NCBI GenBank assembly: GCA_950295325.1
Contig: OX485806.1
Location: 18,538,001-18,602,000, forward strand
DNA: 64,000 nt
Origin: Polytrichum commune
Lineage: Eukaryota > Streptophyta > Polytrichopsida > Polytrichales > Polytrichaceae
Direction: 5' to 3'
A program made the position numbers and the translations under genes. The notes under the pieces are model-generated. The model was not told the DNA's origin and did no database searches. It saw nothing but the letters and a program-made list of their open reading frames with translations. Positions 1 to 64,000 of the stretch are shown here, in pieces. Within the stretch, counting starts at the first letter, position 1; every line of letters begins with the position of its first letter.

Positions 1-10771: not shown

Positions 10772-11774
10772 GTTGAGGAAAGTGAGGAGCTGTCAAAAAT
10801 GGCCACTGTCAACCTATCAAAGATTTCCCCCCACAAAAAGGTCAGTGATTTTTTCCTGCTCCGAATGTTTACTAGGCATCTTAATCATGTTCATCTGAGA
10901 GGTTTGTCCGGTTTACTAGGCAATCTGTAATGGGAGCCGAAGAAAAATCTGTTACCTTTGATTTTGCAGATTGAGGGTATTGTCGAGTTTTCTGTTTCTG
11001 CAAATCAAGGGCGGTTTACACTATGGACCATGAAGTCGTCCCACGGCCGTCTAAGCGATGTGATTGGACGTTGAAGTCGTCCCGGGACGACTTGGGTTTA
11101 CACCAAGGAAAAAATGGCAGAGTGACCACGGAGGTTGAGGTCTACAAATTTGTTTTTTTAAGCCTACTCTATCCACTGCCATGGTCCAACGGGTTTTCCG
11201 TTGGGACAAGCAAAAGAGGTGGTCTAGGAAAAATAGCAAGGGCCCATGTCAGAAAAATGCCGTTTTAATGATTTTTTTGGATTTTTTTAATGATTTTTTT
11301 TCCGACTTAGTTAATGACTCCACTTTTTGGTGCATGGTCATTCTTCATAGTCCACATTCAGTTTACACCTAGTGAAGGGCCCATGAACCATGAAAACTGA
11401 TATTTTAGTAACTCGGACCATGGAAGTCATCCCATGAAGTCGTCCCACGCAAAATAGGCCTCTTACGTGGGACGACTTCATGGTCCATAGTGTAAACCGC
11501 CCCTCAGGCAAAGTTTGCAATGAGGAAGTTAAAGTGGAGAATTGAGTGTGACCAAGACAGTCAGAGAATTCTTCGTGGTGGTCTGTTCAGAAAGGACGAC
11601 CCCAATATAGACATTGCACCAATGGAAATAAGAACTATTCTTAAATGCATTCAAGAGGGTGTCACATTGGATTGGAAAGTGATGTATTTCGGTGTATATC
11701 ATGGTAGAGCTTGTAATAATATTTGTAAAGAGTTGTTTTCGAATGTACAGCCTTTAGAGACAAGACTACTGTAA
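10772..11774 (+). pseudogene. C-terminal exons of a lysosomal/vacuolar alpha-mannosidase (GH38), interrupted by a MITE
   Basis: Exon 10772-10840 follows a good acceptor (TTTTTGTCCAG) and encodes the segment with ELSKMATVNLSKISPHKK, then a donor (AAGGTCAGTG). The next exon starts at 10970 after TTTTGCAG and reads IEGIVEFSVSAN, breaks at 11007, and resumes at 11507 with KFAMRKLKWRIE, an RGG motif, and the diagnostic IAPMEIRTIL before a stop at 11772-11774. This order matches the extreme C-terminus of plant alpha-mannosidases of glycoside hydrolase family 38, which trim alpha-linked mannose in the vacuole or apoplast. The catalytic domain and all upstream exons are absent; the HET gene lies where they would be expected. 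Removing 11008-11503 and one TCA restores the frame exactly. The protein also runs about 40 residues past the expected end. It is a fragment, not a functional gene. Confidence 0.85.
11008..11503. mobile_element. 496-bp MITE, PIF/Harbinger-like by its TCA target duplication, inserted in the alpha-mannosidase exon
   Basis: Terminal inverted repeats of about 37 bp: the left end begins AGGGCGGTTTACACTATGG and the right end is its complement, finishing with GTGTAAACCGCCCC. The element is flanked by TCA at 11005-11007 and 11504-11506. The alpha-mannosidase reading frame independently confirms that one TCA is original. Inside is a perfect 20-base palindrome at 11074-11093 whose half-sites (GTCGTCCC) repeat the terminal motif. 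There is no coding capacity. A three-base duplication of this kind fits PIF/Harbinger-derived MITEs; the superfamily is inferred. Confidence 0.85.
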
Positions 11775-12454
11775 GGTTACCTCTGGACTACACAACTGAG
11801 TTAAGGTGGGTGGGTCTTAAATGGTTACTTTTTTTCTTCTGAATAGCCTACTTCGTTTAGGATATGAAACACATGACTAGTACAATCTGGTTAGCAAATC
11901 CAAGTCGAGCCCATAGCCACTTTCCTCATAATTTTAGGACCTCATATGATTATTGTATTTTGATATCAAATGGAAAAATTTCTTGCTCATTACATGGTCA
12001 TATAGGCTTGCCCAATTTGATTGCTTATTGAGTCTAAAATGGTTATCGTATTTTTGAGTGCGTAGTCCAATCTCTTCTAAACATGTGTCTTTATGGTATC
12101 TATTCTTGGAGCTGCACTTAATCACAAACTACCGTTCAAATGTAGTTGTCAGGTTAAGAAAAGTTTTCAAATTAGGCATGTTTACATTAGACAACAATGT
12201 ATATGTACTATGTTTGTGCTTTGTAGTTGTAAGCATTTTTTTAATGCGTCTACAATAAAGTTTGGGCACACGGTTTCTTAAGTCGTATATTGTAGCATAT
12301 CCCATGATATCAGTCGCATTCAGATGAATGGATGTATTTAAGCCTAGAATGAGTAGATTAAATGATTGGTCTTATTGTCATGGTTTCATGAAAGTCAATG
12401 AATGGTGAATTGACGTCTTTATGAGCTAACAGGGCTAAATTTACTGTAAAGATT
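11775..12454. other. Unassigned AT-rich spacer
   Basis: Nothing recognisable between the alpha-mannosidase relic and the next repeat block. Short frames here have no coding character. Confidence 0.4.
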
Positions 12455-12690
12455 AAGATTTACAGGGCTAGGCGTGTCATTTGTAAAAGAAATGACACTT
12501 CAAATCTCCTAAAACCTTAACATGCTGGTATGGGGTGTTTCATGTAAATCCAGCCTTCCTGCAATTGGGAGGATGTCTTTATTGGGTTTCTTTTTCCAAA
12601 CTTGGGATAGATTGGCATTCTGGTCTCTCTTGAACACGTATAGGTTTTGGAGAATCCATAATAAGGTGGACGACAATTTAATAACAACAT
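12455..12690 (+). repeat. Short block shared with 54217-54440
   Basis: About 230 bp matches 54217-54440 in direct orientation with a few indels. Near its start a 9-bp stem (GTGTCATTT / AAATGACAC) with a 7-base loop is preserved in both copies. In the right copy this block lies only about 200 bp after the end of the 0-3.9 kb homology, whereas here it lies 8.6 kb away. Confidence 0.75.
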
Positions 12691-13740
12691 TCTCTTATAT
12701 GACCTAAATGACCAGTTAACACAAGTATCTTCACTTTGATAATGAATAAGATATTCATATGAGTTCCAAAATTATGAGAGAAGTGGCTATGGCCTCAATG
12801 TAAATTTCCTAATTATCTTGGACTGCTACATATCCTAGGAGAATAGGGCTAGTTGGCAAGAGTAACCATTTAGGACGCATCTACCTCATGAAAATGAGTG
12901 TGAACGATATCATTGTGTGCCAACAATCAGGTGGGTGTCAATATGAGGTGCACCCGCTATTATCAAAGTGTCACCAACAACTTTAAATTTTATTTTTATT
13001 AGCTATTATAATATAATTCACACTAATATGCATACTCAACATAATCAGTTGTGTTTTTTTACCTTCTACATTCCGGGCTCTATATCTAGTGTTCAATGTT
13101 TTCACCTTCCTAGTTAGTAGATGGGGTCTGTGGGTGTTGATTGATCGTTTTCATGTTCTCCAACCTCTACCAAAAAGAGCTCCATAACAAAACTCGTGTT
13201 GCATTAGCACATCTACGATAGAATATCTGCAAATTTGGATTGAAAACATGTCTTCCCTCATATACTTAGAGTTATTGGAAGTGCATGTTTGTTGATTTCT
13301 TGAATGAATACATAGATCCTCACAACTGGGTTCACTATTGAATGTAGAAAGGTTACTAATATAGCAGGACATAGTTCAATTTCCTTTAAACATGTGTCTT
13401 TGTGATGTTTACTCTTTGATCCTCACCAAACCTCACACCAATCAAATATAGGGGTCTAATAAAGAAAACAAACCACTTCAGATCCATCTACCGTATTGTG
13501 AATGTTTACCCCATTCTAAGCCATGTAGAGTGAATATTGGGTACTCTATGAAGTAAGCTGCATAGAGAAGTCTTACATACTTCAATTCTTACAAAAGACC
13601 CCAGAAGCTTTCACAATGCTTAAATTACTATAATAACACCAAAGACTATAAGCTTTTGGACTTCTAATTCTACCTCAACATATTGAACCATTCTAGAGTA
13701 GAGGCGGCCATGACTGATCGCTTAAGATATTTTGCGCCAA
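12691..13740. other. AT-rich spacer without genes
   Basis: No supported gene. It contains short A/T runs and phrases common in the local repeats but no clean boundaries. Confidence 0.4.
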
Positions 13741-15060
13741 ATGTGGAGAAGTATAGGGCGGGTTACAAGTAATATCAAGCAAGAAGAATAAAATTGGTGA
13801 CACTTAATACAATATTTAGTGTAGTAATCCCATTCCACCAATTGATTGCATCAAGAACAACATAATTTTCTCAATTTAAAAACTAATCCCTTGTGTCAAG
13901 AGGTCATAAAATGAGATAACAGTCATGCAACATAAGAATATATATATACATATATATAAAATTTCTTATGAGTGATAAAGATCTATCTAAATTTAATGCA
14001 AATTTGCAAATTATACCAAATGAAAAATGTTTCGGTGAATCTAGCTATACAATTACGTAAAACTCAAAACTCTACACCTTGAAAGTAATAAAGCATGATT
14101 CATTCGATGCCATGTAGGAATCCATGTACAATTTACATCCATCTTGCATTCACATACTCCCTCCCTTGGTCCCTCAAGCGAAGTGTGAAGCGAACTGGGA
14201 CTGGCTCCGCCTTTCCCACCAATGAGAGTGCTTGAACTGTACAGGTCACGGGCCCTCAGCCTTGTGTGTGAAGTGGCCCTAAGTCTAATGAGATTTCTTA
14301 TTAATACGTTTCATGATATTGTCATCCCAATTCACTTTTGGTTCATTCACTTTTGGTATATTCTATATCTTAGCATTCATGTATTGAATAATTCCATCAT
14401 GGATGTCAACATTTGGGTGAAATAATTCTCAGTAAGTGACACTAATGCAAAATTATCAATATATAGTATACATTGTTTTACACAAGCAATGACTAATAAT
14501 GTCAGGTTTACGTTTAGTGTTGGTGATAATTCATGGACGGTATTTACAATTAATAATGAGCAAGACAAATAGTGTTGGTTACACTAATACAATATTCAAT
14601 GTGGTAGGTATGTAATCTTGTGGTGGGGGTGGGAGTGATTCTTTGGAAGTGAGAACTACTTGCGTACAAGGCTTTTTTTTAAGAGTAAAATATGTCACTT
14701 ATGCATACATGGTTTGATGTGCTGGGGAAATGGGGCTTCATTTTTTTTGGTTGACAAAGGATGACAAAATTTATTGCTTCATAAATGAATACATATGAAC
14801 ATTAGGGCATCTAAGGTGTGTTGGGATAAAATAGATTCTTCATGGGAGAACCCTAGGGTGACCTCAAGGGACAATTACCTGTCCCCAAAATTCCTACTAC
14901 CTTATTTATTTATTATAGATTATCAGAAGGAAAAACTATCCATCTCATATGTATACTTCACAAACCAATTTCTCATCATTTGAACTAAATTGAGCCCCCC
15001 CCCCCCCCCCCGAGGGTTGAAAATCATCAATTGAACATCACATATCACTAGTGAAATGCT
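13741..15060 (-). repeat. Left arm of a large inverted repeat
   Basis: Read on the minus strand, 13741-14760 matches 18700-19940, and 14740-15060 matches 57000-57320. Landmarks include 14250-14285 against 19420-19455, and a C-tract at 14995-15011 (17 C) facing a G-tract at 57052-57063 (12 G). The left arm has a TATATA expansion near 13940-13960 that the right arm lacks. A fragment of the palindromic-TIR MITE sits at the outer end (about 13795-13835, minus strand). Confidence 0.8.
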
Positions 15061-16317
15061 CTAATTAGCATGTAGCCATCCTAAAAATATTCATAATTCT
15101 CTACAAAAAAAATTAAATGTAAAAAAAATGGGTCATTATGGATTTACAATGTTGCAAGTATTGTCACTTACTACGTGATTTTTCATCCAAATTTTCATCT
15201 ATGAAAATATTTCATCGCAGATTTGCTACGATGAAAATTATACTAGAGTTTGTATCAATAATTGGCGTTTGGATGAACTGAAAGTAAGTTGGGATGACAG
15301 TAATTATAAACTTATTCATAGAAAGTGTCACTATAAAAGTTACCGCGGTGACATGAAATGCCATACGACACTCAATATCATATTTAGTGTACTTAGATTT
15401 GTTGAATTGTTTTTCAATCAGACAGCAATAATAAAGCTTAATTAGTGATAGCATTTGTGCCTATAGGCCAATGCTTAAGAACATGATTATAGGTGTACTC
15501 ATTATACCATAGTTTGGTTTCCAAAAAAATGAACCACAAAGTACTTAGTAAACAATGTTTCACAGCTGATGAGGCTTTGTTGGGCCAATAGAAGTGCATC
15601 ACGTCACTGACATTGAAATTGATGGACAACTTATTCACATCCTTGCAATGCAAAGTTGGTAGATACAATGTACTTTACTCTAACAAGACGAATAATATAA
15701 AACACACAATTGTGGTGTTTTCTAACACGGCGATCGGTTTGGAAACACCATCAACTTTAAAAGAGAGTACAAAGTGTAGAGTGTGATGTTGCAAACATGA
15801 GTAGCCACAAAATGTGGTGAACATACATCACACGCCAATGTACTAACATTCGTGTTCCTTTTTGTTTTTTAGATTGTGATGTCCCTTGGGATGTACGATA
15901 TGACTTCAATGTTACAAGCAAGCTTGACATCCGTGTGTTACTAGGCACTAGCAACTCACTTATGCATCTTTTTCAATTTTATTTCCAAGCTCTTTGTGCA
16001 AAATGGGAGATGAGTTCTAAGTGGCCGCTAGAAAGCCATCAAAGACTTGGGAACAACAATTCGCACATCTTGAGTTAAGGATGGAAAAATTAGCATTCAA
16101 GGTGATTGAGAGGTAATCACATGGTGAATGAGTTTTCCCTTGAATTGTGAAATTAGTATTCAAGATTAAACTATTTATGGTAGTTAGTTTGAAGGACACT
16201 ATTTGTGAATGGCCAAAGTAAATTATTACAATCCTAGAAATGCCAACATAATTTTTTTTGTCTTGCATGGATATTTTTTCACAATTTGACATTCAGTGAC
16301 ACAAGTGAGGAATGAGC

Positions 16318-16604
16318 ATAGTAAATACGATATTTAGTGTCACTTACTATTTGGAGTTACATTGTGCAATTACATTGCTTACAATGTTGCAATCACTGTC
16401 ACATACCAAGCGAATTTTCATCCAAATTTCAATCGTCCATGCAGAATATCTAATCATAAGCTGCTCACAAGAGAAGGTAGGGTTTGGGCCAATGGATGAA
16501 CTCATCCATCATCCATGACAATATTTGTTCATAAGTGTCATCCGAGAAGTTACCATAGTGAGGTAAAATACCATATGACACATTGAATACCATATTTAGT
16601 GTAG
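16318..16604 (+). mobile_element. Palindromic-TIR MITE copy (divergent)
   Basis: Starts with GTAAATACGATATTTAGTGT and ends with CATATTTAGTGTAG; the internal sequence follows the layout of the 19868-20267 copy. Related copies at the same relative place in the block are at about 17530-17831 and 55759-56029. Confidence 0.55.
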
Positions 16605-17529
16605 CAGGTGTTCATTGAGTCTAAGGCTGTCAGCTATGTCATGTTGGTTGCAGAGTCATTGACAATTGAATTTTTTTTGTGTACAAATGCATGGCATATT
16701 GTCACTCCCACCGTGACTCCTCATAGTGGGCAATGTTTAACCCACTTAATGCTTAATATTGCATTGCTACTACAAAACTAGGTTTGCAATTTCGCTTACA
16801 ATACTTTCAATCTCCTAATCGCCTTCGATTCTAAAAGCAACACTTCAAGCTTCATCACTGTGTCATCCTGATTTGGAACAATAGTGTGATGGGCCTTCAG
16901 ACTAATTTCATAAGGCTTCCAACCTACCTATTAAAATTGTAGTTCAATATGAAAGCAATGGTGGCTTCCATAGTTTGGTTTCCAACCAAAAAAAGGAACC
17001 ACAAAGCACTTAGAAAACAATGTTTCGCAGTTGATGAGGCTTTGTTGGGCCAATAGAAGTGCATCACGCCACTGGCATTGAAATTGATGGAAAACTTATC
17101 CACATCCTTGCAATGCAAAGTTGGTAATTGCAATATATTTTACTCCAACACGACGAATAATATAAAACACACAATCGTGGTGTCTTCAAACACGGCGATC
17201 GGTTTGGAAACACCGTCAACTTTAAAAGAGAGTACAAAGTGCAGAGTGTGATGTTGCAAACATGAGTAGCCACAAAATGTGGTGAACATACATCACACGC
17301 CAATGTACTAACATTCGTGTTGGATGGAAAAATTGGCATTCAAGGCGATCGGGAGGTAATCACATAAATTGTTCGTTTGAATTGTGAAATTGATCTTCAA
17401 GATTACACTATTTGTGAATGGCCACAATCCTAGAAATACCGCATTCACTAGATGTCAACATAAAAATTTTGTTTGGCATGGATAATCTTTCATAATTTAA
17501 GATTCAGTGACACAAGTGAGGAATGTGCA

Positions 17530-17831
17530 TACTAAATACGATATTTAGTGTCACTTACTATGTGGAGTTACATTGTGCAATTGCATTGCTTTCAGTGTTG
17601 CAATCACTGTCACTTACCAAGTGATTTCCCATCCAAATTTGAATCATCCACGCACAATATCTCATCACAAGTTGCTCACAAGAGAAGGTAGGGTTTGGAT
17701 CGATGGATGAACTCATCCATCATCCATGACAGTATACCATTTGTACACTTATTCATAAGAAATGTCATCCAAAAAGTTACCATAATGACATAAAATACCA
17801 TATGACACATTAATCAACATAAATAGTGTAG
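17530..17831 (+). mobile_element. Palindromic-TIR MITE copy in the second tandem unit
   Basis: Same layout as 16318-16604, with ACTAAATACGATATTTAGTG at the left end and AAATAGTGTAG at the right end. It travelled with the tandem duplication rather than inserting independently. Confidence 0.5.
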
Positions 17832-17847
17832 CAGGCGTTCATTGAGC

Positions 17848-18217
17848 CTAAGTCAGGCCTCATAAAATTAGGCATTTGTAGGAATTAAAAATACTAGCTT
17901 AATTTATGTGCGCCGTGCCCCCGGGGCACCTAAAATAAGCAATTTTCAAGAAATGGTTAGAAAGTGCTCGGAATTGGACAAATAGAATGCGTTTTAAATG
18001 GCGTTGTGTGTGGCATGTTTTATTGTGTTCACAGTGAGAAGGCTCTGATCAACGAAGACAATTGATAGGAGCACGAATTGCGCAATCTTGTCGTCAAAAC
18101 ACATCTTGGATGTTTTTAAAATGTTTTTTTCCTTGATTTATGTGTGCCACTATGATTGTGTTATGCTTTTTATGCGTTTATTTATAGAATGCCTAATTTA
18201 ATGAGGCATGGCCTAAG
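17848..18217. mobile_element. About 370-bp MITE with CTAAG-flanked inverted repeats
   Basis: Inverted ends of about 24 bp (left CTCATAAAATTAGGCAT, right its near complement) are flanked by CTAAG on both sides. It contains a perfect GTGCCCC-C-GGGGCAC hairpin near 17916-17930. An orthologous copy is at 56045-56417. The tandem sister at 16612-16640 lacks the element, leaving an empty site with eight extra bases. Non-coding; superfamily unclear. Confidence 0.7.
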
Positions 18218-18699
18218 GTATGTCATGTTGGTTGTAGAATCGTTGACAATTGAATTTAATGTGTACAAATGCATGGCATATTGTCACTTCCACCATGACT
18301 CCTCAAAGTGAGCAATGTTTGACCCACTTAATGCTTAATAGTGCATTGTTGCTACAAAACTAGGTTTGGAATTTCGGTTATAATACCTTCAAGCTCCTAA
18401 TTGCCTTCAACTCTTAAAGCAACACTTCCAGCTTCGTCACCTTGTCACCTGATTTGGAACAATAGTGTGATGGGCCTTTGGACTAATTTCATAAGGCTTC
18501 CAACCTACCTAAATTTGTAGATGAATATGAAAGCAATGGTGGCTTCCATTTCCACATGGAGTGGGCGTGTTCTCACGTAGCCCGAAAATAGTTGATTATA
18601 GTCAAAAGGAGCATACTTCAATCATGCGGAATACATGTATTTATTTGAGCTAATTCTTCAACTTTCATAGAACAATTCTTGTAACTATTCAACCAAAAA

Positions 18700-19940
18700 A
18701 ATGAAGTTGCATTTCCCCAACAAATCGAACCATGTATGCATTGTTGACATATTTTACTTTTAAAAAAATTACATTTTCGTCTACGTACATGAGACTATTA
18801 TATTATATGGCCATGAAGATACTTATACAAGGGGTTTACATAACAAGCCTTGCACGCAAGTAGTTCTCACTTCCAAAGAATAGTGCTCCCGCCCCCACCA
18901 CAACATTCCATACCTACCACATTGAATATTGTATTTAGTATCACCAACACTATTTGTCTTGCTCATTATTAATTGTAAATACCGCCCTTGAGTTATCACC
19001 AACACTAAAAGTAAACCTGGCATTATTAGTCATTGCTTGTGTAAAACAATGTATATTATATATTGACAATTTTGCATTAGTGTCACTTACAAAGAATTAT
19101 TTCACCCAAATACTGACATCCATGATGGAATTATTCAATACATGAATGCTAAGATACAGAATATACCAAAAGTGAGTTGGGATTACAATATCATGAAACA
19201 TATTAATAAGAAATATCCTTAGAAAAGTTGAGACGATGAGATGAAATAACATACGACACTAAATACACAAATGTAGTGCAGTGCCTCTGGGTTTTGTATA
19301 AGTTATTGGGCATTTGGTTGTCACTTGCATGTGCACTAATTGTGGATGACGGATTTGGACCCAACAAAACCGGAGGTGTTTACATTGGGCTCACATGAAA
19401 GCCTTCAAGGCCCCCACACCAACTTAGGGCCACTTCACACACGAGACTGAGGGCCCGTGACCAGGACACTTCAAGCACTCTCATTGGTGGAAAAGGCGGA
19501 CCGGGTCCCAGTTCGTTGCACACTTCGCTTGAGGGACCAACGGAGGGAATATGTGAATGCAAGATGGATGTAAAGTCTACATGGATTCCTACATGGCATC
19601 AAATGGATCATGCTTTATTACTTTCAAGGTGTAGAAATTTGAATTTTTTTGTCATTGTATAGCTAGATTTGCCGACACATTTTTCATTTGGTATGATTTG
19701 CAAATTTGCATTGAATTCAGCTACATCTTTATCACTCATAACATATTTCATATTCTTACATTGCATGACTTTTATCTTCATTTTTGACCTCTTGACACAA
19801 GCAATTAGTTTTAATAAATAAATAAATAATGTTGTTCTTGATGCAGTCAATTGGTGGAATAGGATTACTACACTAAATATTGTATTAAGTGTCACCAATT
19901 CTATTTCTCTTGCTTGATATTACTTGTAAACTGCCCACGT
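18700..19940 (+). repeat. Right arm of the large inverted repeat
   Basis: Matches 13741-14760 on the opposite strand and, for 18700-19200, matches 57295-57868 directly. Between the arms lies the 15140-18560 block, so a transcript across the region could fold into a long double strand. Confidence 0.8.
18917..19284 (+). mobile_element. Degenerate full-length palindromic-TIR MITE
   Basis: Begins CCACATTGAATATTGTATTT and ends GACACTAAATACACAAATG then TAGTGCAG. Internal features correspond to the intact copy at 19868-20267. A related copy at 57536-57868 is cut off at its right end. Confidence 0.6.
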
Positions 19941-20267
19941 TGTGTCACTAATATCATATGTAAAACCCAACACTATTTGTCTTTCCTTGTAATAAACTTT
20001 ACACGGTATAGATTTACAATGTTGAAATCGTTGTCAATTATTACATAATTTTCCTATCCAAGGGAGGGAATAAAATACATGTGAGGACTGACACTACAAC
20101 TTAGAAAGAATATGTTACGTTGCAAAATAAAACCAGACTAAAAGTAGATGAACTAAAAGTAAGTAGGGATGACAATACTTTTCAGCCCATTCACAATAAG
20201 TGTCATTAGGAAAGTTACCATAGTGACATAGAATACCCTATGACACTAAATACAATAGTTAGTGTAG
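19868..20267 (+). mobile_element. Best-preserved palindromic-TIR MITE (400 bp, TA target)
   Basis: The two ends form 27-bp inverted repeats that agree at about 25 positions, beginning CTACACTAAATATTG. Each end is itself a near-palindrome (ACTAAATA, three bases, TATTTAGT), so each can fold alone as well as pair with the other. TA flanks both sides (19866-19867 and 20268-20269), fitting mariner/Stowaway-type integration. No protein is encoded. At least ten relatives occur in this window. Confidence 0.75.
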
Positions 20268-22335
20268 TAGCGTATGAATTTTTTATACAAAATGGTAGTT
20301 GTAAAAAATTACATTTTCCATCTCTCCAATGGTAGCACAATCTTCTTTGTGAAGGCAAGCCTTTTGTGTGTTGTGACCCCTTATTCAAAATCACTACAAA
20401 CCAAAACACATTCTAAACTAAATAATAGTGTCATGTATGTATACCATATCGTTACTCAATGTTCAACTCTTGTTATGTGGGCCTTCAAAATATAACAGGT
20501 GGATCCTTGAAAAGTTATGCAAGAAGACTCAGATTCAAATAAAGCTCCCAACATCCCACTATTATATTTTGAGGACTCGCGTCGTTCAATAATGTTGTGA
20601 TGATTATTTTACCCTTTTTGATGCATTCTACCACTATAAATTAACCTTATTATATTGGGTCTAAAAATTGGACATTCCGGACTAGTGTCCGGGGAGATTT
20701 TTGGGTCTAATCAGTCAAAGTCTTAGTGGTTTTCAAGTCCAACCGGTTACATATAGTTATCTTTTAGTTTTTCCCCACTAATTTGAGGTATATTTCATAG
20801 ATTCATACAAATCGATTGGTAGTTTTTCCGACACCTTGAATTTGCTCCTGTTATTTCTCAACCTCAACTACTTCATTTGTAACCAGTGGTCGGTCTCCTT
20901 GTTCATTTTTATGGACTCACTTTTAGTAGGTGTATGGGAGTCATTACAACTCTTTCTAAGTTGTAATTTAAACATTCCAAATTAAAACTCAATGTAGACC
21001 TCTTATATGAAATAAGTATAACTCAATAGGACCATGAAACTAATATGTGATGACCATAGCTTGTGGAAAGCGTTGAAGGCTACGACAAAGGTGATTGATG
21101 TATCTCATTTGACAAAGTATCTTGAATGTTAGGAGGTTCATATGTGGGTGGCTTCACTGGTAGAGTACTATGTGAAAAAGAATTGCACTCATTTTCCCAT
21201 TGCGGTTCTTTTGACCAGCCTGTTGTGGAGTCATTGAACGACTGCAGACTTGTTTTTTTTTGTTTACCAAATGAAATTCTAATAATTTGGGTACTTGTAA
21301 TATACCGTTGGAAAGGTCTTGAAAATACCTTTCCAACGGTATATTATACGCCCAAAAATGTTCAAAATATCAGTCACAAAACAAAAAAGAAAAAAATTGT
21401 AGTCATGTAGCGACTGTTGATCAGGGTGGTCAAAAGGGCCGGGGGGAACCGGCTACAACACTCGCACCTTGGTTGATGAAAGCCTCGCGGATGACTTTCA
21501 AATTCTCATCCTACATCATGGAGAAGAAGGCCTTTCAAAAAAGTGCACGAGTTGGCATTGGAAAAAATAGCACCTACAAAAGTTGAAATCAAACCTTTCT
21601 TTATATTATCGACAAGCCATGCATGAATGTACACCTAAGGTTGTCCATCTCAATTTAGATAAAGGCAAAGCATGAGTATAAATGGTTTACTTCAATTTAA
21701 GAACAATTGTAGAAAACCAATGGTTTGAGAGCTATTCAGTTATGACAAATCAAAACGATATCCTCAACTTTATTGTGTATCTCTCCATTTTTGGATATGA
21801 AATGGCCAATGAAATATAACACAAATATATAGCCCTATCTATACACCTATCTCTATTAGGGTTTAGGATGCCATCAAGCATATATAAGAGGTTAGCATTC
21901 ATTCTTGTACTTGTCAACTTCAACTTTCTCACAAGGTATGAGTGCATTATTTTGTGTTTTCTATTGTTTTTTGTTTTAGGGTTTAGGATGAAGATCTTAT
22001 ATTTTGTTTGAATTTCATGCTTTTTCAATATTATTACATTTCATATAATATGATTGCATTATTTTATTCATATAACATTATTACTATTCAATATGATTAC
22101 ATGATCTGTTAGGTTTTCAGAATATTATGTCAGGTATAGCAGTTAGACTCAGCTCTTCAAGCTTGATTTTGTCAGGTTTAAGGTGTTTTACGTCACGTAT
22201 AGTATAATCTACCAGATATGTTGCATGGAGATAGAATTCAAAAAGCAAGCGCTTCAACCTATGAAATCATACACATGTTCTCTTAAATATTAGATATTGA
22301 TCATGCATATTATGTTTGTTGTTAGGTTTGCAGCA
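20268..22335. other. Spacer with a perfect hairpin and fragments of other repeats
   Basis: 20650-20910 resembles 54005-54220. A perfect 19-bp stem with a 9-base loop lies at 21299-21345. About 80 bp at 21160-21235 is found inverted at 37620-37700, and TGGTCAAAAG-type ends at 21205-21230 and 21425-21445 face each other, suggesting an old foldback element. No gene is supported. Confidence 0.45.
21299..21345. repeat. Perfect 19-bp hairpin
   Basis: The arms at 21299-21317 and 21327-21345 are exact complements (core ACCGTTGGAAAGGT) around a 9-base loop. No T-run typical of a terminator follows and none would be expected in a plant. It may be the centre of a foldback element. Confidence 0.8.
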
Positions 22336-23235
22336 ATGGGAAGGAAATAAACCAATTTGCATGTTCAAAATCCAACATCAACATCTATAAGATATGGAGA
22401 TCTTCAGTGGGCCAACAAAACTAGGCAAGGTTTTGCCCATTCTACTTCCGTACTCTTTGCTTTTATTTTGTGGGAACGTGTTTCGGATTTCATCGAAGGG
22501 CAATATTTGGGAGAGCACGGAAGAGTACAATGGAACATTGAGAGGACAATTGTGGGTGAAACTAATATTCGACGTCCTCAAATTGATTCATTCATATCAC
22601 ATACGTATTATGAATGTGCATATGGGCCAGAAGATCATAGACATGATCTAATACACAAAAGATCTACAAAAATGGGTTGTCTTGCTCGTTTCTCTATAAA
22701 ACAACTATACAAATTTTCCCATATCGCAAAGGTTGCCTATTATGTTGTTGAACATAAAAGGCTAGATGGATCAATAGCTCACGGTCTCCAAGATCCATCC
22801 TCAAACTCTAGAAAATTTCAATACGAACATCGGATTAGTAAAGCTCTTATTAGTTGGGTTAAAGACCAATTACACAAAGGTCACACTCCAAAATATATTT
22901 ATGAGGTGCACAAGAAAATTTGGATAGACCGAGTTAAACACAAATTGCAAACATCAAAAGACGATTTTCTTTCTTTATGGGATATTAGATATTATGAGGG
23001 ACGACAAATGATGGGTGTTTGGTACCGAAATAAAAACGATGCCTTAAATGTTCATATGTGGACACTTGAAAATCAAGACTCCGTATTTTTCTCTCAAGAT
23101 AGAGATGATGTCGTAGGATATCCTCTCATTTTAGGCATTCAAATGCAATGGCAATTCCAGGCGATGTTGAGATGGGCTAATACCGGACCAATTTCGATGG
23201 ATGCCACATTTGAGTGCTCAAATAAGTCCCCCTAA
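22336..23235 (+). pseudogene. N-terminal part of a Mutator-like (MULE) transposase
   Basis: An ATG at 22336 directly follows an acceptor-like GGTTTGCAG and is in frame with the 292-residue open stretch, but a TAA at codon 5 interrupts it (one C-to-T change from CAA). The protein has a FAR1/WRKY-GCM1-like zinc-binding region (Cys residues in YYECAYG and KMGCLARFS, later His residues in EHKRLDG), then the pre-catalytic helix region, and stops immediately after ISMDATF, where the first catalytic Asp of the DDE domain is expected. The rest of the catalytic domain and the SWIM finger are missing. Assignment rests on remembered family layout. It is a dead fragment. Confidence 0.65.
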
Positions 23236-24183
23236 TCAACTTGAATGTCGAGCTCTTAATGGTTAGCATATTTGAACATGGACTCCAAACTTTCATGTAC
23301 ATGTTCAGTTTTAATTTCCAGATCTACACCTAACCGCACACTACTCCAACATAGGTGTCCAATTATTGTTGTGTTCTTCTTAGGCACGTTCACCTTATAA
23401 TGTTGAGCTCATGAAATGACTTGGTGAAGTCATTATGGAAATGATGTGACCTTCATGCTTAATAGATAGTTGTAGTTTCCTAATATTGAATATAGAATCT
23501 ATCACCTTGGAAAATTGTTGAATCAACTACTGGGTTTAGATTCGACCAAATAGTCTTATCATGGTGGATGAAATACTAACATGAAAAGTGTTCATTTGGG
23601 TCGCGATGATTGTCTAGTTGCATTGGAAATAACATGTGTTCAACATTGGATCTTCCCCTTGGACTTCCTTGACTTTTCCGACGAACACCTTACATAAAAT
23701 AAATGGTCATCTCACATCAAATGTGTAATAAGATCAAATACTCACTCACATTAATTTCTTACTTATACAATTCATAACATTATTCAAATCCATAACCCAT
23801 GTTATGCGGGACTTGTTTGTTTGAGCAAGTATCGTGTTACAATTGAGCTTTCAAGTTGAAAGCTTCAACAATGTTGACTCGATGCCATGATGGATCGAAT
23901 GTGAAATGACTATGACAAGTTCTTTACAAACCATTTGTTCATAACCACACACAACATCATTTGTTTCAAGGCGATACATACATTTAGAGTATTTTGGTTA
24001 CTTTCTAGTTGAAATTAGGCAATATTATAACCGATATTTTGAGTTAGGAATCAAGAGTCATGACTAAGTTGTTCAAAACATATGAGCTCTATAATATTCT
24101 TGCTAGCGCTAGTAGAAGAGGCGGACCACAATGTGATATTTGTCACGTACCACTACATCAAAATTAGTTTATTATTATATCTA
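23236..24183. other. AT-rich spacer between the two transposon-like genes
   Basis: No coding sequence or clear element ends were identified. Confidence 0.4.
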
Positions 24184-26453
24184 TTAAACTTCATTGTCAT
24201 CGCTATATATTTCTTCCATTAATTTTGGATTCCGTGCCGCGTAGCTAGCACACACTTCCGCAATACGTTGGGTGCGTTGCGGTGCCGTTGTGTCATATCG
24301 GATTCGGTGTGCTTCTACAATAGATTTGACATACTCTTCACGTCCCACTTCCAATCTATGATACAACATACACATAGCATAAGATACAACATATAAATAA
24401 ATAAATGCAAAAAAATTGATTGAAATTATAAAACTTCAAATATAAATACTTACAATCTTGTGTGCTTTATTTTCTTGTTCCAATGAAGAAGCTCCATTAC
24501 AAAATGTTCGCGGGATGGTTCACGTTGTCGTGATGTGGGCCGACTACTAGTTAGAACTTAGGCATTTTATATGTTATTAATATTTTTAAATTGATATTTA
24601 TATGATGATGTAAGTTAGTTGTTTAAATTGAAAACCGGTCTTAAGTTCAAGACCGGGTGACTCGGTAGATCGATGTGGTAGGTAGAATTTGGGAAAGATA
24701 ATATTTACCGGCGGACCGTTACCTAACTACCTAGGGGTTTTAGAAGGCCTAGCCTTTTAGTTTCCTATTTGTTAGCGGGATAAGGTCTCTAGAAGCCTTA
24801 AACCCGAACCTTCCTATTAACTTGCCGGATTAGCCTTTAATCCAAAACTATCATATTTCTAGCGGGATAAGGGTTCTAAAAACCTTTAACCCAAACCTTT
24901 CCTATTTCTAGCAAGATAAGGATTCTAGAAACATTTTACCCAAAAGGTCTCCTATTAGTTAGCCACTTGGGGTTCTAGAAATCCTTACCCCAATGGTTTT
25001 CTATTGGCCGAAGGAGGCAAGGTAGAAGAGTATTTAAGGGTTGTTAGAAGTGTATTAAGGGGAGAACGTTAGCATTTGGAGTTAGTATTTGTATAGAGTT
25101 GAAGGAACTTTGAGCATTTTGAGAAGAAGAAGTGTTTAGGAAGCTCATATATATACAAGAGGGTAAGGGGGTGAGAGTTTTAGAATGACTAGGTTGCACT
25201 AAGTGCACTATTTGTATTGTTTCATTCATTATTAAGTGACCAGAACTTTGGAATGAAAGATTTGTGAATTGTGGATGATTAGAATATTCGATTGTTATGA
25301 AAATTTGAGAGGATGTTTTTTATGAGATATAAAAGTAGAGGTAAAAATTTGGAAGCTTCAGTCTTTGGGAAGAAGTTATAAAAAGTTGAAGTGAAGGGTG
25401 TCTAGGAACAAAAGCAACTAGGATAACAAAGTTTGAAAATATGGATCTTTTTTATTATTATAGCTATGGCTACAAAAATTGGACACTACCTTTTGATCTT
25501 ATCTATCTATTGTGGGTCAAAATTTGAGATTGATTGGACTTAATAGTTAGAAGTTATTAGAGTTTTAGTGACCGGATGTTATACCACAACATTCATGCTA
25601 GGAAGTTAGAGTTAGAAAAACATGCATAACTTTTTAGTATGAGCTCCGTTTGCGCTGAAATTTGGTGTGGATACTTTTAGTAAGGTACTTAATAAGTTTG
25701 CCAAGTTTCACTTGAAGAGAGTGCGTTAGGTGAGAGCTATACTATTCTGAAGTTTAGTAGGACAATATTGAGAGGGATTTATAACAAGGTTGTAGGAGAA
25801 GGGAAAAATACTATAAATTTGTAAACACTACCATAAAAAAGAGGAGTCCCGTGCTTACCGGATAGTGCACATTTTTCTTGACAACGTTCTTCCCACGTAG
25901 ATCCAACACCCGCAATACCTTTTGTGGATGTCAGATACTCGGCAAAGTCGGTATCAATAATGAGTTTGTTGAACCGGGATGGAGAAATGTGATCTCCCCA
26001 TTCTAAAATTGCCAAGAACTTCTCTACCAATGGATCCAATACACAAGCAAGCATTGGTTTCTGTTTGTCAAAGTGAGGAGCATCCATTGATGACAATATC
26101 TCCCACGCTTTGGTTGCCTATTTCAACCATTTTTTGTCTTGTTGTTTGAATTTTTTCTGTTTTCGCGCCATCTCATCGCTCAAAACAAGGGCATTGAACT
26201 TCCGGTAATTTTGAATGCGAGGTTTGAAAATAGCACCTTTAGGACGTCCAGTGGTATCCCAAGGCACATGAAGCATATATGACAACATATGCTTGCGAAA
26301 ATGGTTTTTGGCAGTATACCATTTGGATTTGCAACCATTGATTAAACACAAATATTTGTCTTCGTTTGCCGATAAAGTTCAATGCTCATTCTTTATTGCA
26401 AGTGGAAGACTGTTTGGATTCTCCACAAGATTGGCGGGCGTTGATGGAGCCAT
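24184..26453 (-). pseudogene. Three-exon C2H2 zinc-finger gene with two nonsense codons
   Basis: Exons at 26453-25859, 24556-24454 and 24355-24184 join in one frame across GT-AG introns (donors CCG/GTAAGC and GATT/GTAAGT; acceptors CCTAAG and ATCATAG), giving about 290 codons. Near the N-terminus is a C2H2 finger (C-x4-C-x9-H-x3-H, CLINGCKSKW then FRKH). Downstream are a Lys-rich helix (ARKQKKFKQQDKKWLK), a segment containing LVEKFLAILEWGD, and an acidic end. Two stops break exon 1: TGA at 26379-26381 and TAG at 26118-26120, both one C-to-T step from sense codons (CGA, CAG). I do not recognise the family; it may be a transposon accessory protein or a host gene. The first intron holds a 50-bp tandem repeat. 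Confidence 0.6.
24764..25003. repeat. Tandem repeat of about 50 bp, five degenerate units
   Basis: Units start CCTATT and share TAGCGGGATAAGG and TTCTAGAAAC. The second unit is shorter. It lies in the 1.3-kb intron of the zinc-finger pseudogene. The surrounding intron has LTR-like traits (a TATTTAAGG box near 25032), but no paired ends were found. Confidence 0.75.
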
Positions 26454-26533
26454 CTACACATAAAGAAACAAAAACATTTGTATTAGCTTGACAACACGTG
26501 ATAAAAACCAAAATGTGACGAAGGCAACAAAGA

Positions 26534-26702
26534 AACAATCTGATTTAATATGCTATACGTGACAGTTTACACCTAAAATTGACGCAAGAAAGAAGGAACA
26601 ATCTGATTGTATACGCTATACGTGACACAGTTCCTTTAAACTTGACGCAAGAAAGAGGGAACATTATGATTTCAGGTTTTATACGTGACATTAAACATGA
26701 CA
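26534..26702. repeat. 63-bp tandem repeat, about 2.7 units
   Basis: Units begin at 26534, 26597 and 26660, each opening AACA-T-TGATT and containing TATACGTGACA and GACGCAAGAAAGA. It sits just upstream of the zinc-finger pseudogene start on its strand, so it could have been promoter-proximal. Confidence 0.85.
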
Positions 26703-27652
26703 ACAACAATATGTGGAAGCCAGAAATTTTCTTATTACACAAATTGAAATGAGGGAGGCGAAGTTCAAAGAAACACACGGCCTGTGCAATATTATCAAAA
26801 ATGTGGATTCTGCTTCCATAAGTTGGAGGATATGTTCTGGAGAATCTACAATGTTTTGATAACCTGTAAAGAGAGTTGATTCAGCCTTGATCTTTGACAC
26901 ATTCATTTTGACCTTGCATAGTTTTTCATGAATAAGAGATACCCTCTAACTCCATCTCATTCTGAATCCATGTTTGCAAACTACAGCTCTAAATAGTAGT
27001 TTTCAGCTCAGGATAACTAACATGGAAGGGGCTGCCAGAAATTTCAAGAGCAAGTGGAAGGACCTCAATTCAGATCACAAACCAGGCACCAAGTATTTAC
27101 AACCCCTCCAAAATGCAGCCTACATGCTTTGATCCTAGTACGATCAGCCTACACCGTGTATAAGCTAGTACACACAACACCCTTGGCTTAAAATTGCTTA
27201 TGTCCATCCAACCAGGTCTATTGCTGTTGAGATCTGATTTTTTTTGCCATGTTCCTTGGTCACAAAAGTCACTCAAAGATCTTTGGTATCACCTGCATAT
27301 TTGGGACTTTCAAAACTTGGTATATCAACATTTGATGTACATGATACCCACTTGCAGAAGAGTGGCACTATGGTTCCAAACAATGTTTCAATTTGGCCCC
27401 TTTCTCATATTGAAGCATGCAAGGATTGAGCACTTGAATAAATTGCACACTCCACATACCATGGGAAGTAATGCAGATTGAAGAAAGTCATGCACAAAAT
27501 CATCCTGCGAAACTTGGGGTAGTTTAGTTGATGCTGCTGGGGATTTCGCAAGTCTCCTTGCTCTGACACCATGTAAGAAATGCACTCAACATGCAAAGGA
27601 GGCACATTAAAAAACGATCCTCCCTCTGATCATCACAAATCACTTTCCACTC
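26703..27652. other. Spacer, probably including the 3-prime untranslated region of the RS-domain gene
   Basis: On the minus strand this follows the RS-domain stop codon. A TGGTGTCAGAGC string at 27560-27571 (minus strand) resembles an initiator-tRNA primer binding site but has no paired LTR. No other gene is supported. Confidence 0.35.
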
Positions 27653-27891
27653 TTAACTCCTCACACGGCTCCGTGAGCGTGGTGATCGAGGGTAAGACCT
27701 AATGGGGCTCCTGCTCCTGCTTCTGTATCGGTATCGGACTGGAGACAGACTTCGGCTATGGCTTCTACTACGACCCCTTCTGCTGCGTTGGGCTATTCGG
27801 CGGGTCTCTGCAAGCTTCTCCTGCCGCTCTCTCTCTTGCTCTCTCCTCTTTCCAGCCTCTGAAACCGTATCCTTCCCCCCTGTCGTGTAAA
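27653..27891 (-). CDS. Terminal exon of an RS-domain (SR-type) protein
   Basis: On the minus strand an acceptor (CGATCTTAG) precedes an open stretch to a TAA at 27653-27655, entered in phase 1. It encodes a charged region (KRREQERERQEKLAETRR) then a classic Arg/Ser domain (RSRRGRSRSHSRSLSPVRYR and RSRSRSPIRSYPRSPRSR). RS domains mediate protein-protein contacts in spliceosome assembly and nuclear speckles. The RNA-binding or other upstream domains are not in this window; the DNA immediately 5-prime of the exon is intron-like and then the retrotransposon, in the same orientation. Either the retroelement lies in a long intron or this exon is an orphan. I cannot say which SR-type gene it is. Confidence 0.55.
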
Positions 27892-28312
27892 CTAAGATCG
27901 TTAAACACAACAGATCGAGTGTCGTCGTCAACATCAATTAGCAAAATAAAATAGCAAACTAAAATGCTAAACAACCACCTCTTCAAGTGCCCCCACTAGC
28001 AGATAAGGAGCCCCTCCAATCGGCTAGGAACACACACACTCATCGGTAGAGTTGTTGAACATGATGAAGTTGTTGCTACATCTATACATATTCAATTGGG
28101 TAGTGGTAATCTAAGGAATTAAACTCATGATTGAGAAAGTAATCCAAGAACTATAGGCTGGGTGCAATTTGAGCCCCATCCTTAATCGCCTTCAACCATT
28201 TAATGTTGAATTCTTGGATAACTCTTTCAATGTGGTCTTAATTCCATAAAATTTCCAACCAACTAAATAACAATTTCACCACTAAAACATGAGGTAAACA
28301 TCCACAAAATTC
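27892..28312. other. Sequence between the RS exon and the retrotransposon pol stop
   Basis: Expected to contain the retrotransposon 3-prime untranslated region and, if intact, the 3-prime LTR. I could not find a copy of any part of it at 35555-37500, so an LTR is not demonstrated. It may be intron of the RS gene. Confidence 0.35.
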
Positions 28313-31300
28313 TCAATCATGACCATTAACGGCCACGGAATGAGAGGCTTTCCGACAACGAGGACAAACCCAATTGCCAGAAGAAAGAGTAAAAATGGGA
28401 GGTGTCAAACATGCCATGTGCCATCCACGTTGACATTGGTCGCACAATAACATTGTTGCAGCTCCTTTCTTCTCTCCACAAACATAACAAGGCAGACCCT
28501 GTGGTACAACCGCCAACTTGGGATGCACAGAGCCGTCGATGGGAAGGTGACATGGAGCACAATTCTTTGAATGCTCACGACATTCCCGTCCATCCTTCCC
28601 TTCAAGCAATAATATACCACTTGACAAGACATCTTTTACCCGCAAAATCGTGCGCCCAGCCTTGACATCCAATGTCGTAGGCGCCTCCCGTTGCAAGTAA
28701 ACATAATCCCCCTTGGAAAATCTACGAACCTGAGGTCGATAAGCTCCACTTCGGATCCGGGCATACCGTAATGTATCACGATGTTGAGCAATATTTAAGT
28801 TCTCCATAGCCATAGGCATGGCCTTTTGGAAGAACGCTGCTCGGTCATGAAGACATTGAGCCCAAACATCTGGATCATCCAAGTTTACCACGGGAGCCAA
28901 TTTCTCTCGCACTGAGCTAGGTAAAATTGGTTCCCGCCCATACAAGAGTTGGTAAGGACTATAGGATGCCAAAGATGCTTGCCTGCTGAAACGATAACCC
29001 ATTGCTATCCATGGTAACATCAAGTCCCAATCGCGATGGTTGCCATGAAGCAATCCATACTTCCGCAAACCGCGCTTAACTGTCTGAACAACTCGTTCAG
29101 CTAAGCCATCTGCCTCAGGGTGATCTCTGGAAGTTGTCCGATGATCAATCAAAGCCTTGGTACACAAAGCCTCGAAAGATCCAAGGAATTCTCTCCCTTG
29201 ATCCGTCAACACCTCTGCAGGTGCTCCAAACCGTGCCAAAACTCGATCAAGAAATGCCATAGCCGCCAATTCTGAGGAATTTTGGGGAAGAGCCACGAGT
29301 TCAATCCACTTACTAAAATGTTCCACCATTACAAGCACATACTTGGAACCACGTGGAGTGATAGTAAGCGGTCCGGCAAAATCCAAAGACCAACGATATC
29401 CCAAGCCCATAATAGGTAAAGGCTGAAGTTGAGGTGACAAAGTATTAAAACTTGACCTGACCCGGTCACATACTTCACACCGAGAAACATAAGTGGCAAC
29501 CTGTTGATACATACCAGTCCACCAATATTGGTTGCGCAACATAGAGTGCGTCCTTCGCACTCCAAAATGTCCAAGCTCCTCGTGCACTTGCCGCACCAGA
29601 GAAGCTCTTTGATCTGGCCTTGGAACGATGCGCCTCGTTCCGTTCGGCCACACACAAAATAACAAGCTGTTTGCCCAACGAAACCTTGTTATCCGGTGAC
29701 TAACTCTATCTCGCTCCATAGAAGATAGTCCAAGAGGAAATATCCCTTGTTGAAGTTTGTGCAAGACCGCCTGGTCTTCCCACACATCACTAACAACGAG
29801 AAATTTATCAATCTCCTCATCTTGCTCTTCCACAAGGATTTCAGCAGCCAATCCCGACATCATTGTGAGATACGTGGCAGCATGCCAACCCGGCATTGCC
29901 TCACGATCACAATCTCCATGCCACCTGGCTCCAGTTAAATCCTCATCTGAAGGACTTGGATTGCGAGACAATCCGTCTGCATCCAAGTTGGCAATTCCTG
30001 CTCGGTGAACAACTTCAAAATCATATTCCTGAAGTAACAATGCCCACCTAGCAAGTTTTCCGCTGAGCTTATCTGATTCCATAAGCCATTTTAAAGGCTG
30101 ATGATCAGTCACCAAAGTAAACTTCTGCCCATACAAATAAGGTCGAAAATGTGCAATGGCCCAAACAGCCGCCAAGGCCTCGCGTTCATAAGAAGAATAA
30201 TTAGATTCAGCACTATTATTACTTCTAGATGCATAAGCCACCACATATTCCTTTCCCTCTTCATCTTTCTGTGTCAATACTGCTCCCAATCCCACTGCAT
30301 TCCAATCCGTGTGCAATTGAAAAGCTCTAGACACATCCGGGCGTCGAAGCACTGGCGCTGAACCGAGCCTCTGCTTCAATGTATCAAATGCCTGTTGTTG
30401 TTCCCGACTCCAAATCCATGGTTGGTCTTTCCCCGTGAGAATGGTAAGCGGTTTGGCAATCAAACTAAAGTTTTTGACAAACCTCCTATAATAATTTGCC
30501 AATCCTAGAAATGCACGAAGCCGTGGTACATCACTAGGTGCGGGAATTTTGTGCAAAGCATCCACCTTCGCCTGTTGCACACCAAGACCGCCAGGAACAA
30601 TCATGTGGCCTAAATAGGGCAATTGATCATGGAAAAACTTACATTTCCCATGATGTAAACGGAGTCCCCACCGTTGAAGTCGTTCAAATACCGCTTGCAA
30701 ATGTCTCACATGATCCTGTGGACTGTCACTAAAGATGATAACATCATCAATGTAACATCTAGCAAACGGCAAACCAGCCAATAATTGGTCCATCACCCGC
30801 TGAAATTCAGCTGGTGCATTCTTGAGACCAAATGGCAGAAATTTCCAATGATAAAGTTGATCCTTGCCATCTTTATCAATTCCCCAAAATGCGGTCTTCA
30901 CCCGATCACCCAACAACAAAGGTAATTGGTGATAACCAGACCTCAAATCCAAAGTGCTGAAGATTCTAGAAAATCCTAGTGCATCAAACAACTCCTCCGG
31001 CATCGGCATTGGATATCGATCCGACTTGGTCTTGCGGTTGACTGGACGATAATCACCACAAATCCGTTTTTCCGTCCAGTTGCCAAAGATATCCTTCTTT
31101 GACGGCATAACCGTGGCACAAACATACTCTCCATTGGAGAGTTCAATCAATTCCGCTGCCAATAACTCTTGACATCGAGTTTGAACACCCAACCTTTCAG
31201 AGGTACTAAGTCTGTACGGCCGTCTGAAAATAGGGTGGTCGTCCTCGAGTTAAATACGAACATGTTTACCTTTATATCCTTCAAGATCATGAAGACTAAA

Positions 31301-31747
31301 GGCAAAACAATTACGGTAAGAGCGAATAAATGCCCGTACCTTTCGTGCTTCGGCACCAGTAAGCTTTGGCCCCACTTCAATTGGCCAATCGTCAAACTCC
31401 GTGGTTTCCTTCTTCATAGAAGGATTGCCACTTGGTGCCAGCACAGCCTGTGATTGCTAGTCCGTGGAGAGGGCAACACCTTTGCCCCCATCATTTGCAC
31501 TTGAATCCAAATGCGTATCCTCTCCACTACAATCAGTTTGTGTAGCTAAATAGCTACCCACATATGAAGTATCACCAAGAAATAGAAGTGGAATCATTTT
31601 ATGGGCCTCCAACTTTCCAAACTCTTGGGCCAAAGCCGAAAAAACACGTTGGGCTCGAAGCTCTTCCGCAACATAAAGTTTCAAAGGAAATAATCCCTCG
31701 GTGTCATTGACCTAAATGTGATCATTGGATTGCGGCTCCATTGCCCC
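28313..31747 (-). pseudogene. Pol: reverse transcriptase, RNase H, integrase and PHD finger, with three nonsense codons
   Basis: In frame with gag after the TAG; an ATG at about 31739 in a GCAATGG context could restart translation. In-frame stops lie at 31712-31714 (TAG), 31457-31459 (TAG) and 31250-31252 (TAA), before the open 959-residue stretch from 31192. Counting from there: RT has FSTLDLRSGYHQL and YIDD at 147-150 (Ile for the usual Val/Leu); RNase H has TDWN (Asp296) and TDHQP (Asp363); integrase has an HHCC finger (His537, His542, Cys572, Cys575) and the catalytic triad Asp604, Asp664, Glu699. After an integrase tail with a YVYLQ stretch, a PHD finger occupies 901-947 with C4HC3 ligands 901, 904, 916, 919, His924, 927, 942, 945. 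PHD fingers commonly bind histone H3 tails, so it may guide integration, taking the place that a chromodomain has in chromoviruses (inference). Confidence 0.93.
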
Positions 31748-34700
31748 CTAACCATTGTTCTCTGCCCTCAGAGTACGCAATTGGTCATCCATACGTTGTT
31801 GAGCAGCAAGACAAATTCCAATTATCCACACAATGCTGTTAAGATCCATAGCTTGCCCCAATAGGAAACGTCTCTGACATTCCTGAAGCCCGTGAGCAGC
31901 CGTGGTACCTGTAAGAAACCCCATGACGCGTTCCCGCTCATCTGCCGTAGGCTCCTCATAAGTTTGGGTTTTTGAATCCCAAACCATGCCAGGTCCACGA
32001 GATCGAAATACAAAAGACTGTGGATATGTCACAAAAGTAGGTAGTGCACCTTTTGGAATGCCCACCTTATTAATTAATGCAAATGGCAAGGTATCATTCT
32101 TGGTAACTGCCAAGGAAACACGATGATCATCGAAAATGTCATCCACTTTGCGATCCATAAGGCAGGGAATGCGGGCAATCGCTGCTGAAAGCACTCGAGG
32201 TGATACCAAGTTGGTCCAAAACCAACGAGGCCGATGAGCAAAGGATCCCAAAGATGCAGCATCCAGAAATGTTGGAGTACCCAGAATTTGGTTAATGTAC
32301 TCACCATCCTTCACCACTTTGTGCCGGGTATCACCCAATAATGGTACATTTTCGAAAATGTACCCTGGCGGAGTTGATTGGTGGGTAAACCACCATTGCG
32401 TCAATCGCGTCAAATCCGCAAACAAACTAGACCTAGGATCATCCAATCCCTGGCTAGTTCCTGCCCGCGAATGGCCTTGACAAGGCCATCCTGCAAGAAT
32501 CAAATCCACGTGGCCCAACCTTCTCAAATCCTCATCACTAATCATAGTAACATCTTGAGGAAGTTGACCACAACATCCTTGAATGGTAGAGGCTGACAAT
32601 TGTGCGGGGTATCTCAACAACAATTGTTGGATGTGGTGTCGGACGGCTCTGTTGGCTGCATACCCATTGTCCACATGAATATATCGCCAAACTGTAATTC
32701 CAGCTTCCAACACTGCCGCCAAACCTGTGCCAATGCCTCCAAAGATCTCCACAAGGACAATACCTTCAGGTGATGGTTGCCAACGAATGGGTTGAGCAAA
32801 AGAAAATGAGGATGAAGTTGGGGGTGCCTCTCCAAGCTCCAAATCCGCTACAATGTGTCGACAATGGTCAGATAACTCCTTAGGAGTTCGCCATGGTGGA
32901 GGTGGATCCTTGAAATGTCGAGCAGGAATTTGAAAAGATGGTAAAAATTGTTGTTCTGCCACATTACAAGTGTAGTCCATTGTTTCCTCCAATAAAACTG
33001 GAGCACAAGGCAAATCTGCAACTGAACCGCTGCAACCAAACATTGCCTCCGCAACCATAGTCATAGCAGTGGCTGCAAATGTGACGGGAATAAATACCTT
33101 CCTGCCATCTCCAGTGGACCATCCCGGTCTAATCCATGCCTCTTCCGTCCAATTATCCAAACCAAAGCCAAGTGGGTAAAGAGCTTGCTGACCAACAAGT
33201 ATATCATAATTGGTAGCATTAGTAACAACACACTTCATTGACAAATGAGTGTAAGTAGGCCTTGCCCCCACATGAAAAATCAAACGTAGAGGTGCCTTGG
33301 TGTAACCTGTTGCACGTTCAGTGCCCCCTACTGAAGTCACAATAGTGAATGGACAAGGATCCAAGCTTGCTGGCGTCAATCCAAGACTGTCAGCAAGTCC
33401 TTTGCCAATCATAACCGGTTGAGCACCGGAATCCATCATAACTCTCAGTGGTGTAGCACGGATAGTGGGCATATCCGTGCGTGAAACGACAAACAAAGAT
33501 TTGTCGTTCATCAGCCGTACAACTCCAGGTTGCAAATTATGCCGTTCGCGAGCAGGCCTTGCAGAAATGTCTGCAAGATATGCCGCTCCCGACGCATAAT
33601 TCGAAAATGACGTATCCACTGCTGAAATTGATGCTGGAGGAATATCAGTTTGCTTACCAAAAGCAATGATCGCCGCATCCACAAGACTCGCTCGCAAATT
33701 GGCTAAGTCCTCCACCTCCTCAGCCACAGGTACGTCAACCACAGCTTGGGATACTTGAAGGGATGGCAAATCCGCCTTACCTTCTAACATTCTCCCAGCT
33801 AAATGAAAAACTGCAGCAGGCTTGAAATCTGAAGCCATAAACTCCGAACCCGAGAAAATTGGCATATGGAGAATTTTATATGCCAATGCTTGCGTAACAT
33901 CCTTCGAGATGGAATCCCCATCTCTCAAAGGTACAGGGTTTTTAGCCCCAACAACAGTGGTGTCTACCAATCCAAATGAAAGAGGTAAACGTGCTTGACC
34001 AATTTGATCAGCTGGTCCGGCATGGCGAGGATGTAGCACCTCGTGGCTATCCCCACTCGTGGAAGCCACCGCATCTGCCAATGTTTGTGAGCGAGTAGAA
34101 GCCGCCGCCACCACCTCTCCAGCTGCTCCAAACATATACATGTCCGAACCCGAGGTGCCACCACCCACATGCGGCTCAGAAATTTGAGCAAAAGATGCAG
34201 AAGATTTGAGCTTTTGCTCAAGCTCTGCCACCTTAGCCTCAAGACTCTGCTCCCTTGGAGACTTTCCAGTGACATAACTGGCAGGCCGCATCTCAGGATG
34301 AAGTAGGAAACAATGATCCACATCGTGATTAGTGCCACCACAATGGCTACATTTCAATTGTCTCTTCTTAGAATTGTCCCCTGCCCTTACTGGTTCCATC
34401 TTTTGTTTTAATTTTCCCAAAGGCTGAGTTTTCTTCTTCTTAGGACAATTGGGATCATTCTTCGAATGACCAGCTTCTCCACAACCCCAACAATGCAAAA
34501 TCTTTTGCTCCTTGACGGGTTGAGTCTCAGCTAAACTATTAGTAGCTGTGACAATTCTTCTTGGTTTCGGACTCTCTGTCATCCAAGATACCATATCCGT
34601 GGCATCATGTTGGCAAAGAGCCCGATCACATCTCTCAACCACGGCAAACGTTTGTGCAAGCGTAGCTCGGCCCTCGTAGTCGAGGATAATCCGAGGTGAT

Positions 34701-35554
34701 GCCAACTCAAGTAGCCGCTTGTCAATTTTAGACAAAAAGATTTTAACAAGCTGACTCTCAGCAAAAACACCTCCCGACTCCACAGCAAATCGCGCGAGTC
34801 GCGTATACATGGTCCGTGGAGTATCATCCTTCTCTCGGCGGAAATCCTGGATGCGCTGCATCTGGTCTCGCCGAAACCCACCATACTCCACTTCCAAATG
34901 TGCGACAAATTCAGTAAGGGGATTAAACGGAGGTGGTGGACCAACAGCCGTCAATGCTGCCTGTGTAGCACGTGCCACCCGTGAAAGGGTTGCCGTGCTA
35001 CTGCTAGCCACCATTGGCCCAAGTGCCAGTTCTGTGTCCTTAGACTCCGCCGGCGATTCCTCCTCCTTTAAGGTGGGTGGAGCTAAGGTAGCAATCGCCC
35101 CATCTTTAAGGACTGAAATAAGCTCAACCCGGGCCTCCCAATACTGCTCCACCTCCCGAAGTTGTCGCTGATGACCCTCTGTCCAACGTTCATAAGTTTG
35201 GAGTGCCTCGTACTCCAAATGTTGAGGCAGAAGTTCAAAGGCATACCAATCATTGAAATTGGAAGACCTTTGACGTTTCTCCTTAATCCAGGTACGAAAC
35301 CGGAGTTTCCAATCGGGCAAGGAAATGCCCCCAGCTCGACCTGAAAACCGATCACGCACTGAATTGTGGCGATCGTCCTCCATTTCGTCGAACGTGCCGA
35401 CACTCCAAATCCGAAGCCTACTAGTAGTGTCCAACGCCGAAATAGGCTCAAAAGCCTCGTTGGTATCTACCTCTGGCTCAAGATTTGTGGTATGCACGTC
35501 CTCCAAGTAATCTGGTGATGGAGATCGATAATATCGGCTCCTAGTTTGCACCAT
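31748..35554 (-). CDS. Gag-protease-DNA (cytosine-5) methyltransferase polyprotein, 1268 aa
   Basis: The intact frame starts MVQTRSRYYRSPSP. The capsid region (about residues 60-330) precedes two zinc knuckles: a variant CWGCGEAGH at about 355 and a canonical C-x2-C-x4-H-x4-C at about 402. The retropepsin motif MMDSGAQPVMIG has its catalytic Asp at 708, followed by NYDILVGQQAL. The methyltransferase spans about 930-1255: motif I EIFGGIGTGLAAVLEAG (FGGIG 938-942), motif IV AGWPCQGHSRAG with catalytic Cys1025, motif VI FENVPLL (Glu1068), motif VIII HRPRWFWTNL, and motifs IX-X containing RERVMGF and LLGQAMDLNSIVW. The order I-IV-VI-VIII-X is the canonical DNMT3 order, not the circularly permuted order of plant DRM enzymes; HRPRWFWTNL is also DNMT3/DRM-like. 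All catalytic residues are present, so activity is plausible. Its role could be to methylate element or host DNA in the nucleus (inference). Confidence 0.93.
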   Translation of the reverse strand: MVQTRSRYYRSPSPDYLEDVHTTNLEPEVDTNEAFEPISALDTTSRLRIWSVGTFDEMEDDRHNSVRDRFSGRAGGISLPDWKLRFRTWIKEKRQRSSNFNDWYAFELLPQHLEYEALQTYERWTEGHQRQLREVEQYWEARVELISVLKDGAIATLAPPTLKEEESPAESKDTELALGPMVASSSTATLSRVARATQAALTAVGPPPPFNPLTEFVAHLEVEYGGFRRDQMQRIQDFRREKDDTPRTMYTRLARFAVESGGVFAESQLVKIFLSKIDKRLLELASPRIILDYEGRATLAQTFAVVERCDRALCQHDATDMVSWMTESPKPRRIVTATNSLAETQPVKEQKILHCWGCGEAGHSKNDPNCPKKKKTQPLGKLKQKMEPVRAGDNSKKRQLKCSHCGGTNHDVDHCFLLHPEMRPASYVTGKSPREQSLEAKVAELEQKLKSSASFAQISEPHVGGGTSGSDMYMFGAAGEVVAAASTRSQTLADAVASTSGDSHEVLHPRHAGPADQIGQARLPLSFGLVDTTVVGAKNPVPLRDGDSISKDVTQALAYKILHMPIFSGSEFMASDFKPAAVFHLAGRMLEGKADLPSLQVSQAVVDVPVAEEVEDLANLRASLVDAAIIAFGKQTDIPPASISAVDTSFSNYASGAAYLADISARPARERHNLQPGVVRLMNDKSLFVVSRTDMPTIRATPLRVMMDSGAQPVMIGKGLADSLGLTPASLDPCPFTIVTSVGGTERATGYTKAPLRLIFHVGARPTYTHLSMKCVVTNATNYDILVGQQALYPLGFGLDNWTEEAWIRPGWSTGDGRKVFIPVTFAATAMTMVAEAMFGCSGSVADLPCAPVLLEETMDYTCNVAEQQFLPSFQIPARHFKDPPPPWRTPKELSDHCRHIVADLELGEAPPTSSSFSFAQPIRWQPSPEGIVLVEIFGGIGTGLAAVLEAGITVWRYIHVDNGYAANRAVRHHIQQLLLRYPAQLSASTIQGCCGQLPQDVTMISDEDLRRLGHVDLILAGWPCQGHSRAGTSQGLDDPRSSLFADLTRLTQWWFTHQSTPPGYIFENVPLLGDTRHKVVKDGEYINQILGTPTFLDAASLGSFAHRPRWFWTNLVSPRVLSAAIARIPCLMDRKVDDIFDDHRVSLAVTKNDTLPFALINKVGIPKGALPTFVTYPQSFVFRSRGPGMVWDSKTQTYEEPTADERERVMGFLTGTTAAHGLQECQRRFLLGQAMDLNSIVWIIGICLAAQQRMDDQLRTLRAENNG

Positions 35555-35709
35555 AAAATAATCACTTGAGTACCTGCAACTATCTACAAGGTAATGGCAA
35601 CCTGCACCTGTTGCGGGCTATCTAAATGGCAATCCCTTGCCAAATGCCAAGTGTTTATGCCCCCAGAATTCCAAAATTGTGCAAAGGTTTGAGATTGGTA
35701 ATTAAAATG

Positions 35710-35998
35710 AAAAATCAGCGTTGAAAAGGCTCATTTCCAAGGTGATTATGGACTCCAATCAACAAACTAAGTGCACCAATGGACTCCTAGGAAGATTTCA
35801 CACAAATTAGGCTCAAATTTCACTCCGTTCGGAGTTAATTTGCTCCCAAAAACAAAAATCAGCGTTGAAATTAATAATTTCAGCAATGATTTTGAATTCC
35901 AATCAACAATCCAATTACACCATTGGATTCCTTGGCAAATTTCACACAAGATAGGCTCAAATTTCACTCCGTTCAGAGCTAGTATGCCCCCAAATTTG
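35710..35998. repeat. Two tandem units of about 144 bp upstream of gag
   Basis: Units 35710-35853 and 35854-35998 share AAAAATCAGCGTTGAAA, a CCAATCAACAA stretch and GGCTCAAATTTCACTCCGTT. They lie in the 5-prime leader of the retrotransposon and could be promoter or packaging repeats; function unknown. Confidence 0.8.
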
Positions 35999-36054
35999 AA
36001 CCTCAAGTTTGTGAGAATTGGATGCCAAGTGTGAAAGGTGAAAGTAAAAATGTG

Positions 36055-36380
36055 AAAATAAAATAAAATAAAATAAAATAATTGTTTTAATGAAACAAAA
36101 CATTAAATAAAATAAAATAAAATAAACTTTAACTTTAACTTAATTAACTTAATTAACTTAAATGAATTAACTTAATTAATTTAATTTAACTCAACGTAAC
36201 TTAATTAACTTAAACTAATGAACCTAATTTAATTAAGCTAATTAATTTAATTAATTAACTTAATGAACCAACCTAATTAACTAATTAAGTTAACTAATCT
36301 TAATTAACCTAATTAAGTAACTAACTTAATTATCCTAATTAATTAACTAATTAACTAACCTAATTAACTTAAATAACATT
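36055..36380. repeat. AT-rich satellite-like tract, (AAATA)n then (TTAACTTAA)n
   Basis: Begins with AAATA pentamers (36055-36080 and 36103-36125) and continues with over 200 bases of degenerate TTAACTTAATTAA-type units. It ends abruptly at the GC-rich block. Confidence 0.85.
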
Positions 36381-36397
36381 AGCAAATGAAGGCTCAC

Positions 36398-36545
36398 CTT
36401 GAAAGGGGGGCCAGGCTGGCGCCGCCCGCCACAGTGCCAGGCTGCCGCCCGCCCGCCCCTGGCCCGCTGCCACGCCACCGCGGGGCCCGGCTGGCGCCGC
36501 CCGCCCCCGGCCCGGGATTAGCCACCCCCCGCCCCGGGGTGCAGA
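36398..36545. repeat. GC-rich tandem block
   Basis: Repeats of GGCTGGCGCCGCCCGCC and CCAGGCTG-type phrases produce a sharp GC peak between AT-rich flanks. A similar composition occurs at 63700-63990. Potential for strong secondary structure; no gene. Confidence 0.7.
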
Positions 36546-37480
36546 ATTGGAGCTCCAAGAGTGTCCGTGGAGCTCCGGAGCTTCAAAAAAAAAATTAAAA
36601 AAAATTCGGATTTTAAGTTTGGTTTGTGTTTGTTTGTAAATTTAAAAAAAAATTAAATTTTGCTTTTACAAATTGCAAGCAAGAATGATGTGACTTGAGA
36701 ATCTTGAGACCAAATGGAATCTCAAGATTCAACCATCAACACTTGAAGAAAACACAAAGAAAAAACAAAAGAAAAATGGGAAGATTTCTCTCAAAATCTT
36801 CTTGAGGGTTGCAAGAAATGACAAACTAAGCTTTCAAACACTTGTATCACTCATTTGCTCTCAATACTGGACCATTCTAGCTCAGAAATACAACCAAAAA
36901 TGAAAAATTTGAATACAATTGTTGTCAAGTATGAGGGTTTCTCTCTCCAAGCTTAAGAAACTAAAATGTCTCCTTATAAAGCTTAAGAAACTCTAAAATT
37001 CACACACAAGAGTCAAGCTATCTCTCACTCCACGAAGGGAGAATCCAAGAGTGCAAGTGGTGGAGAAAGAATGCAAAGGCTTTACTCATAATCTATTACA
37101 CCATAGCCATGAGAAAGCAACAACAAGCTCTCTCTCTCTCAAAACACACTCACAAGACTTGACTTGACAACAATGGCAAGTCAAGAGGCCTTCCTCTCCA
37201 TACAACCCCAATCCTATGTGGAGTTCATCCATGGAGTGGATGAACAACTAACTAGGACTCCCAATGGAGTCCGTTACTCATCCCAACACACATGGACTCC
37301 TAGTGGAGTCCATTTACTCCTAAATTGACGTGACTTAGCCCCCGATGTCACCTCACGTGACACCCCGACTAGGAGCGGCGAAGAGCAGAGCGGAGCGGCC
37401 TGGAGCGACTTGCGGAGGGTAGCGGGGAGAAGCTGCGAAGAAGACGCGTCGAGAGCGTGGAGGAGGCGGTCAGGTGGCGG
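36546..37480 (-). other. Candidate 5-prime LTR or leader of the methyltransferase retrotransposon
   Basis: On the minus strand, upstream of gag, this contains a TATA-like CTTTATAAGG at about 36972-36981, a TC/AG-rich tract near 37128-37142 and a self-complementary TCACGTGA region at 37353-37360. A matching copy 3-prime of pol was not found, so the LTR assignment is a guess from position. Confidence 0.25.
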
Positions 37481-39371
37481 TGGGGGCCAGACTAGGCCTA
37501 AAACGGGCCGAGGGGAACCCGGTCTTGCTGTTTCAAGCCGGCACCGTTTCTTTAGGGTGGGCTGAGTGCGTGTGGGCCCTTAGGATGACAACCCCCACTT
37601 CCATCCGGCCAGGGTACGAGTGTTGCACCTCGTTCACCCTGGCCGGTCAAAAGACCCGCAATGGGAAAACAACTATGGTTCTTTTTCATATGGTATTCTA
37701 CTAGTGCTTGTCAGTAACTATGACAATTTTAAAGGACAACCTTTCAATCCCATTGTCAGTCGTCACACAGATTTTGCCTCCCTTTCCATGTTCATTTGAT
37801 TGAACTTGGAAGTGCCTTGAAGACCAAAGTTCCTCATGTTTTTTCATCTTCTTCAACTCAAAGTTAGGTGTGAATTGTTGCAGAAAGTGATGATAACATA
37901 TGTCGACATGTTGGTGGATCCCAATAACTCGTGACACTTTAAACCCACCCATCATTACGTCTAGAATCCAAGTAATTTTTCTTCTTACTAGAAGGCATAC
38001 GTTTTTTTTAGGTAGACCATACATATAAAGGATGCCTATGTTGACCTATTCCACTTTTAAACTTCACCCCACATTAATAAATGATTCCCTCTCTTTTATA
38101 GCCAATCGTTTTCTAATGAAACCTTGGTGCCCCCCCCCTCCCGGCACAAGCCTCGCACACTACTATTATGTGCAATTTAGTTGTTTATGATTAGGTTGCC
38201 TATTCACATAAGCTACCTTGGGTCAATATGAGCTAGATCACAAAACTTGTAACTTTATTCAATCATCTTTATATCAACCACAATAAAATAAACTAGAGAT
38301 TATTGTATTTTAGTATTTTAATTGTTATTCGTTGTTATGTTAGTAAATATACAACATAGTGTAGGCTAGTGTGAGCCACCTAATTGTACATATCAATGTC
38401 GGTAAGAATGGATACCAAAATTATATGTGTTATGATGACATTACACTATGAGCTCATGATACATTGACCATTCTAGGTTCAATAGTCATTGGGCTTATGG
38501 GATCACTTAAAGAAGTACATGAATCTTCAATTTTAGCTCCTATAACTTTTTCATCTAAATCATGATTTTGAACCTAGAAATATCTTTATATATTATTTGC
38601 AATTGTTAATTGGATGATGCAATTGGATGATGCATATGGATGAGGGCTCATTTCTAGCATGGCTTGCAGGAACGCGGTTCTCGAATTCATTAGCAAGTAG
38701 AGTTGACGGTAAAGAGCCTCAAAGTAGAAGCTCACCTCACACCCACCTTAAACTTGTTTTCATTTCAAAAAGGCAGGATTACTACTCTATGGTGAGTGGG
38801 AAGATAATATAAAGCAAGGCCTTGCACCACCCATATCAGGCCATTGCCCTGGTATCACCAATATTTAGTATAAAATTTGAAACCAAAAATTCAAAAGTCT
38901 TCGGTAATTCAATTACAAATAAAACATTGACAATGTGTGGATGAAGTTTGTTTTGATGAGTTGAACTGTAATACTCTAAGTGCAATGATTGTTGAAGTTT
39001 TTTAGTTGCTAAATTTCATGAATTGGTTTTTCAAAGAGCACTTTTGAGCCAAGATCTTAGAAATTTTTGGTGAATGACTGCAACATGCATGAAGCTAACT
39101 TCCCATAAAATCTATAGTAGAAAATCCATAGTGCAAAAAGTGCATGACCGACGAGAAAGCTGTGTTTGATTTTGTACACTGTCCAAAGAAAGCACGTTTT
39201 GGGGATTAAATTCAGCAGTGTGTCAGATGCACGATGGCTGTCGTATGTCGGTAATGAAAGGCCACCTTCTTAGTCCAAATAGATAGATAGGAACTTTGGT
39301 CTTCTTCAAGACCGACGGGAACATTGAGTTTGTTCAACCCACCCTTGATTTAATGTCGGCCAGAACAAAGA
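37481..39371. other. Unassigned sequence
   Basis: 37620-37700 matches 21160-21235 inverted. A 107-residue minus-strand frame at 37701-38024 has no recognisable domain. A C-tract lies at about 38131-38143. Nothing else is supported. Confidence 0.35.
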
Positions 39372-39679
39372 CTACATTAAACATGATATTTAGTGTTTGA
39401 TACGCTAACCACAAACGCATACACTAAATATCAATAACCCTATGAAAGTAAGTAACATTGACTGTAAACTCAAACACTAAATATCAACTATGGTAATATG
39501 TGGAAGTTACATGTTTGAATTTAGTGTTAGTAAGGATATGGAAAAAAAAATTTGATAAAAGGAGAATTTCAACATATCTTCTAACACTAATTGTCAGAAA
39601 ATTGAAAAGTAGTGTTGAGTAGAGTAGGATGGTCACAACATTAGATATAATCAAACAATAAATATCCTATTTAGTGTAG
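39372..39679. mobile_element. 308-bp relative of the palindromic-TIR MITE
   Basis: The left end CTACATTAAACATGATATTT and the right end (complement CTACACTAAATAGGATATTT) pair, each with the same palindromic core seen at 19868-20267. Two more AACACTAAATATCAA phrases occur inside. The flanks do not show a TA duplication, so the ends may have decayed. Confidence 0.6.
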
Positions 39680-39828
39680 TGTTGCAGGATTTTCCCCGTC
39701 TCAAGGATAAATACCATAGTAACCACTATTCAAGTAACTGAATACAGTTGGACCGGAATTTTTAGAAGTGGATGATTTAATCCATAGGGTTTTGGATTCT
39801 TTTGGTGGATGCCAATTCATGAGTTCAT

Positions 39829-39881
39829 TGGGTAGTTGGAAGTGGATGTTTACCTCATGCAAGTGGTCCGTGTTCGATTCC
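39829..39881 (+). repeat. tRNA-derived sequence, possible SINE head
   Basis: TGGGTAGTTGG at 39829-39839 fits the RNA polymerase III A box and GTTCGATTCC at 39872-39881 fits the B box, 33 bases apart. An anticodon-like CAT lies between. The acceptor stem does not pair, so it is not a functional tRNA gene. No A-rich tail was identified. Confidence 0.35.
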
Positions 39882-40441
39882 CGTTGGATTCGTTTGAGTG
39901 GCATTGAGATACAAGTGACTTGGTGCTGCTAATTGAACGATCACAGATATGAAAGCTTTAACAACCAACATTGGGTGAGTTTTGGGGTATTTAGAAGGCC
40001 CTTGATGTGTGATTCGTTGAAATCGACCGTGATCAACAAAACTAAAATCCAAAAATTCTCAATTCGACATGGTCAACGGTTGTCTTAGTTGAATTGAGAT
40101 TCTTAGTTTTATTTATATTATATTATAGTATAGTATAGTATAGTAGTGATCACTGTTGATTTCCACATATCAAAAGATAGGAGCCTCCTAATTGGTGGTT
40201 GGTTTTTTAAAAATTCTAGCATTTATTGTTTCTAGAAAGATTTTTAGGAAGTATAGGATGTGAATTTGATAAATTGTATGGTAAGGTTTAGGTTGGGGTT
40301 TAATGGTTGTGCGTTTTGGTATGGGAGACCCTTTGATGCACACTATGTTGAGTTTGAATGGAGCTTGCAATGGCACCTTTGTTGGCCGCATGTGCAAGAG
40401 AGAAGCAATGGGAGTATTGTGTTTTTTTGTGGGTTATTGTG

Positions 40442-41870
40442 AAATGTTCCCGCATTCATAAGAGTGTAGCATCTTGATCTATTCTATGAAACCAAAATTT
40501 TTCCTAATTTCCATATGAGTTTTTCTCATATAATATTTTTAATTCTACGGGCATGTATATGATGTTGTCTACATATTAGAAGTAACTAGAGCTATGTGTC
40601 GGGTTCAAGTGAGTTACAAATAGAGCAAGCAATTGATGGAAATGCTTCCCTACCAAAATGACATGGGTTCGTTTTCTAGTGTTTCCCACGTATTGGCTAA
40701 TACGGAATTTTAGCATATAAGTTTCTTGAAAGTCTGTAAGTGCAAGGTTGGACCAAATTTATTGGATAGATCGTTGTCTAAATCTTCATATTCTATTCAT
40801 TGTTTGTCAATGTTAAAACATTGTTTTGCACAATTCTTTCTAGATTTGTTTCATGATCATACTTTATAATGTGATTTCCAAGAGATCTAATGGATCTAGT
40901 ATCATCTTCATTCACTCATTCATTTATGAAGTGGAAGTCTCACATGTGAAAAACACATTGATTGAAACATTTGAAAAGGTTGATGTGGCACAAGATTAAG
41001 TCATCCTTCAACATGCAAAAGTGTTGAGAATATCACATGTACATGGGTGTTATTCGATTAGTTTTTTCATGCTCACCCAATATTTCACTCAATAAAGTTA
41101 CATAACCAAATTTGCGTGGATTAAACAAATCCGTGATGAAGCATTAACAAAAACTATATTGAATATCGGGACCTTCCTTCATTTAGTTAAGATTATCAAA
41201 AGTGCATGTATGTGGGTTATTTAAATGAATACATGAGTCTCCCCAATTTTGTCAACTGTTAAGTCTAAAGTATTTTGTAAGATTGAAGCTTGGGGATGCA
41301 CTCTTCACTGAGAGTGGGGAGCCACGTGCATGCAAGAGTCCTATGTACATCTTTTTCATCACCAAATACCCATCCCATATGTACATTTGGAAGCCAAACT
41401 CTCATCAAAGATTTTTTTGTACCCACATGACACCATACGGGCTAGTATGTTGAGTGCATGCCCCAAGATTTTGAGGATGTAACCTAGTCCAATCTCTTTC
41501 AAACATGTGTCCCCCCCCCCTCCTTATATGTACCTAGTGCAACACCTAATCACAAATTGCTCAATATATAGGTGCACAATTAAGAAAAAGTAACCACATC
41601 ACACCCAAATGCCTTATTTTAACATTATTGCCTTGAGTGTTTGAAGGTCGTTTAGAAAACATAAGGGCGGGGGGGGGGGGGGGACTGAACATGGTCCATG
41701 GTGTACGACGTGGATAAACTAAAGGATATTTGATCAAAATATGGCTTTAAACTATATACATATGCGATGGGCATTTGTTAGACCTAGTTTTGTAGAAATA
41801 TTTAGGGAAGTGTCATGGTAGTATGAATTTTGGGGGAGAGGTAGGTACATTATATGGAAACCCCCTCCCC
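40442..41870. other. AT-rich spacer with homopolymer tracts
   Basis: No gene seen. A C-tract at about 41511-41520 and a G-tract at about 41668-41682 are the only outstanding features. Confidence 0.4.
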
Positions 41871-42049
41871 CATAACATTATAAAGCAGTGTGCGTTCATT
41901 TATATGGGCCCTAAGAATATAACCATGGGATGTCCCAACTTAGTGTATGTAGACTTAGATTAAGTTTGAATTTGCACTAGGTTGGGGCATCTCATGTTTA
42001 AATTCTCAGAGTCCACATGAACTAACGCACACTACTTAATAATGTTATG
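41871..42049. mobile_element. Foldback element with two 75-base arms
   Basis: 41871-41945 and 41975-42049 are imperfect inverted repeats (roughly 80 percent paired) around a 29-base loop. Shared motifs are CATAACATTAT, AGTGTGCGTT and CCCAAC-TAGTG. C- or G-rich stretches flank both sides. It could be a foldback MITE; the size also fits a young microRNA-type hairpin precursor. Confidence 0.75.
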
Positions 42050-42699
42050 CCCCCCCTTTAAAGGATATATTATGAGGAGTTTATTATACCCTAAACATCC
42101 CTTATACCCCATGTTGCTATTGTCATCTTCTGTCATTTGCAAAATTGAAGCCTATAAGCATAAATGAGACAATTTTTTTTTGGGAAGTCTTAATTGTTTG
42201 CAAATATGAGACTTTCATTTAGTATATGATTTGCATGTCTCGTCTTCTTTTTGGTCATAATTTATTTTAATTATTTAATTATTTAGTTATTTATTCTCCC
42301 ATCCAAGGGTTTTCAATAAACGGTCTTGCACTCATGTGGCTCCCCTCCCCTCCCTTTCAAAGTTGAGTTACTTTAACTGTTGTAGTTTGTAGCTTTTTGA
42401 GTTTATATTTGATGTTTGTATTTCCTTAAGTCTGTTAGCTTATCCAATTCCAAAAATGATAATATTAGATTTGACACGTTCCAATATTATAATCACAAGG
42501 ACATGTATCCAATTGAAGTATGTGATGTACTTGATGTTTATTCTTAAGAATTGCACTTCTTAAAAGTCATGGCGCTTATCTCATGAAAACATAGTATGTT
42601 CAAATTTGTGGTCCACTTCCAAAGGAAATGGATGCCCTAATTTAGCTCTTGCACCTTATGTGATGACCTTGAATGACTCCACATTTGTGGGTATTGTAG

Positions 42700-44400
42700 T
42701 ACACCTTGGGGTGATGACACCCCCTTACGTTTTGTAACCACATGTGATAGTGGGGTGTTTAATGGGGGGATCTTTATGAGCCTCTCAATATTTTTTCCCT
42801 CCCTATTTGTAAATATAAAACTACTTTGACGTATTTTCTAGCACTCTATATTTATTTGTAATTGTTTATAGAGGCTATTTTCTGGCACATTATTATTTTA
42901 ATAAATCGTACAAGTACCAAATAATGGAAAGAATATTATAGCATTGCAAAACCGACTATGTGAGCAACAAACATTCCATACCATTTAAATTGTCATTCAT
43001 TTGGTCTCAATTAGTAATACCAATCTCAAACCATTCAAAGTACCATTCAAAACACAACCATTAGCACTTAAGACTAGTTAAAAGGTTACCAATAAACATG
43101 GAGATAACAAAACATACAAGCTAAAATAAATAAGCATCTAGTGAGGTCCCACATATTCAGCGTTGTTACAAAACCCAACGGCCGCTGAGGAGCACTCGCA
43201 CATTTTTTTCTTTAAAAAAATCCCACAACATTTCCCTCCATACTACTGCGCTTAATTCAAATGTGGACAAAAACTACACACTTCTTCATCCAAGTAGTCA
43301 AACCCATAACTATTCCACCATAAATATTAGGAGTCCTTAAAGTAGAAAAAACCTAATGAGCTCAAAATTTTAATGCTCTATTGGTAATTAGAAATCTAGA
43401 ATGAATCTAATATTAAATACCCTATTTTTCTTACAAATTTTTGATAGCCATTAATTTTTAGCCAAGGGGACGGGGTTGCATTGTGAATTGGCGTTTTAGC
43501 AATGGGATGGCATTGTTGTGGTATGGCAAGAAGAAACCTAGTGGAAATGAATTACACCAACAAGATTGTAATGGAGAATACAAGTAGAGTGCAACCTTAA
43601 AATTGAGTGTGTTAAGAAACACAATTGTCCAACATTTGCAGGATAGTAAGAGTTCGTCCAACATTTGCAGAAGAATTTCAAACATCAAATATACCCCTTC
43701 GTGTCAACGTTTAAACATAAATCACTATATTCGTTAATTTGGGACTTTTTCGGCATTTTGAGACAGTTACAAATATAAGAACGTGGATAAAATCACACAG
43801 ATATTGGAGAATGTTGTAAGATGCAAATACTTTGAAGCGGGTGTTCATATTAAGAACCGATTTAAGAACTCATATCAAGATGGTTTAGGTAGGACGACCC
43901 AAACATTATCCCCTTCGTGTCAACGTTTAAATATAATGAAGTTCAAAGTATCCATAATGAAGAGAAACCTTTATGGAATTAAATTAAGCCCTCCATCTTC
44001 TTTGATGAAGCAAAATGTGGTCCCTTAAACATGTTATATTGCATGATATTTTTGTTTACAAGAGGTGTTAACATTAATTCGCCCCTTATATTTTATATAG
44101 AATTCTTTAAATTTTTACCTCAAATGAATATTAAATTCCCTATATTTTATCGCACGTTGTTTTTAAAATACCACTAGTGCCCGCCTTGAGGTTCAAGACC
44201 CTCTTTTGTTTTTCTACTGATTACTGAAATGATGGAATTATTTATCACCCCATTTTACATTTAATCATGTAGGGGACATATTTCCAATGCTATGGTAGAT
44301 GTAACGAAATTATAAATCTTACCCTAAACGAATTAAATTGACCATATTTCTTTTACCTCACGTAATATTCTATAATTCCGATAGTCGCCTCCCCAAGTAG
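42700..44400 (-). repeat. Third, inverted copy of the start of the complex repeat
   Basis: 42780-43330 on the minus strand matches about 100-600 and 51220-51720; 44160-44400 matches 50980-51170. The two are separated by about 0.8 kb (43330-44160) of extra sequence, so this copy carries an insertion or rearrangement. Identity is clearly lower than between the two direct copies, so it is older. Confidence 0.7.
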
Positions 44401-45679
44401 TACACAAGTTGAAAGCCTGCACTTCATACTCAAGTTCTTTGAAAAAATGGATACTTCTCGAGACTCAAAAATGAAGGGCATCAAAAAACCATAATTGTCA
44501 CATTATTTTGGAGTATGTTCTACCTGAATGCTTTTGCATTGTACAACCCAAATACCAAGGCTTGCTATAATTCATTTTGATTGACTTTGTCACGGAAATT
44601 GTGCCAAAAACTTGAATCAAAATGCTATGAAAGAATCATGGTTTGGCCACACTTCCCGGTTATGTTGTGCATGCATTTCCCAGTTAAGAGAATTAGTTAT
44701 GAGGTTGCTACATTGCCCGGTTATGAGGAAGCTAACATACATGAGGGTAAATCAATCTCATGTCTCCACCACCTAGTTAAAATTAAGGTTTAAATAAGGT
44801 CATCAAACTAAAAGTTAGCTAGCTGTTGGTTCAATTTTGGTTCAATTCTTTATTGTGATGACATGTGCTTGTGCCAGATAAGTTAGTGTTGTCCATGTAG
44901 ATCTCTTTATTTCATCTAAATTAAGTCACATTGGGTATATTTACGTGTTTTTCTTGTTCTTTATTTGAAAGCCACATCCTTACATAGTCTTAAAATCATG
45001 GAAAAAATATCCAATTACCAAATATTGTGTTTAGTGGATTTTGGGGATAATATTTAGAGATAATTAGCAAGTGCACAATACAAATTATAACATCACTTTG
45101 TCTCGTACTGGTTGTGGAGAGCCAATCTTATAATTTGATAGCCCTCGGCCCACATTGATTGCAACAATATGGCAAATGTTTATGTGTGTGGGCCTTTAAA
45201 GGTCATTCTTGTTATGTGACTTCTATATTTGATGGCTAGGTTGGTACTAAGGTAAACAATGTGTGTTACAATGGGATTAGATTAAATGTGCTCAAAATAT
45301 TTGCATGAGTTCTCAAACTCACATTCTAGCCAACGCAATGGGAGTTTGGTGCTAGACCATTATGGATAACTCTATTGAATGATGGGAATTGAAAGCTTTG
45401 TTTACAATTTAGATATGTCGGCCTTACATGGCTAATCATCTTGATTGGATTTTGAAACTTGGAAGCACAAATCTTCAGGATTGAAAGCCGGATGAGCCCA
45501 TTCTCGATCCCATCCCATGAACGAAGTCGTCTGTAAATTGTGTGATCCGGTTAGCAATCGTGATCCATGAATATTGCCTCAGTTAAGGACGTTTCTGGTC
45601 TATTTCTCCTTCGCCGGAATCGATCATTACAGAGCTAGGAGCCATATGACAATACACGAAGCTGTACTATAATTTATAT
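44401..45679. other. Spacer without recognised genes
   Basis: No supported coding sequence. The right end probably contains the 3-prime end of BURP gene transcripts. Confidence 0.4.
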
Positions 45680-45685
45680 TTTATT
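45680..45685 (-). promoter_or_regulatory. Possible polyadenylation signal of the BURP gene
   Basis: AATAAA on the minus strand about 325 bases after the BURP stop codon. Plant signals are loose, so this is only positional support. Confidence 0.3.
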
Positions 45686-46010
45686 AATTGAAATCCAATC
45701 AACTCTATAAGTAATACATTGTACACCAAGCTCCAAACCCCGAAGGGATCGGATTCTGGCCAACCTCCGTGAACAACTTATCTAGCCGGAGAATATGTAT
45801 GAAAACACACGAGTTTACGTCCACTAAGAACACTATGCATAAACAATAACGAGGAATCCTCTCTGTCTTGTCTCACGATTCTTCAGCACAAACACTAATT
45901 GCAACATGAAATATACCAAAGAGCACAATCCGCTTGCTGGCCAGCAGCAAGCACAGTATTGTTGCACTTATATGCATGCAACCTTGATGAAGACGTTTCT
46001 GGGAGCTTCA

Positions 46011-47464
46011 TTACACGTGGTTTGTTGTAGCAGCTTGCACGAACACAAGATCCCCTGCCGACAAGAAGTGGCACGCCTCGTCACCACGAGCGATGTGCAG
46101 TGCTGCGAAAGCAGGGTGGCGTGACAACCACAAAGTCGTGTCCATGTGGCACATTGCGATAGCTTGAATCTGATTGTTGCTTGGAATTGCCTGATCCGTT
46201 GCAGTTGCAAGGCTGACATCGATGACTTTGACGCCCGTCACACGATGACAGTAATACATCGCGCTCGGGAACATTACCTCGTGACACACGACCGCACGTT
46301 TCCCCGTCTTCGAGAGAGTGCTTGCGGTAACCCATCACCTTCATTGGTGCGGTGGATGTTGAAGCATGTGCCGACTCTACAGGTGCTCCGGTCGTGGCCG
46401 AGAGTTGCACATTCTCGCCGAGGTGAGTTGTAGCAAACGCCATGATTTCTTCGAAAGAGACCGCGCATGTCCTCTCTTCTCCCGGTAAAGCGGGGTCTCC
46501 GCACAAGCGGGCGGTTGTCTCGATCATGCTCGCCATGGGCGTCCCATATCGAATTCCAAATATTTCGAGAATTTTGCCGAGGTTGTGAGTGTTGATCGAT
46601 GGTAACGCTTCGGCTATGGCACTCGACAAGAATGATCGGGTTGGGAAAGGAGATCCCAAATTTCGGTCAAGAGACATCTCGGATCCCAAGACAAGGGACG
46701 ATTCTACAAAGAAATTTCTTTGAAAATCGTTAATTGTCTCGATTTGAGGAGAGGTGACGTCATTGAAGTCATGAATGTTCACAAACTCGTCACAAATCAA
46801 GCCGGCCGCTTGGCATTTGCGGGGATCCACGATCATGTTGTAAGCATGGTCCACCAAATTTGCTCGTGACACTCCATGACCAAGGATTGTTGGAAGGTGT
46901 AATGTACTCTCTGAATTCGCACTATGCATCTTTCCCAACACATCAAGCACCGCCATGTTTGCCGTTATGGTGGCGGTGCGCTTGAAAAATGGTTCATTTA
47001 CGCATGAAGCAACTTCGTTGACGAAGCCACCATATGGTCGTCCGCATGAGGTCTACAAAATCACGAGTGAAATGTCATGTAGTTTAGTTGACAATATTTG
47101 AATCACAAATAGTGTAGCATTCAAAATGCATCCTACTATGTTGTGAGCTTGGAAACTTACGTACACTCATTGGGAAACATAAACGTCATACGTTGAAATT
47201 ATATAATAATTCAGTGAATCATCGTTTATAAGCTTGTTCACCTAGTGAGATGCAAAAATTGTTGTCATATTACACAAGACTTGCAATAATAAGAGCACAT
47301 ATAGAAGTTGCTTAAACATTCAAGCAAGTCAATACGAAAGCCTATGATATTGAATTGAAGATTTGCATGAAAAATTGTACCTCGCGGATCAAGACGCTCA
47401 TGACGAGTGTGATTGTGAACAAGATGCCGCAAGGCGGCTTGTTCAAATTCGACATTGTCGCCAT
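46011..47464 (-). pseudogene. BURP-domain secreted protein with a one-base frameshift
   Basis: Exon 1 (47464-47381) encodes a signal peptide (hydrophobic ILFTITLVMSVLI); a GT-AG intron (47380-47053, phase 0) follows, then exon 2 (47052-46011). The BURP domain shows FFVESSLVLGSEM, the RSFLSSAIAEALP region and MGYRKHS, then in the next frame the four Cys-His pairs: CH-x10-CH-x31-CH-x24-CH. The switch between frames falls at a run of four G (46302-46305) where three would keep the frame. Without the extra base the product is about 374 residues, a normal size. BURP proteins are plant-specific, secreted to the cell wall or vacuole, and act in stress and development. The second Cys-His gap is longer than the usual 25-27. 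The shift could be a true mutation or a homopolymer sequencing error; all else is intact, which favours a recent event or error. Confidence 0.88.
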
Positions 47465-47580
47465 CGAATGTACCACACTCCACTAAATGACACAAACTAG
47501 ACTTATAGGACTTAGTGAGGTAGAGGATAGGAGTTGATCACAAACGCTCAATAGGATGAAGAATGAGGAAAAAACTGAAT

Positions 47581-47603
47581 CCCTTTATAGGCCGATTGGT
47601 TGT
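47581..47603 (-). promoter_or_regulatory. TATA box and adjacent CCAAT element of the BURP gene
   Basis: On the minus strand CCTATAAAGGG lies about 120 bases before the ATG at 47464, immediately preceded by ACCAATCGG. The TATA distance fits a short plant leader. Confidence 0.6.
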
Positions 47604-49700
47604 GCCAAAAGCAATGAATGTACCACATCTTCGTTCGCACAAAATTTTGAAGGTCGTTGTGGCATGTCACGTCAACTTTATAAAATTTGTGGTCCAAGTT
47701 GAAACCTACCATAAATCTACATGATTTTTAGGTTCTATATATATCGTATGTAAGTGAGTACATTCATTAGATCTCCACCATATATGTGGCTTGGGCTACG
47801 TAACACCTACTTAAACTTTTCCATTTGGGATGTAGGAATTTAAGAATAGATAAAAATAAGGCCATTGTAAATTGATAGTTGATTCCTTCCAATTTTCCAA
47901 CCGGAGCGCATCATACTAAGTTTGTGGAATCTAATACCATTTCCAAAACCAAATCAATTAAAATGTCATATTTCCGAGGAAAAATGTAATTTGTCATGTT
48001 TTCACCTACTCAATGGACGCATGTGCCTAGATACAATGAAAATCTATGCCATATGTGCAGAGATTTGAACCACAAATCATGGTCAAATGAAAAGAACCAT
48101 TGAAAAAAATACAATTGATACCAACGGATTCTACATAATCTATCAAAAGCACCTCCAATCTATATCACACCCTTTACTTCAATTACCTAGTGTGAATTAC
48201 CATTTCAAACGATTTTGAAGCATACAATTTAAAAAAATTTAACTTCAAACAAAATATGGCATCCTACTATTTAAATTATAGTATCATATGATATTTGAAA
48301 GTGCACGTAATTAATTTTTTTTAAATCATGTACAAATTGCATAAACACTTTTAACATCACAAAACTCCGAAAATGACTATAATTGAGATCCCCACTAGGT
48401 GAAAGAAAAGGGTGTTGAAATAGTACTTATTCATAAGTTTGTTGTTTTTCAACATATGATCAGTTTCAATATTAAACCTAGATTTTCACTATGACCAATA
48501 ATATAATGGTTTTGAGAAAGCTACAAGTGGGGGACCCTTATCCAAGTATGTGGCCCTATTGTGGACACTTCCAACTCCACAACCTTATTTGAATATCGGA
48601 TCAGATCTATGTACATTATTATCTTCCGGTTACAATTCCAAATCACATATATTGCTATTTGGAAGTTCAACATCGGGATTTGGATGAAAAAACCATAGGA
48701 GAAAAACTTGAAGATTCACGTACTGTGTGAGTGATCCTTAGGCCCTTCCAATTGCCAATGGCTATTAAGAATTAGAATAGTCGATATATGATGAACACAT
48801 AATATAATTTCACCGTTACACATTTATTTCTAGTGTCCATTCTTAGCTACACTAATACGTACGATTAGGTTGCCCATGCTAATTTATAAAAAACAACCAC
48901 TATTTTGAGGATTTATGGACACAACAACAATATAGAAATCAAGTATTTGTTGGTTTATTTTATTGTGGTTGATATATCGATTAAACAAAGTTATAAGTTT
49001 TTGCGATCTAAGTCATAATGACCCAAAATAGCATGAATAAACATGCAAGTTGTTCACAAAAGCAATCTTATCGCATATGATATTAGTGTATAAGCCCCAT
49101 GGTTTCTTCTTTTTTGGGGTAGGGGGGAGGGGAGGTCCACCAACATTCCTTTAGAAAACGGTGTGTGATAGAAGAGAAGGTGTCATGTATACATGTTGGG
49201 TGGATTTTATAAACGAAGTAGGTCCACACAAACATCCCATATTTGTATGATCTACCTTTATACATAATGTAGGGCTCCAGATAGAAGGAGAACTACCTAC
49301 CTTCTAGAAGTGATGAATCATGGGCTACAAGTGTTGAATACAATGAACACAATTCAAGGACTCCACGTCATCAATGTGCATGAGAAAATGCATCCACCAA
49401 AGTGGTACATTTCATGTTGATTTGATATTTGCATCCAAATTTGTGTAAAAGTATAATCTTTCAATTTGTAACAATTGTAGGGTGTAAAGAAATACATGCT
49501 TTAGGCACTAACGAGGTCTCGAAAAATACATCGTCTTAGAAAAATCATTCTCATAATTCAAGGGTGCTAAGAAATTATCCCGGAAAAATATAATACTCCC
49601 TCTTACCCCCCGCCCCCGGCGTAATGAATACCGCCATTTATCGCACTCGACACTTAAAATACACAAGAGTTCGCGGCCTCCTCCCCAAGTATAAGCCCTG
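47604..49700. other. AT-rich spacer with one decayed repeat fragment
   Basis: 48530-48620 resembles 50085-50180 (shared TGTGG-CTATTGTGG and GGATCAGATC phrases). A G-rich stretch lies at 49117-49137. No gene seen. Confidence 0.4.
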
Positions 49701-49754
49701 CAGTTGCCATCTACCACTCACATGCACATGTCCGCTCGATAGTTTTGTTGTGGA

Positions 49755-50290
49755 ATGTCACTGTCGATGTTCGACAAAACCGTCGATGATCGTTACTCAA
49801 GAAGAAGCTTCACTTGGATTTTTTGGGAGTGGTGCTCCGAATTCGACGCTGGCCGATCCGCTGTGGGTGTACACACTCAGAAAGCGGTTTTGGTTACAAA
49901 GCTTGCATGCGTATTGGGCGATGTCACCATGGAAATCTTCATATAATTGATGGAACCAATTTGCATTAATGAAAGGTGTTCTTGAATTACCCCACATCAA
50001 ACGACTAGGCTTGGAGACATCATGAACAATACTTAGTTTTATGAGTGAGCATGAAGAGCACCAATAGTATGAGCAACTTTATTGAGGTAGGCGTGTGGCG
50101 CTATTGTGGGTACTTCCAACTCGATACTCCCCACACGATTTCTTGGCCGTTGGATCAGATCAAAGATTGCGTCCTCCAGTTAGCGACTATGGCGAATTAC
50201 GTGGATGGTCATTTGAAGTTTGAAAAATCGGGGCTTGAATGCAAAAATTATGGAAGGTGGAAGTGAAGATCCTATTTATTCTTTGAAGTA
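49755..50290 (+). pseudogene. Decayed exons of an unrecognised gene carried by the complex repeat
   Basis: 49755-49946 reads FTWIFWEWCSEFDAG followed by a Val/Gly-rich stretch. A homologous but diverged version lies at 52830-52970, in the right repeat copy (REWSSQFEVG then SVTMGA). 50045-50266 reads NFIEVGVWRYCGYFQLD and continues open for about 70 residues; its start resembles NFIKVG at 1670-1700 and 52790-52810. The pairwise similarity at protein level suggests that the repeat once carried a real gene with several exons. No family is recognised, and stops separate the pieces. Confidence 0.35.
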
Positions 50291-50785
50291 TTTACCAAGT
50301 TTGTTAACCGGAATTAAGATTAGACCAGTTAACTTGATTTGAGCACATACTCCAACGTTGACCAAATCGAAGTAACCATCGTTTGATGCGACGTCAATGT
50401 TGTTGCATATCCTTCAAGGTATTATATCGTTTTTATGTAGTAACTCAACATTTAGGCTAATGATTCACTCAACATTGATTCAAATGACATTTGATGGGAC
50501 TGGTAAGTTCTGTCAACTATAAGATGTGAAAACATTCTTTACTACGAACCTTGCCATAAAATATAGAGGTCAAATTTTAAGAATGAGCTTTGAAGGCCCA
50601 AACACCTTAATATTTGCCATATTGTTGTCATTAATGGGGGCCTAGAGAAATCAAAATTGTAAGATCTGCTCCCCACAACACATACAAGACAAAATCATGT
50701 CACAAGTGTATAATTCAACATGTTAGTTGTCTCTAAACAATCTCTCAACAACCCACTTATAAATAAGATTAGTTACATGGTCACT

Positions 50786-50970
50786 ACAGTAAGTAATGTA
50801 TTTAGTATCACCAATTCTAATTGTCTTGCTCAATTATAAATGTAAACCCTAGCGCAGTGTCACCGACACTCTATATTGACCTAACGTTATTTGTCATTCC
50901 TTATAAATTGTGTTGGGCAGTATAAATTTACAATATTGCCATTACTATCACTTACTAAGTGATTTGTTTA
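50786..50970 (+). repeat. 5-prime half of a palindromic-TIR MITE
   Basis: Starts CTACAGTAAGTAATGTATTT, matching the left end of the 19868 copy, and runs into the start of the right complex-repeat copy, where the similarity stops. Confidence 0.6.
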
Positions 50971-51114
50971 GCCATATTTCACTCGGGGAGGTGACTATTG
51001 GAATTTTTGAAAACCACGTGAGATGAAAAAAAAGGGGGTCAATTTATTTTGTTTAGGGTGAAATTTTCAATTTCGTTAGATCTACCATAGCATTGGAATT
51101 TTTTCCTCTACATG

Positions 51115-54010
51115 ATTATATGTACAATAGGGTGGTGGATAATTCCTTCGTATTACAAATCAGTAGAAAAAAAAAAACATAGTCATAGACATAGGATCCT
51201 CCTAAAAGCGTGTAGTAGGATGAGTAGAATAATTATGAGTTTGATTGCCTGGATAAAGAAGTGTGTAGTGTCTATTCAACTTTGAATCAAGCGTGTTAGT
51301 ATGGAGGGAAATGTTGTGGGAATATTTTGGGAGAAGGAATGTGCTGACAAAACTTAACGGCCGTTGAGTTTTGCAAGGACGCTGAACATGTGGGACCCTT
51401 TAACTAATATCCAAGTGTTTTTGGTTGTGTTTCGAATGGTACTTTGCAGGGTTTAGGACTGGTATTACTAATTGAAACCAAATGAATGACAATGGTATGG
51501 AATGTTTGTTGCTCACATATATAGTCGGTTTTGCAATGCTATAGTTTTTTTGTCCATTATTTGGTATTTGTACGATTTATAGAATAGATTGTGCCAAAAA
51601 TTAACCCCTCTAAAGAATTACAAATAAATATAGGGTGCTAAGAAATACATCAAAGTAGCTTTTTATCTACAAATAGGGAGGGAAAAAATATTGAGAGGTG
51701 CATAAATAGCCGCCCATTAAATATCCCATTATTGCACGTGGCTATGAAACGTAAGGGGATGTGATCACCCCGAGATATTCCAATCATCCATGACAACATT
51801 TCATCATAAATTTGTAAAGATGCAAATTATACCAAACTTTGTTTGATAATTGGCATTTGGGTGATTTGAAAATAAGTCGAGGTGACAATAATTCTAAACT
51901 CGTCTCTAGAAGAGTTTATTGTAGTAACATAAAATACCATATGACACTAAATACACTAGTTAGTGCAGTTTGGAACACAACGGACACCCCAAGTCTCTTC
52001 CACACCTGTTCCATTTTGAGAAAGTGGATGAAAAGTGAAAAAGTAGACTCCTCGGTCACTTTAGTCGTAATTGGCTTGAAAGGGAATTATGTACCTCATG
52101 TTCTTATTTGAAACTTGGATAGGAAATCTTAAATGCTTAAGGGTTATTAGACAAGTCGATGACCAATTTATGTGGCTAAGGGGCACCAAATTAAGCTCGC
52201 GGCTTGAGGCCCCGTGAGTCATGACCATTGAAATCTTTAAAAATTCCATAACTAGAAAATTGACTTTATATGCCACACATCCTTTTCTACACAATTGCAA
52301 TTACATACTAGAGCATAACATACTAGAGCTGCATTGGATAACTTCCATAATATCTCCAAATAATGAAAGAACAAGAAAGGGCTGCCATCTTAACTTAACT
52401 ATCCCCGTCCTCTCACTCACAAATCCCTCATGGTCACTGGTTTAAGGTATGTGGGTGTTATTTGATTCCTTTTTCCTGTTATCCAACCTCTACCGGTAAG
52501 ATTTCTACTACAAAAATCTTGTTGCATTGGTAAATCTACTCGTAGTTGGGGGGCAGGGGGGGGGCACTCATAGTAAAATTCAGAACCATCATGATGGGTA
52601 GTTATTTTGGTGCAGGAGGGGCTTGTGAACAAAATAGGCAGCAAACATTGTTGTGGACAAGGGAAGTGTTGAACAAGATAGGGTCAACGGGCTTCAACAT
52701 CATGCTGGTAGCTAATATCAAGGTTCATTTGTTTTATTTTTTATTTTCTTTTTCTGCGGGAGCAAGTTCGAAAAGCACGGACCATGCAAGGAACTTCATT
52801 AAGGTAGGTATGTATGTGGTTGTAGAATAGATTGTGTGGGACTCACTTGCAGGGAGTGGTCCTCCCAGTTTGAGGTTGGCTGCTGTGTCGGTGACGCCAA
52901 AGAAGTTTTAACTCACAAATTTTGCGGTGTCATGTGGGATAGTGTCACCATGGGAGCATCATCAGTTATGTGATGGCACCGTATCACATAACTGAGACGT
53001 GTTCTCGAGTCTCCGCTGCTCACCACATCACTAGATTCGGAGCCCCACAAATGAAATTGAACTTCGCTCTCCCTTGTTTGATTTCAAGCTTCTGGAAACT
53101 GCATATCCAGGACTGGCACTACAGATGCTCCGTGTGCATAACATCGGCCGATCCACTCCACACATGCAGGCCTCAAATATTCTGAAGCTAACCCTTGACG
53201 AGAATGGAGGTTTTGGTGGGATTCCAACGGCCACCATGGCAACCGTAGTCAGAGCATTCTTCCCCAAAAGCTCTGCCGACTCTCGTCGTTCCAGCCTCTC
53301 AAGAAGTGCTGCTGCTCCCCAGCGTCAAGTTTCCATCAAAGAGCGAGTGGCAGGGATGCTGCACTTGACTCACAGACTCAGCCCATTCCAAGAGCTGCAC
53401 TTGCCACGCTCGACTAACTTAGACATGCAAGCTGGCAACTCACCACACAACTCAGAGATTCAATGAACAAGATGCCTGCCGCTCGAGCTCTTCGGAAGGA
53501 CATGGCCCGCCCGTCCAGCAACGCACGGAACTGTGTCAGCAGCAATGGAGGCATCGGCCTCGACAATTATTGCAACAACGTACACTTGTGCAATACCCTC
53601 ACGAGCAGGCCAGAGAAGGTGTAAATCGACTGTTTCTTCAGTTGTTGGAGATCCTGGGAATTTATAGTGTTTGTTTCTCTGAGATTGTATGAAGATGAAT
53701 ATAGGACGAGCTCGCCTAATATTGAGAAACAGTTGTACTTGACCAAGTATTCATAAAACCGTTAAAAGATTTGTATTGAACAACTTAAATATCTGTATTG
53801 AACAATTTGTAAACTACTTGAAAGTCATTCACACACGGCCTAGGGATTCGTGGTGTCTACGGAAACTCGTCCAACGCAGTCAACTATAGTATAACCTGCG
53901 AAGGGGCCTTTATTGACTGCAATTATATAGAAATATGTTTTCTAGTAATAATGTCATTTGGCCCCTGGTGTCGCTAAGATTGAGTTCTTTATGTGAATTC
54001 TTACAGCTGG
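51115..54010 (+). repeat. Right copy of the complex repeat
   Basis: Direct counterpart of 1-3884. It lacks most of the left copy's 1740-2860, having instead 52830-53040, which holds the REWSSQFEVG frame. The conserved 76-codon frame is at 53236-53466. The G-tract at about 52546-52563 is shorter and interrupted compared with 1428-1448. Confidence 0.85.
53236..53466 (+). CDS. Right copy of the conserved 76-aa frame
   Basis: Same start context, length and stop as 3130-3360. Upstream the frame is open from 53074. After the TGA the same frame stays open for about 65 more codons in both copies, where three of five differences are silent; that is consistent with a longer ancestral protein interrupted by this stop. 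Function unknown. Confidence 0.35.
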   Translation: MATVVRAFFPKSSADSRRSSLSRSAAAPQRQVSIKERVAGMLHLTHRLSPFQELHLPRSTNLDMQAGNSPHNSEIQ

Positions 54011-54216
54011 GGGTTGGGCCAGTTTCCAGGGAGCTTTTTGGGCATAATCGGTGGAGTTCGTAGTGTTCCAAGTCCAGCTGGTTACATGTTGACATCTTTT
54101 GGGTTTTCTTATGAATTTGGGGTATATTCTCAAAAGTGATATGCGGTTTTCCTGAAGTCTTGAACTTCAACCAGCTCTTTGCGGTAACTAACTAGCGGTC
54201 GGTTCTCCCCGTTCAT

Positions 54217-54440
54217 AGGGCTAGGCATGTCATTTGTAAAAGAAATGACACTTCAAATCTCCTAAAACCTTAACAGGCTGGTCATGGGATGTTTCATGTA
54301 AATCCAGCCTTCTTGCAATTGGGAGGATGTCTTTATTGGTTTTGTTCCAAACTTGGGATAGATTGGCATTCGGGGTCTCTCTTGAACACGTATAGGTTTT
54401 GGAGAATCCATAATAAGGTGGACGACAATTTAATAACATT
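54217..54440 (+). repeat. Right counterpart of 12455-12690
   Basis: Direct match including the 9-bp stem. The 54010-54217 stretch before it resembles 20650-20910 rather than anything near 12.4 kb. Confidence 0.75.
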
Positions 54441-54574
54441 CTCAGACTTCTAAACAATTGATCAATATAAAAGTCTACTCATGCCTTCAATTTATGATAT
54501 GAGCCAAGAATCTTGATTTTATAGCCTAGATATGTGGACTATGACAACTCATGTTGGGATTATGTTAGAAGATG

Positions 54575-56900
54575 GGCATTGTAGATTTATAGTGTTGCAA
54601 GTATTGTCATTTACTAAGTGAATTTTCATCCAAATTTCAATCATCTATGACAATTTTTCATCACAGATTTTCTATGATGCAAATTATACCAGAGTTTGTT
54701 TCAATAATGAGCATTTGGATGAACTGAAAGTAAGGTGGAATGACAATACATATTTGTAAACTTATTCATAGAAAGTGTCACTAAAAAAGTTACTGAGCTG
54801 ACATAAAATGCCATACGACATTAAATATCATATTTAGTGTACTTGGATTTGTTGAATTGTTTTTCAATCAACTAGCAATAATAGAGCTCAATTAGTGCTA
54901 GCATTTGTGCCTATAGGCCAATGCTTGAAAATATGATTATAGGTGTACTTATCATATCATACTTTGGTTTCTAAAAAAATGAACCACAAAGCACTTAGTA
55001 AACAATGTTTCGTAGCTGACGAGGATTTGTAGGACCAATAGAAGTACATCATGTCACTGGCATTGAAATTGATGGACAACTTATCCACATTCTTGCAATG
55101 CAAAGTTGGTAGTTGCAATGTACTTTACTCCAACATGACGAATAATATAAAACACACAATCGTGGTGTTTTCTAACACGGCAAGCGGTTTGGAAACACCA
55201 TCAACTTTAAAAGAAAGTACAAAGTGCAGATGGTGATGTTGCATACATGGGTAGCCACAAAATGTGATGAACATACCAATGTATTAACATTCGTGTTCCT
55301 TTTTCTTTTTTAGATTGTGATGTCCCCGGGGATGTCTGATAGTCCTTCAAAGTTACAAGCAAGCTTGACACCCGTGTGCTACTAGGCACTAGCAACTGAT
55401 TTATGCATCTTTTTCAATTTTATTTCGAAAGTCTTGTGCAAAATGGGAGATGAGTTCGAAGTGGCCGCTAGAAAGCCATCAAAGACTTGGATCAAACAAT
55501 TTGCACGTCATGAGGTAAGGATGGAAAAATTAGCATTCAAGGTGATCGGGAGGTAATCACATCATGGTGAATGACTTTTCATTTGAATTGTGAGAATGAT
55601 CTTCAAGATTACACTATTTATGGTAATTAATGTCCATGACACTATTTGTGAATGGCCACAATAAATTATTACAATCCTAGAAGTCAACATAAAGATTTTG
55701 TTTGGCATGGATAATCTTTCATAAATTGACATTCAGTGACACAAGTGAGGAATAAGTATACTAAATATGATATTTAGTGTCACTTACTATTTGGAGTTAC
55801 ATTGCTTACAGTGTTGCAATTACTGTCACTTACCAAGTGATTTTTCATCCAAATTTCAATCATCCACGCAGAATATCTAATCACAAGTTGCTTACAAGAG
55901 AAGGTAGGGTTTGGGCCAATGGATGAACTCATCCATGAACCATGACATTATACCATTTGTTCACTTATACATAAGAAGTGCCATCCAAAAAGTTACCATA
56001 TGACACATTAAATACCATAAATAATGTAGCAGGCGTTCATTGAACCTAAGCCATGCCTCATAAAATTAGGCATTTGCATAAATTAAATATGCCAACTGAA
56101 TTTATGTCCACGGTGCCCCCGGGGCACCTAAAATAAGCATTTTCCAAGAAGTGGTTGGAAAGTGCTCGGAATTGGACAACTAGAATGTGTTTCAGATGGC
56201 GTTGTGTGTGGCATGTTTTATTGTGTTCATAGTGAGAAGGCTCTTATTAACAAAGACGATTGACAAGAGCGCGAATTGCGCAATCTCGTGGTCGAGACAC
56301 GTCTTGAATGTTGTTAAAATATTTTTTTTCTTTAATTTATGCGCACCACTCTGATTGTTTTATGCATTTTATGCATCTATTTATAGAATGCATAATTTAA
56401 CGAGGCATGGCCTAAGCTATGTCATGTTGGTTGTAGAATCGTTGACAATTGAATTTTTTGTGTACAAATGCATGGCATATTGTCACTTCCACCGTGACTC
56501 CTCAAAGTGGGCAATGTTTGACCCACTTAATGCTTAATAGTGCATAGCTGCTAGAAAACTAGGTTTGGAATTTCGGTTATAATACCTTCAAGCTCCTAAT
56601 CACCTTCAACTCTTAAAGCAACACTTCCAGCTTCGTCACCTTGTCCTCCTGATTTGGAACAATAGTGTGATGGGCCTTTGGACTAATTTCATAAGGCTTC
56701 GAACCTGCCTAAATTTGTAGATGAATATATATGAAAGCAATGGTGGCTTCCATTTCCACATGGGGTGGGCGTGTTCTCACGTAGTAAGAAAATAGGTGAT
56801 CATAGTCAAAAGGAGCATACTTCAATCGTGCGGAATACATGTATTTATTTGAGCTAATTCTTCAACTTTCATAGAACAATTCTTGTAACTATTCAAGAAT
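54575..56900 (+). repeat. Right counterpart of the 15140-18690 block, without the tandem duplication
   Basis: Single-unit version. It retains the open KMGDEFEVAARKPSKTW frame (55440-55550) interrupted by a stop in the left copy, so it is the less decayed version. MITE copies at 55759-56029 and 56045-56417 lie inside. Confidence 0.8.
56045..56417. mobile_element. Second copy of the CTAAG-flanked MITE
   Basis: Same ends and same GTGCCCC-C-GGGGCAC hairpin as 17848-18217. Flanked by CCTAAG on both sides. Confidence 0.7.
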
Positions 56901-57294
56901 GAGCTACAGTTTCGTTCTTTTTCCAACCCTACAACTTATACGTATAATAGTAGGTGAGCACTAGCATATCCTTACCTTGTCCCATGACTACATGCTAATT
57001 AGAGCATTTCACTAGTGATATGTGATGTTCAACTGATGACTTTCATTCGTTGGGGGGGGGGGGTCAATATAGTTCAAATGATGAGAAATTGGTTTGTAAA
57101 GTATACAAATGAGATGAATAGTTTCTCCTTTTGATAATTTAAAATAAAGAAATAGGGTAGTATGAATTTTGGGGAGAGGTAATTGTCCCTTGAGGTCACC
57201 CTAGGGCTTCTCCCATGAAGAATCTATTTTATCCCAACACACCTTAGATGCCCTAAAGTTTATATGTATTCATTTATGAAGCAATAAATTTTGC

Positions 57295-57868
57295 CATCCT
57301 TTGTCAACCAAAAAAATGAAGTCCCATTTCCCCAGCACATCAAACCATGTATGCATAAATCACATATTTTTACTCTTAAGAAAAATTCATTTTTGTCTAT
57401 AGACATGAGACTATTATATTATATGGCCATGAAGATACTTATATAGGGGGTTTACATAAAAAGCCTTATACGCAAGTAGTTCTCACTTTCAAAGAATAGT
57501 CCTCCCACCCCCACCACAAGATTTCGTACCTACCACATTGAATATTGTATTTAGTCTCACCAAGTCTATTTGTCTTGCTGAATATTAATTGTAATTACCA
57601 CCCATTTATTATCACCAACACCAACACCAAACGTAAACATGATATTATTGGTCATTGCTTGTTAAAAAAATTGTATATTATATCTTGATAATTTTGCATT
57701 ATTGTCAGTTATTAAGAATTATTTCACCCAAATATTGACATCCATGATGGAATTATTCAATACATGAATGCTAAGATACAAAATATACCAAAAGTGAATT
57801 GGGATGACAATATCATAAACGTATTAATAAGAAATATCAATAGAAAAGTTGAGACAATGAGATGAAAT
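57295..57868 (+). repeat. Right counterpart of 18700-19230, ending inside a MITE
   Basis: Direct match to 18700-19230 and inverted match to 14370-14760. The MITE part (57536-57868) is cut at GAGATGAAATAG, where unrelated sequence starts; a GGGATTCGTGGCACTCA-like phrase just after the break recurs inverted near 61732-61750. Confidence 0.75.
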
Positions 57869-58329
57869 AGGGCTGGTGATTCGTGGCACTCAAGTAAAGT
57901 CATCCGGTAACAAAAATCGGACGAGTCCATCAAGAATCTCGAATGGAGCTTACTTTAGTGAAACACCTCCGAGTTGGCATGTAAGACCTATTTCCTCCCT
58001 CGTAGCTATTGTGAGCTACTAGCTATATTGTAAATATCAATTAGTTGGCAAGGGGCAATGATGTGGCCTTGGATGCTCTAAGTCTATTTTCTAATCTCAC
58101 ATGAGTTGTTTCCAAGGCCATGATGTGGCTTTGAATTCCACATGGTTATTTTGATAAATATCGCAAGATATCAACGTGTGCAACATATAATTATGAGGTG
58201 TTGTCATCGACATTTTCTGTTTGTTCATAATTCATTTATTTTGCATGGGTGTGATTGCTCCAATTTTGTAATATGTCAAAATAATATATACCACCTTATG
58301 ATAAATTGGTGAACTCAATAGATCAATTT

Positions 58330-58364
<35 letters not shown>

Positions 58365-59618
58365 TATAATGAAATTTATTTGAAAATAATTAATATACAC
58401 CATGCAATTTTAAAGATAATAAAATATATGACGAGGATAAAATATTACAATAATTCATATAGGCTATAGTCAGAAACTTATGATTTTTTGAATATACCCC
58501 ATCCACAACGTTGTCCCACAAGTCTAATTCCAAATAACATACCATCTATTTATATCTCATATTATATTACCTACAAAATAAATTTGATTTTTATATAATA
58601 TTTTTGTTATATATTTTATATTCTATCTTCATTGTTTCATTTGGTCATCTTATGAACACTTTCACTAATCTATCATTAGAATAACAAATATAATTTTAAA
58701 TGGTAAATCACAAAATTATAACCTCAATGTTAATGAGGATTTTGTAATGTTTAAGACCTCCAAGTTAATTATGTGCTTCATTGATAGTTTCACTTTCGGA
58801 ATGAAATCCCAATCAAATGATTATTTACTGATTGAAAGTGCACATATATATTGGATTTTGAACCTTGAAGGTGAAGTGCACTCAATATGGGGTTTGTAGT
58901 CAAGCGGCCTTCAAGAATGCAAGGGCAATGTTTTTTTTCGAAGTTGGACGGGATGGGCAACAGTTTTCGGTCGGGTTCAAAATTTTATTTTTAAAATAAC
59001 TAGACTAGTAATGATAGGTTGGCAACGCATGATGCACCCACTTGCTTTTTGTGAGGCCAAACCCACCACCCTTAAGCGTCCTAATCCGGGTGGTGGTTTT
59101 GAGAATCACATTTACTTCATAACACCGTAATGTGAATTGCCATGTAGCTCCCATGTCCAAGTACCCACTTCATCTTAACTCAACTTGCTTTATTATTGTG
59201 AGCCTCTTGGCTCGTGGTAGAGTTCGATTTCTCAAGGGTCCAACCCGCGGCCTTGGCCACGCATGCCCTTAGAGAAATTCCCTTTACACCCTTAGTTTTG
59301 GCTTCCTTTGTTTTGCCATCACCGGAGTCCTTAACATTATCCATCAACTCGTGTACTTAATTCAGTAAAGAGAGAAGTAACAAGCGTTCAAAAACGCTAT
59401 TATCTCTTCCCAATGGTGGGTACACTTGTTCACACAAAACCACACACACAATGCCACTCTAATGAGCTTACTTACTCATCTATCTAATGCCTTACTTAAG
59501 CTATCTTCTAAATGCCCTTTAGAGCTTAACACTTCATTTGTTGGGCAACAACCCGATCACCCTTTAAATGGCTCCTCATATTAACCAAGTTAATCCTAGT
59601 TTAGTTGATGCAGCTCCC
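57869..59618. other. Spacer without recognised genes
   Basis: Contains the CTA microsatellite and ordinary AT-rich DNA. No splice-consistent coding sequence seen. Confidence 0.4.
58331..58364. repeat. (ACT)n microsatellite
   Basis: Eleven uninterrupted ACT trinucleotides. Confidence 0.95.
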
Positions 59619-60067
59619 ACTAGCCCTCGGCTGCTGGGCAGTCTCGGTGAACAGTAGAGTTGGTTAGCCCTCGGCTGTTGGTCAGTCTCGGTGAACAGTA
59701 GAGTTGGTTAGCCCTCGGCTGTTGGTCAGTCTCGGTGAACAGTAGAGTTGGTTAGCCCTCGGCTGCTGGGCAGTCTCGGTGAACAGTAGAGTTGGTTAGC
59801 CCTCGGCTGCTGGTCAGTCTCCGTGAACAGTAGAGTTGGTTAGCCCTCGGCTGCTAGTCAGTCTCCGTGAACAGTAGAGTTGGTTAGCCCTCGGTTGCTG
59901 GGCAGTCTCAGTGAACAGTGGAGTTTGGTTAGCCCTCGGCTGCTGGGCAGTCTCCGTGAACAGTAGAGTTGGTTAGTCCTCGGTTGCTGGGCAGTCTCCG
60001 TGAACAGTAGAGCTGGTTAGCCCCCGGCTGCTGGTCAGTCTCCGTGAACAGTAGAGCTGGTTAGCCC
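59619..60067. repeat. 44-bp minisatellite, ten units
   Basis: Each unit reads TAGCCCTCGGCTGCTGGGCA followed by a GTCTC-GTGAACAGTAGAG part. Variants (GTTGGTCAG, GCTAGTCAG, CTCCG for CTCGG) are clustered, indicating local unit spread. An eleventh unit is split by the hAT-type element; its remainder resumes at 60791. Confidence 0.95.
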
Positions 60068-60790
60068 CAGGGTTGTCTATCGCGACGTCCTGCCACCGTC
60101 ATGACGTCATGACGTGTCGTGTCGGGGCGGACCCCTCCGTCACGACATAATAGGGTCCACGTAGGGTCATACTAGGGGGAAGCTAATAGGGTGGGTAAAA
60201 TACTTACCTTCTTGCCAAGGTGGCATCCAATGTGGCAGAAAAATCCGACGTGGATGTGCATATTTCCCTTGCCAGGTAAATCATTTTGCCTTTGTGTTTA
60301 TCATTCTGTTGAAATCAAAGTAGTAAAATATGACAAATGAGGGTGTGGGGGGGAGGGGAACGGGGGTGGGAACGGATGCGGACGGGGGGAACGCCGGATG
60401 GAGGGCCGGATGGGGGCCGGATTGGGGTTCGGATGGGTGGGGGGGGGGGGGCTAGGTGCCGGATTGGGGGGGGGGGCGGATGGAGGCCGGATGGGGTGCC
60501 GGATGGGGGAGGGGAACGTAGGGAGCGGGGGGAACGGGGGGGGGGGGGGGGACGGGCGCTAGTAATTTTTTTCCCACTTTACCTCTACTTTGTTGACATG
60601 GCACCATACGTGGACATCGTAAATCCTACGTGTCATGATTGGGGTAATGTAATTACACAAAAAAATACGGTAAAATTCAAGTTCGTCAGGATAAAGACGG
60701 CATCCGGCATAATGTCGTGATAGATACGTGTCGTGACGCCACGACATTATGTCGGGATTAGCCTCCGTCACGACACAATAGACAACCTTG
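60068..60790. mobile_element. 723-bp non-autonomous hAT-type element
   Basis: The ends are CAGGGTTGTCTAT and its near complement (right end reads ATAGACAACCTTG). An 8-bp direct repeat GTTAGCCC flanks both sides (60060-60067 and 60791-60798), the length typical of hAT transposons. Subterminal GTCGTGACG and CACGACAT motifs recur in both orientations near each end, as transposase-binding sites do. The centre is a G-rich degenerate repeat. No transposase is encoded. The caveat is that GTTAGCCC is also part of the host minisatellite unit. Confidence 0.85.
60336..60562. repeat. G-rich degenerate tandem repeat within the hAT-type element
   Basis: GGCCGGATGGGG-like units with several runs of 6-14 G. 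The strand bias suits G-quadruplex formation. Homopolymer lengths here may be unreliable. Confidence 0.8.
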
Positions 60791-60798
60791 GTTAGCCC

Positions 60799-61991
60799 CC
60801 AGCTGCTGGGCCTTGGACCAGCCCCTTCCACTAACTATTTAGGCCCTAAGTACTCAACTCATCCCAAGATTACAAGGCCAAATAGGCTAAGCTAAGTGTA
60901 AACTAAATTAACTACAAGCATCTAACATCTAAAAACTAATGATTAATGAACTAGTGCCCACTTGACTAACTTGCCTTTGGGCTAAATCCTAAACTACATG
61001 CACTCTCTAACCAAGCCTTGGCACACACTTCTACCTAAGTTCCTACACACCTCCACACTCAAGAGGGTGGAGGAGTTAACAACCTTGAAGAGAGAAAAGA
61101 GAGAGGAAAAATAAAAGAGGGAAGCCTTAAGTAGCAAGGAGAGAGAGAGGGCATGAGGTAAGGATAGGGTGAGAGGATTAGCACCTCCAATCACAACCCC
61201 TTAATCCTTTCCTCCTAAGTAGGGACTCATCCCATCCACAAAGCCTTTCCCTTCCTAAACCAACAAGGTGGATCCCAATGTGGGCATTTAACCCGCGGAG
61301 CTCACCTTGCCTCACCTTGCTCCACACTCACCTAGTCAAGGCTTTCCCTTATTGAACTTAAACCTTGAAACAATCACACAACACCACCTAATGTCTAAAC
61401 TTAAATCCACACCACACTTCACTCTTTTTATATTTTTGTGAATAATCATAACACATCAAAGTCTAACTAAAATTGGTTTCAAAGAGTTAATCGCCACATG
61501 TGGGCATCATTTTGGGCTCACACTTTTATATGAGGCATTTAAATTTTTTTATGTCTAACCCCCTTTGTATTATTGCCTTAAGTATTAGATTAGACTAGGA
61601 TTATTTAGAACTACTAAAACTTGGTATTTTTGAAACCCTTGAGACAAGAAGCCGATGACGTAAGGTAGTGTCTAAAGTGGTTCATCTCATCCACAAAGAT
61701 GAATGAACTCTCACTAATGAAAATACATGAGTGCCACGAATCCCCGGCCTCCAGATGCCGCTTGGTACCAGAATCCCCAAAATTGAGCATACAAAACAGA
61801 ATTCAATCTCATCATAACAAAAATCAGTTGATGGTTTTTGTCGCATGGCAACAAGGATGGGTCAAGTATATGCAAGATTTTGTGAATGTTTTGACATGGT
61901 AATTAGTCTTGGAGTGGATATTAAATGTTCCTCTCCGCTTTATGATGCTCCAATTGAAACATGGAAATTATGGCAATAAAAATGGATAAAC
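60799..61991. other. Spacer with possible remnant of the next HAD exon
   Basis: On the minus strand GCGGCATCTGGAG near 61746-61758 resembles the start of the next exon expected for the HAD phosphatase, but the frame then breaks. Otherwise nothing is supported. Confidence 0.35.
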
Positions 61992-62841
61992 CTGCAAGCC
62001 GATAATACTGTCGTCCACCACCAAGCAATTCTCAGGTGCCACACCTAGCACCTCAGATGCTTTCTTATAAATTGTTGGGTCAGGCTTCTTCTTATCCACG
62101 TCATCACCTGCTACCAACACACTCTCTTACATGAGAAAGCTGAGCATAATTTTGATGAACAGATTTTTCAGTGCACTTAGACACAATAAATTCAGGCAAA
62201 TAATGGATGTCATTTTTGTTACGAGGACAAGAATACATGAAACATTGTAAATTGCATGTACATGTGTGCATGCACAACATACAATTTTGTGTACATCATG
62301 AAGAAAGTCAGTGTGTAATTTGCCAAGAAGCAGTCCAATCCTTCAAACCTTTCCTGCATGAATGAAAACTTTACTCAGTGATTTCCCAATGGTCATACTG
62401 TCTCTCTATTTGTGAAACAAGGAAATAAGAACAACATGGTTTCCTTTTGTCTTTCTTTCTGATTTATAAGAGAGATCCTTGCACCATCTTTTCCAAGTAA
62501 AAACAGGGAAGACTACCTTGCCCAGTAGATTGGAAAGGCAGAACACCACTGAACGTTTAGTTGCAGCTGAGCACACTGCCAGTTTTATCACCTGCACACA
62601 AATTGAAATCAATGCAACCATCCCATTAGATTACACCCTTTTGACATCAACTAATATGGGTCTTACACTGCTTCTAATACTTTACCAATTCATATGTCAT
62701 CTAATGCACAATTTCATTCCAGTCCAAGGTTATTCATTCGCAGGAATTTATCCAGTTGACCAACTGTTGAAGTGCATCCTCATACATTACCTTTTCCCGA
62801 GTTGCATCCATGAGCTGTAAGACTCCTGGACGTGGCTCCAC
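61992..62841 (-). pseudogene. Exons of a CbbY-like HAD-superfamily phosphatase
   Basis: On the minus strand: exon 62841-62791 (VEPRPGVLQLMDATREK), exon 62591-62517 (KLAVCSAATKRSVVFCLSN), exon starting at 62353 (ERFEGLDCFLA) and exon 62107-61992 (DDVDKKKPDPTIYKKASE, ending CLVVDDSIIGLQ). Acceptors are good and donors are present except after the third exon, where no GT follows the expected boundary. Phases agree with the known plant protein. HAD hydrolases of this type are mostly plastid sugar-phosphate phosphatases; the visible parts are motif II (Ser/Thr in CSAATK), the motif III Lys (KKKPDP) and motif IV (VVDD). The exon with the nucleophile DxD motif lies outside or is lost, and the C-terminal exon is degenerate at best. 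The gene is a partial, probably inactive copy. Confidence 0.8.
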
Positions 62842-63690
62842 CTGCAATATATAACCTATGTTCGGGCAAAACCGACGGCTAGTTCATTATCAGCCGATGG
62901 ATTTCCCCTCATGGCCGGTCCAAATTTCCAACCATCGGATGGCAATCCGACTGTAATTTCAATCCTCCGGCAATTAGCCGATGGACCAGAAAATGTCCCG
63001 GAAATGTAGCCGATTCTTCTTGTGAGTTACTGGATTTCAGCCGGAAGCATCCAGAACGCTATTTGTCTGGGGTATCTGATGATGCACTTGAGGAAGTACC
63101 CTAAACCTTAAACTTTTTGAATTCTGCAACCTTTCCATGATGACCAAATCCAATTGCTTCTATGAAGAATTGGGGGACCCTTGGCCTTCAAGCGGTGAAG
63201 GCATTGCAAGGTTCAATTCCTGCCAAGGATATTATCTCTTCAAATTTAAAGTTTTGAACATGCCTTTTCTTTTCACTTATTCAAGATTTTGTACTAAGAA
63301 ATGATTTCTAATAACTTTTCATACATTTTTTAAACAATTAGTGCCGATATGAATTCCATTTAATCGGATATTGGCCAATGAAAATATGAAAATATAGGCA
63401 ATTGGCCGATTGATTTTACAAAAGACCGGCTCTTGCCGATGTAAATTGGAAAAAATCCGACCCTTCGTAGCAACTACCGGCAATTAGCCACTAAGGCTTC
63501 AAAAACTTCCCGAACTCTGTATATAACTAGATTTGAGCCAATGTTTCTGGTAGTAACCAAACTAAATTGAGTACTCGGTAGAAAAACAGACAGAACCCTG
63601 AACAAATAAGCATCAATTTTAGGCTCAGTTTGGGCTGTTTTGAGATCAAGGCATGCGATGAACTAGGTAATGCTAGGTGATGGATGCGAG
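62842..63690. other. Spacer with repeated GCCGATGG/CCGGCAATTAGCC phrases
   Basis: CGGCAATTAGCC occurs at about 62968 and 63477 with related GCCGATGG phrases around, suggesting a decayed element. At 63188-63236 a 7-bp acceptor-like pairing (CCTTGGC / GCCAAGG) encloses GGTTCAATTCC, a B-box-like string, but the T and anticodon arms do not form. No upstream HAD exon was found. Confidence 0.35.
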
Positions 63691-63990
63691 GAGCTCTGCC
63701 ATGGGGCTGCCTAAATACCCCCGACGAGCGTTGCAGCTGTCAGGGCGGCGGGCAAGGGCAGCCCCAAAAAAGCCAGAGGTTCGGACACCCGACCCTGGCC
63801 TAATCCCCCGACCATGTCCACCCGGTGTCCAGCCCGGCCTCCAACATGGATTCCCGCCCGGCCTCTAGCCTGGACAGACGCCCAGTTTTCCGGCCGGCTT
63901 CCAGCCTGGCTGCCTGCCTCGCCCTCCACCTGGCCACCCTCCACCTAGCACCTAGCCACCCTCCACCTTTACTAGTGCACCCGCCTTTCA
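63691..63990. repeat. GC-rich repeat block at the window end
   Basis: Repeated CCCGGCCTC, CCAGCCTGG and GCCACCCTCCACCT phrases. Its composition resembles the block at 36398-36545. Reading frames across it are low-complexity and not credible. Confidence 0.6.
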
Positions 63991-64000
63991 TTTGAATTTT

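What the first reader, a model, noticed from the sequence alone, without database searches (positions are those of the whole stretch)
31748..35554. Retrotransposon polyprotein with an apparently complete DNMT3-type cytosine methyltransferase between protease and reverse transcriptase
Seen: all catalytic motifs (FGGIG, PCQ, ENV, HRPRWFW, motif IX-X) in canonical order inside the gag frame, in an open 1268-codon stretch. Established: plant DRM enzymes have permuted motifs, so this was probably captured from a true DNMT3-like gene, a class known in mosses; cytosine methyltransferases in retroelements have been reported from a few algal lineages, as I recall. Inference: the element may methylate its own or host DNA to survive or to limit host damage. 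The position between protease and RT, with protease cleavage likely freeing the enzyme, deserves attention.
Basis: partly seen in the sequence, partly recalled or inferred. Interest (0 to 1): 0.92.

Follow-up and report, generated by a model that had tools for sequence, protein, structure and literature searches.

The report
Moss retrotransposon carrying DNMT3-type methyltransferase
A probable moss genome carries a decayed copy-and-paste mobile element whose coat-protein chain ends in a DNA-methylating enzyme, with its replication enzymes placed behind what looks like a leaky stop codon; such elements are known from algae, and this layout makes their purpose testable in land plants.

Summary
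Confirmed, on the minus strand. ORF1 (31748-35554, 1268 aa) is Gag, two CCHC knuckles, aspartic protease, then an unpermuted C5 cytosine methyltransferase, DNMT3-type by sequence, profile and model (pLDDT 89.8). RT-RNaseH-integrase-PHD follow in the same frame (28313-31192). The host is probably a moss.

The kind is known: de Mendoza 2018 described Gypsy-Dnmt3 in Klebsormidium and DIRS/LINE versions in Symbiodinium. Found beyond that: (1) 115 of 116 database relatives carry the domain beside retroelement domains, in two orders, before RT or behind RNase H; the two orders separate cleanly in the DNMT and RT trees. Named hosts include Marchantia, Calypogeia and Closterium. (2) In this copy and in a complete relative (L002, 71% aa), gag-pro-DNMT ends at the same in-frame UAG followed by CAAUCA, the tobacco-mosaic-virus-type leaky-stop motif, and pol resumes in frame. 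So the methyltransferase should be made at Gag level, pol by readthrough. (3) Codon positions show purifying selection on the domain.

This copy is decayed: two extra stops behind the domain, one in pol, no recognisable 3' LTR. Catalysis, readthrough and cDNA methylation are inferred, not shown. Copy number and host DNMT3 phylogeny could not be tested.

The parts
31748..35554 (-). ORF1: Gag - CCHC knuckles - aspartic protease - DNMT3-type methyltransferase, 1268 aa; cut short just behind the methyltransferase compared with relatives
34520..35377 (-). gag region (residues 60-345)
   Evidence: 65% aa identity to L002; aligned
34445..34492 (-). first CCHC knuckle, residues 355-370
   Evidence: invariant C355 C358 H363, nearly invariant C370
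34310..34351 (-). second CCHC knuckle, residues 402-415
   Evidence: invariant H410 C415, nearly invariant C402 C405
33065..33484 (-). retropepsin-like protease, residues 691-830, DSGA motif
   Evidence: PF13650 E 5.4e-4, below Pfam's cut-off; invariant D708 G710 A711
31790..32779 (-). DNMT3-type C5 cytosine methyltransferase domain, residues 926-1255 (catalytic Cys 1025)
31748..31750 (-). in-frame stop directly behind the methyltransferase; L002 has a sense codon at the aligned place
31712..31714 (-). second in-frame stop; falls in an alignment gap of L002, which has no stop in this stretch
31451..31459 (-). probable natural end of ORF1: UAG-CAAUCA, a UAG-CARYYA leaky-stop context, identical in L002 3489-3497
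31344..31445 (-). possible stimulatory RNA stem, starting 11 nt behind the UAG
   Evidence: z -3.3 (L002: -4.3); rank 4 of 237 and 4 of 235 windows; covariation not above shuffles
31250..31252 (-). in-frame stop within pol; L002 has a sense codon at the aligned place
28313..31192 (-). ORF2, same frame: RT - RNase H - integrase - PHD finger (the frame continues from 31456)
28355..28489 (-). PHD finger at the C-terminus of ORF2, behind integrase
   Evidence: PF00628 E 2e-9
36956..37362 (-). part of the 5' LTR (homologous to L002 7057-7442); 5' edge near 37362 rests on a marginal match
   Evidence: score 162 against a maximum of 48 in 20 shuffles for 36956-37244; 32 against 31 for the edge
27855..28312 (-). 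3' untranslated region and purine-rich tract; homology to L002 stops here, no 3' LTR found
35386..35505 (-). long conserved RNA hairpin at the start of the gag coding sequence
   Evidence: 41 of 41 pairs kept in L002, 6 with both sides changed

Best explanation
This is a decayed copy of a Ty3/Gypsy-type LTR retrotransposon of a probable moss, belonging to a family of green plants and algae that carries a DNMT3-type de novo cytosine methyltransferase. In the branch that holds this copy the enzyme is the C-terminal part of the Gag-Pro polyprotein. Most ribosomes stop at UAG-CAAUCA and make Gag-Pro-DNMT; a minority read through and make Gag-Pro-DNMT-RT-RNaseH-IN-PHD. The methyltransferase is therefore expected in the particle in Gag-like amount, probably released by the protease, where it can methylate the double-stranded cDNA before integration. 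Shown: domain order, DNMT3 likeness, conserved catalytic residues, selection, shared stop context and in-frame pol. Inferred: readthrough, packaging, catalysis, cDNA as substrate.
Against: The post-UAG stem has only 2 double changes, reached by 116 of 500 shuffles, and synonymous conservation there is borderline (p 0.048), so the signal rests mainly on the hexamer and the frame. Only two DNA copies carry the stop evidence; the other relatives are protein records, which do not show the stop codon. L002 is filed as a cyanobacterial MAG and read as moss by inference. KnitGypsy-Dnmt3 showed no activity in the yeast test (inconclusive, PMC5890265). The coding region shows no CpG depletion (o/e 0.70, L002 0.80, flanks 0.59-0.62), which gives no support to lasting CG methylation of the element. 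Single-ORF relatives exist without a stop (P0172, P0173, P0175), so readthrough is not general to the family.
Confidence: 0.6

Rival explanations
1. Pol is reached by splicing of an intron that holds the stop (as recalled for Ogre-type plant elements) or by re-initiation, not by readthrough.
For: In-frame stops between gag-pro and RT are what such introns look like; single-ORF relatives show that the stop is dispensable.
Against: Sequence on both sides of the UAG is protein-like and aligns in frame between window and L002; the hexamer CAAUCA is identical in both; L002 has only this one stop.
Confidence: 0.2
2. The methyltransferase acts mainly on the host genome or on host defence (for example keeping insertion sites methylated and quiet), not on cDNA.
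For: Gag-level amount would give much enzyme; ORF2 ends in a PHD finger, a chromatin reader elsewhere.
Against: Fusion to Gag would keep the enzyme in particles (inference); in Klebsormidium the host methylome is land-plant-like despite the elements (PMC5890265, section 9).
Confidence: 0.25
3. The bryophyte elements took their DNMT3 from a bryophyte host gene, independently of Klebsormidium and of the other algal elements.
For: PMC5890265 describes independent captures in Klebsormidium and Symbiodinium, two of them inside one dinoflagellate genus.
Against: The two queries (window domain, P0027 domain) bring up overlapping sets, and domain orders I and II are each one side of the DNMT tree (75 rows, SH-aLRT 99) and of the RT tree (65 rows, 99), as expected if the domain travelled with the element. 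No host DNMT3 was in the trees, so this is not excluded.
Confidence: 0.25
4. Assembly join or one-off capture in this copy only.
For: None found.
Against: Same order in dozens of independent records and in L002.
Confidence: 0.01

Closest known systems
KnitGypsy-Dnmt3 of Klebsormidium nitens (de Mendoza et al. 2018, PMC5890265)
   Same: LTR Gypsy element with an unpermuted Dnmt3-type domain in its polyprotein, intronless, under purifying selection
   Different: There the domain is described in the Pol polyprotein ORF with DIRS-like terminal repeats (section 9, Fig. 4 legend); here it is the end of the Gag-Pro ORF upstream of a shared UAG, and L002 shows no inverted repeats of 25 nt or more. No row named Klebsormidium appeared (most rows have no name), so kinship of the two was not tested directly.
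SymbioDIRS-Dnmt3 and SymbioLINE-Dnmt of Symbiodinium (same paper)
   Same: Retrotransposon-borne cytosine methyltransferases; two domain orders within the DIRS versions
   Different: DIRS and LINE elements of dinoflagellates, not Gypsy; two DIRS versions active on CG in yeast
Marchantia polymorpha, Calypogeia fissa and Closterium predicted proteins (P0020-P0026, P0029, P0030, P0207, P0209 and others)
   Same: PRO-DNMT and/or DNMT-RT order, 39-48% identity in the domain to the respective query
   Different: Named only 'hypothetical' or 'unnamed' in the databases; Marchantia P0022, P0025 and P0029 run on from DNMT into RT in the annotated protein, which may hide introns
Animal DNMT3A/DNMT3B catalytic domains
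   Same: Fold, motif order, AHRxRxxWxN-type motif VIII (alignment)
   Different: About 20-25% identity; no PWWP or ADD domain found by Pfam; embedded in Gag-Pro
Tobamovirus replicase and murine leukaemia virus gag-pol readthrough
   Same: UAG-CARYYA context (tobamovirus); in-frame gag UAG pol (MuLV) (PMC4132726 and PMC5009743, passages)
   Different: Here the upstream product carries a DNA methyltransferase; readthrough not yet measured

Membership tests
Ty3/Gypsy LTR retrotransposon | Gag, protease, RT, RNase H, then integrase in this order | tested here: met
   protease by weak Pfam match and invariant D708, G710, A711
Ty3/Gypsy LTR retrotransposon | Two direct LTRs with PBS and polypurine tract | tested here: inconclusive
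   5' LTR part by homology to L002; purine-rich tract seen; no LTR pair and no initiator-Met PBS beside the 5' LTR (other tRNAs not tried); L002 closes into a circle by a 127-nt end overlap, as one collapsed LTR would
DNMT3 methyltransferases | Closest by sequence and structure to DNMT3 among solved C5 methyltransferases | tested here: met
DNMT3 methyltransferases | Monophyly with host DNMT3 genes in a tree | not tested
   no host DNMT3, DNMT1, CMT or DRM sequences could be brought in; the genome search unanswered
DNMT3 methyltransferases | De novo CG/CH methylation activity | not testable with these tools
   needs an assay
DRM (rearranged plant DNMT3) | Permuted motif order (recalled: VI-IX-X before I-V) | tested here: not met
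   order is I-IV-VI-VIII-X
KnitGypsy-Dnmt3 type element | Dnmt3 domain fused in a Gypsy polyprotein | tested here: met
KnitGypsy-Dnmt3 type element | DIRS-like arrangement of terminal repeats | tested here: inconclusive
   no inverted repeats of 25 nt or more in L002; window ends are degraded
UAG-CARYYA readthrough signal | UAG directly followed by C-A-R-Y-Y-A, frame open behind | tested here: met
   window and L002; frame open behind in L002, interrupted 69 codons later by a copy-specific stop in the window
UAG-CARYYA readthrough signal | Measured readthrough | not testable with these tools
   needs a reporter

The most novel reading that the evidence does not exclude
A DNMT3 domain was captured by a Gypsy element before or around the origin of land plants and has been kept ever since, in the moss branch as a Gag-level, particle-borne enzyme whose dosage is set apart from Pol by a plant-virus-type leaky UAG; each new insertion would arrive already methylated, a self-imposed imprint that lets the element enter genomes quietly.
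Probability: 0.35. Interest if true: 0.75.

Novelty: new variant of a known kind. Interest (0 to 1): 0.52.

Why it matters
Cytosine methylation is a main weapon of plant hosts against transposons; an element family that carries its own de novo methyltransferase, and keeps the catalytic residues in nearly every record examined, turns that around. Finding it in bryophytes, beside a plausible UAG-readthrough signal, moves the question 'what does a transposon gain from methylating?' from dinoflagellates and Klebsormidium to land plants such as Marchantia, where elements, enzyme and readthrough can be tested genetically. The two domain orders give a natural comparison of the enzyme before RT with the enzyme inside Pol.

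Tried and rejected
Assembly join of a host DNMT3: rejected by the many independent records and L002. DRM origin: motif order and match ranks speak against it; no CMT chain appeared among the rows shown, which excludes nothing. LTR pair: none of 60 nt or more with a 14-nt seed in 23000-41000, none convincing with 7-nt words between the two flanks; an initiator-Met-PBS-like site at 27571 lies outside the part homologous to L002. Own-genome copy count, dN/dS across copies and named control DNMT3s: the genome search did not complete. More DNA copies: viral contigs scanned three times with nothing useful (L001 is a 28% match, not followed); genome contigs once (L002, and L003, a 33% bacterial match, not followed). 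Literature: in searches I saw listings (titles, abstract starts) and, of the papers listed, passages of PMC5890265, PMC12344493, PMC6453930 and PMC9516144; none of what I saw reports such elements in mosses or liverworts. The phrases occur only in PMC5890265; PMC12344493 (passages) repeats 'streptophytes and dinoflagellates' and calls one family Copia. For readthrough in plant LTR elements, searches (12 of 12 listed; 12 of 325 listed) showed no title on a plant Gypsy element. All this covers the held open-licence library only. CpG depletion as a trace of self-methylation: not seen. dS between window and L002 is saturated for most domains (NG86 undefined for 7 of 11 regions, DNMT among them; LWL85 gives DNMT dN 0.252, dS 1.94), so I rely on codon-position differences. 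An Rfam scan of 27500-38000 gave no match. Synonymous conservation near the two RNA elements is only borderline (p 0.051 and 0.048).
Full report
What is there. The reported stretch is a 1268-codon open frame on the minus strand. It encodes Gag, two CCHC knuckles, an aspartic protease and a C5 cytosine methyltransferase. A second frame, 28313-31192 minus, in the same reading frame, encodes RT, RNase H, integrase and a C-terminal PHD finger. Between them lie four in-frame stops, at 31748-31750, 31712-31714, 31457-31459 and 31250-31252.

The host. I infer a moss; the species is not known.

Relatives. Two searches gave 49 and 83 proteins, 116 distinct. By domain order: 56 have the methyltransferase behind the protease and/or before RT (24 of them include RT), 50 have it behind RNase H (42 from RT through to integrase, 3 without RT, 5 ending at the domain), 8 show only DNMT-integrase-PHD, one (Haematococcus, a partial 93-bit match) PRO-DNMT-integrase-PHD, and one is not a retroelement protein. 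The two orders are each one side of the DNMT tree (75 rows, 45 of order II; SH-aLRT 99) and of the RT tree (65 rows, 45 of order II; 99). The trees hold the 64 proteins with both domains long enough, plus the window and, in the DNMT tree, 10 further order-I proteins. They are unrooted and contain no host DNMT3. The window's domain sits in a starred set of 12 rows with liverwort sequences (97). Named hosts are Marchantia polymorpha, Calypogeia fissa, Closterium sp. and, weakly, Haematococcus lacustris; no row was named Klebsormidium, but most rows carry no name.

A complete relative with DNA. The single genome-contig scan found L002 (CADCWO010000201.1), 9285 nt, filed as an uncultured Synechococcales MAG; both of its ORFs of 150 aa or more are the element's, and its ends overlap by 127 nt, as when identical LTRs collapse into a circle. 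It has ORF1 of 1346 codons, one stop, and 1047 codons of pol in the same frame. Identity of the two polyproteins is 71% over 2380 residues. Both have exactly UAG CAA UCA at the ORF1 end. UAG-CARYYA is the readthrough context of tobacco mosaic virus and other plant viruses (PMC4132726, passages). Of the 15 moss-type ORF1 proteins in alignment A1, 14 run 67-125 residues past the window's ORF1 end and finish in a similar short tail; the window's UAG lies 97 residues past it. P0001 finishes differently. In the window the first and fourth stops stand where L002 has sense codons, and the second falls in an alignment gap.

RNA structure. The 117 nt behind the UAG fold with z -3.3 (window) and -4.3 (L002), the main stem starting 11 nt behind the stop; among 117-nt windows along the coding region this place ranks 4 of 237 and 4 of 235. 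Pair counts show 2 double changes, which 116 of 500 shuffles reach: suggestive only. A second, stronger hairpin lies at the start of gag: the lowest z in both elements, 41 of 41 pairs kept, 6 with both sides changed, reached by 4 of 500 shuffles.

Selection. Between window and L002 the DNMT domain differs at codon positions 1/2/3 by 0.27/0.16/0.57, gag by 0.28/0.17/0.62, RT by 0.10/0.05/0.44, integrase by 0.06/0.01/0.51. So the domain is under purifying selection, about as strong as gag and protease and weaker than RT and integrase. dS is saturated; LWL85 gives a ratio of 0.13. The selection belongs to the element lineage; the window copy itself is decayed.

How it probably works. The anatomy suggests that the enzyme is part of the abundant Gag-Pro product and that pol comes by readthrough. 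That differs from the Klebsormidium description, in which the domain is in the Pol ORF (PMC5890265, section 9). Enzyme inside particles would meet the new cDNA; the 95-residue linker between protease and enzyme is the least conserved of the 11 regions compared (43% identity), as a cleavable spacer would be. Methylation of cDNA, and what is gained by it, are inference; CpG content gives no support.

Known or new. Retrotransposon-borne DNMT3s are published (PMC5890265: abstract, passages, sections 9 and 11 read; PMC12344493: passages). Not met in the library searches named above are the bryophyte branch, its gag-pro-DNMT/UAG/pol layout, and the two-order Gypsy family. I rate it a new variant of a known kind.

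Noticed in passing
window 35386-35505 (minus); L002 8658-8777: Long conserved RNA hairpin at the start of the gag coding sequence, 41 pairs kept in two copies with 6 double changes; candidate packaging, dimerisation or translation signal.
   Followed up: partly
window 27600-27860 (minus): An SR-protein-like arginine-serine reading frame abuts the point where the element's 3' homology ends; the 3' LTR appears to be lost there.
   Followed up: partly
window 7782-9944 (+): Intact 720-aa HET-domain protein with relatives in the moss Ceratodon and in fungi; possible fungus-moss gene exchange.
   Followed up: no
L002 (CADCWO010000201.1): A complete plant-type retrotransposon contig sits in a genome record labelled uncultured Synechococcales cyanobacterium, probably a contaminant.
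   Followed up: partly
proteins such as P0033, P0038, P0041, P0044, P0200: A large second branch with the methyltransferase between RNase H and integrase, mostly from unnamed records; P0200 stands for 196 sequences.
   Followed up: partly
window 59621-60067: Tandem array of a 44-bp unit, about 10 copies, 94% matches.
   Followed up: no
window 36129-36377: AT-rich array of TTAACTTAA-like units between the 5' LTR part and ORF1; not compared with L002.
   Followed up: no
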